Shown one piece after another: positions 1 through 64,000 of a stretch of DNA of 64,000 nt (its first letter is position 1; each line of letters opens with the position of its first letter). The notes beneath the pieces are model-generated. The model saw nothing but the letters and a program-made list of their open reading frames with translations. It did not search any database and was not told the origin of the DNA. Source of the DNA: a virus; IMG/VR virus record IMGVR_UViG_3300010401_000001, positions 1 to 64,000 of that record, one strand, 5' to 3'. Both the position numbers and the translations under genes were made by a program.

Positions 1-668
1 AGCGATCCCGCGAGTGGCCGACCGCACGCGATGGCACCGCCGTGCGGCTCTGTCGGATCCGGTCGGCACCGCCCGCGGTGACCGGCCGGCAGCGGGCACA
101 GGTCGGTGCGCGGCATCGGCCGCTGGTTGTACTCGCTGGCCCACCTCACCGGCTTCGCTTCCAGCACCTCGTGGCACTCGATCAACGCGCACAGGCCACT
201 CGCTCCTCCAGAGATGTTGATGCTGGCGACGGTTACCCGGTCAACGATCACCGTCGGCGTGTACAGCCGACGTACGATGCCGTGACTGACCTCGATCCGA
301 TCGAATACGTCAACATCACCGACGCAATCGATCCGGACGTAGCGAGGTCCCGATGACTTTCCGTAGGCATACTTCACGTCCGGCCAGGGAAACGGCTCGC
401 ATAACTCATCAATGGTACGCATAGCGAGCGCGACGTCACCGAGCACGACCATGCCGCGGTCCCCGAGGTTCGCTCGCAGCGCTCGCTTCGCGCGATCAAT
501 CTCGAGGTCGAGCCGCGCACCGGTCGCGGCGTCGGTCATACCGTCCTCTCGCCAGTCTCCGAGCACCGCCTCGCACGCGTGCAGGTCGTCGAGCAGGGCC
601 TGCGTGTCGGGCGGGATCAGGCGCCCAGCCTGCAGCTGGGCCGCGTTACAGTAGCGTGCGCCGGTCAC
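1..668 (-). CDS. Hypothetical protein, C-terminus outside the window
   Basis: Leftward frame open from a GTG at 668 to the window edge, giving 222 residues without a stop. The GTG overlaps the TGA of the upstream 35-residue gene (GTGA overlap), the typical packing of this genome. The N-terminal half is helical and charged; the middle is beta-rich. I recognise no domain. It is the last visible member of a leftward run of small genes starting near 1150. Real gene fairly sure, function unknown. Confidence 0.6.
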   Translation of the reverse strand, partial: MTGARYCNAAQLQAGRLIPPDTQALLDDLHACEAVLGDWREDGMTDAATGARLDLEIDRAKRALRANLGDRGMVVLGDVALAMRTIDELCEPFPWPDVKYAYGKSSGPRYVRIDCVGDVDVFDRIEVSHGIVRRLYTPTVIVDRVTVASINISGGASGLCALIECHEVLEAKPVRWASEYNQRPMPRTDLCPLPAGHRGRCRPDPTEPHGGAIACGRPLAGS

Positions 669-772
669 GAGAACTTCCTCGGGCGCCAGCCGTGACGTGC
701 GAACCACACACGGGCGATCTGCCGCCACAGATATGCGAACGCCGACCATCTCTCGTGGTCGTACACGTCCAC
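665..772 (-). CDS. Small hypothetical protein, 35 aa
   Basis: GTG start one base after the stop of the upstream membrane protein gene; the stop overlaps the start of the next gene. The product is rich in Trp, His and Arg (VDVYDHERWSAFAY at the N-terminus). The support is the tight overlap on both sides, not homology. Function unknown. Confidence 0.45.
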   Translation of the reverse strand: MDVYDHERWSAFAYLWRQIARVWFARHGWRPRKFS

Positions 773-773
773 C

Positions 774-938
774 TCAGCCCTCCTCGTCATCACGCCCGCT
801 CCGCGACCACGGGACGACCGCGCTCAGCGTGCTGAGCATCGCTACCACGATGAGCAGCGTAACGATGGGATGCTCGAGAGCGAACTCCTGCATCCGCCCA
901 CCGTAGCCGAGCGCGGCGCGGCGCGCCAGAGCGATCAT
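774..938 (-). CDS. Small single-pass membrane protein, 54 aa
   Basis: ATG overlaps the TGA of the upstream coiled-coil gene (ATGA). An internal ATG at residue 16 would give 39 residues. One hydrophobic segment (HPIVTLLIVVAMLSTLSAVV, about residues 24-43) is followed by an acidic C-terminus (RDDEEG). Such small membrane proteins are frequent in phage accessory operons; a lysis or superinfection role is possible but not shown. Confidence 0.5.
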   Translation of the reverse strand: MIALARRAALGYGGRMQEFALEHPIVTLLIVVAMLSTLSAVVPWSRSGRDDEEG

Positions 939-1150
939 CCAGCAGCGGGTGCGGACGGCGGGCTCAGCGTAGCGATCGCCGCATCGACCTTGGCCGCCTC
1001 GGCGCTAGCCGCGTCGATGGTAGCCTGCAGCGTAGTGGCCGCCGCGGCGTCGCCGGCCTGCAGCGCTGCGACCTGGTTCTGCGCCGCCTTGAGCTGGTCG
1101 CGCAGCGTCTGGATGGAGGGCGGCAGTCTTCCGGGGGCGTCGCCGGTCAG
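935..1150 (-). CDS. Ala/Gln-rich coiled-coil protein with probable CTG start, 71 aa
   Basis: The frame reads as a heptad-rich coiled coil (IQTLRDQLKAAQNQVAAL and following). It has no ATG, GTG or TTG start. A CTG at 1150 overlaps a TGA in another frame as CTGA, matching the ATGA and GTGA overlaps used elsewhere here. The upstream ORF is disrupted (see the pseudogene at 1200), so the true start could have been lost. Coding character is good; the start is uncertain. Function unknown. Confidence 0.45.
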   Translation of the reverse strand: MTGDAPGRLPPSIQTLRDQLKAAQNQVAALQAGDAAAATTLQATIDAASAEAAKVDAAIATLSPPSAPAAG

Positions 1151-1199
1151 CCGGCGGCGATTTCGCTCCCGCGTATGTCCGATGTAAAATCACCGCGTT

Positions 1200-1387
1200 A
1201 TCAGTTTTTCCCCGTATTTCGCTCCCGCCCACCACGGCGATGCCGTCCTCGATAATGCCTGCTCTAACCTTCACGCCGTAGATGGTCACGCCGTGCTCGT
1301 CGCTCCGCACGCGGCGCGCGTCTGCCCCGAGGCACTGGCTGCAGCTGGACGGAGAGCTGTTCCGGCCGTGCGGGGCTTTGCACGTTT
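1200..1387 (-). pseudogene. Disrupted Cys-rich (zinc-finger-like) ORF
   Basis: The leftward frame contains two Cys in a CSQC pair, another Cys upstream, and the coding-like segment DEHGVTIYGVKVRAGIIEDG before 1228. No standard start lies upstream in frame (a GTG at 1310 would remove the Cys part). After 1228 the frame loses coding character in a roughly 56-bp AT-richer stretch bounded by a 12-bp direct repeat (1161-1172 and 1217-1228). Collapsing that repeat would restore a clean stop overlapping the next gene. Probably a damaged gene; boundaries approximate. Confidence 0.35.
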
Positions 1388-1435
1388 TTCGGTTTCTCGA
1401 CGGGAAAACCGTGCAGCGCTTAGCAAAAACGTGCA
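1379..1435. promoter_or_regulatory. Three copies of a TGCACG(T/G)TTTT motif
   Basis: TGCACGTTTTT at 1379-1389 on the plus strand; TGCACGGTTTT at 1405-1415 and TGCACGTTTTT at 1425-1435 on the minus strand. They lie in the intergenic region between leftward and rightward transcription units. The first and third copies form a perfect 11-bp inverted repeat. Most likely sites for a regulator; the protein is unknown. Confidence 0.4.
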
Positions 1436-1446
1436 GCCGAGCGCCG

Positions 1447-1463
1447 GGTGGTGTCCTAATTTG
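1447..1463 (+). promoter_or_regulatory. 17-bp motif upstream of the rightward operon
   Basis: GGTGGTGTCCTAATTTG, identical to the motif read leftward at 3640-3624 upstream of the HTH gene ending at 3248. Both copies point toward the downstream gene (45 and 26 bp before the start codon). TAATTT could be a -10 element, but no good -35 is visible. It is probably a shared promoter element or operator of that HTH protein. Confidence 0.45.
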
Positions 1464-1507
1464 GCTCGCGAGCTCTTTTCTCGTCGAGCTCCCCTACCTT
1501 GGAGAGC

Positions 1508-1582
1508 ATGGATGAAGCAGCAAACGCGACGCTCAGAACCCCATCCCTGATCACCATCGCCGCGCGGGCGGTGGTTCCATGA
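1508..1582 (+). CDS. Leader-size ORF, 24 aa
   Basis: ATG preceded by TTGGAGAG at good spacing and followed by 24 codons ending in TGA that overlaps the ATG of the next gene (ATGA). First gene of the rightward operon. Function unknown; a translational-coupling leader is possible. Confidence 0.45.
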   Translation: MDEAANATLRTPSLITIAARAVVP

Positions 1583-1887
1583 GCCGCACCCGGGCGATCA
1601 CGAAGGCCATGCCGAAGCGGCTACCGTCGCGGGCGGACTTCGACACCCACGTGGGCGGGGCACGCCTCGCCATCGGCCGCGCCGAGGCCATCACCTACGC
1701 CTTGCACAGCTACTTCGACGAGCGGCACGTCACCACCGCCGATGACGCCGTAGCCGAGCGTCGCGTGTCCCACCTGATCGACATGGCGGCGGTGGCCACC
1801 GTCGAGGCGTTCGAGGAGCTCGACCGCGCGGCCGATGCCCTCGGGCGCGGGGATGGCGTCCCGGACGCGGACTGGGGCGACGCGTGA
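1579..1887 (+). CDS. Hypothetical helical protein, 102 aa
   Basis: Compact acidic, mostly helical protein (central segment RVSHLIDMAAVATVEAFEEL) with no recognisable motif. It starts in an ATGA overlap with the leader ORF and ends in a GTGA overlap with the next gene, so it belongs to a short rightward operon downstream of the 17-bp motif. Function unknown. Confidence 0.6.
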   Translation: MSRTRAITKAMPKRLPSRADFDTHVGGARLAIGRAEAITYALHSYFDERHVTTADDAVAERRVSHLIDMAAVATVEAFEELDRAADALGRGDGVPDADWGDA

Positions 1888-2102
1888 GCAAGCGTCGCAA
1901 GGCCAAGGCCCGGCCATCGAAGCCGGCCGAGGGAGAGCTCATCGTCAGGGCGCGGACGTTCGCCCTGCTCTGGCGCGTGGCGCACGCGGCCCGCGCCGCG
2001 CTGTGGGCGCCCGAGATGGAGGACTGCGGCGCGGCGGCGTACGTCGTCCTCGACGACGCGATCGACGACCTCGACGCTCACGTCCGGTCGGGAGGTGCGT
2101 GA
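1884..2102 (+). CDS. Hypothetical small protein, 72 aa
   Basis: GTG start overlapping the previous TGA. Basic N-terminus (SKRRKAKARPSK) then an Ala-rich helical body with an acidic end. The stop overlaps the next ATG as TGATG. No domain recognised. Confidence 0.6.
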   Translation: MSKRRKAKARPSKPAEGELIVRARTFALLWRVAHAARAALWAPEMEDCGAAAYVVLDDAIDDLDAHVRSGGA

Positions 2103-2479
2103 TGTCGGCCAGGCACGGGCGGAATTTCAGTGGGCTGTTCTCCGGATCGCGCCCGCGCTACCCTGGCGCGGAGATCATGGACGAAGCTGGTAACGCAGCG
2201 CTGCAAGAAGCGATCAGGCACATGCACGGCTGCGCATCGACCTGGGTGGAGTCGGTTCCGGTGCACGAGACGTTCAACGGCGAAGTCGTCTGGGATGGCG
2301 AGGTCCAGGTCTACGACCTGGTCGGCCACCCGACCGCCAAGCGCGCCTACGCCTGGTCCCACGCCACCGAGGGCACCAAGCGCCGGTTCTACGCCGTGCT
2401 CGGGATCTCGCCCATCGTCGATGCGCTTACCGCGGTCCGTGCGTCGATCGTCGCTGCCGTCGACCGGGGTGTGCTGTGA
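2102..2479 (+). CDS. Hypothetical phage protein, 125 aa
   Basis: ATG preceded by GGAGG at 5-nt spacing, which fixes the start. Mixed alpha/beta protein with a central beta-rich part (ETFNGEVVWDGEVQVYDL) and a helical C-terminus. The central pattern resembles small phage proteins found near replication genes, but I cannot name a family. Last gene of the 1.5-2.5 kb operon. Confidence 0.65.
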   Translation: MSARHGRNFSGLFSGSRPRYPGAEIMDEAGNAALQEAIRHMHGCASTWVESVPVHETFNGEVVWDGEVQVYDLVGHPTAKRAYAWSHATEGTKRRFYAVLGISPIVDALTAVRASIVAAVDRGVL

Positions 2480-2567
2480 TCCAGCGCGCTTCGTCCGATG
2501 AGATCTGAACAGGTGAGCCACGTCTGGCGCGCGTTGCGCGGCACGCGAGCAGATGATACAAGGTAGG

Positions 2568-2665
2568 CGGAAGGCGAGGGACTCGAACCCAACCGGTGGT
2601 ATCAGCACCGGAACCTCATGGGGATGTAAAAACCTCACGCGTGACCTACACGCGGATCGCCTTCC
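2568..2665 (-). tRNA. tRNA-like gene with 9-bp acceptor and 3-bp T stem (allo-tRNA / SelC-like)
   Basis: Read leftward from 2665. A 9-bp acceptor GGAAGGCGA pairs with TCGCCTTCC (2569-2577), with discriminator G at 2568. A 2-nt linker leads to a 6-bp D stem CGCGTG/CACGCG with a 5-nt loop TAGGT. The variable arm has a 6-bp stem CCGGTG/CACCGG. A 3-bp T stem GGG/CCC carries a perfect T loop TTCGAGT. The 9+3 acceptor branch, long D stem and long variable arm recall tRNA-Sec and the reported 8/4 and 9/3 allo-tRNAs. The anticodon arm is irregular (TGAGG, then TTTTTACAT, then CCCCA, one A-C mismatch), so the anticodon cannot be assigned; UUA is one reading. CCA is not encoded. It may be a suppressor tRNA, a non-coding RNA, or a relic. 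Confidence 0.55.
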
Positions 2666-2787
2666 CGGACCGACGCCCCCACCTCGCTTACCCCGCAAGA
2701 GTTTCCGGGGTGGGGGCGCCCACCGATATTTAGAAGCGCCTCGGGCACGGGCGCATCGCTACTACTTTTCCCATAGTCGTCCTTTCG

Positions 2788-3144
2788 TCACTCAGCCTCG
2801 CTGGTTGCCCGATGCAACCCACGGATCAAGTCGACCAATTGCTTTGAGAATCGCGCGTGGGCGTTTTCCAAGATTTCCTTGAAGCCGACCATCGCGCGCG
2901 TGTCCCACTCCCACCAGTCGATAAACGCCTGCGCTTGAGCGGCGTCTTGATTCTCTCCCGGCTTGCTATAGATCTGGTTGTAACTGCGATCTGAATTGAA
3001 CGGCGGGTCCATGTAGCAGAGGTCGACTGACTCGTCGCGAAGGTACTTCCTCATCACTTCCAGGTTGTCGCCATAATAGAGTGCGTTCGACGGCTTCGGC
3101 TTCGAGTCCTTACCCATGGAAAAGATCGTAGTAAGTGCGCTCAT
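2788..3144 (-). pseudogene. N-terminal fragment of a beta-class adenine DNA methyltransferase
   Basis: 118 residues from an ATG preceded by GAGGAAAG. The fragment holds the block NALYYGDNLEVMRKYL and catalytic motif IV (DPPF) in CYMDPPFNSDRSYNQIY, typical of type III Mod-like enzymes. Intact relatives run to several hundred residues, with the SAM-binding FxGxG motif after DPPF; here the frame stops before it. GC content is lower than in its neighbours, suggesting later acquisition. Almost certainly inactive as a methyltransferase. Confidence 0.65.
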
Positions 3145-3247
3145 CGCGGATCCACTTTCCTCCCTTGCGCTGCGGACGTGCGTGTACATGTGTTCAGATC
3201 TTATAGAAGCGCACCTTGCGCAAGTCCCCGGCCCCGCGTGCGACGGC

Positions 3248-3598
3248 TCACCGCCCCAGGCGACAGCGCCCAGTGCCGCCGCACGTGGGACACCGCTCGC
3301 CGGGCCACCTGCCCGAGAGCACGGCCTCGAGCTTGACCTCCGCCACGAACGCGACCAGCACCGCGACGCGCATCGTGGGCGGGCGCTTGAGCGTCTTCCG
3401 CAGCCCGTCGTAGGTCAGCCCCATCCGACGCGCCAGCTCGCCACGGCCGAGGCGCATGCGGAGGTAGCGGAGCGCGATCCGGACGTGCTCGCGCTGGTCC
3501 TGCGTGAGCACCTCGGGTCGGTGCCGGCGCTCGGCCTCGGGCCGGCGCCACGTGAACTTCTGCTCGAGGATCGACATGGCGACCATCGCGGCATGCAC
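3248..3598 (-). CDS. HTH transcriptional regulator with C-terminal zinc knuckle
   Basis: 116 residues. Residues about 35-85 form a Cro/XRE-like helix-turn-helix (GRGELARRMGLTYDGLRKTL), and the C-terminus carries CPTCGGTGRC, a probable zinc-binding knuckle. The gene lies 26 bp downstream of the 17-bp motif at 3624-3640, which also precedes the 1508 operon, so this protein is a good candidate to bind that motif and control itself and the operon. Alternative start at Met5 or Met8. Confidence 0.65.
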   Translation of the reverse strand: MHAAMVAMSILEQKFTWRRPEAERRHRPEVLTQDQREHVRIALRYLRMRLGRGELARRMGLTYDGLRKTLKRPPTMRVAVLVAFVAEVKLEAVLSGRWPGERCPTCGGTGRCRLGR

Positions 3599-3623
3599 GG
3601 GCGGGATCTGTCCAGGACGGGCT

Positions 3624-3640
3624 CAAATTAGGACACCACC
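3624..3640 (-). promoter_or_regulatory. Second copy of the 17-bp motif
   Basis: Exact reverse complement of 1447-1463, oriented toward the HTH gene starting at 3598. Similarity extends on the 5' side (GCGC followed by two variable bases). Shared promoter element or operator. Confidence 0.45.
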
Positions 3641-3719
3641 GAGCGCCGAGCACCGGGATCACTCCACCACGGTTTCCTCGTCCACGAAGTCGTCCGGCGG
3701 GTGGCCGCCTAGTGCCAGA

Positions 3720-3833
3720 TCAACGCGACGGTTTCTGCCCACCGCGCCGGCCCGACTCCGTAACCACCGTGATCCCATTGCTCGACACCGTGGCCAGAAA
3801 CGGCGTGTTACGGGTCGCCACAAAGTTGGACAT
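3720..3833 (-). pseudogene. Short ORF, probable gene remnant, 37 aa
   Basis: Frame MSNFVATRNTPFLATVSS and following ends at 3720. Coding character extends about 17 codons upstream of this ATG (DELYALAKDSYGK) to an in-frame TGA, so the N-terminus appears lost. Together with the overlapping toxin fragment it marks a decayed region. Function unknown. Confidence 0.35.
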
Positions 3834-3981
3834 CTTCCCGTAGCTGTCCTTTGCCAAGGCATACAGCTCGTCGAATTTTAGGTGTCACCACTCGGCCTCC
3901 CGCATCGGTTATCCCCCGCGCGACATGCGGCCCCGCATCCTCGTCGATGACGAAAACGATGCTGGCTTCAGGCAGCCGCAC
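3808..3981 (-). pseudogene. Remnant of a PIN-like (DUF5615-type) toxin
   Basis: GTG start overlapping the end of the antitoxin gene, as in intact toxin-antitoxin operons. The start FVIDEDAGPHVARGITDAGG matches the first acidic block of PIN-like toxins (F-x-I-D-E-D), but after about 30 residues the frame loses similarity and stops at 57 residues, roughly half the usual length. Likely inactivated by frameshift or deletion. Confidence 0.45.
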
Positions 3982-4675
3982 GATGCCATTCGACTGCCTG
4001 ATTAACGATGGACTGCTTCACTACGAACTCCCTGGCCACGCGCGCAGGTGTCTCGCCGGATTCGATGAGGTCGGCGACGATATCGACCGCGACCCCAGTG
4101 CCGGCCATTGTCAGGCGGCCGAACGAGAGATCGGGATCTAGCACCACCGATCGCGGCTCCCCTGCGTCTTTGAGGTACGGGAACAGTCGCTCGGCGAGAC
4201 CGTCAGCATCGCACTCGATACGCTGCAGGCTGTCATCGATCAACTCCTTCATCGCCCGTTGCCCGCCGCCGGCGGTCATATCCACGAGAGCGCCTAACTG
4301 CTTGACGTAGATGTGATACCCGTCGGTGAGGAACTGGTTGGTGAGGAGCGGGCGTGGCATGTCCAACTCCGCGCGCATGTTGTCTATGGCGCGGCGGACA
4401 GCCGTGAGCGGCACCTCGCGAACTCGGCGCAGCGTGTGGAGGACGTACGCCTCGATCAAGTCGTTGAACGTCAGTCGAACCGGATTGCCGTCTGGTAGGT
4501 CGATCAGCGGCCGGAACCGGCCGCTCCGGTTTTGCGCGACCGGATAGTCCATCCCGACGGTCCAGGTCCGAAGCGTCGACGCCGGCATTCGCAGATACGC
4601 CGCCGCCCGCGCCACTGTGTATAGCGGGACTTCGCGCGGATCAGAGTCGCCAAAGATGCTACGAACGCTGCTCAT
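3968..4675 (-). CDS. HTH and DUF433 antitoxin-like regulator
   Basis: 235 residues. The N-terminus (about 15-60) is a MerR-like HTH (YTVARAAAYLRMPASTLRTW). The C-terminus (about 165-230) matches DUF433: a Val-rich PRSVVLDPDL strand, then GVAVDIVADLIESGETPARVA, a second HTH-like unit found in antitoxins paired with PIN-like toxins. The gene is followed by a degraded toxin, so it may now act only as a DNA-binding regulator. A perfect CTGACA-N6-TGTCAG palindrome 63 bp upstream may be its operator. The domain order is seen; neutralisation of a toxin is family knowledge. Confidence 0.7.
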   Translation of the reverse strand: MSSVRSIFGDSDPREVPLYTVARAAAYLRMPASTLRTWTVGMDYPVAQNRSGRFRPLIDLPDGNPVRLTFNDLIEAYVLHTLRRVREVPLTAVRRAIDNMRAELDMPRPLLTNQFLTDGYHIYVKQLGALVDMTAGGGQRAMKELIDDSLQRIECDADGLAERLFPYLKDAGEPRSVVLDPDLSFGRLTMAGTGVAVDIVADLIESGETPARVAREFVVKQSIVNQAVEWHRAAA

Positions 4676-4737
4676 GGTGGATGCCTCCGAATGGTACCAG
4701 GCGCGCGAGCCTGTGAGCGACTCGGCCCTGGCGATTG

Positions 4738-4755
4738 CTGACAGCCTAGTGTCAG
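4738..4755. promoter_or_regulatory. Palindrome CTGACA-N6-TGTCAG upstream of the antitoxin-like gene
   Basis: Perfect 6-bp inverted repeat with 6-bp spacer between the antitoxin-like gene (start 4675) and the end of the leftward operon (4808). A TTGACA hexamer on the minus strand at 4781-4776 could be the -35; no clear -10 was found. Candidate autoregulatory operator. Confidence 0.4.
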
Positions 4756-4807
4756 GTTCGTCAGATCTGAGGAAGTGTCAACGTGCAAAGCTGCCGTGCG
4801 GGCACAT

Positions 4808-5002
4808 CTACGTCGGCACCGATGCCCGCGCGTCGGCGGCTGCGAATGCCTCTTCCCATGTCGCTCCTGACCCGATCGTGCTGGACACGCCGACCGTGCC
4901 GACCACGAACCTCCGCTCGCGCGCAGGGCGACGCAGTCGCATGACCCAAGCTCGCGCACCCCATCTGCGCCGCGCCTCTTCGAGCGCCTGCGCTCTGGTC
5001 AT
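4808..5002 (-). CDS. Hypothetical small basic protein, 64 aa
   Basis: ATG overlaps the TGA of the SNF2 helicase gene. It is Arg-rich with a beta-strand stretch (RRFVVGTVGVSSTIGSGATWEEAFAAA), reminiscent of small phage proteins with a single alpha-beta unit. Last gene of the long leftward replication operon. Confidence 0.6.
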   Translation of the reverse strand: MTRAQALEEARRRWGARAWVMRLRRPARERRFVVGTVGVSSTIGSGATWEEAFAAADARASVPT

Positions 5003-6735
5003 GGCGCGAACCCCGCGGGCTGCAGCCCAGCACGCGCCAGCACGTCAGCGGCGAGCCGCCGCATGTGCTCCTCGGCTGCTCCGGTCAGCACCGGCTCGCC
5101 GGCTGCGTCCGGATCGACGATGCCCGTCGCCTGGGCGTCTTTGATTCCCAGCACGTCGGCGATCACCGGATCAGAGCCCTCGTCCGCCACCAGGTAGTAC
5201 GCCGTGACCGGCTCGACCTGGCCGTCGCGATAGGCGCGGCCGATGTCCTGCTCGTGAATCTTCGGAGACCAGTCTAGTTCTCCGATCACGACCGTGTGAC
5301 ACACGTCCTGTAGACCGTCGAGCCCGGCGCCGGCCCGCAGCGACATGACCAGCACGCGCACCTCGCCGGCCACGAACCGGCGCACGCTCTCGGTCTTCTC
5401 GACCTCCGACTCCTCGCCCGTGTACCGCGCCCAGGTTACGCCGTGCTGGTCGAACGCGGAGCACCACAGAGCGTAGACATCGAGGTGCCAGCCGAACAGG
5501 AGCACGCGTTCGCCGGCGTCGACCAGCAACCGGACGTGATCGACCACTGCCGCCGCCTTCCCGATCCCGGTGGCTTGCCGCAAGCGCCAGTCGATCTCCC
5601 CCGACCAGCGCATCAAATCAAAGTTCGTCCCGGACCGCGCGAGCACGCGGCTCGCCAGCTCGGCGACGCTGCGGACAGCCTCGTTGATCCGGCCATGGTC
5701 GACCTCGACATGGAGCCGCACGATCGTCAGGCCGGGCAACTCACGACCGACGTCGCGGCGCGTGCGCCGGATCATCACGCCCGTCGATCGGAGGTACGTG
5801 CCGAGCGCAACCGGATCACGCACGCGATGCTTCTGGCCTTCATAGGTGCACCACTCGCGAAGGAACTCGCTTTCCGCGCCGAGCACGTCCGGTGCGAGCA
5901 CGTTCAGGATCGGCCAGATCTCGTCACCGTAGTTGTACACCGGGGTGCCGGACAACCCGATCCGCAGGTCGGACGCATCGGCGATCGCCTTCGCCGCGAT
6001 GTACTTGTTGGTCCCGCTGCGCCGGAGCTCCTGAACTTCGTCGAAAACGATCGACTTGACGAGCCCGGCGAGCTGCTCCACCCAGCCGTCGAGCTTGTGG
6101 TAGTTTATGATCAGCACGTCGGGTACGTATCCGGCGACCTTGCGGCGCCGGCCGTCCGAGTCGGTCTCGAATCTGGGCTTGTCGAACCGGTACGGCGCGC
6201 GCGTGCGGATCCGGTGCGTCCGCAGCGTGGGCGCGAACCTGGCGAGCTGCGCCTGCCACTGGCGAGGAAGGTATGTCATCGTCACGACCACCGCTGGAAG
6301 CGCGCCAGCAGCGGTCAGCGCGCAGATCGCCGTGACGGTCTTGCCGAGGCCGAGCTGATCCGCAACTAGCAGCCCGCGCGTGCGGAGCGCCAGGTCGGCT
6401 GCGGTGCGCTGGTATTCGCGCGCCGGCTCCGCGAGCTCGAACTGTCGCGGCACGTAGCCCTCGTGCTCGACCTCGCCGACCGCCGCGTTCCGGCGTGCCT
6501 CGTGGTCTACCAGGTTGGCGAAGTCAGCCGCGCACGCCGGGTCAACCTCGAGCGGATACCGCTGCCGGAACCACTCGAGCTCATGCGCCGCGGATGCTGT
6601 CGCCTTGACCTCGAACACGCCAGCGGCGACGCGCTGCGATCCAGCGAACACCCGTTGCAGCTTGATCGCCACGTGCGGCGCGCACTCGATGTGGAACCGG
6701 CGATCGCGGATGGTGATGAGCCCGGCCCGCATCAA
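4999..6735 (-). CDS. SNF2-family DNA helicase/translocase
   Basis: 578 residues with both RecA-like lobes of an SF2 SNF2-type ATPase. Walker A GLGKT is at about 129-133 (QLGLGKTVTAICALT). Motif II is DEVQ at about 232-235 instead of the common DEAH. SGTP (motif III) is at 262-265, and the second lobe ends in a D-Q-x-x-G-R-A-Y-R-x-G-Q motif (DIGRAYRDGQ). It overlaps the small PD-(D/E)XK gene upstream and a small gene downstream. In phages such proteins remodel DNA-protein complexes during replication or work with a nuclease partner. Assignment secure, exact role unknown. Confidence 0.88.
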   Translation of the reverse strand: MMRAGLITIRDRRFHIECAPHVAIKLQRVFAGSQRVAAGVFEVKATASAAHELEWFRQRYPLEVDPACAADFANLVDHEARRNAAVGEVEHEGYVPRQFELAEPAREYQRTAADLALRTRGLLVADQLGLGKTVTAICALTAAGALPAVVVTMTYLPRQWQAQLARFAPTLRTHRIRTRAPYRFDKPRFETDSDGRRRKVAGYVPDVLIINYHKLDGWVEQLAGLVKSIVFDEVQELRRSGTNKYIAAKAIADASDLRIGLSGTPVYNYGDEIWPILNVLAPDVLGAESEFLREWCTYEGQKHRVRDPVALGTYLRSTGVMIRRTRRDVGRELPGLTIVRLHVEVDHGRINEAVRSVAELASRVLARSGTNFDLMRWSGEIDWRLRQATGIGKAAAVVDHVRLLVDAGERVLLFGWHLDVYALWCSAFDQHGVTWARYTGEESEVEKTESVRRFVAGEVRVLVMSLRAGAGLDGLQDVCHTVVIGELDWSPKIHEQDIGRAYRDGQVEPVTAYYLVADEGSDPVIADVLGIKDAQATGIVDPDAAGEPVLTGAAEEHMRRLAADVLARAGLQPAGFAP

Positions 6736-7106
6736 AACGACCTCAGGGCGATCACGCCGAACGGCTTGCCGCCGAGCTCGTCGGATCCGGCTCGGCGAAG
6801 TTCATTGGCCAGCCGCTGTGACGTGGTAACGACCACCACAGCGGCGACGTCTGGCGATGCCGCGTACCGCTGGGCCTGGCGCTCGACCGACGGCGCCGAC
6901 GCCGCAAGCTTGAGCTCGATGACGACGCGCCCTGTCCCGGGGACCGCAACGAGCAAATCGTACCGGCCATTGCCTGCCTGGACCTCGCGGTCGACGCCGA
7001 GGTCAGCGCGGACCAGGACCGTGGCGATCATATCCTGCAGCTGCCGCTCGTCGGTCGGGCGGAATACGTACTGACCGAGCAACTCGGCGATGCTCGCGAT
7101 CGTCAC
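6732..7106 (-). CDS. Small PD-(D/E)XK nuclease-like protein, 124 aa
   Basis: The start is a GTG overlapping the previous TGA (GTGA); a longer frame upstream is a shadow. The core GRYDLLVAVPGTGRVVIELKL fits the PD-(D/E)XK signature (D in YDLL, E-x-K in IELK), followed by a helix and VAAVVVVTTS strand. This is the size of a minimal restriction-endonuclease-like fold. It directly precedes and overlaps the SNF2 gene, suggesting a nuclease-translocase pair. Nuclease activity is inferred from the motif. Confidence 0.65.
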   Translation of the reverse strand: MTIASIAELLGQYVFRPTDERQLQDMIATVLVRADLGVDREVQAGNGRYDLLVAVPGTGRVVIELKLAASAPSVERQAQRYAASPDVAAVVVVTTSQRLANELRRAGSDELGGKPFGVIALRSF

Positions 7107-7399
7107 GGCTCGAACCTCGCCAACGAGCTCGGCCGGCCGGCGTAGCCACGCGCCCGGGTCGCGCTGCGCAGGTCGTCCTCTGTAACGCCGAGCCCACTGG
7201 CCAGCTCGCGCAGCGGCGTTCCGCACTGTAGGAGCGCGACGGCGACGTCGGCGCCGTAGCTATCGAGCCTGCGCGCCGGCACGGCCTGGACGTGGCACAG
7301 GAACACGCGCTCGTCGGTGACGACGAACAACTCGCTGGTGCCCAGCGCGCGGCCGACCTCGAAAACGCCTTCGTTGCGGAGATCGCTTGTCCTAATCAT
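7103..7399 (-). CDS. Hypothetical protein with C-terminal HTH-like segment, 98 aa
   Basis: N-terminal beta-rich half (ELFVVTDERVFLCHVQAV) and C-terminal helices LRELASGLGVTEDDLRSA that look like a winged-helix or XRE-type HTH. It overlaps both neighbours. Regulatory or DNA-binding role possible. Confidence 0.55.
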   Translation of the reverse strand: MIRTSDLRNEGVFEVGRALGTSELFVVTDERVFLCHVQAVPARRLDSYGADVAVALLQCGTPLRELASGLGVTEDDLRSATRARGYAGRPSSLARFEP

Positions 7400-7907
7400 C
7401 GGAGTAGCCGTCCCATCCGATGCCGCGCAGCTGCTCCTCGGTCCACTTGGGGCTCGGAAGCGCTTTGATCTCCGCGTCGGTCATCGTGCAGACGAAGCGC
7501 CGCCCGCCCTCGGGCTTGACCTCGTGGATCTTGCACGCGTTGCCGTGCTCGACGTCGAGGAACACGCACGGCGTGTCGATGTCGTAGGTCTCGCGCGCGG
7601 TGAGGTACCGCCCGCCGTCCTGCTGGCCGCGCCGAGGGAGCAGCCGGTAACCGTTGCCGTCCTGGATGTCGTCAACAACCAGCGATGACGCGAACAGCTC
7701 ATGCACCGTGACGCCGAGGTGAACGGCAATCCGCCGCTCGTCGCCCGGGAAGAGGTCACACGGGCGTGTCCAGCAGCAGACCCCGCTCTGCTGGCATGTC
7801 GCGGCGCCGCTGACCTTGGCTCGCTGTGGGGATGCGTTATCGGCGATCTGCTGCAGCCGCGCGTGCGTTCGCATTCGGATCATGTGCACAGAGATGAAGT
7901 CCATCAT
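7392..7907 (-). CDS. YkgJ-family cysteine cluster protein
   Basis: 171 residues. The Cys pattern is CQQSGVCCWTRPCDLFPGDE, then TPCVFLDVEHGNACKIHEVKP and RRFVC, the arrangement of the YkgJ/zinc- or iron-chelating family (C-x5-CC, C near FL, C-x-IH, K-P, C). Such proteins bind Fe-S or zinc; roles in phages are unknown. It sits between the RuvC-like resolvase and an HTH-like gene and overlaps both. Confidence 0.7.
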   Translation of the reverse strand: MMDFISVHMIRMRTHARLQQIADNASPQRAKVSGAATCQQSGVCCWTRPCDLFPGDERRIAVHLGVTVHELFASSLVVDDIQDGNGYRLLPRRGQQDGGRYLTARETYDIDTPCVFLDVEHGNACKIHEVKPEGGRRFVCTMTDAEIKALPSPKWTEEQLRGIGWDGYSDD

Positions 7908-8479
7908 TTCCGTTCTCCTATCCTTGTCACCTCATCCGGCCGAGCCGCCGCGAACACCCCGACGCCGACCGCATCGAGGGCGTGGTTGCGGCGCGCCGCC
8001 GGAATCGCCGCGAGCTGCACGCTTGCCTCCCAGCTACCGCCATCGCCCACGTACGCCGCCACGCGACGAAACACCTCGTCGTAGTCGATCTTACCCTTGG
8101 CGTTCGGCTCACGCCCGAGGATTGCCGCCTGCCAGCGCTTCGGCGGCAGCTCGTACAGCTCGAGCTCCAGCGCCGCGGCAGCGCCGGTCAGCGCGCCGAT
8201 CGACATGCACAGCCCGACGGCCATCGTGAAACGGCGCGGGTTGAAGCTCGCCGCCTCGGCCACGACGCCGCGGACCTGGTGCCGGCGCACCAGGTCACGG
8301 ATGAGCGCGGATTGGACGTGTACGCGCGCCTGGCGGTCCGTGGACTTGGCGAAGCTATCGTCGCGCTCCTGGTGAACTACGCCGAGCTCGAGCACGCGGC
8401 AGCTCGGCGAGATCACGGCCCAGCCGAGGTCCCGCGTGCCAGGGTCGAGACCTAGGATATTACCGCTTGACGCGGTCAC
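7904..8479 (-). CDS. RuvC-like Holliday junction resolvase
   Basis: 191 residues. RNase H fold landmarks: first acidic residue in GLDPGTRDLGW (Asp12), second acidic in VVAEAASF (about residue 74), and last in NHALDAVGVG (about 167). It would cleave branched DNA made during replication and recombination, before packaging. It lies in the replication operon with ATGA-type overlaps. Family assignment firm. Confidence 0.8.
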   Translation of the reverse strand: MTASSGNILGLDPGTRDLGWAVISPSCRVLELGVVHQERDDSFAKSTDRQARVHVQSALIRDLVRRHQVRGVVAEAASFNPRRFTMAVGLCMSIGALTGAAAALELELYELPPKRWQAAILGREPNAKGKIDYDEVFRRVAAYVGDGGSWEASVQLAAIPAARRNHALDAVGVGVFAAARPDEVTRIGERK

Positions 8480-8754
8480 CGGAATGCTCCCGACGCCCGG
8501 ATGCGCCTAACGATCGCCACGAACGCACTTCGGTCGCACTCGTGCGCACCGGCCTTCACCGCCAGTGCTCGCTTACCCTTAGAGATGTCGTAGTGCGGCG
8601 TATTGACGTCCATCGTCCTCGGATCCTGGAACCACTTGCGCGCGACACCGATCTTGTCGGCCATCGCATGAAGCTCATCTGGCGTGTCGGCGATCATGTG
8701 GCACATGACCATCCTGCCGTAGCCCCAAATCAACTTGTCGACGTAGACGCTCAT
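8476..8754 (-). CDS. DUF4031 domain protein
   Basis: 92 residues. The start SVYVDKLIWGYGRMVMCHMI and the later HYDISKGKRALAVKAGA are the two conserved blocks of DUF4031 proteins, common in actinophages and myxophages. The start overlaps the upstream stop (ATGA). A longer upstream frame is rejected as shadow. Function unknown. Confidence 0.8.
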   Translation of the reverse strand: MSVYVDKLIWGYGRMVMCHMIADTPDELHAMADKIGVARKWFQDPRTMDVNTPHYDISKGKRALAVKAGAHECDRSAFVAIVRRIRASGAFR

Positions 8755-9011
8755 GCCGCCGACCTCGCGGCGCGCCGGCCAAGCACCGCAGCCATACTGG
8801 ATCGCGACTGCTCGACGCGCAGGCACCCGCACGACCTGGTCATTCCACCGGTTAGGTCCGTGCCGCGGACCCGACACTTGTCGCCGCACGTACAGCGGCA
8901 GCGCCACATCGCCTTGCCGTACTGGTCGCTACCTTCGCGTGCGATCGCCATGAGCCGGCCGAACGCGCGTCCGGCAAGGTCAGTGGCGGGACGGCCACCG
9001 GCGTTGCTCAC
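8751..9011 (-). CDS. Zinc-ribbon phage protein (AP2/HNH-associated N-terminal type), 86 aa
   Basis: Pattern DLAGRAFGRLMAIAREGS, then WRCRCTCGDKCRVRG and TRSCGCL, typical of small phage proteins that also occur as N-terminal domains of AP2/HNH endonucleases. Five Cys suggest zinc binding. Overlaps on both sides with neighbours. Probably DNA-binding. Confidence 0.7.
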   Translation of the reverse strand: MSNAGGRPATDLAGRAFGRLMAIAREGSDQYGKAMWRCRCTCGDKCRVRGTDLTGGMTRSCGCLRVEQSRSSMAAVLGRRAARSAA

Positions 9012-9190
9012 GACGCCAACACCCCAGGCGCGCTATCACGCATCCGCACGAGCTTGTCGAGAAGCCAGAACTGAGCAGCTGTCCCTTGTGGTAGGAGCCC
9101 GTCCGGCGGACGCGCGATGGACGCTTCGAGGAGTTTGACCAGCACGTCAAGCTCCTCGCGATACAGGATTTCGCGAGCCGGAGCGGTCAC
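9008..9190 (-). CDS. Hypothetical helical protein, 60 aa
   Basis: Acidic, mostly helical (REELDVLVKLLEASIARPP). Both ends overlap neighbouring genes (ATGA). No domain recognised. Confidence 0.6.
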   Translation of the reverse strand: MTAPAREILYREELDVLVKLLEASIARPPDGLLPQGTAAQFWLLDKLVRMRDSAPGVLAS

Positions 9191-9885
9191 TTACCATTGC
9201 CCTTCCGGACGCCACGCCGCGCCTTCCTCGCCGCAGCTGACTCGCTCGCCGCCTTCTGCGCCGGCGTCAGCTCGGCGATCCCGTCGTCTTCGGGCGCGTC
9301 GTCCTCGTCGTTATCCTCGTCGTCCGCCGATTCCGCGTCGCCTGCCCGTTCCGCTGCTTGGACGGCAGCGGCCTGGTCGAGCAGCGGACCGCGGCGTTCT
9401 TCGGCCACGCCCTCTACGCCCGGCAGGTACCGCTGCGCTTCTGTCGGCGTCGCCGGGCGGCGCTCGACCTCGGCCGCTTGCGCCGCCTGTGCCCTGGCAT
9501 CGTCATGAGTAGCACCCATCCCGATCGCGACGGCGAATGCGGCGCTGAGCTTGTCCGTGCGCAGCGTGTGGATCCACCCAGTTCCGTCATCGGCGCGGCG
9601 GAAGACCTCGACGCACAGCACGGTGCGATCCTGCTCGCCAGTGTGGAGCTCCCTACGCATCGTGCCGATTTCTCCCTCGAGCTCCTCGACCTGCGCTTTG
9701 TGCTTGGCCTTTAGCTTGTCGAAGTCGCCTTGCACCTGGTCGAGCAACGCCTCCTTGTCGACGCGCTGCCGGGCGATCTGCATGAATTCGGCATCGGTGA
9801 GCTCACACGGCAAGGTGCGCTTGATGCCGCGGCGCACGATGTCGCCGTCGAGGTCGATGTCCTGGAACTTGGTAGCGGTAGCCAT
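9187..9885 (-). CDS. Coiled-coil protein with acidic tail, 232 aa
   Basis: N-terminal FQDIDLDGDIVRRGIKRTLP, a coiled-coil segment at about 45-80 (LDQVQGDFDKLKAKHKAQ), a beta-rich central domain (VLCVEVFRRADDGTGWIHTL), and a low-complexity acidic then basic C-terminus (DDEDNDEDDAPEDDG). It is preceded by GAAAGGACAACGACC before the ATG. Possibly a replication accessory factor by position; no family recognised. Confidence 0.65.
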   Translation of the reverse strand: MATATKFQDIDLDGDIVRRGIKRTLPCELTDAEFMQIARQRVDKEALLDQVQGDFDKLKAKHKAQVEELEGEIGTMRRELHTGEQDRTVLCVEVFRRADDGTGWIHTLRTDKLSAAFAVAIGMGATHDDARAQAAQAAEVERRPATPTEAQRYLPGVEGVAEERRGPLLDQAAAVQAAERAGDAESADDEDNDEDDAPEDDGIAELTPAQKAASESAAARKARRGVRKGNGK

Positions 9886-9906
9886 GGTCGTTGTCCTTTC
9901 GATCGG

Positions 9907-10524
9907 TCAGTGAATACAGCCGTTGGTGACGCAGCCGAGCTCGGCGCCGGCCGCTGCGAAGGTTTCGATCTGCCGCTGGTCGCGGCTGAGCAGCGTGATG
10001 AAGCTGGCGTGGGGTGGATCCTCGCCGAGCTTGGTGAGCGTGCGGCGATAGGCGATCCGTTCCGATGGGACACAGGTCGTGTGACGCAGCGGATGTGACC
10101 GCGCGCCGACGCGCTGCAACCGACTGAGCTGCTCGACGTTGAAACCGACCCAGACTGCCGCCGTTACCCAGCCCCCCAGGTAGTACTCGACGAGCACGCG
10201 CCAGAAAGCAGCGACTAGCCCCCCGCGCGGATCGCCCGGCGGGTTGATCCCAACCGTCATGGCGTGGCCCGGCGGCGCGGATCTCCGATCTGTCTTCAGC
10301 CGGTTAGGCGCTGGTGCATCGGGGTGCCACGGCGTCACCAGCGCGTCCTGGTCCGCGGTGATGATCCGTCGCGCCTGCATCAAGTCGTTCCATGCCGGCG
10401 AGGTGGCTGGGTCGAGATCAGGCGGGCCACTGAGCGTGAGATGGATCAGCGTCACGACCTCGATCGGCGTCCCGTGCTGATCGGTCTCTGCGCTGTGCTG
10501 GGACGACCTCTTGGCTGCCTTCAC
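9907..10524 (-). CDS. Phage N-6-adenine methyltransferase (Dam-like)
   Basis: 205 residues. The GTG start overlaps the helicase stop. Hallmarks of the phage Dam family: TDQHGTPIEVV start, DLDPATSPAWN, DALVTPWH and the catalytic block INPPGD (NPPG where NPPY/F is usual), followed by FWRVLVEYYLGGWVTAAVWVGFN. It would methylate adenines in phage DNA to block host restriction. The Gly in place of an aromatic residue in the catalytic motif makes full activity uncertain. Confidence 0.75.
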   Translation of the reverse strand: MKAAKRSSQHSAETDQHGTPIEVVTLIHLTLSGPPDLDPATSPAWNDLMQARRIITADQDALVTPWHPDAPAPNRLKTDRRSAPPGHAMTVGINPPGDPRGGLVAAFWRVLVEYYLGGWVTAAVWVGFNVEQLSRLQRVGARSHPLRHTTCVPSERIAYRRTLTKLGEDPPHASFITLLSRDQRQIETFAAAGAELGCVTNGCIH

Positions 10525-12347
10525 GCGGCACCATCCACGAGTTCGTGGTTTGCGCTGTGCGCGATTGGGGACCCGTAGGACGGCGGCGCATCGCCGGATT
10601 CGTCCTGGCGCAATCCAGTGGCCTTTTCGGCCACGCCAGCGGGTGCGATTAGCCGCTTCGTATCGTGCGCCCTGGCGTTGGCAGCCGATATGTATTCCGG
10701 AGTACAAAACAACGCCTGTGGCCTCCACGACCCATGGCGAAGCATCGTGCACAGCTCCTTCGCGCGCTCGAACGTCATGGCGCGGGTGTCGATGTTCGTC
10801 CCCTGGGCGATCCGCTTCGCCTGCGCCAACGAGCAGAGCCCGCGGGCCCGGCGCGCGGCGTGCCGGCCGAGCAGCCGTGATGCGTCCGCCATCGAAAACG
10901 CCGCCGGCAGCTGCTTAACGGTCACGCCGATCTTGTCGAGCGCCCGGAGCTGCGCGTCGCTCGGCGGGCGCGTGAACATGCCCGGCTCGGGCCGCGTCGT
11001 GACGTGGAGCGCGCCCTCGTGATCATCGTCGCCGATAAACGGGTCGATCTCGGCGGCGTGGAACCGCACCATGGCGTCTTTGGCGATCTGCGCGCGACGC
11101 TTGGCGACCTCGGCGTCGGCGCTCGCGAACACGCGCTCGAGCTCGAGCTGCTGCGTCCCCAGGAGTCGATCGATTTCCTCGCGCACGTCGTCGGCCAGCG
11201 CATCTGGGCCGTGCTGGCTGCCCGCCAGGCAGTCGGCCGGGCCGATCAGCCGGTGCTTGCCCGCTGCCCCGGTGAAGTGCAGCAATAGGCAGTCGCGCTT
11301 GCCGGTCTCCGGCGATAGCCTCGTCCCGCGGCCGGCCATCTGGCAGGCGAGCGCCCAGGACTTCGTCGGCCGCGCGATCGCCACGCAGCTCGTGTGCGGC
11401 GCGTCCCAGCCGCGGCAGAGCAAGGCGCAGTTGCAGAGGAACTGGAACTCGCCTCGCTCGTACGCTTCGAGCAACCCGCGGCGATCGTCCTGCGCGGTGT
11501 CGCCGCTCACGGCGCGGGCGCATCCCGGTCGGCGATCGTTCAGCGCATCCGCGAGCGCCTCGGCGTGCTTGATGTCGACGCCGAACACAACCGTCGGCCG
11601 ATCCCTGGCTAGCTCAAGCAGCGGAACGACTACGCCGCTGATCGCGCGCTCGGTCTCCAGGATCGCCGCGAGCTGGTCCTGCGCCAGGTCGCCGCCGCGC
11701 GTCTTCACGGCCGACAGGTCGATGCCGTCAAGCACGACCCGGCGCGCGACGATCGGCGCGAGGTAGCCGTCGCGGATCGCGTCGCGGATCTCGTACCGGT
11801 ACGCGACGCTCTCGAAGATCTCGCCGAGTGCCTGCCCGTCGGCGCGGATCGGCGTTGCAGTCACGCCGAGCAGCTTTGCCGTGGCGAAGTGGTCGATGAT
11901 CGCGCGCCAGCTCGGCGCCATCGCCAGGTCGGCCTCGTCGGCGATCACCAGGTCGAAGTGGTCACGCGGGAAACGGGTCAGCCGGGCGCCGCGCAGGGAC
12001 TGCACCGACGCGATCACGACCTTGGCGCTCAGGCCGGCGCGCTCGCGGGCCTTCTCGATGTCGGCGACGATGCCAATCGCTTCGAGCTTGCGCTGCGGCT
12101 GGCGGATTAGCTCGTCGCGGTCGGCGAGGATCAGCGTGCGGCCGCCGTTGAGCTTGCAGCGCCGGGTCCGCTCGACGAACGACGTCGTCTTGCCCGTCCC
12201 CGTCGCCATCACGAGCAGGGTCGAGCGCACGCGCGCCAGCTCGCGATCGATCGCCGCATCGGCCGCAAGCTGATAGGGCCTTAGTTGTGGTCTGTAGCCC
12301 CCAACTTCTGACTGTGGTCTGTGGCCCCCAGTCATAGCGCCACACAC
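10521..12347 (-). CDS. DEAD-type SF2 helicase
   Basis: 608 residues. Walker A GTGKT at 50-54 (MATGTGKTTSFVER), DEAD at 137-140, TATP at 163-166, and motif VI near GRGTRLSPETGKRDCL. The architecture is like type-I-restriction-like or SSL2/XPB-like helicases that unwind DNA from phage origins. The N-terminus contains a tandem repeat GGHRPQS/GGYRPQL encoded by a 23-24-bp direct repeat. The start is GTG 12347 or ATG 12335. It lies just downstream (in reading direction) of the iteron-like array. Confidence 0.85.
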   Translation of the reverse strand: MCGAMTGGHRPQSEVGGYRPQLRPYQLAADAAIDRELARVRSTLLVMATGTGKTTSFVERTRRCKLNGGRTLILADRDELIRQPQRKLEAIGIVADIEKARERAGLSAKVVIASVQSLRGARLTRFPRDHFDLVIADEADLAMAPSWRAIIDHFATAKLLGVTATPIRADGQALGEIFESVAYRYEIRDAIRDGYLAPIVARRVVLDGIDLSAVKTRGGDLAQDQLAAILETERAISGVVVPLLELARDRPTVVFGVDIKHAEALADALNDRRPGCARAVSGDTAQDDRRGLLEAYERGEFQFLCNCALLCRGWDAPHTSCVAIARPTKSWALACQMAGRGTRLSPETGKRDCLLLHFTGAAGKHRLIGPADCLAGSQHGPDALADDVREEIDRLLGTQQLELERVFASADAEVAKRRAQIAKDAMVRFHAAEIDPFIGDDDHEGALHVTTRPEPGMFTRPPSDAQLRALDKIGVTVKQLPAAFSMADASRLLGRHAARRARGLCSLAQAKRIAQGTNIDTRAMTFERAKELCTMLRHGSWRPQALFCTPEYISAANARAHDTKRLIAPAGVAEKATGLRQDESGDAPPSYGSPIAHSANHELVDGAA

Positions 12348-12363
12348 TTACCCGGGATCTTCC

Positions 12364-12504
12364 ATCCGTTCCCGCATCCGTTCCCGTTCTGATCCGTTCC
12401 CGAGACTGTCATCCGTTCCCGCCTTCGGCGGGAAACAGACGGGAACGGATGACGCGGGAACGGGTCGGATGAGCTAAGTCCTTTGGGAACGGATGGGAAC
12501 GGAT
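12364..12504. repeat. Iteron-like array, candidate replication origin
   Basis: ATCCGTTCCC(G) occurs at 12364, 12376, 12392 and 12411 on the plus strand. Its reverse complement GGGAACGGAT occurs at 12441, 12485 and 12495, with a degenerate copy near 12455. The two sets face each other around a strong hairpin CCCGC-CTTCG-GCGGG (12418-12432). The array fills the only sizeable gap in the replication operon, between the replicative helicase gene and the SF2 helicase. Iterons beside a helicase gene suggest an origin bound by a phage initiator; a repressor-binding array is the alternative. Confidence 0.65.
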
Positions 12505-12507
12505 GGG

Positions 12508-14160
12508 TCAAGATCCACCTCCAGTGATGGGCACGAATATTGCCCGTGTTCGCCACGAACCACCTTCGTGGCGCCGGACACTGTCCGCGCGCACCCTGCC
12601 GGCATGGATCAGCCGGTCAAGCGCGGGGCGGACTTCTAGCCGACGGACGTTGCATGAGGTCTTGAGCTGCTCGAGCGTGCACAGATCACCCGCGCCACCG
12701 GTGTGGAGCTCGATGAGCTTCGCATGGACGCGCTCATCCACCGAATTACCCCCCTCGCCACCGCTGGACGTGGCTCGGGCAGCCTTGCGCTCGGCCTGCT
12801 TTTCGCGACGCTTGGCGGCGATCTCGTCGTGAATCGCCTCGGTCTCGCCGCGATATGAGAGCTGCGCCGTCCAGCGGTTATCGACCTGTGCTCGGTCGAA
12901 CCCAATCACGAAGTCTTCGCGTTGCAGGTCGAGGTTTCCGCGCATGCGGACGTCGCTGAGCTTCGTGGCGTCCGGGCTCTCGAGGGGCCGCATCAGCACC
13001 AGGTGACGCGCCGACGCGACCAGGTCGCCGCTGCCGCGGATAAGCTCGAACGGATCGCCATCGCTGCGCTTGCCGGGCGCGATCGGCCCGACCTTGTTCG
13101 TGTGGTGCAAGAACTCGATGGACGCGCCGACGTCGGTGCATAGCTTGCACCACATGTCGCCGAATCGCTTGGCGTCTTTGATCGCGTTCTGGTCGCCCGC
13201 CATGACGCGCGTCAAGTTGTCGATCAGGACGAGAGTGGGCTTCCACGCCTTGAGCTCGGCGGCGAACGCGCGCTCGTCACCCGGCAGCGAAAGTGGCTCG
13301 CGACCTACCGATAGGTGTGCGCGAAGCGTCGAGTCGTTTGGCGTGATGCCGCGGGCCCGCGCGAGCTCCCAGACGCGCTTGCGCAACCGGCGCTGACCGT
13401 CCTCGAACGCAAGGCACAAAACCCGCGCCGGGCCGCCCATGGTGTTCGCGAACCGGTCGAGCCAGTCCCGCCCCAGCGCGACGTCGATGCCGAGCCCGAG
13501 CATCGCCCACGTCTTTCCGCACTTGGGTGGCCCGGCGAACAACCCCGCTTCGCCGCGGGGGATGATGTCGCGGATGACCCAGTCCGCGGCATCGTCGTCG
13601 TCGGGCTCCTCGTCTCCCAGGAACGCATCAAGCGGCAAGATCCAGCGCGCCTTGGGAGCCGGCGGTACCACTGGTTGCGCCGGCTCTGCGTCGCGCAGCG
13701 CGAAGTCGTTGATCTCGTGCTCGGCTCGGATCGCCTCGTCAGCCGCGGCGATCGCGTCCTCCCGGCGCGCGGCGAGACCGAGCAGCTGCGACGCCCAGCC
13801 GATGATCGGAAGCTCGCCATCAGGGAGCGGAGTGGCGACGATCCGATCGAACCAGGCGAGGTCGCCTAGGTGCGGATGGTCGCTGAGCTTGCGCGTCGGA
13901 TCCGTCTCGTAGTCCAGCCAGGTCTCCGCGAGCTCGGCGCGGACCGCGGCCGCGGTGACCGGTACGCGGCGCGCCTGTAGGTTGCGAATCGCGCCGAACG
14001 CGGCATAGGCATGCGGATCGGCGAGGTCGCGCTGCGCAACATCGACGGAGCGATCGACGAACTCGAGCCGCGTCGGGTCGGATAGCACCGCGGCGACGAA
14101 GAGCCGCTCGAGCTCGGCGTCCACGAGATGGACGGCGTGGCCGTTCGTCTCGGCGGTCAC
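12508..14160 (-). CDS. RepA/DnaB-like replicative helicase
   Basis: 550 residues from a GTG overlapping the upstream stop. The N-terminal 150 residues resemble the DnaB N-terminal helical domain (DAELERLFVAAVLSDPTRLEF). A RecA-like ATPase of the RepA/AAA_25 type follows, with Walker A GPPKCGKT at about 210-217, Walker B LVLIDNLTRV at about 302 and LHHTNK after it. The C-terminus is a winged-helix-like segment (LEQLKTSCNVRRLEVRPAL). It would be the phage replicative helicase or helicase loader, next to the iteron-like array. Confidence 0.8.
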   Translation of the reverse strand: MTAETNGHAVHLVDAELERLFVAAVLSDPTRLEFVDRSVDVAQRDLADPHAYAAFGAIRNLQARRVPVTAAAVRAELAETWLDYETDPTRKLSDHPHLGDLAWFDRIVATPLPDGELPIIGWASQLLGLAARREDAIAAADEAIRAEHEINDFALRDAEPAQPVVPPAPKARWILPLDAFLGDEEPDDDDAADWVIRDIIPRGEAGLFAGPPKCGKTWAMLGLGIDVALGRDWLDRFANTMGGPARVLCLAFEDGQRRLRKRVWELARARGITPNDSTLRAHLSVGREPLSLPGDERAFAAELKAWKPTLVLIDNLTRVMAGDQNAIKDAKRFGDMWCKLCTDVGASIEFLHHTNKVGPIAPGKRSDGDPFELIRGSGDLVASARHLVLMRPLESPDATKLSDVRMRGNLDLQREDFVIGFDRAQVDNRWTAQLSYRGETEAIHDEIAAKRREKQAERKAARATSSGGEGGNSVDERVHAKLIELHTGGAGDLCTLEQLKTSCNVRRLEVRPALDRLIHAGRVRADSVRRHEGGSWRTRAIFVPITGGGS

Positions 14161-15140
14161 GGTGTGGACCCCAGCGGGAGATCGGCCTGCGATGCGACAC
14201 CCAGGCAGTGCGGCGAGAACCAGATACGTTCCTTCGCGGACGACCACGCAGAGCTGTTGCCCTTCCACGCGACGCACGTCCACGTCGCCGGCATGTGTTG
14301 GCCGTGCTCGGTGTCCCAGCCGCAGAGCGCGATCCGCAACGCCGGGTTGTCGCCGTTCTCGAGTGCCCAGGCACGGACCGCGGCCGACAGGTCCGGGTCG
14401 TCCTCGCGGTAGAGCCGCTTCTCGCGCTCGTCGTGGGCGTAGGGCGGATCGAGCAGAACGCCGCACGGGGTCATCCCGTGCGCGGTGTCGATGCCGAGCG
14501 TCGACCGGCCAAGCACGCGGGTCCAGTCGCCGCAGCAGATCCGGACGCCGCGCAAGCGATCGGCGAGTACTCCGAACAGCTCGGCGAGCGGAAGCGCGCC
14601 GGTGCGGTGCACGCCCTTGCCGCGGTGGGTGAGCGGTTTTTTTCGGCTGGGCGCGTTGATGCCACGCCCCGGAGTTCCAACCTCTGGCATCGAGCGATGC
14701 AACGGTCGGCCGATCCGCTCGTCGGCCGAGCACCACCCGTTGCCGATCCATGTGGAGATGCCCCAGACCCACCACCCGGCGATCTTCGGGTCGGAGTACT
14801 CGGGGTCGGCGATGAGCTTCTCGAGCAATGCCGGCACCTTAGCCACGAGCCAGCGGTGGCGAGCATGAAGGTCGGCCTCGTTGACCGGCCAATCCGTCCA
14901 CCGCGCCACCTCGTCAGGTGTCGAGCGTGTCGCGCGCCAAAAGTTCGCGATCAGGCCGTCCTTGTCGTTGGCGGTCTCCACCTTGCCGGCGCCGCCGGGC
15001 CGAGCGAGCAACACAGCGAGGCTACCGGCGAACGGCTCGACGTAGTTTGGGACGTCGCCGAACGCGCGCCAGATCAGCGCAGCCGCGCGGCTCTTTCCGC
15101 CGAACCATGGGAACGGCGCTCGAAGCTGTCCTGGTGTCAC
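14157..15140 (-). CDS. D12-class adenine DNA methyltransferase (Dam-type)
   Basis: 327 residues from a GTG overlapping the stop of the Mom-like gene. SAM-binding motif I PFPWFGGKSRAA is at residues 9-20, YVEPFAGSLAVLL follows, and the catalytic motif DPPYAHDER lies around residue 240. This order (motif I then DPPY) is that of the alpha-class D12 family. It would methylate adenine in phage DNA; adjacency to the Mom-like gene is notable because in Mu the mom gene is controlled by Dam methylation. Confidence 0.85.
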   Translation of the reverse strand: MTPGQLRAPFPWFGGKSRAAALIWRAFGDVPNYVEPFAGSLAVLLARPGGAGKVETANDKDGLIANFWRATRSTPDEVARWTDWPVNEADLHARHRWLVAKVPALLEKLIADPEYSDPKIAGWWVWGISTWIGNGWCSADERIGRPLHRSMPEVGTPGRGINAPSRKKPLTHRGKGVHRTGALPLAELFGVLADRLRGVRICCGDWTRVLGRSTLGIDTAHGMTPCGVLLDPPYAHDEREKRLYREDDPDLSAAVRAWALENGDNPALRIALCGWDTEHGQHMPATWTCVAWKGNSSAWSSAKERIWFSPHCLGVASQADLPLGSTP

Positions 15141-15940
15141 GCGACCCCCAAAAACTTCGGGTACGGCTGCGCGGCAGCGGTGAGGACCTCTCGCCGCCGG
15201 CGGAGATCGAGGCACCACAGGTAGCGGTGGTTGCCGTGGTGGCGCATCGGTCGAGTCAGCCGAGCGCGCCACAGGCGAAGCCACGCGAGCGCGTCCTCGC
15301 CGGGACGCAGCGGGTCGGCGCCCCACCGCTCGAGCTCGGCCGCCGCGTACCGCCTGCCCTGCTCGCCGCGCACCAGCTTGCCGGCGGTCCGGTTGCTGTA
15401 GCAGGTGCCGTCTGGCAGTAGCCGAAGCGTCGCCGGGTTGGTGCGGCCGACATACCGGCCGTTGGTTGCCTGGTAGACGATTCCGAGGTGCCCGCGGTGG
15501 ACCGCGGCGCCGGCCAGGGTGGTTCGCGGCTGCGGGTCGGCGCAGGACTCGACGGCGACCACGCCGCGGGCGCGCAGGAACTCGAAGCATCGAGCCACGA
15601 AAAAGCTCTCGCCGTTGCCGGGAACGTCGTCGACCAGGACAAGCCGGCCGAGCGTTACGGCCTGGCCGATCGCCAGCGTGGGCCACACGGCGCGATGCGC
15701 GTTCATCGACGCCGGCGGACCGAACAGCGCGACGCCAACAAGGTCGGCGCGGAGGTACAGTCCGAAGCGGTGAGCGGTCGAGCTGGCCCGGCCGGCGTAG
15801 TGGTGTCGCTCGACGAACGCGCGGGCCTCGGCGGCGCCAGCGATGGGCGCGACGTCGTAAGCTGACGTCCGGACCGTCTCGCCGGCGGGACGCCGCGACT
15901 CGCGGCGCTCGGTCCAGCGCTGGACGAAGTCGACGATCAC
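15137..15940 (-). CDS. Mom-like adenine hypermodification protein (GNAT fold)
   Basis: 267 residues. The core FVERHHYAGRASSTAHRFGL, a GVALFGPPAS strand, TLGRLVLVDDVPGNGESFFV, VESCADPQPRT and HRGHLGIVYQATNGRYVG fit the Mom family (methylcarbamoylation of adenine in phage Mu, GNAT-like fold). Modified DNA resists many restriction enzymes. It sits beside a D12 methyltransferase and in the same operon as a second Dam-like enzyme. Family call by recalled motifs, not a search; activity would need testing. Confidence 0.7.
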   Translation of the reverse strand: MIVDFVQRWTERRESRRPAGETVRTSAYDVAPIAGAAEARAFVERHHYAGRASSTAHRFGLYLRADLVGVALFGPPASMNAHRAVWPTLAIGQAVTLGRLVLVDDVPGNGESFFVARCFEFLRARGVVAVESCADPQPRTTLAGAAVHRGHLGIVYQATNGRYVGRTNPATLRLLPDGTCYSNRTAGKLVRGEQGRRYAAAELERWGADPLRPGEDALAWLRLWRARLTRPMRHHGNHRYLWCLDLRRRREVLTAAAQPYPKFLGVA

Positions 15941-16209
15941 TCGCCAGCCTCCATGGTGCGACGGAGTCGTTCGCGATCTCGCTCAGCTGAGTTGACTTCT
16001 CCGGACACCGCGGTCGGCAAGTAGTAGGTCGGTACAGACCCCCAGAATGGCGATCTCCGCATCGCGCGAGCGATCCGTGAGAAACGCGCGTCCTCGGGTT
16101 CTCCGTCGAGGTGATCGAACACCCGCGCCGGGCGTTGCGGGCATGACCGCTGGTGGCCGCCGTTGCCGGATCCCGGATCGCCACAACACGCAGGAGATGT
16201 CACGATCAC
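15937..16209 (-). CDS. Hypothetical protein, 90 aa
   Basis: GTG start in GTGA overlap with the membrane protein gene; the stop overlaps the Mom-like start. N-terminal CCGDPGSGNGG and CPQRPARVFDHL hold three Cys that may bind metal; the rest is helical and charged (SAERDRERLRRTM). Directly upstream of the Mom-like gene. Confidence 0.5.
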   Translation of the reverse strand: MIVTSPACCGDPGSGNGGHQRSCPQRPARVFDHLDGEPEDARFSRIARAMRRSPFWGSVPTYYLPTAVSGEVNSAERDRERLRRTMEAGE

Positions 16210-16412
16210 GGCCTCCACCGCGCCGGCAGCTTCGATGCGCACCACGCCGCTTCGGCGATGCCGACCACGGCGATCGCCGCGACCCACCACCATCCAAGCC
16301 AGCTGCCGACCGCATAGAGCATCACGGCTCCGGCGATCACGGCGCGAACCGGGCCGCCTACGGTCGCAGCAAGCAAGGCATTGCCGACGAGGTCGAGCGC
16401 GCGGCGGATCAC
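16206..16412 (-). CDS. Small membrane protein, 68 aa
   Basis: GTG start overlapping the previous stop. Two hydrophobic segments: about residues 10-35 (NALLAATVGG and AVIAGAVMLYAVGSW) and 38-58 (WVAAIAVVGIAEAAWC). Basic tail. Role unknown. Confidence 0.55.
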   Translation of the reverse strand: MIRRALDLVGNALLAATVGGPVRAVIAGAVMLYAVGSWLGWWWVAAIAVVGIAEAAWCASKLPARWRP

Positions 16413-16627
16413 GGCTCGACCTTCCAGACCAGGTGCCAGTACGCCTCGGTCTGCTCGTACGCCGCGACGTCGAGAGCGATCACCGCCAGCGCCGCGGCGA
16501 GCTGCGGCACATCGCTGAGCTTGGCGGTCGGCGATGCGACGCGCGCGGCCGGCGCGGAGCCGGATCCCGCGCGCGCTGCGGGCGCCAAGCCAGCCGTACA
16601 GCCATGTCCGGCTCGGCGCGACCTCAC
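16409..16627 (-). CDS. Hypothetical protein, 72 aa
   Basis: GTG 16627 overlaps the TGA of the upstream zinc-ribbon gene. Ala-rich C-terminus KLSDVPQLAAALAVIALDVA followed by EQTEAYWHLVWK. No family recognised. Confidence 0.5.
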   Translation of the reverse strand: MRSRRAGHGCTAGLAPAARAGSGSAPAARVASPTAKLSDVPQLAAALAVIALDVAAYEQTEAYWHLVWKVEP

Positions 16628-16821
16628 CTCGAGCACCGCACCACGAAGATGGTTCCGATCCGTGCTCCGTCATGGTCGACCGAGCCGGACGCCCCGCACT
16701 GCCAGCATTCGAAGCTCCGTCTCTGCCGGAGCGGAACGTGGCCGAGTGCCCGCGCCGCATCAGCGCCAGCGATGACGGGGTCGACGCCCTGCTCGAGTCT
16801 CCGTTTCGCCGTCCGGGTCAC
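16624..16821 (-). CDS. Zinc-ribbon-like small protein, 65 aa
   Basis: GTG start overlapping the upstream TGA. The C-terminal half carries SFECWQCGASGSVDHDG and a final Cys (VVRCSR), a C-x2-C plus C pattern of a short zinc ribbon. DNA- or protein-binding role likely but unproven. Confidence 0.55.
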   Translation of the reverse strand: MTRTAKRRLEQGVDPVIAGADAARALGHVPLRQRRSFECWQCGASGSVDHDGARIGTIFVVRCSR

Positions 16822-17114
16822 GGGTCGACTCCGACGTAGAAATCGCCGTAGCGGCGAAGCTGGCAATCGCGCATCAGCACGCGAAGCGCGTGGCCGATGC
16901 TGGCATCCGAGCATGCACCCCAGTCCTCGCGGAGCCCCCTGGAAATCTGGTCGCGCGTCAGAGCGGCGGCTCCGACGATATCGAGGATGGCCGCTCGCAT
17001 ACTTCCGAGCTCGCGAGCGCGGCGCTCCTCGGGTGTTGCGATGCTTTCCCCGTACGGCTTGCGCCAGCTGGGAAGTGCGGCGTAGGCCCTGGCTGAGGCG
17101 GTCGGTTCGCTCAT
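16818..17114 (-). CDS. Winged-helix-like protein, 98 aa
   Basis: Helical segment IVGAAALTRDQISRGLREDWGACSDASIGHALRVLMRDCQLRRYG has the layout of a winged-helix DNA-binding domain (helix, recognition helix, wing). ATGA overlap with the upstream gene. Possibly controls the leftward operon. Confidence 0.6.
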   Translation of the reverse strand: MSEPTASARAYAALPSWRKPYGESIATPEERRARELGSMRAAILDIVGAAALTRDQISRGLREDWGACSDASIGHALRVLMRDCQLRRYGDFYVGVDP

Positions 17115-17383
17115 GCTGGCACCGCCCAGCCTTGCGCAGAATCAGCTCCGCGCCTGGCGCGCTCGATCGCAGCAACGATGCGGCGGTCGGCGATGCGGCG
17201 ACCCGTCGAGTCCCAGAGCCAGAGTCGTCCGCCGGACGGAGCCGCGGTAGCGCACGCCAGGCCATCGATCAATCGAGCACCGAACAGCATGCGGTCTATC
17301 CAGCTCGGTGCGCTCCAAACATGGGCGAGAGCCATCGCCTTGTCGATGAAGGTCACGGTGATCGTCATGCGAACCTGAACCAT
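17111..17383 (-). CDS. First gene of the leftward operon, hypothetical, 90 aa
   Basis: Alternative start ATG 17368 with AGG seven bases upstream. Beta-rich N-terminus (MTITVTFIDKAMALAHVWSA) then GGRLWLWDSTGRRIADRRIVA. First gene of the 4.8-17.4 kb operon, so its upstream region (17384-17510) should contain the promoter; I found no clear -35/-10 pair there. Confidence 0.55.
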   Translation of the reverse strand: MVQVRMTITVTFIDKAMALAHVWSAPSWIDRMLFGARLIDGLACATAAPSGGRLWLWDSTGRRIADRRIVAAIERARRGADSAQGWAVPA

Positions 17384-17510
17384 TCCTGAATGGGCCAGAT
17401 GCGGTGCAGCGCTTGGTGGTTTGGAATATCATCGAGCATGTCGGTGCCAATCCTGCGCAGCATCAGACGTGATTACTAGTCGATGCTTTGTCGTAACTAT
17501 TTGGAACACA

Positions 17511-17535
17511 AAATAAATCGTCCGTATTGCGGACG
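17511..17535 (-). terminator. Possible intrinsic terminator after the XRE gene
   Basis: Read leftward: CGTCCG-CAATA-CGGACG hairpin (17535-17519) followed by the T-rich ATTTATTT. It lies downstream of the XRE repressor gene and upstream of the operon starting at 17383. The short stem makes this moderate. Confidence 0.4.
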
Positions 17536-17578
17536 AGTCAGTAGTGCTCTATGACTGCTGGGATGGGAGATGGAGAGT

Positions 17579-17800
17579 TCACGACGCCCCCTGATGCAGG
17601 GCGTCGATCGTGGTCCCGAGGTACTTGGCTAGGGCGCGCTGATGCGGCGCGCTCGGGAATTTGTGGCCGTGCACCCAGTGCCATACCGCGCCGCGGGTAA
17701 CCTCTAGGTCGTTCGCCACCTTCTGCTGGCTCAGACCCTCGGCCTCCATCTTCCGGAGCAGCAGCTGTCCAAGCGTTGGAGGAGGTCGATTCGTCGCCAT
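17579..17800 (-). CDS. XRE-family repressor-like protein, 73 aa
   Basis: Complete small XRE HTH: LGQLLLRKMEAEGLSQQKVA-NDLEVTRGAVWHWVHGHKFP. It is divergent from the HTH gene at 17887, with GTCTAC-type operators between them, the classic layout of a phage lysis-lysogeny switch. It likely binds the GTCTAC-N5-GTAGAC sites at 17809-17825 and 18477-18493. Confidence 0.75.
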   Translation of the reverse strand: MATNRPPPTLGQLLLRKMEAEGLSQQKVANDLEVTRGAVWHWVHGHKFPSAPHQRALAKYLGTTIDALHQGAS

Positions 17801-17808
17801 CGTCCGAT

Positions 17809-17859
17809 GTCTACCTTTCGTAGACCTTTACCGTCAAGCATGGTCTACGAGAAGTTCAC
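17809..17859. promoter_or_regulatory. Operator sites GTCTAC-N5-GTAGAC between divergent regulators
   Basis: Perfect palindrome GTCTAC-CTTTC-GTAGAC at 17809-17825 and a degraded copy GTCTAC-GAGAA-GTTCAC at 17843-17859. Same motif as 18477-18493. Located in the 86-bp gap between the XRE gene (leftward) and the HTH gene (rightward). Confidence 0.65.
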
Positions 17860-17886
17860 AACTACCTGTGTTAACAGGGATTCATT

Positions 17887-18264
17887 ATGTCACGAGCCAG
17901 ACACCTCAGACCGTTCCCGAAGGGCCAGCGCTGGCAGATGACCGAGGCTTGGAAGGCCCAGGTTCGATCCCAGCTCCAGGAGCGAGGCGTCGGCCAGGAC
18001 TGGTTGGCGCAGCAGGTAGGAGCAGCTGGCCGTGGCACAATCTCGAAGCTCCTCAAGCGCACCGCAGAAGGCGCCCCTGCTCAGGTTGGAAGTTCTCTCG
18101 TACCTCGCATCTGCGAAGTACTCGGCCTTCCACTTCCACTCGTTGCAGCTCCCGACGAGAAGACTTCACGCGTCATCGATTTGATGGCTAAGTCTTCGGA
18201 AGAAATGAAGGACGCGATCATCAGGATGCTTGAAGCTGCCGTGAAGACGTCTAACTCGCGTTAG
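17887..18264 (+). CDS. HTH regulator, 125 aa
   Basis: XRE-like HTH at about 25-60 (LQERGVGQDWLAQQVGAAGRGTISKLLK) and a C-terminal helix DLMAKSSEEMKDAIIRMLEA that could dimerise. Likely the Cro or CI counterpart of the divergent XRE gene. It ends in TAG; the next frame (from 18265) continues in phase, see findings. Confidence 0.7.
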   Translation: MSRARHLRPFPKGQRWQMTEAWKAQVRSQLQERGVGQDWLAQQVGAAGRGTISKLLKRTAEGAPAQVGSSLVPRICEVLGLPLPLVAAPDEKTSRVIDLMAKSSEEMKDAIIRMLEAAVKTSNSR

Positions 18265-18303
18265 AGCTTGCGCGCCGACGCACGGGGGTGGCAAATTGGG
18301 CCG

Positions 18304-18450
18304 ATGTTCGTTCGATCGGCGTGTGGGGATAGCAGATCCGCGCAGCGCGATGACCGCCTGCTTGCCCTGGTATCTCGTCTCCGGGTCGACAACCCAGACG
18401 CGCTTGAAGCGTTGATTGCTCTATGGTCTCGGTTGGTTGAGAAAAAGTAG
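18304..18450 (+). CDS. Small helical protein, 48 aa (start uncertain)
   Basis: ATG 18304 or TTG 18268. C-terminal RDDRLLALVSRLRVDNPDALEALIALWSR is a helical segment like the dimerisation end of small regulators. In phase with the upstream HTH gene across its TAG, so it may be the detached C-terminus of that regulator. Confidence 0.45.
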   Translation: MFVRSACGDSRSAQRDDRLLALVSRLRVDNPDALEALIALWSRLVEKK

Positions 18451-18460
18451 ACGATTCTTC

Positions 18461-18496
18461 TTGCAGATCACGATGCGTCTACGCATAGTAGACGCA
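18461..18496 (+). promoter_or_regulatory. Promoter with overlapping GTCTAC operator, early rightward operon
   Basis: TTGCAG (18461-18466), 17-bp spacer, CATAGT (18484-18489), then the ATG at 18496, so the transcript would be leaderless. A palindrome GCGTCTAC-GCATA-GTAGACGC covers the -10 (operator core 18477-18493). A bound repressor would block the early operon. Inferred from sequence layout. Confidence 0.6.
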
Positions 18497-18726
18497 TGAG
18501 CGACACCGAGCTCCTCGAGCAAGCCAGGAAGAAGCTACGCGGTGTGGCGCGCGCCTACGGTCGCGCCGCTGACGGGCCAGGCCGCGATGCGGCGATCGTC
18601 GAGCTCGAGTGCGCCGCACTGGTCATGATTCTCGCAGCCGCTCGGAAGCGTCTCCAGCTGCCGCGAAGCGTCGAAGGACATCTTGCCGAGGCGTTTACCG
18701 CCGCCAAGACGGAGCTCGGGCTGTGA
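18496..18726 (+). CDS. Hypothetical helical protein, 76 aa
   Basis: First gene of the early rightward operon. All-helical (ELLEQARKKLRGVARAYG and CAALVMILAAARKRLQLP). Starts at or next to the predicted transcription start. Function unknown. Confidence 0.65.
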   Translation: MSDTELLEQARKKLRGVARAYGRAADGPGRDAAIVELECAALVMILAAARKRLQLPRSVEGHLAEAFTAAKTELGL

Positions 18727-19151
18727 GCCGACGTCGGCTATCCTCGGCTTCATCCGCTGCCGAAAGTGCGGCTCGGATCTTCGGCGGAGGCATCTCGCGG
18801 CACGGAGCATCGTGCGGATGCCAGTACTGCAGGCAGCCGAAGCCGGCGCAGAAACCACATGCCCCGCCGGCGCATAGCTCGCCGGACCGCGAGCATCTGC
18901 TCGACGTCGCCGCGGCCGCGCAGCACGATAGCTGGGATCTCGCTGGCAACCGCGGCCTCATCGAGGCCATCTGCCGCGACTACGTGATGCTCGGGGCTCA
19001 GGCCGAGCGCGACGCGGATACCATCGACGACCTCAAGCGCCGGATCGCAGATCTCACGGCGACGGCGCAGGAAGCGAACCGCGATGCCGCAGCTGCGTTG
19101 GAGCGAGAACGCATCGCGTACCGCAACGCTGACTCAGGAGGTGCACGATGA
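18723..19151 (+). CDS. Hypothetical protein, Cys pair and coiled coil, 142 aa
   Basis: GTG in GTGA overlap. N-terminus has HGASCGCQYC (possible metal site); the C-terminal half is a coiled coil (DADTIDDLKRRIADLTAT). An upstream extension of the frame is shadow. No family recognised. Confidence 0.55.
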   Translation: MSRRRLSSASSAAESAARIFGGGISRHGASCGCQYCRQPKPAQKPHAPPAHSSPDREHLLDVAAAAQHDSWDLAGNRGLIEAICRDYVMLGAQAERDADTIDDLKRRIADLTATAQEANRDAAAALERERIAYRNADSGGAR

Positions 19152-19261
19152 CGTGCCCGTGCTCAATCCATCCTATGGAAAGCTCGTGCGGCGTATGGGC
19201 TAACAATGAAAGTGCATGTATCTGCGTTGATTATGCCCTGATGGGAAGACTTCCGTCTTGA
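19148..19261 (+). CDS. Tiny Cys-rich protein, 37 aa
   Basis: ATG preceded by AGGAGG and in ATGA overlap with the upstream gene. Contains MTCPCSIHP, SSCGVW and ACICVDY: five Cys and a His in 27 residues, so a metal-binding or disulfide miniprotein is likely. GC content drops here. Confidence 0.5.
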   Translation: MTCPCSIHPMESSCGVWANNESACICVDYALMGRLPS

Positions 19262-19306
19262 TTCACAATTCTGCCATGCCGTGCGTGTGGCTGTGGAGAT
19301 GATACC

Positions 19307-19558
19307 GTGATCACAGAACCCCCAGACCTAGCCGCGATGCGGTGGACGATTGGCGCGGCCATAGCTGACGCTCGGCGCGACATCGCCGACGACATTAAGG
19401 CGCAATGCAAGCGCGAAGGAATCACCGATCCGGACGAGGCCGTCCGGCGGTTTCGCGCGGTTCCCATGCCGAGGTTCGTTGCGGTGGAGGTCGGCATCGG
19501 AGACGAGCTGGATGGTGACGACGTCACGCACGAGCTCGGCGGGGAGTCCGGGCTGTGA
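19307..19558 (+). CDS. Hypothetical acidic protein, 83 aa
   Basis: GTG start. Helical N-terminus (MRWTIGAAIADARRDIADDI), DPDEAVRRFRAVPMPRFVAVEV strand, acidic end. Overlaps the next gene. No family recognised. Confidence 0.55.
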   Translation: MITEPPDLAAMRWTIGAAIADARRDIADDIKAQCKREGITDPDEAVRRFRAVPMPRFVAVEVGIGDELDGDDVTHELGGESGL

Positions 19559-19716
19559 TCTTGCTGTGTGTCTACGCCGTTGCCGCTGCGTTCGCGGCCG
19601 GCGTTGCTGTCGGGGGAAGGACAAGGCAGCCGAACAACGTACCGGCGCGGGCTGACCGCGCGTGGCGACGCAGGCGGCGGGAGCTGCGCGCGAGCGTACA
19701 GAGGATGGCAAAATGA
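19555..19716 (+). CDS. Small membrane protein, 53 aa
   Basis: GTG in GTGA overlap. Hydrophobic N-terminus (VILLCVYAVAAAFAAGVAVGG) followed by an Arg-rich tail. Single-pass membrane protein of unknown role. Confidence 0.5.
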   Translation: MILLCVYAVAAAFAAGVAVGGRTRQPNNVPARADRAWRRRRRELRASVQRMAK

Positions 19717-19982
19717 ACCGCTCAGAATTCTCCGCCTTACTCAGAAAGCTCGCCGACGCTGTCGAGTCCGGCGACTCCGCAGAAGGTTGCGTGGTATACG
19801 CGCTATCCGACCGCGGTCCCGGTGAGATCGACCTCGACATCCGAGTCAGAACTGGAAACGTCGAAGGTCAAGGCGGGTACCACATCGTCGACACCATGCC
19901 GAAGGGCGCCGAGTCGTCTCGGTGTAATTGCGCGGGTGGTGAATTCGGCGGTCACGACCTGGATTGCGAGCGACGGCAATGA
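19713..19982 (+). CDS. Hypothetical protein, 89 aa
   Basis: ATGA overlap start. N-terminal FSALLRKLADAVESGDSAEG, then beta strands (VVYALSDRGPGEIDLDIRV), C-terminal C-x-C and a final Cys (RCNCAGG, DCERRQ). Directly upstream of the nuclease. Function unknown. Confidence 0.55.
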   Translation: MNRSEFSALLRKLADAVESGDSAEGCVVYALSDRGPGEIDLDIRVRTGNVEGQGGYHIVDTMPKGAESSRCNCAGGEFGGHDLDCERRQ

Positions 19983-21181
19983 CCGAGCTCTACACCCATA
20001 GCCGTCTCCGCGTGCTGCGCCAGTGCCGCCGGCTGCATCAGCTCCGTTACGAGCTCGGCATCCAGACTCCGTCGACTCCGGAGTCCGTGTTCGGCACGGT
20101 CGGACACGCGGCACTCGAGGCGTACTACCTCGCGTGGAAGGACTACTGTCCTACCTGCGATGGATCCGGTGAGCGGCCGTTCGCCGACACCTGCGATAGG
20201 CCAGCTCCGTCCTGTGCGAACTGCGGCGGAATCGGCGAGTCCACGTCGCTAGACGATCGCCTACCCGCCGCGCTAGCCGTCGTAGACGCCTCCGAGCTTG
20301 CTCCGTTCGACCGCTGCAAGATTCGCTTGCTCCTCATCGCCTACCACGAGCGCTGGGGCGCGGAGAACTGGGAGATCATCGCCGTCGAGCAGGAGTTCCG
20401 CTACCATCTCGGCGACCACCTCATCGGCGGAAAGATCGACGCAATCATCCGCGACCGGGCGGATGGCCGCGTGTACGTGCTCGAGCACAAGTTCACCGGC
20501 TCGGAGACCTCGATCGGCGGGCCGTACTGGGAGCGGCTCACGCTCGACAGCCAGGTCAGCATCTACATCGACGGCGCGACGATGCTCGGCTACGACGTCG
20601 CGGGTTGCATCTACGACGTGATCAAGCGGCCGCAGCATGACCAGCTGTCGGCTACGCCGGAAGCCGCGCGCAAGTACACGCTCGGCAAGGGCTGCAAGCG
20701 ATGCGGCGGCAGCGCCGGCGGCAAGGCCGGAATCGTCCAGGGCCGCGGCCATTACGACGTCGTCTTCGCCTCGGAGGTCAAGCACATCGACTGCGACGAA
20801 TGCAAGGCGACCGGGTGGAAGTGCGACGGCGACGGCGTCCCTCAGGCTCCACGGCTGCACGCGAACCAGCGCGACACCGACGAGACCATCGAGCAGTTCG
20901 AGGAGCGTCTGCTCGAGGTCATCGCTGAGGACCCCGACGGTTGGCTGCAGCGCAGCAAGGTGGTCCGGCTCGAGGACGAGCTGCCCGAGATGCGGCGTGA
21001 CGTTGTCGCCGATATCGAGCAGGCCGAGGACTGTCGCCGGCGCGAGTACTGGCCGCGCAACCCAGACGCGTGCTCGAAGGGGCGCTACATGTGCTCCATG
21101 TTCGAGGCGTGCTGCGGGCGTGCCAACATCAACGATTTTCAGCGCGGACCTGCTCATCCCGAGCTGGCCAGCGCGACGTAA
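19979..21181 (+). CDS. PD-(D/E)XK exonuclease (Cas4/RecB-like) with Fe-S cysteines
   Basis: 400 residues. An early Cys in RVLRQCRRLHQLRY (residue 15), then GHAALEAYY (His43), Asp154 in GGKIDAIIRD and Glu169-x-Lys171 in VLEHKFTG form the RecB/Cas4 nuclease signature. The C-terminal DACSKGRYMCSMFEACCGR supplies the remaining Cys of a probable 4Fe-4S cluster. Extra CxxC pairs (residues 57-83 and around 240-270) may bind zinc. It starts a recombination block with a Sak4-like ATPase and an SSB-like protein, so it likely resects DNA ends. Confidence 0.8.
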   Translation: MTELYTHSRLRVLRQCRRLHQLRYELGIQTPSTPESVFGTVGHAALEAYYLAWKDYCPTCDGSGERPFADTCDRPAPSCANCGGIGESTSLDDRLPAALAVVDASELAPFDRCKIRLLLIAYHERWGAENWEIIAVEQEFRYHLGDHLIGGKIDAIIRDRADGRVYVLEHKFTGSETSIGGPYWERLTLDSQVSIYIDGATMLGYDVAGCIYDVIKRPQHDQLSATPEAARKYTLGKGCKRCGGSAGGKAGIVQGRGHYDVVFASEVKHIDCDECKATGWKCDGDGVPQAPRLHANQRDTDETIEQFEERLLEVIAEDPDGWLQRSKVVRLEDELPEMRRDVVADIEQAEDCRRREYWPRNPDACSKGRYMCSMFEACCGRANINDFQRGPAHPELASAT

Positions 21182-21213
21182 CCCATGCATGCCCGAGAGA
21201 GGGGCAATCACCG

Positions 21214-22311
21214 ATGACGACAGCACCGACACCGAGACCAGCGCCGACACAGGCGCCCGCACCGCGCCCGTCCGGCGCGAGACCTCCGGCGCATCCTTCG
21301 CAGCCTCAAACACCGCGTGCGTCGCGGCTCAGCGCCGTATCGCGCGGCATTCTGCACGTCCCTCTGCGTCACCTGTTCTACGGTCCCCGCGGCGTCGGGA
21401 AGACTAGCCTTGGAGCCGACGCTCCGGCGCCGCTGTTCCTCGACATCGAGGGCGGGTCACCGTTGGTAAACGTCACGCGGTACACGTTCCGCGACGAGCC
21501 CGGCGGACACATTCCTCGATCGTACGAGGAAGTGCTCGCCGGTATCGATGATCTACTCGCAAACCCTGGTCACGGATACCAGTCGCTCGTGATCGACACG
21601 CTCGACGCGCTCGAGACCCTGCTCCACGACTTCATCTGCCGTAGAGACGGAAAGGCAAACATCGAGGCGTACGGCTACGGTAAGGGCTACAAGGTGGCGG
21701 TCGCTGAGATCCGAGTCCTCAAGGAGCGGCTCGATCGTCTCATCCATTCCGGGATGGCGATAGTCATTCTTGCTCACAGCGACGAGAAGACGTACAAAAA
21801 TCCCCGCGGACCGGACTACGATCGGTTCCTATCCGAGATGCACGAGCTCGCATGGGCAAAGGTCGCCGCCTGGTGCGACGTCGTCGGATTCGTCAACTTC
21901 GAGGGCGGCGGAGCCGCGCTCAAGGGCGACGAATCGCAGGTCAAGCGCGCGCGTGGATGGTCGACTGGGCGCCGGATGATCCAGCTCGTCCCAGACGCAG
22001 CTGCTCCCGACGTGAAATGCCGGCTATCTCTACCGACAGAGCTCGAGCTAGGTGAGGCCCATCCGTGGGCTCCGTTCGCTAACGCGAAGCTCAAGGCCGA
22101 GTGCGCAACCGTCGATACGCTGGCCGCAGACATCATTTCCGAGATCGACCGCATCACCGGCGGCGACCGAGCTGTCGAGTTCACCACCGACGCTGGCACG
22201 CTTACTTCGTACACCGCTATTCAGGATTTGATCACAGTTGGCGACACGAGCGTGCTAACGCGCGTGCTCGCCGGGCTCAAGGCAACCACCGCAATGCAGG
22301 AGACGCCATGA
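21214..22311 (+). CDS. Sak4-like RecA-fold recombinase ATPase
   Basis: 365 residues from an ATG preceded by GAGAGGGG. After a Pro-rich N-terminus, Walker A GPRGVGKT lies at 57-64, Walker B SLVIDTLDALETL at about 130 and IVILAHS at about 187. This is the AAA_24/Sak4 family of phage single-strand annealing ATPases. Flanked by the Cas4-like nuclease and an SSB-like protein, the usual partners. Confidence 0.8.
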   Translation: MTTAPTPRPAPTQAPAPRPSGARPPAHPSQPQTPRASRLSAVSRGILHVPLRHLFYGPRGVGKTSLGADAPAPLFLDIEGGSPLVNVTRYTFRDEPGGHIPRSYEEVLAGIDDLLANPGHGYQSLVIDTLDALETLLHDFICRRDGKANIEAYGYGKGYKVAVAEIRVLKERLDRLIHSGMAIVILAHSDEKTYKNPRGPDYDRFLSEMHELAWAKVAAWCDVVGFVNFEGGGAALKGDESQVKRARGWSTGRRMIQLVPDAAAPDVKCRLSLPTELELGEAHPWAPFANAKLKAECATVDTLAADIISEIDRITGGDRAVEFTTDAGTLTSYTAIQDLITVGDTSVLTRVLAGLKATTAMQETP

Positions 22312-22865
22312 CACTACCGATGCAAAAGGATTACTACGCAGCCCGCGCGAGCGGCGCCCCGATCACGTTCGGGAGGTCCGCGAACGGTAACACGCAGATC
22401 GCTGTCGAGTTCGATATCGTCGACGAGCGATTCCCTGGCGACTCGATATCGTGGGTTGGCCATTTCACCGATAAGACGGCCGAGCGCACAGTCGAGTCCC
22501 TGCAGATCGCCGGATGGCAGGGCGACGACCTGTCTGAGCTAGATGGCGTGCCAGCTTCGCAGGTCCTCACTGAGGAAGTATCGCTGACGTGTGAGCCCGA
22601 AGAGTACGATGGCGAATGGAAACTAAAGGTGCAGTGGGTCAACCGCCCAGGGGGAGGACGGTTCAAATTCAAAGAACAGATCAGCGGTAACGAATTGAAA
22701 GCGTTCGGAGCCCAACTTCGCGCAACCGTGAAGTCAGTACGGGCAGCCGGAGGAGCGACGCGCGCCCCGCGGCAGCAGAGCGCTCCTTCGCGATCGGGAG
22801 GAGGAAGAGATCAGCATCCCAACGCGCCTGGTGGTCCGCGCGACCGAGACGACATTCCGTTCTGA
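22308..22865 (+). CDS. SSB-like / DUF669-type protein
   Basis: 185 residues. The N-terminal domain is a beta-rich OB-like fold (TQIAVEFDIVDERFPGDSIS, KLKVQWVNRPGGGRFKFKEQ), followed by a Gly/Arg linker and the acidic hydrophobic tip DRDDIPF, the classic SSB C-terminal tip that recruits partners. ATGA overlap with the Sak4-like gene. It probably coats single-stranded DNA during annealing. Confidence 0.75.
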   Translation: MTLPMQKDYYAARASGAPITFGRSANGNTQIAVEFDIVDERFPGDSISWVGHFTDKTAERTVESLQIAGWQGDDLSELDGVPASQVLTEEVSLTCEPEEYDGEWKLKVQWVNRPGGGRFKFKEQISGNELKAFGAQLRATVKSVRAAGGATRAPRQQSAPSRSGGGRDQHPNAPGGPRDRDDIPF

Positions 22866-22897
22866 TAGCCTTAACCAGCCGGTATCCCGGCTGACCC

Positions 22898-22969
22898 GTC
22901 TCGATAGCTCAGCGGCAGAGCGGTCCGATTGCACCGGAATGGTCGCGCGTTCGAGTCGCGCTCGAGACA
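22898..22969 (+). tRNA. tRNA-Ala (anticodon UGC)
   Basis: 72 nt. Acceptor GTCTCGA/TCGAGAC (7 bp), D stem GCTC/GAGC with GG loop, anticodon loop ATTGCAC with UGC at 22930-22932 and one G-A mismatch at the top of the anticodon stem, 5-nt variable loop, T stem GCGCG/CGCGC with TTCGAGT loop. CCA not encoded. Decodes GCA, likely compensating for codon usage. Confidence 0.9.
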
Positions 22970-22991
22970 CGAATTTTTTAAGGAGCTCAAA

Positions 22992-23075
22992 GTGAAGTAC
23001 GAATTCCGTCACACCGGCGGCGAGCTGAGAATCGCACCGATTCCGATGGTTCCGGTCGGGGATGGGGCGCTGTGA
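22992..23075 (+). CDS. Tiny ORF before the C5 methyltransferase, 27 aa
   Basis: GTG preceded by AAGGAG at 8-nt spacing; the stop overlaps the methyltransferase GTG. Sequence VKYEFRHTGGELRIAPIPMV. Probably translated and coupled to the next gene. Confidence 0.5.
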   Translation: MKYEFRHTGGELRIAPIPMVPVGDGAL

Positions 23076-24958
23076 CGCGACCACCGATCATCCGCGCCTT
23101 CATCGGCGACGACGAGCTCGTCGTTGACCTGTTCGCCGGCGGTGGCGGAGCGAGCACCGGGATCGAGCGCGCGATCGGCCGCTCGCCCGACATCGCTATC
23201 AACCATAGCCCGGAAGCGATCGCGATCCACGCAGCGAACCACCCCACGACGAAGCACTACATCGAGAACGTCTACAAGGTCGACCCGCGGCGCGCCACCG
23301 GAGGTCGTCCGGTTGCCCTCCTGCACCTGTCGCCAGACTGTAGCCACCACAGCAAGGCCAAGGGCGGCAAGCCGAGACAACAGAAGATCCGCGGTCTGGC
23401 ATGGGTGGCGGTAACCTGGGCGCAGCGCGCCCGACCGCGCGTGATCACGCTCGAGAACGTTGAGGAGTGGCTCGACTGGGGTCCGCTCGATCGCTCCACC
23501 GGGCAGCCGATCAAGGCCCGCAAGGGTCAAACGTTCCGTGCCTGGCGCCGGAAGCTTGAGCGGCTCGGCTATGTCGTCGAGCACCGTCTGCTTCGCGCGT
23601 GCGACTTCGGGGCCCCGACGACGCGACGCCGGCTGTTCTTGATCGCGCGTTGCGACGGCCGTCCGATTCGGTGGCCGGCTCCGACGCATGGACCGGCGAA
23701 CACCGGACGCCCGAAGCCGCACCGCACCGCGGCCGAGATTATCGACTGGTCGATCTCGTGCCCGTCGATCTTCGATCGCGACCGCCCGCTCGCGGGCAAG
23801 ACGCTTGCCCGGATCGCCCGCGGGATCCGCAAGTACGTGCTCGAGGCGGCCCGGCCGTTCGTGATCGCCGTCAACCACGGCGGCGTCGGGCGCACCGACC
23901 ATCGCGTGCACGACCTCGATTCACCGATGCCGACGATCACCGGCGGTCAGCGCGGCGGCCACGCGCTGGTGTCGCCGCTCGTCGTCAAGGCGAAGACGCA
24001 CGGCGGTGGCGGCAACGACGCGATGCGAGCGGACGAGCCGCTGCGCACGGTGACCGCATCGAAGCGCGGTGAGTTCGCGCTGGTCGCGCCGACGTTCGTG
24101 CGGACCAGCATGCACCAGAGCAACGCCGGGTGTGCCTATTCACCCGAGGAGCCATTGCGCACGATCACCACGGACGGCGGACTCGCGCTCGCGGTGCCGT
24201 ACCTGGTGCACCGCAGCAACGGCGAGCGCGAGGGCCAGGCCCCGCGAATTTACGACGTCGCGCGGCCGCTCGGCACCATCGTCGCCCAGGGTCAGAAGCA
24301 CGCCATCTGCGCCGCCTTCCTCGCCAAGCACTACTCGGCGCGCGACACCGGCGGTTGGAACGGTGGTAGCCCGGCGGATTCGCCGGTCGGAGCGGTCACG
24401 GTGCGCGATCACCACTCGCTCGTCGCGGCGCACCTGACGAAGCTCTACGGCACGAGCACCGGTGCGGACGTGCTCGAACCGGTGCCAACCGTGACCGCGG
24501 ATGGCCAGCACATCGGCGCGGTGGCCGCGCACCTGGTCAGGTATAACGGAGACCGGCCGGGCGCCGAGCGCGTCGCGGGCCTCGATCAGCCGCTCGGAAC
24601 GCAGGACACGAGCAACCGGTTCGCGCTCGTCGCCGCGTTCCTCGCCCGCTACAACGGACAGAGCACCGGCCAGCGGCCGGACTCGCCGATCGGAACGCTC
24701 GACACGACCGACCGATACGCGCTGGTGACCGTAACGATCGGCGGCGAGGAGTACGCGATCGTCGACATCGGGATGCGGATGCTCACGCCGCGCGAGCTGT
24801 TTAGAGCGCAGGGCTTCCCAGACAGCTATGTGATTGATCCAGTCGGCCCGAACGGCAAGCCGCTCACCAAGACCGCCCAGATTCGCGCGTGCGGTAACGC
24901 TGTCCCGCCGGACTTCGCTGATGCCATCGTCTCGGCTGCGTTCTCGAGGGCCGAGTGA
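23072..24958 (+). CDS. C5-cytosine DNA methyltransferase with eight repeats in the recognition region
   Basis: 628 residues. Motif I DLFAGGGGAS (19-28), catalytic Cys90 in SPDCSHHSKAKGG (an SPDC variant of the PCQ motif common in phages), ENV at 128-130, and TTRRRLFLIA. The C-terminal motifs IX/X are LTPRELFRAQGFPDSY and QIRACGNAVPP. Between residues about 279 and 552 there are eight copies of a 27-45-residue unit, roughly P(L/M)xTIT...HALVxxxL. This is where the target-recognition domain normally sits, so the repeats may define or multiply specificity. Protects phage DNA from restriction. Confidence 0.85.
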   Translation: MTRPPIIRAFIGDDELVVDLFAGGGGASTGIERAIGRSPDIAINHSPEAIAIHAANHPTTKHYIENVYKVDPRRATGGRPVALLHLSPDCSHHSKAKGGKPRQQKIRGLAWVAVTWAQRARPRVITLENVEEWLDWGPLDRSTGQPIKARKGQTFRAWRRKLERLGYVVEHRLLRACDFGAPTTRRRLFLIARCDGRPIRWPAPTHGPANTGRPKPHRTAAEIIDWSISCPSIFDRDRPLAGKTLARIARGIRKYVLEAARPFVIAVNHGGVGRTDHRVHDLDSPMPTITGGQRGGHALVSPLVVKAKTHGGGGNDAMRADEPLRTVTASKRGEFALVAPTFVRTSMHQSNAGCAYSPEEPLRTITTDGGLALAVPYLVHRSNGEREGQAPRIYDVARPLGTIVAQGQKHAICAAFLAKHYSARDTGGWNGGSPADSPVGAVTVRDHHSLVAAHLTKLYGTSTGADVLEPVPTVTADGQHIGAVAAHLVRYNGDRPGAERVAGLDQPLGTQDTSNRFALVAAFLARYNGQSTGQRPDSPIGTLDTTDRYALVTVTIGGEEYAIVDIGMRMLTPRELFRAQGFPDSYVIDPVGPNGKPLTKTAQIRACGNAVPPDFADAIVSAAFSRAE

Positions 24959-25578
24959 TCGACGAGTACAGCGCCGACGGAACAGGCTGGGCTCGGTTCT
25001 CCGACGACCGCCAGATGCGGTACCGGCTCGCGCGCAGGCTGACTGATCGACCGGGTGCCGCATTGTGCTTCATGAACCTCACGGAAGCAGCGTCCTTTCG
25101 CGTGTCTGACCCGATTGAGTCAGAAGCGAAGCGCTATGTGTTCCTGATGCTGAACCCGTCCACGGCAGACGCGTTCGTGCTCGACCCGACGGTCAAGCGC
25201 TGCGTCGCGTTCGCGACTTCTTGGGGCGCCGACGTACTCGAGGTTGTCAACATCTTCGCGCTGCGCTCCACCGACCCGCGTGAGCTGTACAAGCGGGCGT
25301 TCACGTTCCGCGGTGACGACCAGGTAGCGAACGACCAGATCATCCTAGCCTGCCGCGGCGCGCATCGCGTGATCGCCGGCTGGGGAAGGCACGGCGCGCT
25401 CGACCACCGCGGCAATATCGTGCGCTCCATGCTCGCTGAGCATGGAATCGCGCTCTACCACCTCGGGCTCAACAAGGACGGAAGCCCGAAGCATCCGCTG
25501 TATATCGAGGGCGGCACGGCGCCGCAGGAATGGAACGTGGACGTTCAGCACGCCGCGTTCCCGGGGGTAATCAAATGA
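24955..25578 (+). CDS. DUF1643 family protein
   Basis: 207 residues, GTGA overlap with the methyltransferase. The conserved block YVFLMLNPSTADAFVLDPTV, then CVAFATSWGADVLEVVNIFA and GDDQVANDQ is DUF1643. Function unknown; often found in phages near DNA-modification genes. Confidence 0.85.
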   Translation: MIDEYSADGTGWARFSDDRQMRYRLARRLTDRPGAALCFMNLTEAASFRVSDPIESEAKRYVFLMLNPSTADAFVLDPTVKRCVAFATSWGADVLEVVNIFALRSTDPRELYKRAFTFRGDDQVANDQIILACRGAHRVIAGWGRHGALDHRGNIVRSMLAEHGIALYHLGLNKDGSPKHPLYIEGGTAPQEWNVDVQHAAFPGVIK

Positions 25579-26090
25579 CCTACGCAGCAAACACCGTCGT
25601 ATCCGTCGACAAGTCGCGCGCCGAGATCGAGGCGACGCTCGTGCGCTACGGCGCCTCGATGTTCTTATCTGGCTGGGACGACGATCACGCGTTCGTCGCG
25701 TTCAAGCTCCGCGACCGGCACATCAAGCTGACCTTGCCGCTTCCGAAGCAAGGAGAGCAACGATTCACGCACCACAGGGACCGCAACGGGTTACTCCGCG
25801 CGAACACGCCCGCCAAGGCGATCGAGCTGTACGAGCAGGCGAAGCGATCGCTGTTCCGCGCGCTGCTGCTGGCGATCAAGGCAAAGCTGGAATCCGTCGA
25901 GTCTAAGATCGAGACGTTCGAGCAAGCGTTTCTCGCGCACATCGTGCTGCCCGACAACACGCTCGTCGGCGACCGCGTCAAGGCGCTGGTCGCCGAGGCG
26001 TATCGAACCGGGCGCATGGGCAACCTCGCGCTCGCGCCCGGCGACACGACCGGCGATGCCGACGTTGATGATGCGGAGCTGGCGCCATGA
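25575..26090 (+). CDS. Conserved-looking phage protein, 171 aa
   Basis: Start ATGA overlap; a longer upstream frame is shadow. N-terminal SVDKSRAEIEATLVRYGASM, then GWDDDHAFVAFKLRDRHIKL, helical C-terminal half and acidic tail. Looks like a widespread phage protein of unknown function often seen near replication genes. Confidence 0.65.
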   Translation: MTYAANTVVSVDKSRAEIEATLVRYGASMFLSGWDDDHAFVAFKLRDRHIKLTLPLPKQGEQRFTHHRDRNGLLRANTPAKAIELYEQAKRSLFRALLLAIKAKLESVESKIETFEQAFLAHIVLPDNTLVGDRVKALVAEAYRTGRMGNLALAPGDTTGDADVDDAELAP

Positions 26091-26422
26091 CCGCGCTCGA
26101 CGCATTCCTGAGCGTTGCGCCGCTCATCGACGACCATCGCGATGAAGCCGCGCGCGTCTGCGAAGAGACCGCCCGCTATGAGCGCGGCGAGCGCCAGCCG
26201 TTGCGGCTCGACCCGAACGATATCTCCAACCACGAGTTCAGCGACGCCGCCGCGGGCATCGCCGCCGAGGTCGCGATGGAGGTCAGCGACGCCTTGAAGG
26301 CTGCGCGCGTGCGTTGCCCGCCGGCCGACGTGTGGGCCATGGCCGCGAGGCTCCTCCGCTCGGGCTGGCAGCGCGGTCACCGGCTTCAGCCGATTGTGAC
26401 CGGACGAGGAGCACCATCATGA
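26087..26422 (+). CDS. Hypothetical helical protein, 111 aa
   Basis: ATGA overlap. Helical, Ala-rich (DAAAGIAAEVAMEVSDALKA). No domain recognised. Confidence 0.6.
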   Translation: MTALDAFLSVAPLIDDHRDEAARVCEETARYERGERQPLRLDPNDISNHEFSDAAAGIAAEVAMEVSDALKAARVRCPPADVWAMAARLLRSGWQRGHRLQPIVTGRGAPS

Positions 26423-26796
26423 GCGATCTTGTTGCCCACATCAACCGCATCCACCGAGACCTCCGCGACGGCGCCTTCTATACGCTCACCGCCGCCGCGC
26501 CCGGCTACACGACCATCACCGCACGCGATGCCGATGGCGACACCTCCACGCCATGCCTGGACCGCGCCGACGTTCGCCGGCCGATCGAAGACCTCGAGCA
26601 GATCGCCGGACTTGTTCCGAGCGCGCCGGCTGTCGGACGCGCCGCGGCGCTCGCCGGATCGGTGCGGCGCATCTTCGATCTGCTCGGCGAGATCGAGAAG
26701 ACGGACGGCGCCGCCGCCGATGAGATCGTCGCCGCCATCGCGGCGCACCTGCGTTCGTGGCGCCCGCTGGCGCTTGCTCCCGGAGGCGTGCTGTGA
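26419..26796 (+). CDS. Hypothetical protein, 125 aa
   Basis: ATG preceded by GAGGAGCACC. Short beta-rich N-terminal domain (YTLTAAAPGYTTITARDADG) then helices. No family recognised. Confidence 0.6.
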   Translation: MSDLVAHINRIHRDLRDGAFYTLTAAAPGYTTITARDADGDTSTPCLDRADVRRPIEDLEQIAGLVPSAPAVGRAAALAGSVRRIFDLLGEIEKTDGAAADEIVAAIAAHLRSWRPLALAPGGVL

Positions 26797-26864
26797 TGGC
26801 AGTCGTTGCGCTGGCGCTGCTCGGTGCCGTCTACGCGATGCGCCGGGCGTTGAGGTCGGCATGA
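26796..26864 (+). CDS. Tiny membrane peptide, 22 aa
   Basis: ATG at the last base of the previous stop (TGATG), stop overlapping the next ATG. Hydrophobic MAVVALALLGAVYAMRRA then basic end. Coupled by overlap on both sides. Confidence 0.4.
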   Translation: MAVVALALLGAVYAMRRALRSA

Positions 26865-27298
26865 GTGGACAGCCGAGCATCAACGTGGCGGCCCGCGCTC
26901 ATCTCGCCGTCGTGCTGCTCGAGACCACGCCGGCAACGGTCGCAGCTGTCGCTGACCTCGTCCGTATTAGCGAGTGCCAAGTGTATCGCGCCTGGCGCGC
27001 CGCTCACCCTGAGCGCCCGCCGCGTGGCCGGCGGATCACCGAGGCGATGCGCGCGGCGCAGATCGAGCCGTTCGCCGCGCTCTGCGACGTGATGGTCGCG
27101 CAGCTGACGGATCGCCCGCAGCGAGCCGCGCAGATCTTCGCCGCAACGCGCGCGCTGCATGGAGATGTCGGAGATCGCCGGCTATGGCGAGCGCTACGCC
27201 GGCTGGTCGACACCCTGAGAGTGGCACGCCATGGCATGCGCTGCACCGGAGCAACGTACACAAGGATCATAAACGGAGGTGGCATTTGCGAGCGTTGA
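26861..27298 (+). CDS. HTH-containing protein, 145 aa
   Basis: ATGA overlap. HTH-like segment VAAVADLVRISECQVYRAWR (about 25-44) followed by RPPRGRRITEAMRAAQIEPF. The C-terminus overlaps the ASCH gene by 13 bases. Possible regulator. Confidence 0.55.
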   Translation: MSGQPSINVAARAHLAVVLLETTPATVAAVADLVRISECQVYRAWRAAHPERPPRGRRITEAMRAAQIEPFAALCDVMVAQLTDRPQRAAQIFAATRALHGDVGDRRLWRALRRLVDTLRVARHGMRCTGATYTRIINGGGICER

Positions 27299-27798
27299 CA
27301 CTCACTCAGCCATGGGCGGGTCTCGTCGCGTCCGGGATCAAGCGCGTTGAGAACCGGCCCCGCGCGATGATCAAGCGCACCGACTTTGGAGCGCTGTTCG
27401 CGATCCACGCGAGCCGCGAGATCGATTCGGCGGTGTACTCACGAATCCGCGACCTGGCGCCTGAACTTTTCCGCGGGCCAGGTTGCGCTGAGATTCGCAC
27501 CGAGATGCCGTGGTATGCGCTGTCCAGGGTGACGAGCGCCGTGATCGGCGTGGCACGCATCGACAAGGTGCTCGAAGGCGGCTGGAACGCCGAGTCGATT
27601 CGGGAGTTCGCGGACACGATCAGCTTCTCGGATGGATCGCTGCTCGGCCATGAACAGCTGCGTTGGTTCTTTGGCCCCGTCGGTTACCTGACGCGCGAAG
27701 CGGTCGCCATCGCTAAACCGGTCCCGTGTCGCGGCCAGCTCGGGTTCTGGACCTTGCCGGATGACGTGTGCAATTCGGTAACTGCGCAGCTTGGTTAA
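27286..27798 (+). CDS. ASCH-domain protein with TTG start
   Basis: 170 residues. The start TTG lies 8 bases after GGAGG. ALTLTQPWAGLVASGIKRVENR is the ASCH opening motif (Q-P-W-A, K-x-x-E-x-R), followed by FAIHASREI and IGVARIDKV. ASCH domains bind RNA or modified nucleosides; role in phages unknown. Confidence 0.75.
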   Translation: MRALTLTQPWAGLVASGIKRVENRPRAMIKRTDFGALFAIHASREIDSAVYSRIRDLAPELFRGPGCAEIRTEMPWYALSRVTSAVIGVARIDKVLEGGWNAESIREFADTISFSDGSLLGHEQLRWFFGPVGYLTREAVAIAKPVPCRGQLGFWTLPDDVCNSVTAQLG

Positions 27799-27800
27799 GT

Positions 27801-28052
27801 ATGAACTATATGAACCATATTAAACACATCACTCTGCCAGACGGTTGGTCCATCGAAAGCGAAGATGCGTCCACTGTCGTGATCAAGGCTACAAAACTCC
27901 TTTTAGTTACGGTTGACTTGAATATGCGGGTGTATCGAGCAGATTTCGCAACCACCGGGCGACCTCTCATCCCGAAGTCGTACGGAGGAAGAGGATGGAG
28001 AGACGAACTGATCGCCGACGCCATTACGTGGCTGAAAGGCATTGCCAAGTGA
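27801..28052 (+). CDS. Hypothetical protein, 83 aa, low GC
   Basis: Start MNYMNHIKHITLPDGWSI. Beta-rich small protein; base composition is clearly more AT-rich than its neighbours, suggesting recent acquisition. No family recognised. Confidence 0.55.
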   Translation: MNYMNHIKHITLPDGWSIESEDASTVVIKATKLLLVTVDLNMRVYRADFATTGRPLIPKSYGGRGWRDELIADAITWLKGIAK

Positions 28053-28375
28053 CTCCAACGCAATCCCAGACCTTCGCGATGCTCGCGCTCGACCGCGGGG
28101 CATCACCGGAACACCTGCCGCCGCGCACGCGCAGGTCGCTTCTGCAGTGCGGGTGGATCGACCGCGTATCGCGGATCCTGAACGACGCTGGCCGCGACGC
28201 GATGCTCAGGTCGTCGCACTTCTCGGCCGCGCTCAAGGAACTCGACGCCGCCGGCGACCCCGACAAGGCTCTCGCGCTCCGGGTCATCGTCACCGGAAGT
28301 TCGCTGGAGACGCGGCAGCGGAACCGGCGCCGGGCCGCGATCGCCAGCGCGGCGATGCGGATGGCGGCGCGATGA
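28049..28375 (+). CDS. Hypothetical protein, 108 aa
   Basis: GTG overlap start. N-terminal SQTFAMLALDRGASPEHLPP resembles an HTH or PFL-like helical bundle; basic C-terminus RQRNRRRAAIASAAMRMA. No family recognised. Confidence 0.5.
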   Translation: MTPTQSQTFAMLALDRGASPEHLPPRTRRSLLQCGWIDRVSRILNDAGRDAMLRSSHFSAALKELDAAGDPDKALALRVIVTGSSLETRQRNRRRAAIASAAMRMAAR

Positions 28376-28650
28376 TCCTGGCCTGGCTCCTGGTCCGCGC
28401 GTCCGCCCGGCTGCTGGTCGCGATCGCTGATGACCTGCTGGTGATCGCCCGCCTGAAGTGGCGAGACTCTATGGGAGGCGCGAAGTGGCGATGGTCGCGA
28501 GAGCGGATCGCCTGGTGGGCGGTATGCATTGTTCCGCATGCTGTCGCTCGATGGTTGATGTGGGGCGGTGGCGAGCGAATCCCGCTGCCAGCCAGCTGGG
28601 TCCCGTACCTGTTCGGGCGCGCGCTCGGCGTCGAAGGGCGCAGGCGATGA
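28372..28650 (+). CDS. Small membrane protein, 92 aa
   Basis: ATGA overlap. N-terminal amphipathic or membrane helix (ILAWLLVRASARLLVAIADD) and IAWWAVCIVPHAVARWLMW as a second membrane segment. Role unknown. Confidence 0.55.
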   Translation: MILAWLLVRASARLLVAIADDLLVIARLKWRDSMGGAKWRWSRERIAWWAVCIVPHAVARWLMWGGGERIPLPASWVPYLFGRALGVEGRRR

Positions 28651-28811
28651 CCAGAGAAGAAGCGAAACGCAAGCTACACGAAGCGCTGGCGAGCGATGAC
28701 CCAGAGAAGAACCACAAGGATGCCGACGATGTGCTGTGCGCGTTGTTGGTTTCGTTGGGATACGGAGACGTGGTTGAGCTGTACCAGCGATTGGAGAGGT
28801 GGTACGCATGA
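28647..28811 (+). CDS. Small acidic helical protein, 54 aa
   Basis: ATGA overlap. REEAKRKLHEALASDDPEKN then DVLCALLVSLGYGDVVELYQ. Compact helical fold, no family recognised. Confidence 0.55.
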   Translation: MTREEAKRKLHEALASDDPEKNHKDADDVLCALLVSLGYGDVVELYQRLERWYA

Positions 28812-29548
28812 CCGCGCCACGCGAGCGAGGGATCATCTTCAGCGCGCCGATGGTGCGAGCCATATTAGAAGGTCGCAAGATGCAGACTAGGCGCGTGCTG
28901 ACGCCGCAACCACTTTACACGCCGAGTTCAGGGCTGATTTGGAATGGTGTCGCGTACGGTGTGACGACTGACGGTCGACCATTTACAGGAACGATCGTAA
29001 ATAAGTGCCCGCATGGCAGGCCGGGAGATCGAATGTGGGTCCGCGAGACGTGGACCCACGACGCGCCAGACCTCGAGACGTGTCGTGCTGCCTATGAGGA
29101 TGCGAGTCCTGGTATCGGCTACGGTCCGTACTACCGCGCCACCGAGGTCGCTCAAGATACGCTGAAATGGCGACCAGCGATCTTCATGCCGCGCTGGGCA
29201 TCTCGCATTACGCTCGAGATCGCCAAGGTGCGCGTTCAGCGCCTGCAGGAGATCAGCGATGACGACGCGCGGGCAGAGGGCGTCGATCCGTACACGCCGC
29301 CGACCGGTCATATCTCGCCGGACCAGCGCGTCCCAGGGCCGGGATTCGAAAACTGCCGGCTCGGCGACCAACCGCACCGGCTACCGTTCGCTGACCTATG
29401 GGACTCCATCAACGGCAATCCGCGCGCCATGCTCGACGACGACGGCAATCCCGTGCTCGACGATAACGAGCGCCCGATTATGCACCCACCGAAGTCGTGG
29501 GCGAGCAATCCTTGGGTGTTTGCGATCACTTTTCGGAGGATCCAATGA
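28808..29548 (+). CDS. ASCH-like phage morphogenetic-type protein
   Basis: 246 residues. Opening IIFSAPMVRAILEGRKMQTRR and GDRMWVRETW, then FMPRWASRITLEIAKVRVQR and the ending SWASNPWVFAITF. This is a widespread phage family with an ASCH-like fold, often called morphogenetic protein. The second ASCH-like gene in the operon (with 27286). Likely RNA or nucleotide binding. Confidence 0.75.
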   Translation: MTAPRERGIIFSAPMVRAILEGRKMQTRRVLTPQPLYTPSSGLIWNGVAYGVTTDGRPFTGTIVNKCPHGRPGDRMWVRETWTHDAPDLETCRAAYEDASPGIGYGPYYRATEVAQDTLKWRPAIFMPRWASRITLEIAKVRVQRLQEISDDDARAEGVDPYTPPTGHISPDQRVPGPGFENCRLGDQPHRLPFADLWDSINGNPRAMLDDDGNPVLDDNERPIMHPPKSWASNPWVFAITFRRIQ

Positions 29549-29934
29549 AGCCAGTCGATCAAAGCACTTTTGGTTTTCCCGGCGGAAACTGCTTCTCAGC
29601 GTGCGTAGCGTCGATGCTAGAAATCCCGCTTGCCGACGTTCCATATTTCATGGCCGATGACCGATGGTTCGAGAAATTCAAGCGCTGGCTTGAGCAGCGG
29701 GGATTCTGGGCGGTGTGCTTCAAGCTCGACGGCGACTGGCTGCCTGATGGGTTACACATCCTGTCCGGAAATAGCCCGCGCGATCCAGAAAACCCAGATG
29801 CGCTGCACAGCGTGGTGGCGCGCGGAAACGCAATCGTCCACGACCCACATCCGAGCCGGTCCGGTCTGTTATCGCGCGATGACGTCGTGCTGCTGATCCC
29901 GCACGACCCAGCGCAGATCGGAGCACGGTCATGA
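29545..29934 (+). CDS. Papain-like cysteine-peptidase-type phage protein, 129 aa
   Basis: Start ATGA overlap. GFPGGNCFSACVASMLEIPL has a G-x-C-x2-A-C pattern with the probable nucleophile Cys, then HSVVARGNAIVHDPHPS with His and Asp in the expected order. Similar to phage peptidase-C39-like proteins. Catalysis not shown. Confidence 0.6.
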   Translation: MKPVDQSTFGFPGGNCFSACVASMLEIPLADVPYFMADDRWFEKFKRWLEQRGFWAVCFKLDGDWLPDGLHILSGNSPRDPENPDALHSVVARGNAIVHDPHPSRSGLLSRDDVVLLIPHDPAQIGARS

Positions 29935-30065
29935 CCATCGCCTGCTCAACGTCACGCCTTCCACATGTACAGAGTATTCCTCGAACTTTGTCCGTCACAC
30001 GCACTGCCACATCCGACATCCGACCCCACGTCACCGACGGCATCCCGCGAGCAACCGGCGGGTGA
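29931..30065 (+). CDS. Small ORF, 44 aa
   Basis: ATGA overlap with the previous gene, but the product (Ser/Thr/Arg rich) has little coding character. May be translated by coupling. Low confidence. Confidence 0.3.
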   Translation: MTIACSTSRLPHVQSIPRTLSVTRTATSDIRPHVTDGIPRATGG

Positions 30066-30094
30066 CACGTCACACACGCCATCGAGGTTCAGAG

Positions 30095-30253
30095 ATGACG
30101 AACTGTCATTACGCCGCTACGACGCTCGGCTTCCTGGCCGCGCTTTACCTGGCAACCGGCCACCCCGAGCACAGCGAGCTCGTCTACGTCCGGCTGCTCA
30201 CGCACATCGTGCTGCACGAAGGTACCGGCGCGGAATGGAGCTACGCGTCGTGA
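30095..30253 (+). CDS. Hypothetical helical protein, 52 aa
   Basis: ATG preceded by GAGG at 7-nt spacing; a GTG at 30062 would overlap the previous stop. AATTLGFLAALYLATGHPEH then ELVYVRLLTHIVLHEGTGAE; hydrophobic helical. Function unknown. Confidence 0.5.
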   Translation: MTNCHYAATTLGFLAALYLATGHPEHSELVYVRLLTHIVLHEGTGAEWSYAS

Positions 30254-30296
30254 ACGGTCAGCGAAGCATCTGACACTGGTTCGGTACGATGCTGCA

Positions 30297-30737
30297 ATGA
30301 CCCCGTCAACTCAAGTGAGCCGCTTCCTCGACACCGCCGCCGCCGCGGTCTACCTCGGGTTCCGCACCCGGGCAGGGATCCGCTCGCTGGTCTACTCGGG
30401 CGAGCTCGTACCCGACGGTCGCGGCTACCGAGGCGGCTACGTGTTCCTACCCGAGACGCTTGACGCGTGGACCCGCTCCCGCATGGAGTCGATGCATGGA
30501 CGACGAGGGCATCAAGCAGCTCGGCAAGAACCTGTGGGCGGTCCGCGTCAAGCGGATCAGCGCGGCGACGGGCAAGACGGTGAACCGCAAGGCGACGGTG
30601 AGCGGGAGCAAGGCCGACGCGCGGCGCAAGCGCGACGAGCTTCGCGCGGAGCTCGCCTCAACGCAGGCGGCGCGACCGCGGACGCAGCTCAGGTCATACG
30701 CGACATCGTGGCTCGGGCGCAGAGCCGACGACCCTGA
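30297..30737 (+). CDS. HTH excisionase-like protein overlapping the integrase
   Basis: The N-terminal 60 residues form an excisionase/helix-turn-helix-17 domain (FLDTAAAAVYLGFRTRAGIR and VFLPETLDAW). Beyond about 30500 the frame runs through the integrase gene in another phase for 240 bases and looks like shadow, with no stop where the domain ends. Either an unusually long overlap or a frameshift joins the HTH to the integrase. A -10-like TACGAT lies 6 bases upstream of the start. Confidence 0.5.
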   Translation: MTPSTQVSRFLDTAAAAVYLGFRTRAGIRSLVYSGELVPDGRGYRGGYVFLPETLDAWTRSRMESMHGRRGHQAARQEPVGGPRQADQRGDGQDGEPQGDGEREQGRRAAQARRASRGARLNAGGATADAAQVIRDIVARAQSRRP

Positions 30738-31602
30738 GACGAAGGCGACCACGGTCCGCAAGTATGGCTACGGGCTCCAGCACATCCTACCCGTGCTCGG
30801 CGACCTGTACCTGGACGCGATCGCGCCGGCGGACATCGAGCGCTACGTCGCGTTCCGCATGCGCCAGGTCGGCCTCAAGGGCGGCAACACCGTGCTCAAC
30901 GAGCTGCGGCTGCTGCGCACGCTCGCGCATGATGCGCACCGCAACGGCTACTGCGACCGGGTCTGGACCGACGGCGTGCGCCAGCCCAGAGTCCGCGAGT
31001 ACGACGAGACCAGGCCGAACCTGCTGACCGGCGAGCAGTGCGACCGGCTCCTCGCCGCGATCCCGACGCAGTGGCGCGCGCTGGTTCTGTTCCTGGTCAC
31101 CACCGGCCTGCGGTTCGGCGAGGCGTCGGCGCTGCACTGGGAGGACGTCTCGGGCGGGCAGGCGACGATCCGGTACACCAACGACCGTGGCAGGCTGACG
31201 ACCGTCAAGACGCACAAGAGCCTGCGCCGCGTGCCGATGCTGCCCGTGGTGATGGAGCTGCTCACCGTCAAGTCGAGCGGGCTGGTGTTCCCGTCGCGGA
31301 AAGGGACGCTGCACAAAGGGTCGCCGCTGAAGAAGGTGCTCGACGCGGCGTGCGCGGCGGTGTTCGGGCCGGGCGGGCTGCGCGTTACGGCGCACGGGAT
31401 GCGCAGGACGTTCAATAACGAGGGCCGCTTGGTTGCGAGCACGCTGGTGCTGCAGTCGATCACCGGCCACGCCACGGACGCGATGACCGCGCACTACTCG
31501 ATGGTCGGCGCCGAGGAGAAGGCGGCGGTGAGTCGGGCGGTCGCGGAGCGGGTCGGGGCGGTGGAAGGCGCGGCGAGGAAGGGGCCAGAGCAGGTGAACT
31601 GA
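30496..31602 (+). CDS. int: Tyrosine-family integrase
   Basis: 368 residues. Arm-binding N-terminus (QLGKNLWAVRVKRISAATGK), core-binding helices (60-170) and a complete catalytic domain: Arg206 in TTGLRFGEAS, Lys238/241, His300-x2-Arg303 in HGMRRTF, His325 in GHATD and Tyr334 in AHYSMV. It would recombine attP at about 34.4-34.7 kb with a host tRNA-Cys gene. A promoter-like TTGACG...TAGTAT follows it. Confidence 0.92.
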   Translation: MDDEGIKQLGKNLWAVRVKRISAATGKTVNRKATVSGSKADARRKRDELRAELASTQAARPRTQLRSYATSWLGRRADDPETKATTVRKYGYGLQHILPVLGDLYLDAIAPADIERYVAFRMRQVGLKGGNTVLNELRLLRTLAHDAHRNGYCDRVWTDGVRQPRVREYDETRPNLLTGEQCDRLLAAIPTQWRALVLFLVTTGLRFGEASALHWEDVSGGQATIRYTNDRGRLTTVKTHKSLRRVPMLPVVMELLTVKSSGLVFPSRKGTLHKGSPLKKVLDAACAAVFGPGGLRVTAHGMRRTFNNEGRLVASTLVLQSITGHATDAMTAHYSMVGAEEKAAVSRAVAERVGAVEGAARKGPEQVN

Positions 31603-31606
31603 GCGC

Positions 31607-31637
31607 TTGACGGCGCGGCCGAGTATGTACATAGTAT
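31607..31637 (+). promoter_or_regulatory. Promoter-like sequence downstream of integrase
   Basis: TTGACG (31607-31612) and TAGTAT (31632-31637) with a long 19-bp spacer, then ATG at 31643. Could start transcription of the 31.6-34.5 kb accessory genes as a leaderless message. Confidence 0.4.
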
Positions 31638-31642
31638 GGACA

Positions 31643-31849
31643 ATGAAGGCTGAGCCCGCAGAGATGGCGACCGCGGACAACCTGACCGACGCGCAGATCG
31701 ACGAGTTCCGGTATTCACTACCGCGAGGTCATTTCGCGCTGCAGTGGACCATCGATTCGATCGTCGATCCGCCTGGCAACCGCCGCAATAATGCGCGGCG
31801 AGAAGTCGCTGCGCTCATCAACGCCCGCGCGAAGGCGGTGCGGAGATGA
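31643..31849 (+). CDS. Small protein, paralogue of the 35514 gene product, 68 aa
   Basis: ATG follows a TAGTAT -10-like box by 5 bases; ATG 31664 is an alternative. The body NLTDAQIDEFRYSLPRGHFA, LQWTIDSIVDPPGNRRNNAR is almost the same as residues 50-108 of the protein encoded at 35514-35840, including DNA identity near 88 percent. Segmental duplication within the phage. Function unknown. Confidence 0.6.
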   Translation: MKAEPAEMATADNLTDAQIDEFRYSLPRGHFALQWTIDSIVDPPGNRRNNARREVAALINARAKAVRR

Positions 31850-32064
31850 CCGGCCGACCTCGATCCACCGCGCCCAAGCGCGACCAGCTCATCAAGATCC
31901 TCGTGACGCCCGAGCTCTGCGCGCTGGTCACCGCTGCCGCAAAGCGCGAAGGGCGCTCAGTCAGCGACTGGGGTCAGCGGCTGTTCGAGCGCGAGGTGAC
32001 CGCGATGGCGGATCGGGATACCGCGCGCGCGGCGCCCGGCAGGGCGCGGCGAGGTGGACGATGA
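31846..32064 (+). CDS. Ribbon-helix-helix-like protein, 72 aa
   Basis: IKILVTPELCALVTAAAKRE then GRSVSDWGQRLFEREV fits a ribbon-helix-helix DNA-binding fold (strand, two helices). ATGA overlap. Possible local regulator. Confidence 0.55.
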   Translation: MTGRPRSTAPKRDQLIKILVTPELCALVTAAAKREGRSVSDWGQRLFEREVTAMADRDTARAAPGRARRGGR

Positions 32065-32303
32065 GCACACCGTGGGACGACTGCAAGATCGCGATCGGCG
32101 TCGACAACGACGAACCGTTCAACGACAGCCAGATCTTCGACAACCTTTGCGCCGGTCGCGGCCTTCCGCGTGGCTGGGTACTCGATGAGGTAGACGGTCG
32201 CGGCGCGCGCTGGGTTGCCGTGTTCCGCGTTGCGGGCTTCCCGACCGCGTACGCCGGCAAGCGCGTACGCTCCACGCTGCGCGCGATCGGAGCGCTCACG
32301 TGA
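32061..32303 (+). CDS. Hypothetical protein, 80 aa
   Basis: ATGA overlap. WDDCKIAIGVDNDEPFNDSQ then WVLDEVDGRGARWVAVFRVA. Small alpha-beta protein, no family recognised. Confidence 0.55.
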   Translation: MSTPWDDCKIAIGVDNDEPFNDSQIFDNLCAGRGLPRGWVLDEVDGRGARWVAVFRVAGFPTAYAGKRVRSTLRAIGALT

Positions 32304-32566
32304 ACGCTGCGCCTTCTACGTCAGCAGCGAATACGCTGCGCGCCGTGAAGCTCAAGAGCACCGAGCTGCGCGCCCATCTACGCAACCTGACCGCAGTCGT
32401 CACGCGTGCGATCGCGGATATCGACGCCGAGATGCGGACCCCGTCGACCGCTGATCGTGGCAAGCGAATCGCGCAGATCTGCAATAGGATGCAGCTCGCC
32501 AACGATATGGCCAAGCGGTTCGGGCTGTCGCGGCGTCGGCCGGCGAAGCCGAGGGGCTCGCGATGA
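32300..32566 (+). CDS. Hypothetical helical protein, 88 aa
   Basis: GTG start in overlap. All-helical, basic (KLKSTELRAHLRNLTAVVTR). No domain recognised. Confidence 0.55.
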   Translation: MNAAPSTSAANTLRAVKLKSTELRAHLRNLTAVVTRAIADIDAEMRTPSTADRGKRIAQICNRMQLANDMAKRFGLSRRRPAKPRGSR

Positions 32567-32991
32567 AGACGGCGTCCAAGTACGAGCGAGGCGATCGCGT
32601 GGTCAGCATCGCTAGCTGGAACCGCCGGACGGCAGGTACCGTTTCGCGCGCTGGACGCGGCGTATCCGTCACGGTCCGCTGGGACGGCGGAAATAATGAC
32701 GAGCGCGTTTTTCTGGACAACATCCGCATTGAGACACCTGATGATGTCGCCAAGCGCGAGCACGAAGCAGCGCTGCGCGCGTGGCGAGATCGCCGGCCGC
32801 AGACCACGGTCGCGCGCGTAGACCTCGATGGTAGATGGGGCAGGGGCGGCAACGAAGAGATCGGCGCTACGGCGGTCACGCGGACGCCAGCCGAGATGCG
32901 CACTGCAGCCGAAGAGCTCCGCGCGCTCGCGGACTGGTTTGAAGCGCGACCCGCGGTGGTTGTTGTCGCGCAAGGAGGCAAAGGACGATGA
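32563..32991 (+). CDS. SH3/KOW-like small protein, 142 aa
   Basis: N-terminal KYERGDRVVSIASWNRRTAG, VSRAGRGVSVTVRWDGG is a KOW/SH3-like barrel pattern (GDxV...GxV...V.W); C-terminal helix PAEMRTAAEELRALADWFEA. Nucleic-acid or protein binding possible. Confidence 0.55.
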   Translation: MKTASKYERGDRVVSIASWNRRTAGTVSRAGRGVSVTVRWDGGNNDERVFLDNIRIETPDDVAKREHEAALRAWRDRRPQTTVARVDLDGRWGRGGNEEIGATAVTRTPAEMRTAAEELRALADWFEARPAVVVVAQGGKGR

Positions 32992-33218
32992 GCGACTGGA
33001 AGGAACCCAAGCGCGGCGAGATGGTCACCTGCGAGACCGTCGCGGCGATCGTGCTTCACGCGCGCCTCATCACGGACCGCGAAGTCCGTCTCAGCGGCCA
33101 CCGAACGCCAAAACCGCTAGCCTTGTGCGGATCACCGGTCGACTGGGACACGCAGCGTCCAGTTAGCGCGGTGCATTGCCGGTCGTGCCTCGCAGCCCTG
33201 GCAGGGAGCAGCCGATGA
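32988..33218 (+). CDS. Hypothetical protein with C-terminal CxxC, 76 aa
   Basis: ATGA overlap. PLALCGSPVDWD and HCRSCLAALAGS give three Cys typical of a small zinc ribbon. Several such proteins lie in this region. Confidence 0.55.
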   Translation: MSDWKEPKRGEMVTCETVAAIVLHARLITDREVRLSGHRTPKPLALCGSPVDWDTQRPVSAVHCRSCLAALAGSSR

Positions 33219-33418
33219 CTACTGATCACGAAGCAACTGAGGCAACTGAGGACGTAGCAACGCCAGAGGACCAACGTGTCTGCGACTGCGGCGCCACGCC
33301 CGACCCATCGGAGTCGCCGACCGCCGGCGACTACACCGAGAATGGCATCGAGAAGTACATCTGTCTGCGTTGCTGGGCACGCGAGAATGGCAGCGATGGC
33401 GGAGTGATACCATCATGA
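33215..33418 (+). CDS. Zinc-ribbon-like protein, 67 aa
   Basis: Acidic N-terminus; VCDCGATP and YICLRCWAREN make a C-x-C...C-x2-C metal site. ATGA overlap. Confidence 0.55.
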   Translation: MTTDHEATEATEDVATPEDQRVCDCGATPDPSESPTAGDYTENGIEKYICLRCWARENGSDGGVIPS

Positions 33419-33807
33419 CCGTCACCAGACCAACCGCCGAGGAGACCGGCGCCACCGCGCGCCGTTACCTCGATAGCGCGAACCGCGAGGTCGCCCGCAT
33501 GGCGGCTGGCGTGCTGCTGCTGGCCGAGCGCTGTCTCTGCCGGGGTTCGTTCCGCTGCACGCCGTGCCTGGAGGAGATGGAGGCCGACGGGATGCACGAT
33601 CTCGACATCGAGGCCGCGCGCGGCGACATGCTGCTCACGCTCGAGCTGCTGCGGCTGCTCCCACCGGGCACGCTCATCACCTGCCACAAGTGCGGAGATT
33701 CGTCACCGGCTCCAGGTGACGCAGAGTTCTGCGGGTGCGGCGGAAAGCAGACCGTGAGCGAGGCGATTCGCTGGTACGAGAGCCAGCTGAAGGTTCTGAG
33801 CAAATGA
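33415..33807 (+). CDS. Cys-rich zinc-binding-like protein, 130 aa
   Basis: Helical protein with RCLCRGSFRCTPC and TCHKCGDSSPAPG, EFCGCGGK: nine Cys arranged as two putative zinc sites. ATGA overlaps both sides. Unknown function. Confidence 0.55.
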   Translation: MTVTRPTAEETGATARRYLDSANREVARMAAGVLLLAERCLCRGSFRCTPCLEEMEADGMHDLDIEAARGDMLLTLELLRLLPPGTLITCHKCGDSSPAPGDAEFCGCGGKQTVSEAIRWYESQLKVLSK

Positions 33808-33878
33808 GCGTCGACACCGCTGAACGCGATCGGCTCGTAGCTGCGATCCTCGCGATCGTCGAGGATTGCGTGCCATGA
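33804..33878 (+). CDS. Tiny ORF, 24 aa
   Basis: ATG overlap with the previous stop and stop overlap with the next ATG. MSVDTAERDRLVAAILAIVE helical. Coupled translation is likely; function unknown. Confidence 0.4.
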   Translation: MSVDTAERDRLVAAILAIVEDCVP

Positions 33879-34408
33879 AGCTGTCCGTTCCGCATCCCGG
33901 CGAAGGGTCGCCGGCCATCGGAGACGAGATCGCGTGGCGCCGCGAGCTGAAGCAACTGCGGGTTCGCGTTGCCCAGCTTGAGGCAGAGCAAGGAGTCCGC
34001 CAGGCGCCATCGATCGAGGTCAGGCGCGGCGAGGTTCACGGCCCACGATGTGGGATTCCATGCGGAGTGGTCGTCAGCGAGGAACAGCCGCGCGTTGAAT
34101 GCGCGGCGTGTGGCACGAAGCTCGACCCGATCGAGGTGCTGCGCGACTACGCCAGGCATGAGCGGAACTTCTGCTACTCGCTTGAGCACCTCCGCAAGGA
34201 GCAGCGTGACCTGACGTCCAAGATCGAAAAGCTCAAGGCATTGTGGCTTCGTCTACGCGGCAAGGTACGGATGCAGATGCCGGAGCTTCCTGATCGCGAG
34301 GGCTCCCGGAAATGGGACCGCGACCAGTGGATGAACTGGCTCGTTGAGCGGGTCCTCGCGTATGCGACCGCGGATGATGTGACCAGCGAAGTAGGTGGCG
34401 AGCTATGA
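33875..34408 (+). CDS. Coiled-coil protein with CxxC, 177 aa
   Basis: Helical, with coiled coil at 22-42 (RRELKQLRVRVAQLEAEQ) and about 105-130 (LRKEQRDLTSKIEKLKAL), and a zinc-like pattern CGIPCGVVV...CAACGTKLD between them. ATGA overlap start. No family recognised. Confidence 0.6.
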   Translation: MKLSVPHPGEGSPAIGDEIAWRRELKQLRVRVAQLEAEQGVRQAPSIEVRRGEVHGPRCGIPCGVVVSEEQPRVECAACGTKLDPIEVLRDYARHERNFCYSLEHLRKEQRDLTSKIEKLKALWLRLRGKVRMQMPELPDREGSRKWDRDQWMNWLVERVLAYATADDVTSEVGGEL

Positions 34409-34488
34409 AGGGCCACCGGGGCGATGTCCGGCCAAGTAGGTGTCCTGAATGTGTCCCGATGATGCTCGTCATGTTCGAGTCAACTTAG
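34405..34488 (+). CDS. Tiny ORF next to attP, 27 aa
   Basis: ATGA overlap with the previous gene; contains CPEC. Its sequence coincides with the first arm-type repeat (34441-34458), so it may be fortuitous. Confidence 0.3.
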   Translation: MKGHRGDVRPSRCPECVPMMLVMFEST

Positions 34489-34666
34489 CAAGGTATCATA
34501 ATCTTTGAGGAGCCACCCAGATTTGAACTGGGGAATGGTGGTTTTGCAGACCACTATATTACTGAACTAAGTACTGAACAACACAACCTAACCTATGAAC
34601 ATCACGCAAGCACGGGAACGACAGGGCAACATCGGAATGGGCCGGATGTGTCCTTGAGGTGTCCCG
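34441..34666. other. attP: Probable phage attachment site attP
   Basis: An 18-bp repeat, TGTCCTGAATGTGTCCCG at 34441-34458 and TGTCCTTGAGGTGTCCCG at 34649-34666 (15 of 18 identical), flanks a tRNA-Cys 3' half (34508-34554). Each copy contains two GTGTCC units 11 bp apart, as expected of integrase arm-type sites. About 3 kb from the integrase gene, in the only larger non-coding stretch of this region (34489-34687). Inferred from layout. Confidence 0.65.
34508..34554 (-). other. 3' half of a tRNA-Cys(GCA), attP core
   Basis: Read leftward: anticodon stem GTGGT-CTGCAAA-ACCAC (anticodon GCA), variable CATTC, T arm CCCAG-TTCAAAT-CTGGG, acceptor 3' strand TGGCTCC and discriminator T. Upstream no sequence pairs with the acceptor and the D arm is not standard, so this is not a full tRNA. 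Typical of an attP core that restores the tRNA 3' end after integration. Confidence 0.7.
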
Positions 34667-34687
34667 TGCGGCGCGAGGAGAACGCCC

Positions 34688-35320
34688 ATGACCAAGAAGA
34701 TCACGAACACGACCCAAGAACTCGTCGATCGCCCCGAGATGATGCTGGTGGATATGCTCGCCGGCGGACCAGGGGCGATCGAGCGCTCAGAGGCGCGCGG
34801 ACAGCGCGAGCTTGTCTGCGCCGCCGTCCTGCCGACCGATGGGCTCGGTCTTCAGTACCCGCCACAGCGCGCCGTCTGGGAGGCGATGGGCATCAAGCTC
34901 GGCGACCAGGTCGCAGGTGACGAGATGTTCACCAACGTCTCGCTGCCGGTTGATTGGCTGAAGCGACCGACCGACCACTCGATGTGGTCGGAACTGATCG
35001 ACGATCGCGGACGGGTGAGGGGCCGCATATTCTACAATGCCGCGTTCTACGATCGATCGGCCAGCATCACGCCGGTAACGCGGTTCACGGTCAGACGGGA
35101 CTTCGACCGCGTCGACTACAGCAAGGTCATGCAGTACCGGGTGCTCGACTGCGGCAAGGTGGCGTTTGCCAGCTCGGAGCATCCGATCCCTATCGTCAAC
35201 GGCAAGCAGGACTGGGAAGCGACAGATCGTCTCGAAGAGCAAGCGGTGGCCGAGTGCAAGGCGTGGCTCGAACAGCACGGGTACCCGGACTTCGCGAACC
35301 CCGCGGCGTACTGGGCGTGA
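34688..35320 (+). CDS. Hypothetical protein, 210 aa
   Basis: ATG preceded by GAGGAGAACGCCC. Mixed alpha-beta, with MWSELIDDRGRVRGRIFYNA, FYDRSASITPVTRFTVRRDF and KAWLEQHGYPDF. Resembles phage proteins of unknown function found near other early genes. First gene after attP. Confidence 0.65.
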   Translation: MTKKITNTTQELVDRPEMMLVDMLAGGPGAIERSEARGQRELVCAAVLPTDGLGLQYPPQRAVWEAMGIKLGDQVAGDEMFTNVSLPVDWLKRPTDHSMWSELIDDRGRVRGRIFYNAAFYDRSASITPVTRFTVRRDFDRVDYSKVMQYRVLDCGKVAFASSEHPIPIVNGKQDWEATDRLEEQAVAECKAWLEQHGYPDFANPAAYWA

Positions 35321-35370
35321 TTCTGTCCCAGCATCGCAACAACGAGCCGCGACGAAAGCGCGGCGCATGA
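35317..35370 (+). CDS. Tiny basic ORF, 17 aa
   Basis: GTG in GTGA overlap, ILSQHRNNEPRRKRGA then TGA. Supported only by the overlap. Confidence 0.25.
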   Translation: MILSQHRNNEPRRKRGA

Positions 35371-35383
35371 AAGGACGACGAAA

Positions 35384-35517
35384 GTGAACATCACAAAAAC
35401 CGAGGTAACTGGCGAACGGTTGAGATCGAGGTGTCATTCTCTGCCGCGCTCGTCTTTCCGCGCTCGACGAGCGCGAAGCTAGCGGAACCTCCACAGCAAG
35501 CGGAGCCAGTACCATGA
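35384..35517 (+). pseudogene. Frameshifted small gene
   Basis: GTG preceded by GAAAGGACGACGAAA opens VNITKTEVTGER. Coding character then moves to another frame, TVEIEVSFSAALVFPRSTSA, which ends at 35517 in overlap with the next ATG. A one-base indel near 35418 explains this. Either a real mutation or a sequencing error. Confidence 0.45.
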
Positions 35518-35840
35518 CGACGACCCACGCCAGGCCACGTCACCTCTATCGCCTTCCCGACGGTCGCGAAGTAGCGATCATCTTCGACCATGGCGAAGTC
35601 CCGCCGCAGACGTCGGCGTTACAGATCGAGAGCGGTGAGGTCGTCCCGATGACGCTCGTGGCGACCGCTGACAACCTTACCGACGCACAGATCGACGAGT
35701 TTCGCGAGTCGCTACCGCGAGGTCATTTCGCGCTGCAGTGGACCATCGATGCGGTCGTCGATCCACCGGGAAACCGCCGCAACAACGCGCGACGCGAAGT
35801 CGCCGCGCTCATCAACGCCCGCGCGAAGGCGGTGCGGTGA
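35514..35840 (+). CDS. Protein with the duplicated 60-residue module, 108 aa
   Basis: N-terminal 50 residues (HLYRLPDGREVAIIFDHGEV, beta-rich) are followed by the module NLTDAQIDEFRESLPRGHFA shared with the gene at 31643. Suggests fusion of a copied module to a new N-terminus. Function unknown. Confidence 0.6.
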   Translation: MTTTHARPRHLYRLPDGREVAIIFDHGEVPPQTSALQIESGEVVPMTLVATADNLTDAQIDEFRESLPRGHFALQWTIDAVVDPPGNRRNNARREVAALINARAKAVR

Positions 35841-36193
35841 TGCTGCAGGACGACTCGGTTTCACTCGCCGCACAGCCGACCACCATGACCGAGCAAGACT
35901 GGCGCGCCCTTGGCGAGCGCCTCTTCGGCGCGAGCATGGACCAGTGGCGCTTCAAATGCCCGACCTGTGGGCACGTCATGTCGATGGAGAAGGCCCGCGC
36001 CATGCCAGAGGAGGCCAAGGCCAAGCTGCGCAATCGCTGGTCAATCGAACAGGAATGCGTCGGTCGCTACCTCACCGATCAGGGCTGCGATTGGTGCGCG
36101 TACGGCCTGTTCAGCGGCCCGTTTTTCGTCACGCGTGGCGATAAAACGACGCCAGTGTTTGGGTTCGACACCTCACCTGCAGAGGCCCCATGA
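35840..36193 (+). CDS. VVA0879-type phage protein, 117 aa
   Basis: WRFKCPTCGHVMSMEKARAM, then CVGRYLTDQGCDWCAYGLFS and VFGFDTSPAEA match a widespread phage family with an N-terminal zinc-like CPxCG and the block GCDWxAYGLFxGP. TGATG overlap start. Function unknown. Confidence 0.75.
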   Translation: MLQDDSVSLAAQPTTMTEQDWRALGERLFGASMDQWRFKCPTCGHVMSMEKARAMPEEAKAKLRNRWSIEQECVGRYLTDQGCDWCAYGLFSGPFFVTRGDKTTPVFGFDTSPAEAP

Positions 36194-36462
36194 AGATCGA
36201 AGACGGCATGACCACCGAACAACGTGCGGTGCAGGATAGCCTGGAGGCCAAGGCGCGCGACCTTGCCAGGACGCTCGACAGGTCGCTCAACCCGGCGATG
36301 CGGAATCCTCGCGACAAGGAGAAGCGCACCGTCGGGTTCGCGCTATTGATCTTCGCGTTCGGCGACGCGCCGCAGCCGGCGACCTGGATCAGCAACGCGG
36401 ATCGCGGTGACATGATCCATGCGGTCGAGGAGTGGCTCGAGCGCGCGAAGGCGCGGACGTGA
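36190..36462 (+). CDS. Hypothetical helical protein, 90 aa
   Basis: ATGA overlap. VGFALLIFAFGDAPQPATWI and SNADRGDMIHAVEEWLERAK suggest a compact helical protein of a family common in phages. No function known. Confidence 0.6.
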   Translation: MKIEDGMTTEQRAVQDSLEAKARDLARTLDRSLNPAMRNPRDKEKRTVGFALLIFAFGDAPQPATWISNADRGDMIHAVEEWLERAKART

Positions 36463-36698
36463 GCGCCGCCTTCCACCGCGCGGTAGCGCTCGACACCCGC
36501 ATCAGCGTTGCGGTCGCCGAGCTCAGCGTCGGGATGCTGATCGACCCGCGGCTGTGCGCGCGGCTCGGCATCGGCGCCGAGCTCGACCAGGTCGTGGCGA
36601 CGCTGCAGCGTAACCTCGACACGCTGCGGGCCGAGCTGCGCCGCATGACCGACGACCCGTATCCGCAGCAACCAGGCGAGAGAGGACCGACGACATGA
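36459..36698 (+). CDS. Hypothetical helical protein, 79 aa
   Basis: GTG overlap start. Helical, LDQVVATLQRNLDTLRAELR coiled-coil. No family recognised. Confidence 0.55.
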   Translation: MSAAFHRAVALDTRISVAVAELSVGMLIDPRLCARLGIGAELDQVVATLQRNLDTLRAELRRMTDDPYPQQPGERGPTT

Positions 36699-37117
36699 GC
36701 GACGATAGACCGAGCATCGCGGAGCTGAAAGCGAGCATGGACGCCGCAGACCCGGCGCCATGGTACTCGAGCACAAGCCGATACCAGTCAGACTGCGTGT
36801 TCACCGGCGGACCCGATGCGGCAGTCAACGGAGATGCCCGCGTTGTGGTTCAGGCCAACCCAAACTTCCCGTATCGCGGCAACCTGGATGGCATCGTGGC
36901 AATGCGGAACGCCGCGCCGGTGCTGCTCGAGATCGCAGCGGCTGCGCTGGCGTTGAAGCAGGCTGGTATCGAAGGTGACGAGGTGATTCGTCTGATGAAC
37001 GCCGCAACCACGGCGGATGAATATAGTGCAGCCTGCGCGTTGGCTCCGCGCGTCGAAGAGAAAAGACGTGACGCGCTGCGCGCTCTTGATGTTGCACTGT
37101 CCAAGGTGCGACCGTGA
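36695..37117 (+). CDS. Hypothetical protein, 140 aa
   Basis: ATGA overlap. Pattern ADPAPWYSSTSRYQ, then FVYRG-like NLDGIVAMRNAAPVLLEIAA, resembles phage proteins of the ead/Ea22-like type (AAPW, ANRNAAPxLL). Family assignment tentative. Confidence 0.55.
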   Translation: MSDDRPSIAELKASMDAADPAPWYSSTSRYQSDCVFTGGPDAAVNGDARVVVQANPNFPYRGNLDGIVAMRNAAPVLLEIAAAALALKQAGIEGDEVIRLMNAATTADEYSAACALAPRVEEKRRDALRALDVALSKVRP

Positions 37118-37338
37118 ACTCGGCGCCGCTCACCAAGTCGTCGGCCGAGACCGTTCAGACGGTTGAGCACCATCACCTGAGCCACCGGCGCAACGTGGCC
37201 GCCGAGCCGTGCGATTTCTGCGGCGCAGAGGTAGGCCGTTCATGCCGACGGAGGCAATGGAACGCAGCCACCCGTAGCTACAAGCCGGTGATTGGCAGCC
37301 GGGTGCGCGCGCCGCACATGACGAGGTCGGCCCAGTGA
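37114..37338 (+). CDS. Zinc-finger-like protein, 74 aa
   Basis: GTG overlap start. EPCDFCGAEVGRSCRRR plus several His (VEHHHLSHRR) form a probable zinc knuckle of the phage CDxCxxxxGxxC type. Likely nucleic-acid binding. Confidence 0.6.
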   Translation: MNSAPLTKSSAETVQTVEHHHLSHRRNVAAEPCDFCGAEVGRSCRRRQWNAATRSYKPVIGSRVRAPHMTRSAQ

Positions 37339-37564
37339 AGGTCGACCTCGACGACCTCGAGCACAAGGCTCGATTGCAGAACCACGGCGTGCTGTGCGCT
37401 GAGCCGCCTTGTTGTTGCTGCGCGCCAGTAACTATTGCGCTGATCGCTCGCATCCGCGAGCTCGAGGCCGCTGCGCGCGAGGTCGCAGATGCTCCTCACC
37501 GACATGCTCAGGCCGGCCGCATCGGAATCATGCGGTCGGTGCTCGACAAAGGCGTGGTGTTGCC

Positions 37565-37568
<4 letters not shown>
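37335..37568 (+). CDS. Hypothetical protein with CCCC cluster, 77 aa
   Basis: GTG overlap start. VLCAEPPCCCCAPVTIALIA then coiled-coil ARIRELEAAAREVAD. The stop overlaps the kinase GTG, so translation of the kinase is probably coupled to it. Confidence 0.55.
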
Positions 37569-40972
<3,404 letters not shown>

Positions 40973-40982
40973 GGTAGGGTAA

Positions 40983-41156
40983 ATGATGAAGCAAAAACCG
41001 AAACAAAAACTAGCACTTCGACACGAAACCATCCGCCAGCTGGAGGCGCTCGACCTGCGCCGCGCCGTCGGTGGTGACGGCGCGCCGCTGGCGTTCGACA
41101 CCGGGCAGATCCACTGTGGGACGAGCGTCGCGGCAGCGACGGCCGGCGGAGGGTGA
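40983..41156 (+). CDS. RiPP precursor-like peptide with GG leader, 57 aa
   Basis: ATG preceded by GGGTAGGG, 10 bases after the kinase stop. The leader KLALRHETIRQLEALDLRRA ends in VGG, the pattern of class-I-lanthipeptide-like precursors of myxobacteria (K-L-x-L-x-x-E-T-L/I-R-x-L, then GG). The putative core is DGAPLAFDTGQIHCGTSVAA plus ATAGGG, with one Cys and several Thr/Ser. No dehydratase, cyclase or transporter is in the window, so any maturation would use host enzymes. Confidence 0.6.
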   Translation: MMKQKPKQKLALRHETIRQLEALDLRRAVGGDGAPLAFDTGQIHCGTSVAAATAGGG

Positions 41157-41167
41157 GGCATCGACCG

Positions 41168-41219
41168 ATCTAAATTCGCCATGCGAAACTTGTTGACATT
41201 TCGCATGGCGAATTTAGAT
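41168..41219. promoter_or_regulatory. Perfect 21-bp inverted repeat enclosing a TTGACA promoter
   Basis: Left arm 41168-41188 and right arm 41199-41219 are perfect reverse complements with a 10-bp spacer that ends in TTGACA (41193-41198). With a 16-bp spacer, TAGATT (41215-41220) serves as -10, and the ATG at 41227 sits at the expected start site (leaderless). The arms contain TTCGC-ATG-GCGAA, itself palindromic. Works as a dyad operator, and may also terminate the kinase-peptide operon. Confidence 0.65.
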
Positions 41220-41226
41220 TAAGGGA

Positions 41227-41685
41227 ATGACGAACACGAACGCCGGTACCACCGTAAATGAGTCCACGATTGCCCGCGTAGCGAAGTACATCGCCCAACC
41301 GTACGGCGCCCTTTGGGCGTCCATCGCCCACGATCTCGTCGGGGCCCGTCTCTCCGAGGTCGCAGCCGAGCTTATGGATTCCGCCGAGGGCGATCCCGAC
41401 CCCGATGTCAGCGCGACCTGGCGCGCCTGCGCGTTCGTGTTAGCCGAGGATGCGCGTCAGGCGGCTCCGACGCAACCCGTGGCGCGCGGGCTGGCTGACG
41501 TTGCGCAGATCGTCGGCGAGGTCAGCGTGGTCGCCGGCGCGGCACGCTGGGCCGCCGGTGCAGTCGCACTCCACGTCCGCCGCGCCCTCGACCGGCGCCG
41601 CCAGGAGCAACTCGCCGGTATCGAGCCGAGCTCGCTGATCGAGCTTGACGAAGTTCCCACGGCTGGCAAGCAGGTGTCGCGATGA
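41227..41685 (+). CDS. Hypothetical protein, 152 aa
   Basis: First gene after the inverted-repeat promoter; AAGGGA precedes the ATG. Helical, Ala-rich (GLADVAQIVGEVSVVAGAAR). No family recognised. Confidence 0.6.
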   Translation: MTNTNAGTTVNESTIARVAKYIAQPYGALWASIAHDLVGARLSEVAAELMDSAEGDPDPDVSATWRACAFVLAEDARQAAPTQPVARGLADVAQIVGEVSVVAGAARWAAGAVALHVRRALDRRRQEQLAGIEPSSLIELDEVPTAGKQVSR

Positions 41686-42899
41686 TCGCCGTCGACGCCG
41701 CGCGTGGCATGCACGTCGGAGAATTGCGCCGTCTCCGCGATGACCCGGTCGCGCGCCGACAGGTCGAGCTCCGTGATGCCGGAACGGACATCGTGCTCGG
41801 CGTGCTCGACGGACTTGGCTACCGCTACAGTGGCACCGGCGGCTGGCACATCACCGCGTACGCCACGCCCGAGCATATGCTCGGGCTCGTGAATATCGCC
41901 AAGGGGATCGCGGTGCTCACGTCCGTGCCACTTGATTCGCACATCGTCGAGGCGTTGACCGTACCGGCTCAGGCCACCGGACCGCAGGTGAGTGGCGCCG
42001 CGGCGTGGACATCGCCCGACGCCGGCGAGGGGCACCGGGCGAGCGCTCCCGAGGGATGGGTGCAGCTGTTCGTCGACGTGAGAGCCTCAGCTCGTGGGGA
42101 GCCCTACACCGCCGCGCGGCGAACGCCGGCGCCGCGGATCACCTGCCGGGCTCGCGTCGTGCGATGGGGGCTGGCCACGTGCTACGAGGGCCGGCCCGGC
42201 GACCCTGGGCCGCGGTCCCTTGCGCCGCGGGAAGGCGACGAGCTGGAGCCATTCGCCGACTGGCCACTGGACCGCGAGATCCGCCGGCGAATGGCCGCCG
42301 TAGCCGATGACCGCCTCCGCGCGCTGGCTAGGCGACTCGCCGTCGTCGCTGGAGTTGATCTGGAGCCGTACCTCGCGCGGCCGCACTCGCCGGGTCTGTC
42401 CAGTGCCTGGCGCGCGGCTGCGCTCCCATACCACCCGTTAGGATACGCCGGGGCGCGCGACGTCGCGACCTCGGTCACGTCCGCCGCGCCACATCGCCTG
42501 CTCCGCGAGCACGGCGTCACGTGGTGCGCAGCCTGGGAGACGAACCATGTGGCCGGGGCGAGCTACCACAGCCTGCTCGAGCAGCTACTGCGGCGCATCC
42601 TCGTGCAGCGCCTCGAGCCGATCGCCGCGGCGATCCGCGAACAGCTCGAACCGCTCAGCGACATGACGCCGGCGCCCGGCCAGCAGGAGCACATGCCGCT
42701 GCATGCGCTGCACGCCGCGATGGAGCCTGCGGTCGCCGCGTCGATCGATCCGATCGCCAAGCGGCTGCTCGGCTACTTCGACTTAGATACTAGGAAAATG
42801 ACCAGGCCGGTGCGCGCCGAGCTGCTGGCGATCTACTACTCAGCCGGGCCGGTCGTTGTCGACATCCCGCACGACCAGTCCGGCCGGAGGGATTCGTGA
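41682..42899 (+). CDS. Hypothetical protein, 405 aa
   Basis: ATGA overlap. No recognisable motif; an alpha-beta N-terminus (GYRYSGTGGWHITAYATPEH), a long basic middle, and a C-terminal helical region (LLEQLLRRILVQRLEPIAAA). The largest gene of the 41-43.6 kb block. May act in packaging or regulation by position only. Confidence 0.6.
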   Translation: MIAVDAARGMHVGELRRLRDDPVARRQVELRDAGTDIVLGVLDGLGYRYSGTGGWHITAYATPEHMLGLVNIAKGIAVLTSVPLDSHIVEALTVPAQATGPQVSGAAAWTSPDAGEGHRASAPEGWVQLFVDVRASARGEPYTAARRTPAPRITCRARVVRWGLATCYEGRPGDPGPRSLAPREGDELEPFADWPLDREIRRRMAAVADDRLRALARRLAVVAGVDLEPYLARPHSPGLSSAWRAAALPYHPLGYAGARDVATSVTSAAPHRLLREHGVTWCAAWETNHVAGASYHSLLEQLLRRILVQRLEPIAAAIREQLEPLSDMTPAPGQQEHMPLHALHAAMEPAVAASIDPIAKRLLGYFDLDTRKMTRPVRAELLAIYYSAGPVVVDIPHDQSGRRDS

Positions 42900-43237
42900 G
42901 CTACGGGGCCCGCGTCGACGCGTTGCTTGACCGCCTCGGCGGCGACCTCACCGAGGCGGACTTTCGCGCGCTCGCGCTGGCCTGCATCGACCAGGCTGGC
43001 GTAGGCACGCGAGACCAGGATGCAATCCGTGGGATCCTGCAGGCGGATGCCTTCGCGCGGGATGCGATCGCCGCTCGGATCGCCGACCTCGATACTATTG
43101 ATCCGGCGCCGGGCTGGGAGGACCGCGCGGTCGCCCGGGCGCGTCGCGAGGGCGTGCTGCGACCGGTCGCCACATGCGCGCTCTGCAGCCGCGATGACGG
43201 CCGCCACGAGCCGGGCTGCGAGGCGCCGCTGGTATGA
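42896..43237 (+). CDS. Hypothetical protein with Cys cluster, 113 aa
   Basis: GTG overlap start. Helical; C-terminal TCALCSRDDGRHEPGCEAPL is a C-x2-C...H...C zinc-like motif. Confidence 0.55.
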   Translation: MSYGARVDALLDRLGGDLTEADFRALALACIDQAGVGTRDQDAIRGILQADAFARDAIAARIADLDTIDPAPGWEDRAVARARREGVLRPVATCALCSRDDGRHEPGCEAPLV

Positions 43238-43608
43238 CTCGCCGAATCACACCATGGACGCTCTACGCGAGCGTCGAGCTCCCATCTCACTGGATCGGCA
43301 CGGATAAGTCCAAAGCGCTCTATCAGTGGCCGCGGTCTGGCAAGTGGTCGCAGCGCGAGCTGTACTCCGGACACCTGCCCGACCTGTATCCGGTCGCCGC
43401 CGCACTCGCCCGCGGCACAGGGTGGCCAGGGGCCGGCGTTGGCCGGCGCCGATCGGCCGGCGATGTCTCCGGCACGAACCGCACGATCCGCATCCCTGAC
43501 CGCGACTGGAAGGCGATCGGCGACATCGCCGAGCGGCAAGGACAGCAGACCAGCGAGACCGTGCGCGAGGCCATCAAGCTGGCGATCGCCCGCGGCAGTA
43601 CGCGGTAA
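43234..43608 (+). CDS. Ribbon-helix-helix C-terminal protein, 124 aa
   Basis: ATGA overlap. C-terminal NRTIRIPDRDWKAIGDIAER and QTSETVREAIKLAIARG match a ribbon-helix-helix DNA-binding domain; N-terminal LYASVELPSHWIGTDK is unassigned. Convergent with the amidase gene, whose stop is adjacent. Possible late regulator. Confidence 0.6.
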   Translation: MTRRITPWTLYASVELPSHWIGTDKSKALYQWPRSGKWSQRELYSGHLPDLYPVAAALARGTGWPGAGVGRRRSAGDVSGTNRTIRIPDRDWKAIGDIAERQGQQTSETVREAIKLAIARGSTR

Positions 43609-44460
43609 TCACCGGGCCGGAACGTCGCGCCACCGCGCTATGCCGAGCAGCCGGGCACGAGCCAGCGAGGCCGGGCCCACGAAGCCATCGGTGACGAGCG
43701 GCGAGTTCGTCAGCCCGCGCCGGCTCGCCTCGGCGTTCAGCCATGTTTGCCGCGCGCGACCAATGTGAAGGTCCTCGTCGGCCGAGTAGTCGAGCGCCTC
43801 GGCCCCGCGCGCGTGGAGCGCTCCGTAGATGGCATCTCCCGGATCGCCGCGGCCGCGCGCGCTGGTATTGTCGCGATGGCCGAACACGCCGACGCAGTCC
43901 GGGCCCCCGAGGTTGTGCCGATGCCCGCCGTCGCTCACCTCCATGCGGAGCAGCGGCGCGTTGCGGTACGGCGCGCAATGGAACTGGAACGGGATGCCGA
44001 TGGCGTCGCAGAGCCCGGCGGCGATGAGCGCCGTGGCGTCGATCGTCGCCTGGCGGATCGCGCCGTCCTTGGCCACGAACATCTCGATCCCGACGCTCCA
44101 ATCGTTGCTGCCCTCGGCGTGGTAGGCGCACGTGTACGCCAGGTCGCATAGGCACACGACCGTGCCGGCGCTGTCGACGAGGGCCTGCGCCGCGCTCGAG
44201 GTCGGATCCGTGCGCCAGATGTCGGCGTATCGCGCCGCTTCGCCGCCGGGCCCCGCGCCGGGTACGACGTGCTGATCATCGCCGGTGACGCTGTGGATGA
44301 TGACCTGGCGTACCCACAGCGTCTTGCGCGGCCGGTAGTCGCGGATGTCGAGGTACGCCCAGTCCGGACCGTTGCCGGGCGGCAGCCGCGGCGGGATCAC
44401 GGTGACACCGGTGACGGGAACGATCAGGCCGGCAATGAGCAGGCCGCCGGAGGTCGTCAT
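43609..44460 (-). CDS. N-acetylmuramoyl-L-alanine amidase endolysin
   Basis: 283 residues; start ATGA overlap with the upstream DUF6527 gene (a longer frame is shadow). Amidase_2 zinc ligands: His56 in QVIIHSVTG, Glu126 in WSVGIEMF, and His/Asp in GHRDNTSARGRGDPG. The C-terminal PLVTDGFVGPASLARARLLG is like a peptidoglycan-binding helix bundle. Cleaves the cell wall amide bond at lysis. Confidence 0.85.
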   Translation of the reverse strand: MTTSGGLLIAGLIVPVTGVTVIPPRLPPGNGPDWAYLDIRDYRPRKTLWVRQVIIHSVTGDDQHVVPGAGPGGEAARYADIWRTDPTSSAAQALVDSAGTVVCLCDLAYTCAYHAEGSNDWSVGIEMFVAKDGAIRQATIDATALIAAGLCDAIGIPFQFHCAPYRNAPLLRMEVSDGGHRHNLGGPDCVGVFGHRDNTSARGRGDPGDAIYGALHARGAEALDYSADEDLHIGRARQTWLNAEASRRGLTNSPLVTDGFVGPASLARARLLGIARWRDVPAR

Positions 44461-44852
44461 TTGCTGTCTCCGCAGAACACGATCTGCCCGTTCTGGATGA
44501 AGCCGTGAAACGCGCAGAAATGGCTCTCGTTGAGGTACTCGGGTAGCGCGCCGGCGGCGAGCGCGGCTTCGCGGCTCGCGTAGGTCGGGATCCTCCGGAT
44601 GCTCGGCGACAGCGTCAGCGTCTCGAACGTGTCTCCGGTGCGCTGCCAGACCGCGCCGTTCTGCTGCCACCCCGGGGTCGGCGAGCCGTCGAACGCCGGG
44701 GAGAACGGGATCACGTGCGAGCAGCCCTCGTGTCCCTCAGGGCAGTCGAAGTGCACGCCGCGCGGTACGTCGTCACCTGCCGGCTGGCCGGCATACCGCC
44801 CGGTCACCCACCGCGGGTGGCAGTCGACCAGCCGCGTTAGGCGCTCGCTCAC
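44457..44852 (-). CDS. DUF6527 family protein, 131 aa
   Basis: RGVHFDCPEGHEGCSHVIPF (C-x3-H...C-x-H metal-like), RRIPTYASREAALAAGAL, then SHFCAFHGFIQNGQIVFCGD, consistent with DUF6527. Often found in phages near lysis genes. Function unknown. Confidence 0.7.
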   Translation of the reverse strand: MSERLTRLVDCHPRWVTGRYAGQPAGDDVPRGVHFDCPEGHEGCSHVIPFSPAFDGSPTPGWQQNGAVWQRTGDTFETLTLSPSIRRIPTYASREAALAAGALPEYLNESHFCAFHGFIQNGQIVFCGDSK

Positions 44853-45088
44853 GGCTTGGCCAGCGCTGCGCGGACCGCGGCGTCCTTGGCCTCGAGCAGC
44901 TTCCTCAGCGCGACCGTGCGCTCCGGGTTGCGCGGCAACGGGAACTGCACGGGCGTTCCGGCCGGCATCTCACCGGCCGCAACGATGATCCGGGCGAGGT
45001 CGCCGAACGGCTTCGACACGGCCTGCAGCGCCGGCGGCAAGTGCTCGTAGGCGAAGAACTGGATGATGTGCTCGACGGGCTCCATCAC
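44849..45088 (-). CDS. Acb2/Tad1-domain-like anti-defence protein
   Basis: 79 residues. The hairpin motif QFFAYEHLPPALQAVSKPFGDLA then LPRNPERTVALRKLLEAKDA AVRAAL matches the Acb2/Tad1 hairpin domain: helix with Y-x-H-L-P...S-K-P-F, then NPERTVALRKLLEAKDA. Acb2 binds cyclic nucleotides to block CBASS; Tad1 binds Thoeris signals. The NxxRTVALRKLLEAKD segment is highly typical. The family call is from recalled motif only. Confidence 0.7.
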   Translation of the reverse strand: MMEPVEHIIQFFAYEHLPPALQAVSKPFGDLARIIVAAGEMPAGTPVQFPLPRNPERTVALRKLLEAKDAAVRAALAKP

Positions 45089-45381
45089 GCCGCTCCGTCC
45101 GCCGGGTACTTCGCCAGCTCGGCCGCGTTCGCTGCCGCGGCCGCGGCATCGTCAGCCGCTTCGCCCGGGGCCAGCTTGTCGAGCTCGGCGATGATGTCGG
45201 CCGGCGAGAGCTGCGACGAAACACCGGCCTCGAGCGTGCGCAGGATGGCGTCGACGGTCTGCAGCGCGGTGGCCGCGCCGGCTCCGCCCACGCCGGTGAG
45301 CGACTGGACGAGCTCGAGCGCGCGAAGCACGGGCTCGCCGTACTTCGCGAGGTCAGCCTTGATGGTGTTGGTGAGGCTCAT
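45085..45381 (-). CDS. Hypothetical helical protein, 98 aa
   Basis: ATGA overlap. Ala-rich helical (LAKYGEPVLRALELVQSLTG, LQTVDAILRTLEAG). Unknown function; in the lysis cassette. Confidence 0.55.
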   Translation of the reverse strand: MSLTNTIKADLAKYGEPVLRALELVQSLTGVGGAGAATALQTVDAILRTLEAGVSSQLSPADIIAELDKLAPGEAADDAAAAAANAAELAKYPADGAA

Positions 45382-45382
45382 G

Positions 45383-46216
45383 TTACTTGCCCCCGGCGAT
45401 GAAGGGCTTGACGCCGGCGATCAGCTGGCCGAGCGCGGCCTGCATGCTCGCGAGCGACTGGTCGTCTTTGGCGATCCATGCCGCGGCGATGGCGCGATAC
45501 ACGAGCGCGAACAGCGGATCGATCTTCGCCCGCTGGGCCTGGTACGACGCAAGCGCGGCGCCGGACGCGGCGACCTTCGCGGCACACTGGTCCTTCGTCT
45601 CAGCCGCGGGGTCGCAATGCGCGGTCAGGCCGAGCTCGTGGGCACGGTCATAGGCCAGGAAGCCATCGCGCGCGGAATCGGCAGCGATGAGCGCGGACCT
45701 GATCGTGGTCTCGCGCTGCGAAGCGCCGCACCCCATCACGGAGAACAGCGCGACGCCGGCGGCGGCCAGCATGAGCATCACCTGGGGGCGAGTGTACCCG
45801 GCCTGGCTGGACCTCGGCGGCGTGACCTGGGCGTCGGCGATGTGGAGCAGGCCGAGTACAGCCGTCGCGACCACGCCGCTCAGCGGCGTGCCGCCTATGT
45901 AGGCTTGCAGCGTCGTTCCGGCCACGCCGACGCCGGCCGTGATCCACGCGAGCCGCTTGCCTTGGGCGATCCAGTGCGTCGAGGCGTTGAGGCGCAGCAA
46001 GTAGCCGACCAGCACGTACATCAGCGTCAGGATGCCGACGAATGGCCCGTGGACGGCCAGGTAGCTGGCGATCGCGTCTGGCGTCGGCGGCGGAACGGCC
46101 GGGGCCTCACCGGTGGCGGCGCGCGCCACGCCGAGCATCCATGGGACGGTGATGAGCACCAGGGCGCCTGCGATGCAGTGCATGGCGAGTCGGATTGCAA
46201 ATCGTATCGATTTCAT
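45383..46216 (-). CDS. Multi-span membrane protein fused to a lipoprotein-like domain
   Basis: 277 residues. An N-terminal signal-like helix (SIRFAIRLAMHCIAGALVLI), two to three more membrane helices (YLAVHGPFVGILTLMYVLVG, around 70-120), then a helix with a lipobox ALFSVMGCGA near residue 162, followed by a soluble helical domain. The combination looks like a holin-like N-terminus joined to a spanin-like lipoprotein. The lysis role is inferred from position next to the endolysin. Confidence 0.55.
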   Translation of the reverse strand: MKSIRFAIRLAMHCIAGALVLITVPWMLGVARAATGEAPAVPPPTPDAIASYLAVHGPFVGILTLMYVLVGYLLRLNASTHWIAQGKRLAWITAGVGVAGTTLQAYIGGTPLSGVVATAVLGLLHIADAQVTPPRSSQAGYTRPQVMLMLAAAGVALFSVMGCGASQRETTIRSALIAADSARDGFLAYDRAHELGLTAHCDPAAETKDQCAAKVAASGAALASYQAQRAKIDPLFALVYRAIAAAWIAKDDQSLASMQAALGQLIAGVKPFIAGGK

Positions 46217-46791
46217 GGTCTTTCCTTGAGCTGGTTCGGTGTCCTGAGCTGGTCGAGCTGGCCTTGGAGGCGATCGACCTGACGGCTAAGGGTCTGGATC
46301 TCGTCGGTGACGTGCTGCTCGTCGCCGCCGCGGTGGTAGAGGAAGGCAGCGGCCGCGAGCACTGCCACGACGGTGCCGCGCAGGGCCCAGCTGGCGGCCT
46401 GGCGCGCGGGGCCCACGACCTGGGCGTGAGCCGCGACGGTCTCACCGATCTGGCCGACCGTGCCTCCGAGTAGCTGGACCGTGGTCCCGAGCTCGCGGTG
46501 CTGCTTGAGCAGGCGCCGCTCGAGACGTCGGATCACCGCGCTGAGCTCCATCGGCATGACCGGAGCGCTCGGGTCCCGGTCGCTGCGATGGATCGCGTCC
46601 CAGTCCCGTCGGGTCGCGACGAGTGGCTCGTCATAGGGCGACGCCGTGTCGTCGCCGTCGTCGGCTTCAGGCAGTTCGTTCTGGGCCGCGACCACGGGGA
46701 TGCCGCGGGGCCAGGTCCGCATGTGCCTCCGACGCTCCGCGTCGGTCGGCAGCCGCCTGGTCGGGTGGTCTGGGTCATCCGGATCGTCCAC
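46213..46791 (-). CDS. Single-pass membrane coiled-coil protein, 192 aa
   Basis: Acidic N-terminus, one hydrophobic span (ALRGTVVAVLAAAAFLYHRG, about 137-156), and a C-terminal coiled coil QTLSRQVDRLQGQLDQLRTP. ATGA overlap with the downstream membrane gene. Start GTG preceded by CCGGA. Possibly an inner-membrane spanin or holin partner. Confidence 0.6.
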   Translation of the reverse strand: MDDPDDPDHPTRRLPTDAERRRHMRTWPRGIPVVAAQNELPEADDGDDTASPYDEPLVATRRDWDAIHRSDRDPSAPVMPMELSAVIRRLERRLLKQHRELGTTVQLLGGTVGQIGETVAAHAQVVGPARQAASWALRGTVVAVLAAAAFLYHRGGDEQHVTDEIQTLSRQVDRLQGQLDQLRTPNQLKERP

Positions 46792-47022
46792 TCCGGACAG
46801 GTTCGCCGGGGCTGATGAAACGGTCGAGTCGGCGGACTTGCTCCGCAGCCCGGCGCTATCATGTCTCGGAGGTGCCTGCCCTGCGGTGCAGGAGCGCGAT
46901 GCGGTCGATCACGTTTGGCGACCCCGGTCACCGGTCCGAACCGATCCGGAGCACTCCGGATACGCCGGGCGGTCTCGCCACGCGCGCCGGCGCCCGCCCT
47001 GGTTACATCCAGCCCACCCCCG

Positions 47023-47277
47023 TCACGAGACGCGCCGGCCGCGCCGCTCGCCATCGGCCGCAGCGATCGCGGCGTCGAGCGCATCCTGCTCGATGAGCAG
47101 CGCCCTGACGTGCGCCCGGCCCGAGGTCAAGCACAGAAACCGCGGCAGCAACCGGCGCGTCTCCGCGCACGCTCGGCAGTGCTCCGCCTCGACGTCTATG
47201 ATCTCAGCAGCGCAATCCTTGCACCGGCGGGTGAGCGGTCGCGACCTTGCAGTGGCCAGTCAGTCGTCCTGCTCCAT
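47023..47277 (-). CDS. Small C2C2 zinc-finger protein with in-frame TGA at residue 6
   Basis: From ATG 47277: MEQDD, TGA, then 78 codons (LATARSRPLTRRCKDCAAEI, then HCRACAETRRLLP) that carry two CxxC pairs typical of a zinc finger. The rest is coding-like and ends at 47023. Without readthrough the start would be the CTG at 47259, seven bases after AGGA. Either an opal codon read as an amino acid or a CTG start; both are unusual. Confidence 0.5.
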
Positions 47278-47536
47278 GGCCCGCTGATCGTACAGCTGTC
47301 GGGAGCGGCGCGGTTCCCTATTGCGTAGGTGAGAGGAATCACGCACCGTCGCACGCCGCGCCGCCCTCCCGACCTTTGCATCGTGGCATTACGGCTCGGG
47401 GTGTCCACTCCGGAAGATCTGTCTCACCGCGCGCATTGCGTGAGGTCACAGATTTTGTTGTAGTGCGCTACGGCGCTATGTCGCCTTACAACATGACGGT
47501 CTTCCCTGGCCGTCCTCACAAGAAAGGTATCGATAG

Positions 47537-48490
47537 ATGAGGAATCAGTATTTTGCGTTGTTGATGTGCTGTGCCGTGACGTCTGCGTGCGAGCTATCGG
47601 ACCGCCCGGACGATCGGTCGTCGCAGGCGCAAGCGGTCCTGGCCGCGCCGACCACGATCGCGCCCACGAGCGGGTATGGTGACCCCGGTTCCGTCACGAC
47701 GGTCGACGCCGCGGGCAACGTGAACTGGGTCGGCGGCAACTGGCACGTCCCGCTTCCGGTGTCCGTCGGCGACGTGATCGGTTCGGTCTCGGCGATCGTC
47801 CGTGACAACGGCGCAGCGAACGGCCACACCGCGGACGGCAACGTCATCGTGATGCAGCTGATCTCGCACACGTCGTTAGGCGACAACGCCCGGGCTACGA
47901 TCATCAGTTCGGGCAGCGGGTCGCAGCAGACGTTGACGCTCGCTCCGAGCGGAGGATACCGCGTGCAGAGCGGTGAGGATATGCTCGTGATGTTAGTTGG
48001 CTTCCGGGCCCTCGTGCCGTCAATGGCCGGCCTCGTCACCGTGTCACCGCTCGCACCGAGTGGCACAGCGACAATCGGGACGTTAATCCTGTCATCGGGT
48101 GGCGTAGCCCTGAAGCCGGCGGGCGTTACATTCGTCGGGGATGCAGCAGGTTCGGTGTCCTGGACTGGAGGCGCGTGGAGCGTCCAGATCCCGTGCAACT
48201 TCGGTGACACGATCGATCAGCTTACGACCATCGTAATAGATGGTATCAGTAGCCCGATCACTGCGAGCGTTGTGGTGGTAGGTCAGAGCGGAGGTCCAGT
48301 AGCCCCTGGAGGCGTTCCTCCGTTGAGAACGATCGCGACCCTCACGACGGCTGGGGACGGTAAGTCCCATCCAGTCGTATTCACGCCGGGTTATGTCGTG
48401 CAACCCGGTGAAGGCATAATAGAAACATTCACCCCTACCGCGCCATCTATACAGTCTTCTGTAGGCCAAATACTGATGACCAAGAACTAG
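47537..48490 (+). CDS. Secreted lipoprotein with two repeated beta domains (moron)
   Basis: 317 residues. Signal peptide MRNQYFALLMCCAVTSAC with a lipobox Cys18. The mature part has two similar domains: NVNWVGGNWHVPLPVSVGDV at about 60-80 and GSVSWTGGAWSVQIPCNFGD at about 210-230, each followed by a conserved core. Encoded on the opposite strand to the tail operon, so a separate transcription unit. A surface lipoprotein in a phage suggests superinfection exclusion or host alteration. Confidence 0.7.
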   Translation: MRNQYFALLMCCAVTSACELSDRPDDRSSQAQAVLAAPTTIAPTSGYGDPGSVTTVDAAGNVNWVGGNWHVPLPVSVGDVIGSVSAIVRDNGAANGHTADGNVIVMQLISHTSLGDNARATIISSGSGSQQTLTLAPSGGYRVQSGEDMLVMLVGFRALVPSMAGLVTVSPLAPSGTATIGTLILSSGGVALKPAGVTFVGDAAGSVSWTGGAWSVQIPCNFGDTIDQLTTIVIDGISSPITASVVVVGQSGGPVAPGGVPPLRTIATLTTAGDGKSHPVVFTPGYVVQPGEGIIETFTPTAPSIQSSVGQILMTKN

Positions 48491-48495
48491 ATCGA

Positions 48496-49533
48496 TCAGT
48501 TATTCTTTGCGATTAGCCTCCATAGGCTTGAGGTACCGTCATATAAGAACGTAAAGGCAACGTGGGTAATCATTGTCAGCGAAGCTAGTGAAGGGTTAAA
48601 TAAGCGGTTAGCTGCCAAGCTATTAGAGTCGTTGTGCGTAAACGTGACCGTATCCCCGGTCTCGTTGTAAATGATTAGAATCCTCCCGTCGGATGGCGCG
48701 CTGGGTGCTGCAATACCGGTCACTACTGGTGCACCGCCGGAAGCATTTGTGAACCGAATGATCACAGATGTCGAAAGTCCTGTAGGGTTGTAATTATTAT
48801 TGTTTCCGGTGGATAGCGCGGCCGGAGATATACTTGTGTACGATAGAGCACCGCCTACACCACCGCTAAATGTAGCGCGACCGCTAACGGCAAGTGTACC
48901 GCTGACGATTTCATTTCCTCCGACGGTCAGGTTTCGCGTTACCGTAGCATCGCTACTCCGTTTTGTAGTTGCTTGGTGATTCAGCGTCTGCGTACCAGTG
49001 CCATTACTCGTGATGTCAATGGCAATTCCAGCGAATGCATTTGAATCCGATGATATCGCCAACTTTAAGTTGTTCGCGTCGACCTTGATTACCCAGTAGT
49101 CCGTACCGGCTGTCAGCCCTCCGGGCAGCGCTCCGCCGCTATTCGAGGTCCGCACGGGACCGTCGCCGGTCTCGAGACCGTGCGCCGTCTTCGTCAGCTG
49201 GTCGGTCGTACTGTCAGCCGTGAAGGTGAAGTCGGTGAATGCGAGGAGCTGCCCGCCGATCGTGATCGCCCCAGCTACTACGGCCGCTGCATCGCAGGTC
49301 AGCGTGTTTGCGACCTCCAGCGTACCCGCGATGCTGTGGTTGCCCGATAGCGCGCCATCGTTTAGGTACTGAGCCCATAGGAAGTTCTCGTGAAATAACG
49401 AGTTGACCCGGCCAGCGCTCGCTGGCGTTCCGGATTGGAAGCCTCCGTCGCGCTCTCCACTGGTGGGTACGACAAGATTCGCCCCTCCGACATCGGCCCA
49501 GCGCACGTTCGCAATTGTCGGCTTAGTGCTCAT
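48496..49533 (-). CDS. Tail fibre or tail tip protein
   Basis: 345 residues. Thr/Ser/Gly/Asn-rich with beta-helix-like repeats at 60-100 and 190-260, C-terminal domain ILIIYNETGDTVTFTHNDSN, typical of phage fibre tips (hydrophobic, no charge). Residues 102-186 are shared with the tail sheath protein (see findings). Late position, last of the baseplate genes. Confidence 0.7.
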   Translation of the reverse strand: MSTKPTIANVRWADVGGANLVVPTSGERDGGFQSGTPASAGRVNSLFHENFLWAQYLNDGALSGNHSIAGTLEVANTLTCDAAAVVAGAITIGGQLLAFTDFTFTADSTTDQLTKTAHGLETGDGPVRTSNSGGALPGGLTAGTDYWVIKVDANNLKLAISSDSNAFAGIAIDITSNGTGTQTLNHQATTKRSSDATVTRNLTVGGNEIVSGTLAVSGRATFSGGVGGALSYTSISPAALSTGNNNNYNPTGLSTSVIIRFTNASGGAPVVTGIAAPSAPSDGRILIIYNETGDTVTFTHNDSNSLAANRLFNPSLASLTMITHVAFTFLYDGTSSLWRLIAKNN

Positions 49534-49537
49534 ATCC

Positions 49538-50248
49538 TCAAAGCTCCTGATCTGCGGCGTTGAACCACACCGCGGTGTCCCAGACGCCCGCCGTGTCCCA
49601 GTACAACGTTCTCGCCGGGTCTTGCCCGGTCCACTCGACGATGCGGCGCACACCGTCGCTGGTCGCGCGCAGCACGAGCTCGACGAGCACGGCCGCGACC
49701 GCATCGGACAGCGCGATGCCGTCGACACGCAGCACGGATGCCGCGACGCCGGTGATCACCGTGGTGATGGTGCCGGCGTCTCCGATGACGAGCCGGGCGA
49801 CCTTCTGCACGTCGTTGACCGATCCGTTGCTCTTGTTCGCCGAGATCTGCGCGCGCACGTATCGGCGGTAGATCTCGTCATCGCTCACGCCATCGCGCGC
49901 GCGGCCCACGATGACCCCGATCACGTCGAGCTGCACCCCGACCGCCGTGTCCACGTTGCGCTGCGTCAGCACGGCGAGCATCGCCGCCGCGAGGTCGTTG
50001 GCCGGCGCGAGTAGCGCCGTGATCGCCTTCTCGGTGTTCGTCAGGTGCGCGGGGTCGGTGCTCCGGTACATGCTCGGCAGCCGCGACAGGGCCCGCGCCA
50101 CGTAGTCGCGCGGGGGTAGCGTGCTCGTGATGGCCACGGCCGCGGTCGGCAACACCACCACCGGGGCGCTGTCGGCCGGCGCCGCCCAGCGCAGGGCCGC
50201 GGCCGAGCCGGCGATCGCGGGCGCGCTCGGCTGTTGCTCCTCGATCAC
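49538..50248 (-). CDS. Baseplate protein, tail protein I / DUF2612 type
   Basis: 236 residues. SRLPSMYRSTDPAHLTNTEK, then AVGVQLDVIGVIVGRARDGV, SDDEIYRRYVRAQISANKSN is a tail-protein-I/DUF2612-like pattern of contractile phages. Overlaps the baseplate J gene. Part of the baseplate wedge. Confidence 0.75.
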   Translation of the reverse strand: MIEEQQPSAPAIAGSAAALRWAAPADSAPVVVLPTAAVAITSTLPPRDYVARALSRLPSMYRSTDPAHLTNTEKAITALLAPANDLAAAMLAVLTQRNVDTAVGVQLDVIGVIVGRARDGVSDDEIYRRYVRAQISANKSNGSVNDVQKVARLVIGDAGTITTVITGVAASVLRVDGIALSDAVAAVLVELVLRATSDGVRRIVEWTGQDPARTLYWDTAGVWDTAVWFNAADQEL

Positions 50249-51618
50249 GGGACCCCGGTGCTCGTCGCCACGGCCACGCGGCTTGTGTCGTACACGGCAC
50301 GCTCGAACAACGAGATGGGGATCGTCGTCGACAACGACGGCGATGCCGTGGTGCCGATCAGCGGCAGCGCGACGTCGAGCACGCCGGAAACCGTGAAGAC
50401 CTGCGCCGATACCCGCGCCGCCACCACGTTGGTGCCGTCATCGAGCGCGTTGCCGCTCGTGGCGATCGCCGCGGCGATCTGCGCTGCGCCGTCGACCGGA
50501 AACGCGCTCGGATCCACTACGACGGTTACCGAGACCCAGACCGGGATCTCCGTCACCCGCGAGAATGCCATGGTCTGCGGCGTTCCCTCGCTGTCAAGCG
50601 CCGTGCCGATCACCGTCCCGAACGTCCTGATCCCGTCCGCGACGTTGTCGAGCAGCGCGTCCCAGATGTCCTGGTCCGCGCCGCCTTTCACCATCGCCAG
50701 CACGGAGTGCGGCGGGATCCCGTTCGCGTCGGTGCCGTCGGTGACGTTGCTGAACACGGTGCAGCTCGTGACCGGCGTCGGGCCGTCGGTCAGCCCGAGC
50801 AGCGCCGCGCGGATCGCTCCCTTCGTGGACGTGCCGGGCTGCTCGAGCTCGATCTCGCGTAGGGCGCGCAGCTGGGCATTGGTCATCACCGGCGAGCCGA
50901 CCGCGGCGTCCAGGATGTTGATGACCCCCGACCACCCGCCGACCGGTGTGTCGATGCTGACGATGTCGCCGCTCACCGCGACGATCGGTCCGGACACCGT
51001 AGCGCGCGTCAGCACGTCGACGAAGCCGGTCCCGGCTCCGAGGAAGCGCCACGTCGCGCCGCCGTCGGTGATGTCCACGCCGCGCGTCGTACCGCTCGGC
51101 CCCCCGCTCGGCGCCGACGGCCCGCCGACGGTGCAGAGGTAGATGTTGCCGGCGTTGGTGCGCTTATCACCGGCCACGTAGACCGTCGAGCCGAGCCAGG
51201 CCGTGGCCGCGGCGATGACCTGGTCGCCGGCGTCCTGGGTCGTGAACTGCTGCCCGGTGCTCGAGGTCGACGCCAGGGAGCCGGCCGTGATTGGCGTGGT
51301 CGGCGTGCCGGTGAGCGTCAGCGTGACGCTGCTGAACGTCGCCGCGCGGCGCTTCGTGCCGGTCAGCGCGCAGATCGCATCGAGCGCGGCGTCGAGCGCC
51401 TTGTTCGGGTCCTGGCTCGAGACGATCGCCTCGAGGAGCTCGTTCAACAGCGCGAACAGCTCCGCCACGATGCCGATCTGCTGGCCGTCCGGGGAGCGGT
51501 CCGAGACGTCCATCGAAGCCCCGAAGAAGCCCCGCCACTTCGCGTTGATCTGGTCGCGGACGTCTGCGAGCGTGGCGATCTGCAGTCCCTGGGTAGTCAG
51601 CGCCGGTATGGGCACCAC
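50245..51618 (-). CDS. Baseplate J-like protein
   Basis: 457 residues. Opening LADVRDQINAKWRGFFGASM, SPDGQQIGIVAELFALLNEL then the baseplate J core (DGPTPVTSCTVFSNVTDGTD, PHSVLAMVKGGADQDIWDAL) matches the contractile-tail wedge family. Acts in the baseplate ring. ATGA overlap with the downstream gene. Confidence 0.85.
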   Translation of the reverse strand: MVPIPALTTQGLQIATLADVRDQINAKWRGFFGASMDVSDRSPDGQQIGIVAELFALLNELLEAIVSSQDPNKALDAALDAICALTGTKRRAATFSSVTLTLTGTPTTPITAGSLASTSSTGQQFTTQDAGDQVIAAATAWLGSTVYVAGDKRTNAGNIYLCTVGGPSAPSGGPSGTTRGVDITDGGATWRFLGAGTGFVDVLTRATVSGPIVAVSGDIVSIDTPVGGWSGVINILDAAVGSPVMTNAQLRALREIELEQPGTSTKGAIRAALLGLTDGPTPVTSCTVFSNVTDGTDANGIPPHSVLAMVKGGADQDIWDALLDNVADGIRTFGTVIGTALDSEGTPQTMAFSRVTEIPVWVSVTVVVDPSAFPVDGAAQIAAAIATSGNALDDGTNVVAARVSAQVFTVSGVLDVALPLIGTTASPSLSTTIPISLFERAVYDTSRVAVATSTGVP

Positions 51619-51697
51619 ATCATCGTCGGTGTCGCGACGGTAACGGTCGAATCGGTGCTGGCCGCCGGCCGATGTCAGGATCGTCAGGGCCTCGGAT

Positions 51698-51703
51698 TAT
51701 GGT
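51698..51703 (+). promoter_or_regulatory. Leaderless-type -10 TATGGT
   Basis: TATGGT 8 bases before the ATG at 51712, without a Shine-Dalgarno. Similar boxes at 60867-60872 and 61151-61156 precede other rightward moron genes by 7 bases. A common promoter class of isolated rightward genes is suggested; no -35 is seen. Confidence 0.4.
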
Positions 51704-51711
51704 GGGCGTAC

Positions 51712-51909
51712 ATGAGCACGCGCTGGCACATCCACTGCCTCCGCTGCGCTGAGTCGCGCACGATCACTGGCGCCGGCAACGCGGCCCTGACCCGGCCACG
51801 TATCAGCGAGCTCGCCGCCGCCGGCAACGGCGATGCGGTGTGGCTGGCGCAACACGCGGCGCATCGGCTCGTGCCGGTCACCGAGTACGGGGCGGTTGTC
51901 GCCTGCTGA
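51712..51909 (+). CDS. Small moron protein with CxxC, 65 aa
   Basis: Rightward between baseplate genes on the other strand. TRWHIHCLRCAESRTITGAG and a C-terminal Cys. No Shine-Dalgarno; TATGGT precedes. First of three rightward morons. Confidence 0.55.
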   Translation: MSTRWHIHCLRCAESRTITGAGNAALTRPRISELAAAGNGDAVWLAQHAAHRLVPVTEYGAVVAC

Positions 51910-52292
51910 TCGGCTGCTCACGCTGCGCCGCTGGTCACCCGATCGGCGTGTTCGCGGTAGGCGACCAGGTGGTTCTCGTCTCGAGCCGGCCCCGAGCCGA
52001 CGGCCTTCAGCCCGGCACAAAAGGCACCGTGGTATCGTGGTCAATCCTGGCCGGCGCACAACACCAGGAGGTGCGCGTGCGGCGCAAGCGCGGCCAGGTT
52101 GCCGCGTTCGCCCCGTGCGAGCTCGCGCCAGCTGCCGCGCCAGCGACCAAGTCGATGTCGGACTACCGCGCGATGTCGCGCGAGGAGTTCAGGGCGCGGT
52201 TGCGCGAGCGCCGCGTGGTCGTGCATGTGCTGTCCGATGCAGAAGCCGCTCTCGCCGAGCGCAGCGCCCGGCGGATCCAGGCACGCCGATAG
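51906..52292 (+). CDS. Moron protein with probable CTG start, 128 aa
   Basis: The frame LLIGCSRCAAGHPIGVFAVG then DQVVLVSSRPR, KGTVVSWSIL is coding-like with a CxxC pair at its start. The only start in place is a CTG at 51906 overlapping the previous TGA (CTGA). GTG 51949 would omit the CxxC pair. KOW-like central segment; C-terminal helix SREEFRARLRERRVVV. Confidence 0.5.
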   Translation: MIGCSRCAAGHPIGVFAVGDQVVLVSSRPRADGLQPGTKGTVVSWSILAGAQHQEVRVRRKRGQVAAFAPCELAPAAAPATKSMSDYRAMSREEFRARLRERRVVVHVLSDAEAALAERSARRIQARR

Positions 52293-52528
52293 CCACCCTT
52301 GCGGGCCCCTCTTACCGCCCGGACATCGCTGCAGCGCGCCGGGTTGACGGTCTCGTAGGCCAGGTTCGATCGGCAGCCCACACGCTCTGGGTGGACCGTC
52401 TTGCTGGCGAGGGCTACGACGTTGGCCTTGCGGCCCAATATGGCGTACCCCGCCGCGTCGGGGTCAGAGAGGCTCATGAAGCTTGCAAGTCGGCATTGAA
52501 CCGAGGTGGTGCGGCCACCGAGTCATGA
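52289..52528 (+). CDS. Moron protein, probable ATA start, 79 aa
   Basis: The frame is open to the TGA at 52526-52528: SYRPDIAAARRVDGLVGQVR, AHTLWVDRLAGEGYDVGLAA. The ATA at 52289 overlaps the TAG of the upstream gene (ATAG). GTG 52391 would start a shorter protein. Composition of the 5' part is only moderately coding-like, so the start is uncertain. Confidence 0.4.
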   Translation: MATLAGPSYRPDIAAARRVDGLVGQVRSAAHTLWVDRLAGEGYDVGLAAQYGVPRRVGVREAHEACKSALNRGGAATES

Positions 52529-52535
52529 GTATCCG

Positions 52536-52609
52536 TTGCGCGGGCAGGATTTGAACCTGCGACCTCCGGGTTATGAGCCCGGTGAGCTACCTGGCTGCTC
52601 CACCGCACG
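52536..52609 (-). tRNA. Initiator tRNA-fMet (CAU)
   Basis: 74 nt read leftward. Acceptor CGTGCGG/CCGCGCA with a C1-A72 mismatch, D stem GAGC/GCTC with the A11:U24 pair, anticodon arm CCGGG-CTCATAA-CCCGG with three G:C pairs, T arm GCAGG-TTCAAAT-CCTGC. The C1-A72 mismatch, A11:U24 and three GC pairs are diagnostic of bacterial initiator tRNA. CCA not encoded. Phage-encoded initiator tRNAs are rare. Confidence 0.85.
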
Positions 52610-52639
52610 CAGCAACCATGCCCTACGGGGATTCGCGCG

Positions 52640-53101
52640 TCAAGGATCGCCTCGCCCGGCTCTCAGCATCGATAACGGCACAGCATCGAGCCTCAGGCGC
52701 GGGCGATCGTCCTGGATCGGCAGGCCGGTCCCGTCGCTGAATAGCGCGCTCTGAAACTGGAAGTCGATCCGCCGCGCTACCTTCGCGCCGCGCCGCCAGC
52801 GCCGGGTCATGCGTCTGCTCTGCTTGAGCTCCTCGCGGCACTTCGCGAACGCGGCCGGCGACCAGTCCGAGCCGATACCGTCCCAGTCCGGACCGAACCA
52901 GAGATCGAGATCCTCGCGCTCAACCAGCACACGGATGTCGAGGTCGCCGGGCTCATCGGCAGTCAGGTACGAGCCGACCAGGTAGACCGGGCCGCCGTAC
53001 GCGAAGGCGATGTGGTTGGCCTGGCCACGAAACGCGGCCGCGAACGACTCGGCGCGCTCACGCGGCGTCGGAGCTGCCGGCGAAGCGTCGGTACCGATCA
53101 T
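52640..53101 (-). CDS. Nucleotidyltransferase-fold protein, 153 aa
   Basis: VYLVGSYLTADEPGDLDIRV (GS then D-x-D) and RRIDFQFQSALF form the minimal NTase signature (G-S-x...D-x-D...D). Overlaps the baseplate W gene. Similar proteins act as MNT-like antitoxins or modify RNA or proteins. Sits among tail genes in an insertion spot. Confidence 0.65.
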   Translation of the reverse strand: MIGTDASPAAPTPRERAESFAAAFRGQANHIAFAYGGPVYLVGSYLTADEPGDLDIRVLVEREDLDLWFGPDWDGIGSDWSPAAFAKCREELKQSRRMTRRWRRGAKVARRIDFQFQSALFSDGTGLPIQDDRPRLRLDAVPLSMLRAGRGDP

Positions 53102-53508
53102 GTTCCGGGCACGATCTGCACCTGGCCGTCGCCGAACCTGGTGATGATCGTCGCGCTCACGGTCAGGTTGCGTGTCGTGCCGTCAAAGCTTGACTTGAAC
53201 TCCGCGACGTCGAGCACGCCGGGCACCGCGAGCGCCTCGCCGCGCAGGACCCGGGCGATCTTCGCGGCGTCGTAGGGCTGCCCGAGGATGGCGTCCTGCT
53301 CGGTAACCACGCCGTCCTCGGTCTCGAGCCACGGCGTGCCCAGGTCGCGATTGAGGAACCACTCGTCGCGCCACAGGAGCCACGCCGTGCGCACCAAGAT
53401 GAGCACGGCCTCGAGGCCGCTGGCCTTGCGCAGCGGCACGATGAGGTCGTTGTTCTGGTCGCGCGCGAACACGACCGGATCGGTTGATAGCGCGGTGGTC
53501 GCGGGCAT
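53098..53508 (-). CDS. Baseplate wedge protein (gpW/gp46-like)
   Basis: 136 residues. FLNRDLGTPWLETEDGVVTE, YDAAKIARVLRGEALAVPGV and FKSSFDGTTRNLTVSATIIT match the GPW/gp25 or Mu gp46-like wedge family (LNxDLGTxW and LxxPGVLxV). Start TGATG overlap with the spike gene. Confidence 0.7.
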   Translation of the reverse strand: MPATTALSTDPVVFARDQNNDLIVPLRKASGLEAVLILVRTAWLLWRDEWFLNRDLGTPWLETEDGVVTEQDAILGQPYDAAKIARVLRGEALAVPGVLDVAEFKSSFDGTTRNLTVSATIITRFGDGQVQIVPGT

Positions 53509-54164
53509 CAGAGAACCTTGACCTTCTGCGAGGTGTAGCTGGCGACCGCGGCGTTGAAGCTGTTGAGCGCCGCGGTGATCGCGCTGCCCGCCGCCGTCCC
53601 TCCGGTCGGGATGCCGCTGACCGCTGACGCGATGGCGGTTACAAGTGTGGTCAGCTGCGATAGGAAAGCGTTGCCGAGCAACACGGGTTCCGTGGCCGGC
53701 GAGCCGCCTAGGTTGAGCACGTCTTGGTCGTCGACCTCGGCGAACGTGCCAGCGGGGTCGTCGCCATCGAAGAACAGCCCGGTGATCGCGATCCCGTCAG
53801 CCTCGTGGTGGTGCCGGTCATCGTCCGGGTCAACCACGTCGTCAACCGACTTCAGCTTCGCGATGCTCGACGACGAGAACACGACGAGGCAGCGGTCGCC
53901 GACGCGCACCGGGTACTTGAACCGCTCGATGCCGCTGCCGATCCGCATTACCGGGACGTCGGTCAGCGGCGCGATCACCGTGGTCTGGCGCTCGCCGTCG
54001 CCGTCGACGTGCGCATCCATGACCAGGAGCTACACCGTAGCGCGCCGGGTCGCCTTGTCGTAGGACTCGATCCGGCCGGGCAGAGCGGCGCGGAGCCCAT
54101 CGAGCCGGTCATCGAGCGCGGCGTCGATTACCTCGTTGAGTAGCGGCGTCAGCGAGTCGCTCAT
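53508..54164 (-). CDS. Baseplate spike (gp45/gp138-N type) with in-frame amber codon
   Basis: From ATG 54164 (ATGA overlap with the hub gene) the frame encodes 44 residues ending SYDKATRRATV, then TAG (54030-54032), then in the same frame LLVMDAHVDGDGERQTTVIAPLT and the rest to 53508. Relatives of this spike family have a continuous segment LPGxVxSYD...ADVQP...V.D...DGER spanning exactly this point. A single C-to-T change (CAG to TAG) would cause it. Either suppressed by a tRNA or a defect; ATG 54020 could give a short 170-residue form. Confidence 0.75.
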
Positions 54165-55087
54165 ACCGATCTTCCTTCGATGTGAGTGGTCCACTCCGCT
54201 CCCCAGAAGTCTCCCTCGTGGGTCACGGCATCAATACGAAACGTGCCGTTGATGGATTGGGTCCGCACTTCGATGCGCTCGCCTGGCGTGAGCTCGGGGA
54301 ATAATGTGTGCTTGATCTTGAGCTTCGGGACCTTGAGCTCACGGCCCTTGCCAGTTCGGCGGCCTCGCTTGCGCGGCGCGCGGATCTTCGGCGGGTCAAT
54401 CGTCGGAGCGCCGATGATGCCGCCATCGGGCGGCGACGACAGCACGCGCCGCACGCCCGGAACGACGTCGTCGTAGCGCATGATCTGCATGCGGCCGTCC
54501 TGAAACGACCAGTCCATGCCGAACTGCGCCAAGATGCGCGTCAGCTCGTCGGCGACCCAGCCCGTGACGACCTCGCCCGTGGAGAGGCGCGTCTGCAGCT
54601 CGGACAGCCCGCTGAGGTCAGGAAGCGCTGTGCCGAACTTTTTGCACAGGTCGCTGACGATCGTCGTGACCGGGATGCCCTTGGCGTAGCTGCGGTTATG
54701 CCGGGCCTCGGCATAGGCCCGCGCCCCATCGCCGAGCTGGAGCTTGGTCTCCCATTCGGTGCCGGTGTGCTCGTTACTGGCGAAGCGGCAATCGCCGATG
54801 AACAGCAGCCGAGGCGTGTTGTCGTATCCGGCCTCGATCCGCACCTTCGACGGCCCCCCCACGATGTTCTCGCGTGATACCTGGTTCAGGTTGATGAGCG
54901 TGAGCTCGGCCTGGTTCGGGGTCTTCTGCAGGTGCTTCTCGATCTTGAACTTGATGCCCTGCGGCTGCGTGATCTCGTCGATGGTCTCGAGCTCCTCGAA
55001 AAACGACCGGTTGAGGCCTTCGATGTCGATGAGCTCGGGCGCGCGGATCACGGTGAGCTTGTAGACCCGGTCGAGCTCGACGCTCAT
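54161..55087 (-). CDS. Baseplate hub protein (gpD/gp43-like)
   Basis: 308 residues; start set by ATGA overlap with the plug gene. NLNQVSRENIVGGPSKVRIE, LLFIGDCRFASNEHTGTEWE, IPVTTIVSDLCKKFGTALPD and LTPGERIEVRTQSINGTFRI are hub-like (phage late control gpD/cyanophage hub) elements. The last gene before the spike. Confidence 0.8.
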   Translation of the reverse strand: MSVELDRVYKLTVIRAPELIDIEGLNRSFFEELETIDEITQPQGIKFKIEKHLQKTPNQAELTLINLNQVSRENIVGGPSKVRIEAGYDNTPRLLFIGDCRFASNEHTGTEWETKLQLGDGARAYAEARHNRSYAKGIPVTTIVSDLCKKFGTALPDLSGLSELQTRLSTGEVVTGWVADELTRILAQFGMDWSFQDGRMQIMRYDDVVPGVRRVLSSPPDGGIIGAPTIDPPKIRAPRKRGRRTGKGRELKVPKLKIKHTLFPELTPGERIEVRTQSINGTFRIDAVTHEGDFWGAEWTTHIEGRSV

Positions 55088-55425
55088 GGTTGCTCCATGA
55101 TGATCGCGTCGGCCGCTGTGAGGTGCACCATGACGACCCGGCCCCCCAGGTCGTTGAGGCCGGCCTCGACGCCGCTGCTGTCGTTGTCGATCAGGAACAG
55201 CCCAGCGGTGAACAGCGGGTTCAGGTACGTCGAGCCGAGCCGCACGCCCAACACGAGCTTGATTCCGAAGGCGATCGGTGTCGTCCCGTCCCGCTCCCAC
55301 ACGTCGAGGTACCACGCCAGGTCGTCGCTGTTCCAGCGCGCGCGCATCACATACGGCTCGGTGTCGAGCGTGATCGCGATCAGCTGCAGCGGGTCGCCGG
55401 GGACGAATGGGACGATGGTCGGCAT
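55084..55425 (-). CDS. Baseplate plug protein (cyanophage BPP type)
   Basis: 113 residues. MPTIVPFVPGDPLQLIAITL, WYLDVWERDGTTPIAFGIKL, LGVRLGSTYLNPLFTAGLFL, GLNDLGGRVVMVHLTA is the compact pattern of phage baseplate plug proteins. Plugs the tube at the hub. Confidence 0.8.
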   Translation of the reverse strand: MPTIVPFVPGDPLQLIAITLDTEPYVMRARWNSDDLAWYLDVWERDGTTPIAFGIKLVLGVRLGSTYLNPLFTAGLFLIDNDSSGVEAGLNDLGGRVVMVHLTAADAIIMEQP

Positions 55426-55428
55426 CGT

Positions 55429-56409
55429 TTATTGCCCTGGAAACGTCGGCGGGAAGTTGCGCTGGAAGCGCTGTAGGTCCTCGTTGCTGATCGAGTTGTC
55501 GATTGTGTCAGGTAGCGACTGCTGGAAGCGTTTTAGGTTGAGCCCGGCCGGCAAGTTGTTCACCTCCGACGTCGGGATCGGCGCGCCGACTCGTGCCTGG
55601 CGCGCCTGCTCGCGCAGGTCGTCGGTCATCTCTGTGCGGCGTTGTCCGGTAAACTTTTCGCCGGTTGTCAGGTCGGTGTACTCTGTCCATGGCATGGCCG
55701 GGTCCTTCTTGCCAAGAACGATGGCCTCGTCCTTGGACAACCCTGGTGGCCGGTTGTATCTGACCTCAACCTGAGTAACTACTCCAACAAATCTCCCCTT
55801 GGCGATGTCGTGTTTCCATTCGACGACGGCATCGGCGACGGCGGCCTTACCGATCGCCGCCTTCGCCTTCGCTTGTCCGCCGGCTCCGGCCATCGAGGTC
55901 CGGACGCGGACCTTGGTGCGCGTGTTCGTGATGACCACGACCTTGCGGAACTTCGCGGTAAAAAACAGCGCGCCTGGTCGCTGCTTCTTGGGATCTGGGT
56001 CGCTGCGGCCGGGGGACTTGTCCTTGTTCACCGGTACGGTCAGGTCGATGAAGGCCATCGAAGTGAACGTCCCCAGGGTCGTCTCGATGCGCACGGGCCG
56101 CCGGGCCGCCTTGAGCTCGCGGAGCCGCTGTAGAGCTTCGGCGGAGGGAAGCGCCGTGCTGGTCGTGCCGTCCGGTCCCGTCTCGGGCTGCCGCGTCGGA
56201 TCGGTGGCAACGTCGCCGATCGGCGTGTCCGAGACGATGCACTCGAGCGTGACCTCGTCGGGAAGCTCGCGGATGTGGTCGGTGAAGTCGACGCCTTTCT
56301 CGACGGGGAACTTCGTGGCTTCTCCGGGAAAGCTGAACTCCTCGGACAAGGCGAGGTCCATCAGGTAGCTCGGCAGTGGCGGAGGCCCGCCGATGCGTAC
56401 GAGGCTCAT
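55429..56409 (-). CDS. Dit-like phage tail protein
   Basis: 326 residues. ALSEEFSFPGEATKFPVEKG, DHIRELPDEVTLECIVSDTP, then RRPVRIETTLGTFTSMAFID and FRKVVVITNTRTKV match the Dit-like N-terminal domain of contractile phages (ADFPVEKGVDVSDHIxxxPxxVxxxG). C-terminal part is longer and Pro/Gln-rich. Between plug and tape measure. Confidence 0.75.
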   Translation of the reverse strand: MSLVRIGGPPPLPSYLMDLALSEEFSFPGEATKFPVEKGVDFTDHIRELPDEVTLECIVSDTPIGDVATDPTRQPETGPDGTTSTALPSAEALQRLRELKAARRPVRIETTLGTFTSMAFIDLTVPVNKDKSPGRSDPDPKKQRPGALFFTAKFRKVVVITNTRTKVRVRTSMAGAGGQAKAKAAIGKAAVADAVVEWKHDIAKGRFVGVVTQVEVRYNRPPGLSKDEAIVLGKKDPAMPWTEYTDLTTGEKFTGQRRTEMTDDLREQARQARVGAPIPTSEVNNLPAGLNLKRFQQSLPDTIDNSISNEDLQRFQRNFPPTFPGQ

Positions 56410-58094
56410 CCGTACACGTCCATGGTCTGGCGCAACACGCCGCCGAGCTCCTCGTGGAAGACCTTGCGTACCTGGTCGCCGACCGCCACCGGGTCGGCGT
56501 TCGGGCTGTGCACGTTGATGTCGCCGACGTTGATGTTCATGGCGGTCGGTCCGCGTTGTCCGCCGCCGATGCTGCCTTGCGGAAGCCGCGGAGCATCGAG
56601 GTCGTCGGGCAGGTTGTACTTCTTGTTGAACTCCTCGGGAGGTAGCTCAGTCGAGTCCTGGAGCATCTCGGCGTGCTCGCCGGATGGCAGCACGGCGGCG
56701 CCGGTTATTACCTTGCCCGCCACACCAGGTAGGTCGGCGACTGCCTTCACCAGAGCGATCAGGCCATGAATCACTGGCAGGTTGGCTACGAAATCAAACG
56801 CCGCCGAGAACCCGCTTTTGATCGCCTCCCATGCCGTTCGCGCAGCTCCGGCGATCGCATCGAAGGCATCGTGAAACGCCTTCTTCACCTTCTCGGGGTG
56901 CTGCATCACCCAGCGAATGGCATAGACGAGCGCGGTCAGCGCCAGCACGATGAGCGTGATCGGATTTGTCGCGAAGGCGATCGCCGACTGGATCGCGAAC
57001 ACGCCGAGCACGATGCCGAGCGCGATGAGCAGCGACTTCACGAGCTCGCCGCCGTCCACGAACTGGCTCATCCAGTCGAGTAGCTCGCCGCCTTGCTCGA
57101 CGACGAAGTCGATCGCTATGGCAAGGCCATCGAACGCATCGCCAAGCCATTCACCGATGGCCTTGCCGACACGCTCGATCGTCTCCTGGTTTTTGTCGAG
57201 CCACTCGTTGAAGCGCCCGACGGCCTCGGTGATGCGCTCGAACAGCGGCACGCCGACCTTGCCGAGCGCGATCTGCAGCTTGTCCTTGAGCGTCGAGGTG
57301 ACTCCCGAGAAGCTCTGCCCGAACGCCTGGGCGGCGTCCTTGAACGCCTCGCTGCCGAGGGCTTTCTTCACGACGGCCAGGCGCCCCTTGGCGTCGAGTT
57401 CGCGGAACTGATCCTCGGTCATGTGCACCATGCCGAGGAGCTGCTTCACGAACATCATCCGGTTCGAGACGTTGCCCTGCAGCATCTCGGAGATCTCGAG
57501 GGCTGCGTAGCCGGCGCCGCGACCGCCCGCGAGCACCTTGGCGGCGATCACGCCTTGCTCGGTGATCTGCTTCAGGTCCTCGAGCTTGCCGCCGGTGTTG
57601 AACGTGGCCGCCGCGAGGCCCTTGCCGAACTCGAGGATCTCCGCGGTAGTGACCGGCGTCTGCGTCGAGAACTTCTGCCACTCAGCGTAGAGCTCCTTGG
57701 CCTGACCTGTCGCATGTTCGAAGCTTCCGCCGAGCTGGCCCTCGATCATCGCCGCAAGCGAGATCGTCGAGTCTTGGACCTCCTGGTTGAACTTGACGAG
57801 GTGCTCGTAGCCGAAGTCGGCAGCGAGGTAGGTCAGGTACCCCTTGATGGCGGCGCCTGCGGCGTCGAAGGAATGCGCGGCCTGGTCGCCGGCGCGCGCC
57901 GCGGCGTTGCCAGCTCCCGCCGCGGCTGGTGCGACCCCGCCGAGCAGCTTGCTCAGGGTCCCGGCCCCCGCGCTGAGCTGGCCGAGCGCGGCCTGCGCCT
58001 GGCCCATCTGTCCCGTGCCCTGCGCCCACTGCGCCGTGTTGACCCGGAGCCCAAGCGTCGCGAACAGCGCTGCGATTTCTCCGCCGTCAGCCAC
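56406..58094 (-). CDS. Tail tape measure protein
   Basis: 562 residues; start GTG 58094 preceded by AAGGAG. Long helical protein with coiled coil N-terminus, AEILEFGKGLAAATFNTGGK (tape-measure N-terminal domain) and hydrophobic helices (LLIALGIVLGVFAIQSAIAF and PITLIVLALTALVYAIRWVM), then C-terminal GPTAMNINVGDINVHS. Sets tail length. Comparatively short for a contractile tail, so a short tail is implied. Confidence 0.85.
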   Translation of the reverse strand: MADGGEIAALFATLGLRVNTAQWAQGTGQMGQAQAALGQLSAGAGTLSKLLGGVAPAAAGAGNAAARAGDQAAHSFDAAGAAIKGYLTYLAADFGYEHLVKFNQEVQDSTISLAAMIEGQLGGSFEHATGQAKELYAEWQKFSTQTPVTTAEILEFGKGLAAATFNTGGKLEDLKQITEQGVIAAKVLAGGRGAGYAALEISEMLQGNVSNRMMFVKQLLGMVHMTEDQFRELDAKGRLAVVKKALGSEAFKDAAQAFGQSFSGVTSTLKDKLQIALGKVGVPLFERITEAVGRFNEWLDKNQETIERVGKAIGEWLGDAFDGLAIAIDFVVEQGGELLDWMSQFVDGGELVKSLLIALGIVLGVFAIQSAIAFATNPITLIVLALTALVYAIRWVMQHPEKVKKAFHDAFDAIAGAARTAWEAIKSGFSAAFDFVANLPVIHGLIALVKAVADLPGVAGKVITGAAVLPSGEHAEMLQDSTELPPEEFNKKYNLPDDLDAPRLPQGSIGGGQRGPTAMNINVGDINVHSPNADPVAVGDQVRKVFHEELGGVLRQTMDVYG

Positions 58095-58353
58095 CGCTGC
58101 GCTCCTTGCGCCGCTTCTCGGCGCGCTCACGGGTCTCGTCGCGCGCGTCGAGCAGGAGGTTCAAGAGGTCGACCTCGTTGAGCGACATGGCCTTGACGTT
58201 GGTCCATGCCTGCGCCGGGTCATCCGACTCCAGCACGAGGCGGTACCCTAGCCAGTAGCGCTCGTGCTCTGGCTGGAGTCCTCGGAGGGCGAGATCTTCG
58301 CCATCAGCGCCTTGGGGTCGAACCCGATCAGGCCGAGTCCGTCCAAAAAACCC
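58087..58353 (-). CDS. Frameshifted extension of the tail assembly chaperone
   Basis: In the -1 frame relative to the upstream gene, with no start of its own: PEHERYWLGYRLVLESDDPA, QAWTNVKAMSLNEVDLLNLL. The frame opens at the run GGGTTTTTTG (58353-58344 minus strand), a slippery heptamer GGGTTTT in phase (G-GGT-TTT). As in Mu-like phages a -1 slip would fuse the two parts. The slip may also occur nearer to the end of the first ORF. Confidence 0.65.
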   Translation of the reverse strand, partial: GFFGRTRPDRVRPQGADGEDLALRGLQPEHERYWLGYRLVLESDDPAQAWTNVKAMSLNEVDLLNLLLDARDETRERAEKRRKERSGG

Positions 58354-58745
58354 GAGAACGACACCTCCAGCGCGAGCGTGACGGCGGGGAAGATGTACTT
58401 CTGCCGACCCGTGAACGCGTTGTTCAGCGCGTCCTTGCCCTTCAGGTCGTACGTCCCGGCGCCATCGCCACGCGCGATGAGCGTCGTCCTCTTGAGGAGC
58501 CGCTCGAGGTACGACGTGAGCTTGCCGCTCATCAGCTCGCGCGCGAACATCGCCAGCGCGTCGCCGACCATGACGCGGCCGCGCTGAGCCGCCCCGCCCG
58601 CCGGTGCGACGATTGCCGTCATGTCGGCGAGCAGGTCGGTTGCGTCGCAGAACAGCAGCTCGGTGGAGATGATTTCCACGGAGCCGTCGTCGGAGCGCCA
58701 GGTTTTCTGGCCGGCGGTCGTTCCCATGTTCTTCGCCGCGCTCAC
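58248..58745 (-). CDS. Tail assembly chaperone, first ORF
   Basis: 165 residues. RSDDGSVEIISTELLFCDAT, YLERLLKRTTLIARGDGAGT, then NNAFTGRQKYIFPAVTLALEV. A tail assembly chaperone by position between tube and tape measure, with the -1 extension downstream. Function by position and frameshift arrangement. Confidence 0.7.
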   Translation of the reverse strand: MSAAKNMGTTAGQKTWRSDDGSVEIISTELLFCDATDLLADMTAIVAPAGGAAQRGRVMVGDALAMFARELMSGKLTSYLERLLKRTTLIARGDGAGTYDLKGKDALNNAFTGRQKYIFPAVTLALEVSFSGFLDGLGLIGFDPKALMAKISPSEDSSQSTSATG

Positions 58746-59146
58746 TGGTCACCTCCGGCCTGCATCACCATCTGGTCGGTGATGAAGGTCCATTCCATAC
58801 CGATGATCTTGTTGCCGCGCTTGACGGGCGCGTGCTTCTGGATCGCCGTGTTCACGCCAATGACGAGCGTGCCGTCGTTGAGATCCTCGAGCTGAAACGG
58901 CGCGATGACGCGTGCGTTGTGCGCGATGGATAGCTCGCGGTTTGTCGGCGACTCCTGCGATAGCGTGATCTTGAACGTCCCGCTCTCGTTGGCGTTGAAC
59001 ACGAACGTCGCGAAGCCCTGACTTCCGACGTGCAGATCCACTGCGTTCTCTTGGCGCTCGGCGCCCGCGAACTCGCCATCCATCACGCCCTGCATGCGGA
59101 TCGGCCCCCAGCTCGAGGCCGTCTGCTTTGGATCGAAGGTTGGCAT
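58742..59146 (-). CDS. Tail tube protein (DUF3277/KPP10-type)
   Basis: 134 residues. MDGEFAGAERQENAVDLHVG, ATFVFNANESGTFKITLSQE, SPTNRELSIAHNAR and WTFITDQMVMQAGG match the DUF3277 phage structural family (tube of KPP10-like myoviruses). Follows the sheath by 12 bases. Confidence 0.85.
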   Translation of the reverse strand: MPTFDPKQTASSWGPIRMQGVMDGEFAGAERQENAVDLHVGSQGFATFVFNANESGTFKITLSQESPTNRELSIAHNARVIAPFQLEDLNDGTLVIGVNTAIQKHAPVKRGNKIIGMEWTFITDQMVMQAGGDQ

Positions 59147-59158
59147 CTGCGGGCGCTC

Positions 59159-60802
59159 CTAGAAGGTGAGGTTGACGTCGACGGGAATGACTGTGTGGAT
59201 CGCACCCGCAAAGGACCCGCTCACCACGAGGCCGGGCAGGTTTCGGTTGTCGAGGTCGGCCTGCGGAATGTCGTCGAAGGCCGGCACTGTCACCGTTGCC
59301 CCGGCGCGCAGCACGCCCTGCGTGATGGACTGCGCCACGAATCCGCGCGCGGCCTGCGCTAGCTGCGAGGCCCCCTCCGGCGTCTGGGGCACGATGTCAT
59401 TGCCGACCAGCACGCCGAGGAGTGCCTTCTGCAGCCCGTCCGACAGGAAGTCGGCGTTGCGGCGGATGTCGATGAACTTGTAGACCGCCGAGAAGACGAA
59501 CGACTCCCAGAAGAACGGCCGGTCCGTCGCGACCTGCTCGTAGCTGTTCATGCGCCGGCCGCCGGGCGTACCAGGGATGCCGCGTAGCCTGACCTTATGC
59601 GAATCGGTCAGCGTGACGGGCGTGACGAGCTCGAGCGTCTTGAACTTCGCGGTCGCCTTGCCAGGGTCGGTCGGTAGCCAGCGCCCCATGATGCCGGCGG
59701 CTAGGAAGTTCGCCGGCGATGGGTGGTAGCATCCCATGCTCGCCGCGTACCCGGCCGACAGGCTCTGCGCGCCGACATCGGTGCCGCCGCTCACATCGGT
59801 CGTTACGCATGCCGAATCGCACGTGTCCCACGCGTAGGTGCGCCCGTTCACCTCCACCCACGCCTCAGCATCCTGAACATACGCCGAGCTATTGTAGTTC
59901 GTGAGCAGCGTGTACCAGCCCTGGTCGGCCTTGAGGATCGCGTCGAGGTCGGCGGTTAGCAGCACGTTGCTCGGCGATGCGTGGGTCTGCGCGATGCTCA
60001 TGACGTCTGGGTCGTCGATGGAGAGCGATGCCCACGACGTTCCGGCCGTCGCCACCGCGCGGAGCTTGTCGGTCTGCCCGGCCCCAGCGATCTGCGACAC
60101 CGTGAAGTTCGAGCCCAGCACCGTGGCGAGTCCGGCCACGAGCTGCGCGATGATGACGTCGTTGACGCCGCGCTGGAGCGTGTGGGTTCCCGAGCCGGCC
60201 GCGGTGATGTCGATCGCGGTGTTCGCGAGCGCGTTGGCCTTCGAGGTCGCTAGCTTATAGCTGTTGACGTCGACGGCGATGATGAAGACGTTGGTGTCGA
60301 CGGCGATCCCGGTGCCGGTCGGCAACGTGCCAGTGGTTGACAGCCTGAACGGCCCATCCCCCGTGGCCATGCCGTGGCCGGGCTCGGAGATGGTATCGGT
60401 CGCCGTGTTGACGTCGCCCACCGCGAACGGCAGATCGGCAAGCGCGAGGTAGCTCGCAACGCCATCGGCGAAGCCGCGGCCCTTGGCCGTGATCTCGTAG
60501 AGCTGACCGACCTGTACGGCCGAGATCCCGATGTCGTACTGCTGCAGCACCGTGCCCGCGGCGCGCCCAATCGCGATCAGTCGCGGGTGCGGCTGTTGCG
60601 CGAAGATCACCGCCGCGGCGCGCGCCTCCGGGCCATCGACCGGGAAGTCGGCGATGACCGCGGCGAGGGAGCTGTAGTAGCGGATCCGCTGCACGAACGA
60701 CGCGGTGTGGCTCAGGATGAGCGGGATGCCGAAGCCCTGCCGCGCGAGCCCGGAGCTCTGGATCGTCAGGTTGATGACTACGTGGTCGGTCGCGGCGCCC
60801 AT
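59159..60802 (-). CDS. Tail sheath protein (DUF3383 type)
   Basis: 547 residues. VVINLTIQSSGLARQGFGIP, RIRYYSSLAAVIADFPVDGP, then NSSAYVQDAEAWVEVNGRTY and the C-terminal FFWESFVFSAVYKFIDIRRN match contractile-tail sheath proteins of the DUF3383 family. Residues 130-212 are an inserted domain also present in the tail fibre protein. The first structural gene after the rightward 60.9-62.7 kb block. Confidence 0.85.
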   Translation of the reverse strand: MGAATDHVVINLTIQSSGLARQGFGIPLILSHTASFVQRIRYYSSLAAVIADFPVDGPEARAAAVIFAQQPHPRLIAIGRAAGTVLQQYDIGISAVQVGQLYEITAKGRGFADGVASYLALADLPFAVGDVNTATDTISEPGHGMATGDGPFRLSTTGTLPTGTGIAVDTNVFIIAVDVNSYKLATSKANALANTAIDITAAGSGTHTLQRGVNDVIIAQLVAGLATVLGSNFTVSQIAGAGQTDKLRAVATAGTSWASLSIDDPDVMSIAQTHASPSNVLLTADLDAILKADQGWYTLLTNYNSSAYVQDAEAWVEVNGRTYAWDTCDSACVTTDVSGGTDVGAQSLSAGYAASMGCYHPSPANFLAAGIMGRWLPTDPGKATAKFKTLELVTPVTLTDSHKVRLRGIPGTPGGRRMNSYEQVATDRPFFWESFVFSAVYKFIDIRRNADFLSDGLQKALLGVLVGNDIVPQTPEGASQLAQAARGFVAQSITQGVLRAGATVTVPAFDDIPQADLDNRNLPGLVVSGSFAGAIHTVIPVDVNLTF

Positions 60803-60866
60803 GAGGACAGGGTCGCCGTGGGGCGCGGGGCGGTCGAAAAGCGCTCATCGTGTCGAGGCGGTGCGG

Positions 60867-60872
60867 TATGGT
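60867..60872 (+). promoter_or_regulatory. Leaderless-type -10 TATGGT
   Basis: TATGGT 7 bases before the ATG at 60880; same arrangement as 51698 and 61151. GGTGGAG between could also act as ribosome-binding site. Confidence 0.4.
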
Positions 60873-60879
60873 GGAGCGA

Positions 60880-61104
60880 ATGGATCCCAAGCTCCGTGCA
60901 CTTCACTACCGAGCGCTCGCGATCGGCGAACGCGTCGACCACTTCGTCAAGATTCTGCTCGATGACCGAATGCCGAACCGCGTACCCGGCAAGCCGGTAC
61001 CACAAGAAATCGTGGTCGCCGTCACCGGCCAGGCGCTGCTCATGGCGCTACTAGAGCGAGAAGATGATCAGCTTAGGCTTGCCATGGAGGCGCATAACCG
61101 ATAA
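60880..61104 (+). CDS. Hypothetical moron protein, 74 aa
   Basis: Rightward, divergent from the sheath gene. Helical (HYRALAIGERVDHFVKILLD, ALLMALLEREDDQLRLAMEA). Starts 7 bases after a TATGGT box. Function unknown. Confidence 0.6.
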   Translation: MDPKLRALHYRALAIGERVDHFVKILLDDRMPNRVPGKPVPQEIVVAVTGQALLMALLEREDDQLRLAMEAHNR

Positions 61105-61150
61105 AAGCCAGCCCGATAAAAAAGCCCGGCACGGCGTCAGCGGTCCGGGG

Positions 61151-61156
61151 TATCGT
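61151..61156 (+). promoter_or_regulatory. Leaderless-type -10 TATCGT
   Basis: TATCGT 7 bases before the ATG at 61164, like the boxes at 51698 and 60867. Upstream CCCGATAAAAAAGCCCGG may belong to a terminator or promoter. Confidence 0.4.
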
Positions 61157-61163
61157 GGCTGGA

Positions 61164-61463
61164 ATGCAACCACGTATGCTCGCAAAGCTCCTGGTGACGT
61201 CCGGAAATCCTGCGCCGAAGCCCGGCGATCTCGTAGTAGTCGAAGTCCCGGCCAACTGCACTATTCACAGCACGGATGCCGCGCGGCTCACTCGCCTGCG
61301 TGTCATGGCTCGCGAGCTTCGCGACGCCATCAAGACCGGGCAGAGCGAGGCGGTCATCCTCCGTCTCGCCTATGGCGTGTCCGAGTTCGCCGACGTCACC
61401 GACGCCGATGCCGGCAGTATCGTCGACGTGCGCATCAGCTCGACTATGGAGGCGTCCCGATGA
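61164..61463 (+). CDS. Hypothetical small protein, 99 aa
   Basis: Rightward. N-terminal beta-rich (LLVTSGNPAPKPGDLVVVEV), C-terminal helices (RLTRLRVMARELRDAIKTGQ). ATGA overlap with the next gene. No family recognised. Confidence 0.55.
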   Translation: MQPRMLAKLLVTSGNPAPKPGDLVVVEVPANCTIHSTDAARLTRLRVMARELRDAIKTGQSEAVILRLAYGVSEFADVTDADAGSIVDVRISSTMEASR

Positions 61464-62065
61464 CGCGCTGCAACTACATCCCGCCCGATGGCCTGTCCGT
61501 CATCGCGATCGCCAAGGAGCGCGGCAGCACGACCGACGGAGACATCCAGGCGCTGGTCGACAGGTTCGGGTGCAAGGCGGAAGCGGCGTACCAGATGACC
61601 GCCGAGGAGGATTCCGACCGCGAGCAGTTCTCGTGCATCGACCACGTCGGTCATCTATGCGGCGACGAGTACTGGCTCGTGGAGCCGGTGTACAGGCCGC
61701 CCGGCGATGTTGCGATCTCGATCGTCAACACGCAGGGCATCGCGCGCGCGGGGTTCGGATCGCCGATGATCCTCGCGCCGGTCCCGACCACTACGCCCAT
61801 CGTTGATCTCGGCACCAACCCGACCCGCGAACAGATACACGCCGCCGGGTTCAACGACGACAGCGATGAGTACCGCAGGGCTCGCGCCGCGAACACGCAC
61901 CGGCCGCCAAACAGTACAGGATTCGATCCCAATCTCGTCGCCGACGCAACCTCCGCTGGTGGCTACATCGCGTCATGCCAGTTCTGCGGCAGCCGACAGG
62001 CCATCGACGCCCTGGACATCACCATGTGCTGCCCGAGCTGCCGGGCGAAGCATGGGTTACCGTAG
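61460..62065 (+). CDS. Zinc-ribbon protein, 201 aa, ends in TAG with in-phase downstream gene
   Basis: ATGA overlap. Residues 1-60 helical, a long linker, and a C-terminal zinc ribbon SCQFCGSRQAIDALDITMCC-PSCRA. The stop TAG (62063-62065) is in frame with the next gene; the 18 codons between TAG and ATG 62120 read as a helix (IDALLDAVRYERHLLEAI). Confidence 0.6.
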   Translation: MTRCNYIPPDGLSVIAIAKERGSTTDGDIQALVDRFGCKAEAAYQMTAEEDSDREQFSCIDHVGHLCGDEYWLVEPVYRPPGDVAISIVNTQGIARAGFGSPMILAPVPTTTPIVDLGTNPTREQIHAAGFNDDSDEYRRARAANTHRPPNSTGFDPNLVADATSAGGYIASCQFCGSRQAIDALDITMCCPSCRAKHGLP

Positions 62066-62119
62066 ATCGACGCTCTGCTCGATGCTGTCCGGTACGAGCG
62101 TCACCTCCTGGAAGCCATC

Positions 62120-62671
62120 ATGCGCGCGCTGACCAGCGACGACCCAACCCGGGCAGCACCATACGCCGTCGGTGACGAAGTCCGGTGGCGCACCGGTCCG
62201 TGCGACTTCGTGTGGCACCTCGGCCGCGTGACCTCCATTGTCGATGACCGACCCAACGATGGCATCGACAAGCCGTTCTGGATCGTGCGCGTTGACACCG
62301 CGGGCGAGCGGCGCTTCTCCGGTCCGGTCATCCAGACGTGCCTGCGAAGGGAATACCCGGCCGACGACAGCCTACGGTCGTCAGCCGCCGCCACGGCATC
62401 CGGGCTCTGCAAAGCCGTGATCGCCGTACCCGGCGTCAACGCCGTCACCGTGGTTGAGTACGACCGCGGCGAGGTCGAAGTCTTCGCTGACGGCGGAGAT
62501 CCGGACGCGATCGCGCGCTGCATCTACGACAACACGTGGCCCGGGGTCGTGCTCCGCGGCCAGGAAACCGGCGACATCGGCAACGGTACGCGAGTCGCGT
62601 TCTCGCGCGGAGCAGCGAGCCGACACCCGGGCACCGGCGGCATTGTCCGCATCACGTTCGTAGAGCGCTGA
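62120..62671 (+). CDS. Hypothetical protein, 183 aa
   Basis: ATG 62120; coding character continues in frame upstream to the TAG at 62065. N-terminal SH3-like segment YAVGDEVRWRTGPCDFVWHL and a second beta-rich half (AVIAVPGVNAVTVVEYDRGE). Convergent with the neck protein gene. Function unknown. Confidence 0.6.
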   Translation: MRALTSDDPTRAAPYAVGDEVRWRTGPCDFVWHLGRVTSIVDDRPNDGIDKPFWIVRVDTAGERRFSGPVIQTCLRREYPADDSLRSSAAATASGLCKAVIAVPGVNAVTVVEYDRGEVEVFADGGDPDAIARCIYDNTWPGVVLRGQETGDIGNGTRVAFSRGAASRHPGTGGIVRITFVER

Positions 62672-62677
62672 TTCGGC

Positions 62678-64000
62678 CTACGGCTTGACGACCGTCTGCT
62701 CGCCGCCACCCGGAGTCGTCGCATCCACGCTCACGAACTCTCCGCCCGGCTCGCTCACGTCGATCTTGATGTGCAATTGTACCTCGACCATCGCCAGCGG
62801 ATCGAGCATTCCCGAGCGCGTGCCCGGCATGACGCGCACCTTGCCGAACGTCCCGACGCCGACATCGCCCTTGCGCAGCACCTTCCCGACGCTCGGCAGC
62901 TCCAACGCTGCCGTGACCCTGGCAAGCACGAGCTCGGCGCGGCGCGCGCCAGTCGCCTCGCCGGCGAAGCACCGCAGTTCGAGCGTGGGGTGACGGGTCC
63001 CGCGGGCGTGGCTCACGACGCCGCCGTTCTCGCGCCGCGAGATCAGCCAGTCGTCGCTGACCGAATCGACGTCCACGATCCGCATCGAGATGTACAGCCC
63101 TGCCGGCGCCGGGCCGGCGACAGAGCCGCCAACATTCGCCCAGATCACCTGGCTGGGCGCGAGCCCGGATCCGATGACCACCCACTGGTAGATCGCATCC
63201 TCCCACGCCGTGGTCGGGTCCACCGGTACAACCGGCAGGTCATCATCCGGCGCCAACGCGATGACCGGACACGCCGCGCCAGGGACAGCCGGCGCCCACG
63301 GCTGATCATCGTCCACCGGCAGCGGCGGAGGCGGTGGGGCGGCGTTCCAGCTCGGCAGCGCCTCGTCGTCCGGATCGAGCTCATTGGGCCCGCGCGGCGC
63401 CCAGCTGATCGCAAAAGACCAGCTCTGTTCCTCTGCCCCCGGCATCAGCGGAAGCCCGTCTTCGACTGGGACGGCGTACAGGACCGCGCCGATCGGCGCT
63501 CCGCTCGCCACGGCAACCTGCGTACCTTCATCGAGCACGGTCACGGCAGGCGGCGTGAACTCGTCGGCTGGGGTCGCATAGACTACCGCGCCGACTCGGA
63601 CCACCCCCATCGCGACAGCCGGCATGTCTTCATCGAGCGCGACCACAGCCGTCGTCGCCAGTTCATCGACCTGGCCGCCAGCCGCAGGCGCCGCACCAAA
63701 CAGCGGCATGGCGCCCGCGCCGGTGGCAACGTCATCAACGATGCTTGCCGTAAGCGGTAGCTCATCTACCGCGCCGGTCACTGCGAGCGCGGCGAGCTGC
63801 CCAGCCGCCAGTGACCAGCCGGCCGCCGGATCGTCGGATGTGACCACTACCGGCAGCTCGTCCGCCTGCGCCGCCGGCGACGGAGCCGATGTCGACCAGG
63901 ACATCAACGCGCCAACGTTGATCGCGCGTACCACGTCGTCGTCCACGCCGATCGACGGCGTCGACAGGTCCTCGAAAGCGATCGTGACGAGCTGAGCGCC
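62678..64000 (-). CDS. Neck-type protein with long low-complexity N-terminus, 5' end outside the window
   Basis: Open to the right edge, at least 440 residues. The C-terminal 170 residues (AWEDAIYQWVVIGSGLAPSQ, LYISMRIVDVDSVSDDWLIS, LELRCFAGEATGARRAELVL) resemble LIC_12616-like phage neck-terminator proteins (WxDAI.xWV...S..VIWANQGG...LxLR). The visible N-terminal half is rich in acidic DELP-like repeats (DELPVVV, DELPLTA, DEDMPAV, DDDLPVV) and unusual for the family, so it may be another protein or a virion fibre fused to it. Confidence 0.6.
   Translation of the reverse strand, partial: GAQLVTIAFEDLSTPSIGVDDDVVRAINVGALMSWSTSAPSPAAQADELPVVVTSDDPAAGWSLAAGQLAALAVTGAVDELPLTASIVDDVATGAGAMPLFGAAPAAGGQVDELATTAVVALDEDMPAVAMGVVRVGAVVYATPADEFTPPAVTVLDEGTQVAVASGAPIGAVLYAVPVEDGLPLMPGAEEQSWSFAISWAPRGPNELDPDDEALPSWNAAPPPPPLPVDDDQPWAPAVPGAACPVIALAPDDDLPVVPVDPTTAWEDAIYQWVVIGSGLAPSQVIWANVGGSVAGPAPAGLYISMRIVDVDSVSDDWLISRRENGGVVSHARGTRHPTLELRCFAGEATGARRAELVLARVTAALELPSVGKVLRKGDVGVGTFGKVRVMPGTRSGMLDPLAMVEVQLHIKIDVSEPGGEFVSVDATTPGGGEQTVVKP

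What the first reader, a model, noticed from the sequence alone, without database searches (positions are those of the whole stretch)
2568..2665. Allo-tRNA-like gene with a 9/3 acceptor branch
Seen: 9-bp acceptor, 3-bp T stem, 6-bp D stem with a 5-nt loop, long variable arm, perfect TTCGAGT T loop. Known: canonical tRNAs are 7/5, tRNA-Sec 8/5, and rare 8/4 and 9/3 tRNAs have been reported in acidobacteria, deltaproteobacteria and some phages, some as suppressors. The anticodon arm here is irregular. A UUA reading could decode stop codons, which fits the in-frame stops noted elsewhere. The phage context makes it worth confirming as an expressed tRNA.
Basis: partly seen in the sequence, partly recalled or inferred. 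Interest (0 to 1): 0.8.

Follow-up and report, generated by a model that had tools for sequence, protein, structure and literature searches.

The report
Transposon-type nine/three tRNA in phage
A soil phage carries a real but odd transfer-RNA gene belonging to a conserved family that, in planctomycete bacteria, travels inside a small transposon whose transposase uses the codon that tRNA would read in only one part of the gene, so these elements may carry their own decoding key.

Summary
Minus strand 2665..2568 encodes a tRNA-like RNA: perfect 9-bp acceptor, 3-bp T stem, 6-bp D stem with 5-nt loop, 6-bp variable arm, G73, apparent UUA anticodon. ARAGORN misses it; Rfam tRNA-Sec gives a sub-threshold 36.5 bits.

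It is not chance. A model built from 33 planctomycete relatives, without the phage copy, scores it 87.5 bits (E 3e-14); real tRNA-Sec and tRNA-Ser score 34-37. The family covaries in all arms and has an extra junction helix, matching the five-stem, transposon-linked allo-tRNA(UAU) class described for Edaphobacter. In Planctomycetota most members sit in one layout: tRNA, convergent ribbon-helix-helix gene, IS1-like transposase. The family anticodon is UAU, and AUA codons in those transposases are almost confined to the segment before the catalytic Glu (46/93 Ile codons, against 1/218 elsewhere).

The phage copy belongs to a rarer UUA branch (two bacterial members). It lies in an accessory insertion absent from two close relatives. 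Phage-wide stop suppression is not supported: no excess of in-frame UAA/UAG, only one in-frame UAG (baseplate gene). Membership is well supported. What the phage copy does (element-specific decoder, non-decoding RNA, or decaying passenger) is unresolved.

The parts
2568..2665 (-). 9/3 allo-tRNA-like gene, 98 nt, UUA anticodon branch
   Evidence: sequence; Rfam tRNA-Sec 36.5 bits; held-out family model R3 87.5 bits, E 3.4e-14
2657..2665 (-). acceptor stem 5' strand GGAAGGCGA (9 bp with 2577-2569)
   Evidence: 7 of 9 acceptor pairs show double changes among relatives
2655..2656 (-). U10 C11; with C12, part of the junction helix (family CCC:GGG), pairing with G51 G52 of the linker
   Evidence: CCC/GGG 29, UCC/GGA 4, CCU/AGG 1, CGC/GCG 1 among 44 members; partly broken in this copy
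2638..2654 (-). D arm, 6-bp stem CGCGTG/CACGCG, 5-nt loop TAGGT
   Evidence: all five family D-stem pairs covary
2619..2637 (-). anticodon arm TGAGGT TTTTACA TCCCCA, with A.C and U.U mismatches
2627..2629 (-). anticodon TTA (UUA), preceded by U33 and followed by C37 A38
   Evidence: alignment with L088 and L100 (CUUUACA loops)
2612..2618 (-). linker UGAGGUU carrying the 3' side of the junction helix
   Evidence: (N)GAGG(G) linker conserved in relatives
2593..2611 (-). variable arm, 6 bp, loop CTGATAC
   Evidence: all six family pairs covary
2578..2590 (-). T arm GGG-TTCGAGT-CCC (3 bp)
   Evidence: 99% of cells paired in the family
2568..2577 (-). acceptor stem 3' strand TCGCCTTCC and discriminator G73
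1375..4792 (.). accessory segment absent from close relative G002 (1374 joined to 4793); G001 lacks 938-7839
   Evidence: blastn
1449..3638 (.). candidate 2.19-kb insertion bounded by 15-bp inverted repeats TGGTGTCCTAATTTG...CAAATTAGGACACCA and flanked by near-identical 12-bp direct repeats (1437-1448, 3639-3650)
   Evidence: unit not proven by an empty site
2788..3189 (-). truncated DNA methyltransferase (N-terminal part only), upstream of the tRNA on the same strand
   Evidence: phrog_67, E 9e-12, profile positions 121-203 of 743
2102..2479 (+). unknown 125-aa gene convergent with the tRNA (not the RHH gene seen in relatives)

Best explanation
The feature is a phage-borne member of a conserved, transposon-associated family of 9/3 allo-tRNA-like RNAs with a fifth (junction) helix; it belongs to the rarer UUA-anticodon branch. 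SHOWN: the structure, membership of the family, the family's physical linkage to an RHH gene and an IS1-like transposase in Planctomycetota, and the phage copy's position in an accessory insertion. INFERRED: the RNA is transcribed and, with G73 and a long variable arm, charged with serine by host SerRS. Its ancestral job is to decode a codon used by the mobile element itself: AUA for the UAU majority, UAA/UAG for the UUA branch. In the phage it is a passenger of the insertion, with at most weak local suppressor activity and no role as a phage-wide recoder.
For: Held-out model R3 (33 planctomycete sequences, no phage sequence) scores the phage RNA 87.5 bits, E 3.4e-14; real tRNA-Sec (L075, L076) and tRNA-Ser (L014) score 34-37 bits. 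Covariation on 33 sequences: 93.2% of cells paired against 77.2% in shuffles; 25 of 31 pairs with double changes; score 0.410 against 0.155, 0 of 500 shuffles. Junction helix with compensations. Layout tRNA> <RHH transposase> in most loci; RHH matches NikA-like, transposase matches DDE_Tnp_IS1. Anticodon-codon match: 22 of 22 distinct linked transposases carry AUA at aa 165-215 (46/93 Ile codons there, 1/218 elsewhere, p 1e-27); 5 of 10 transposases without a detected tRNA do (p 0.0013). Other A-ending codons and GC3 are not skewed. UUA branch: L088 has a perfect anticodon arm AGGGA-CUUUACA-UCCCU; L100 has the same loop. Accessory location.
Against: The phage copy has neither the RHH gene nor the transposase, so linkage to that transposon is by RNA homology only. 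The UUA branch has two other members, and no in-frame UAA partner gene was found. The phage anticodon stem has two mismatches and C37. According to the review PMC7609411, UAU-class RNAs were not used in translation in E. coli, and irregular allo-tRNAs of the soil polycistrons could not be charged by E. coli enzymes. Residues at the AUA columns are mostly Ile/Val/Leu/Met, which fits Ile better than Ser. No expression data.
Confidence: 0.55

Rival explanations
1. A working phage suppressor tRNA: charged with serine by the host, it reads UAA and UAG (U34 wobble) in phage genes during infection.
For: UUA anticodon with U33; SerRS-type features; one in-frame UAG inside a Pfam-conserved baseplate gene (Gp138-type N-terminal domain, PF18352) where relative G001, which lacks the tRNA segment, has CAG, with 43 synonymous and 18 non-synonymous codon changes over the gene.
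Against: No excess of in-frame UAA/UAG over UGA; UAA and UAG are used as terminators; C37 and mismatched anticodon stem; absent from close relatives; an ATG follows shortly after the UAG, so restart or a plain mutation is possible.
Confidence: 0.12
2. A non-decoding regulatory RNA: the tRNA shape binds SerRS, the RHH protein or the element's mRNA and controls the mobile element, for example as a structured antisense to the convergent RHH gene.
For: RHH stop codons lie at, near or inside the tRNA 3' end in most relatives; the junction helix departs from normal tRNA; UAU-class RNAs were inactive in E. [quoted passage not shown]
Against: Anticodon loop strongly conserved as Y-U-U-A-U-A with U33; AUA codons placed to match that anticodon; T loop, acceptor and G73 kept as in real tRNAs.
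Confidence: 0.25
3. A decaying passenger: a family copy carried in by an insertion and no longer functional in the phage.
For: Partners missing; A.C mismatch in the anticodon stem and broken outer junction pair; next to a truncated methyltransferase.
Against: All other stems perfect; it scores the family model higher than the 14 bacterial members scored beside it, not expected after long decay.
Confidence: 0.2
4. An ordinary tRNA-Ser or tRNA-Sec, or a chance hairpin array, misread as 9/3.
For: The 3' half is identical over 25 nt to a tRNA-Ser on a Nonomuraea plasmid; tRNA-Sec is the best Rfam match.
Against: A 7/5 reading breaks two T-stem pairs while 9/3 is perfect; 87.5 bits in the 9/3 family model against 34 for that tRNA-Ser; anticodon not UCA; ARAGORN finds no tRNA.
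Confidence: 0.02

Closest known systems
9/3 allo-tRNA (Mukai et al. 2017, as reviewed in PMC7609411 and PMC7590224)
   Same: 9-bp acceptor, 3-bp T stem, long D stem, long variable arm, SerRS-type features; ochre (UAA-reading) 9/3 allo-tRNAs are already on record
   Different: phage-borne, in an accessory insertion; junction helix and long linker before the variable arm; mismatched anticodon stem
Transposon-linked allo-tRNA(UAU), Edaphobacter C40 type (review PMC7609411, section 7)
   Same: overlap with a transposon-related gene, UAU anticodon in the family, possible five-stem junction, irregular pairing
   Different: here shown as a widespread Planctomycetota family with fixed tRNA/RHH/IS1-transposase layout, covarying junction helix and AUA codons matched to the anticodon; the phage copy has UUA
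tRNA-Sec (Rfam RF01852)
   Same: long acceptor, 6-bp D stem with small loop, long variable arm; best Rfam match (36.5 bits)
   Different: 3-bp T stem, UUA not UCA, below the gathering score; real planctomycete tRNA-Sec score only 34-37 bits in the family model
Phage suppressor tRNAs of recoded phages (crAss-like, Lak and others)
   Same: phage-encoded tRNA with a stop-reading anticodon
   Different: no genome-wide recoding; 9/3 rather than canonical fold

Membership tests
9/3 allo-tRNA | 9-bp acceptor stem and 3-bp T stem | tested here: met
   all 12 pairs Watson-Crick
9/3 allo-tRNA | long D stem and long variable arm | tested here: met
   6-bp D stem, 6-bp variable arm
9/3 allo-tRNA | serylation by SerRS and activity in translation | not testable with these tools
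   G73 and long variable arm only; needs biochemistry
transposon-linked five-stem allo-tRNA family (this study; UAU class of the literature) | sequence and structure match to independent members | tested here: met
   87.5 bits, E 3.4e-14 with model R3 that excludes the phage copy
transposon-linked five-stem allo-tRNA family (this study; UAU class of the literature) | junction helix (CCC:GGG) between acceptor and D/anticodon arms | tested here: inconclusive
   C11-G52 possible, and C12-G51 only in competition with C12-G28 of the D stem; U10.U53 broken
transposon-linked five-stem allo-tRNA family (this study; UAU class of the literature) | UAU anticodon | tested here: not met
   UUA; two bacterial members (L088, L100) share UUA, 38 of 44 parsed members are UAU
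transposon-linked five-stem allo-tRNA family (this study; UAU class of the literature) | convergent RHH gene and IS1-like transposase next to the RNA | tested here: not met
   neither found in the phage genome by tblastn; a different insertion-like segment surrounds it
tRNA-Sec | UCA anticodon and Rfam gathering score | tested here: not met
   UUA; 36.5 bits against 47
suppressor tRNA of a stop-recoded phage | in-frame stops of the matching type across phage genes | tested here: not met
   no enrichment; one in-frame UAG only

The most novel reading that the evidence does not exclude
A family of bacterial transposons, with offshoots in phages, encodes its own structurally deviant tRNA, whose anticodon is matched to codons the element places in only one segment of its transposase, just before the catalytic Glu. 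The tRNA would be a translational lock or poison: it permits, or by inserting serine spoils, production of active transposase. The phage RNA would be a stop-codon (UUA) version of the same device.
Probability: 0.4. Interest if true: 0.92.

Novelty: new variant of a known kind. Interest (0 to 1): 0.72.

Why it matters
Allo-tRNAs have been known since 2017 as curiosities without a clear natural job. This window led to a family with strong covariation, a fixed gene neighbourhood and an anticodon-codon match to the neighbouring transposase, which gives a directly testable function: mobile-element-encoded tRNAs that control their own element's translation. It also gives a covariance model that separates these RNAs from ordinary tRNA-Ser and tRNA-Sec, places the family in Planctomycetota (the review consulted lists Clostridia, Proteobacteria and Acidobacteria), and shows that such RNAs move into phages. 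For the phage itself it warns that a stop-reading anticodon alone is not evidence of recoding.

Tried and rejected
Phage-wide UAA/UAG recoding: tested by coding-score scan with UGA as control and by codon alignment with relatives G001 and G002; rejected. Several apparent in-frame stops were artefacts of non-coding frames or wrong starts. AUA read as serine in the transposase: columns with AUA are mostly Ile/Val/Leu/Met in other copies, two are mixed; not supported as simple Ser recoding. RHH search in 294 genomes: only weak matches. Exact-pattern scans of viral contigs for the same acceptor or loop: none; a 5' consensus pattern found three further viral contigs with UAU-type members, one disrupted. 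Six hits to a second pattern were not family members. Host identification by tail sheath in Planctomycetota and by portal in phage records: no close match; host unknown. RHH, wHTH and transposase homologues in the phage: none significant. First translation of the HTH gene used the wrong frame; repeated with the right one, no plasmid match. DNA matches of the tRNA to phages and plasmids were only the 25-nt T-arm/acceptor of ordinary tRNAs.

Full report
What was checked. The window is bases 1-64000 of an 89,855-base IMG/VR virus record. A 123-base direct repeat at its ends shows a complete 89,732-base genome. Gene content is that of a temperate phage with a contractile tail: integrase, sheath, Dit-like and baseplate J proteins, portal, head protease. 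The claimed gene is on the minus strand, 2665 to 2568.

The structure is as described. Nine acceptor pairs and three T-stem pairs are all Watson-Crick, the D stem has six pairs and a five-base loop holding GG, the variable arm has six pairs, and G73 is followed by CCT rather than CCA. The anticodon arm has an A.C and a U.U mismatch around the loop UUUUACA, hence UUA with C at position 37. RNAfold gives -40.7 kcal/mol, z = -3.0. ARAGORN and Rfam at gathering threshold miss it; Rfam tRNA-Sec matches below threshold at 36.5 bits, E 1.3e-5.

Finding relatives. A genome-wide pattern for the same acceptor and T arm gave one hit, in the planctomycete Neorhodopirellula pilleata. A covariance model made from the phage RNA alone (R1) then found many more in Planctomycetota, including 17 of 297 genomes in the order of N. 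pilleata and 7 of 170 in a second order. A few low-scoring hits in the first search were real tRNA-Sec or array tRNAs.

Held-out test. A model (R3) made from 33 of these bacterial sequences, without the phage sequence, scores the phage RNA 87.5 bits, E 3.4e-14; real tRNA-Sec and tRNA-Ser reach 34-37 bits. This is the strongest evidence that the feature is a true member of the family. One caveat: the members were first collected with R1, so the family was defined by resemblance to the phage copy. Their own covariation is independent of that: 93.2% of cells paired against 77.2% in shuffles, 25 of 31 pairs with changes on both sides, covariation score 0.41 against 0.155 with 0 of 500 shuffles reaching it, and at most 0.10 when partners are slid.

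A fifth helix. The family keeps CCC after the acceptor and GGG in the linker after the anticodon arm. The pair is CCC/GGG in 29 members, and UCC/GGA, CCU/AGG and CGC/GCG in six others. This agrees with the five-stem junction suggested for allo-tRNA(UAU) in the review PMC7609411. The phage copy keeps it only in part.

Anticodons. Of 44 parsed members, 38 read UAU (one more, L085, was parsed out of register), one UGU, one UUU, and two UUA (L088 and L100); the phage RNA joins the UUA branch by its UUUACAU loop and stem alignment. L088 has a perfect five-pair anticodon stem, so the UUA loop with C37 is not just damage in the phage copy.

Neighbourhood in bacteria. In most loci the tRNA is followed by a convergent gene of about 60 residues of ribbon-helix-helix type (NikA-like), usually ending within about 30 bases of the tRNA 3' end or overlapping it, and then by an IS1-like transposase on the tRNA strand. 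L088 and L100 share instead an upstream gene that looks like a winged-helix protein, plus the RHH gene. An independent viral contig, L151, has the full tRNA/RHH/transposase layout.

Codon match. In 22 distinct tRNA-linked transposases, AUA makes up 46 of 93 isoleucine codons at residues 165-215, the stretch that ends around the catalytic Glu of the DDE motif, and 1 of 218 elsewhere (Fisher p about 1e-27). All 22 have at least one AUA there, against 5 of 10 relatives without a detected tRNA (p 0.0013). In the segment AUA runs at 41.7 per thousand codons against 0.2 outside, while other A-ending codons and GC3 show no comparable skew. Further loci fit (L140, L142, L143, L144, L146, L151). The comparison is not corrected for phylogeny, some tRNA-less loci may hold divergent tRNAs, and the segment was chosen after seeing the data. 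The amino acid inserted is unknown: the columns favour Ile-like residues, while G73 and the long variable arm favour SerRS.

The phage copy in context. Two close relatives (about 90-95% identical) lack the tRNA: G002 joins window 1374 to 4793 and G001 joins about 937 to 7840 through 154 bases. Within the extra segment, 1449-3638 is bounded by 15-base inverted repeats and near-identical 12-base direct repeats, as expected of an insertion, though no empty site isolates that unit. It holds a truncated methyltransferase and unknown genes, but neither RHH nor transposase.

Is it a suppressor for the phage? Terminators are TGA 100, TAG 21, TAA 10. A coding-score scan finds 1 TAA, 2 TAG and 3 TGA as putative in-frame stops, most at known gene boundaries. 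One convincing case remains: a UAG at 54032 within the conserved domain of a baseplate gene, CAG in G001, with the rest of the gene under purifying selection. An ochre-type tRNA could read it by wobble, but one case cannot carry the claim.

Conclusion. Membership of the transposon-linked five-stem allo-tRNA family is well supported (about 0.93). Mechanism in the phage is open: a passenger with possible weak, element-specific decoding is favoured, ahead of a non-decoding RNA, a decaying copy and a phage-wide suppressor. The codon match in the bacterial elements is the most consequential lead and is directly testable.

Noticed in passing
L072, L082-L086, L090, L091, L093, L094, L097, L099, L101, L104-L107 and others: IS1-like transposases next to the allo-tRNA carry AUA codons almost only at residues 165-215 (46/93 Ile codons against 1/218 elsewhere), matching the UAU anticodon of the neighbouring tRNA.
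   Followed up: yes
window 54030-54032 (minus strand): In-frame UAG inside a Gp138-type baseplate gene (PF18352); relative G001 has CAG and the rest of the gene is under purifying selection.
   Followed up: partly
L088 (838-932) and L100 (1501-1593): Bacterial members with UUA anticodon share an upstream winged-helix-like gene and an RHH gene that ends with TAA inside the tRNA; no transposase found at L088, only a decayed fragment at L100.
   Followed up: partly
L148 (866-957) and L096 (1501-1591): Family members with UGU and UUU anticodons; whether their element genes use ACA or AAA in a matching way was not resolved.
   Followed up: partly
window 1437-3650: Insertion-like segment: 15-bp inverted repeats with near-identical 12-bp direct repeats outside; encloses the tRNA, a truncated methyltransferase and an HTH gene.
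   Followed up: partly
window 2674-2718: Strong G+C-rich inverted repeat (13-nt arms) just upstream of the tRNA; the N. pilleata copy also has a hairpin just upstream.
   Followed up: no
window 1-123 and G000 89733-89855: 123-bp direct terminal repeat, so the record is a complete genome of 89,732 bp.
   Followed up: yes
window 37409-40972 and 15137-15940: 1187-aa protein with a serine-threonine kinase domain and a Mom-like DNA modification protein in the same phage.
   Followed up: no
L014 (NZ_CP107854.1 147216-150240): Array of 24 tRNA genes in 3 kb on a Nonomuraea plasmid with no features listed in the plasmid gene table.
   Followed up: no
L149 (336-427), L150 (11686-11805), L151 (3869-3961): UAU-type family members in three further IMG/VR contigs; L150 appears disrupted, L151 has the full RHH and transposase layout.
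   Followed up: partly
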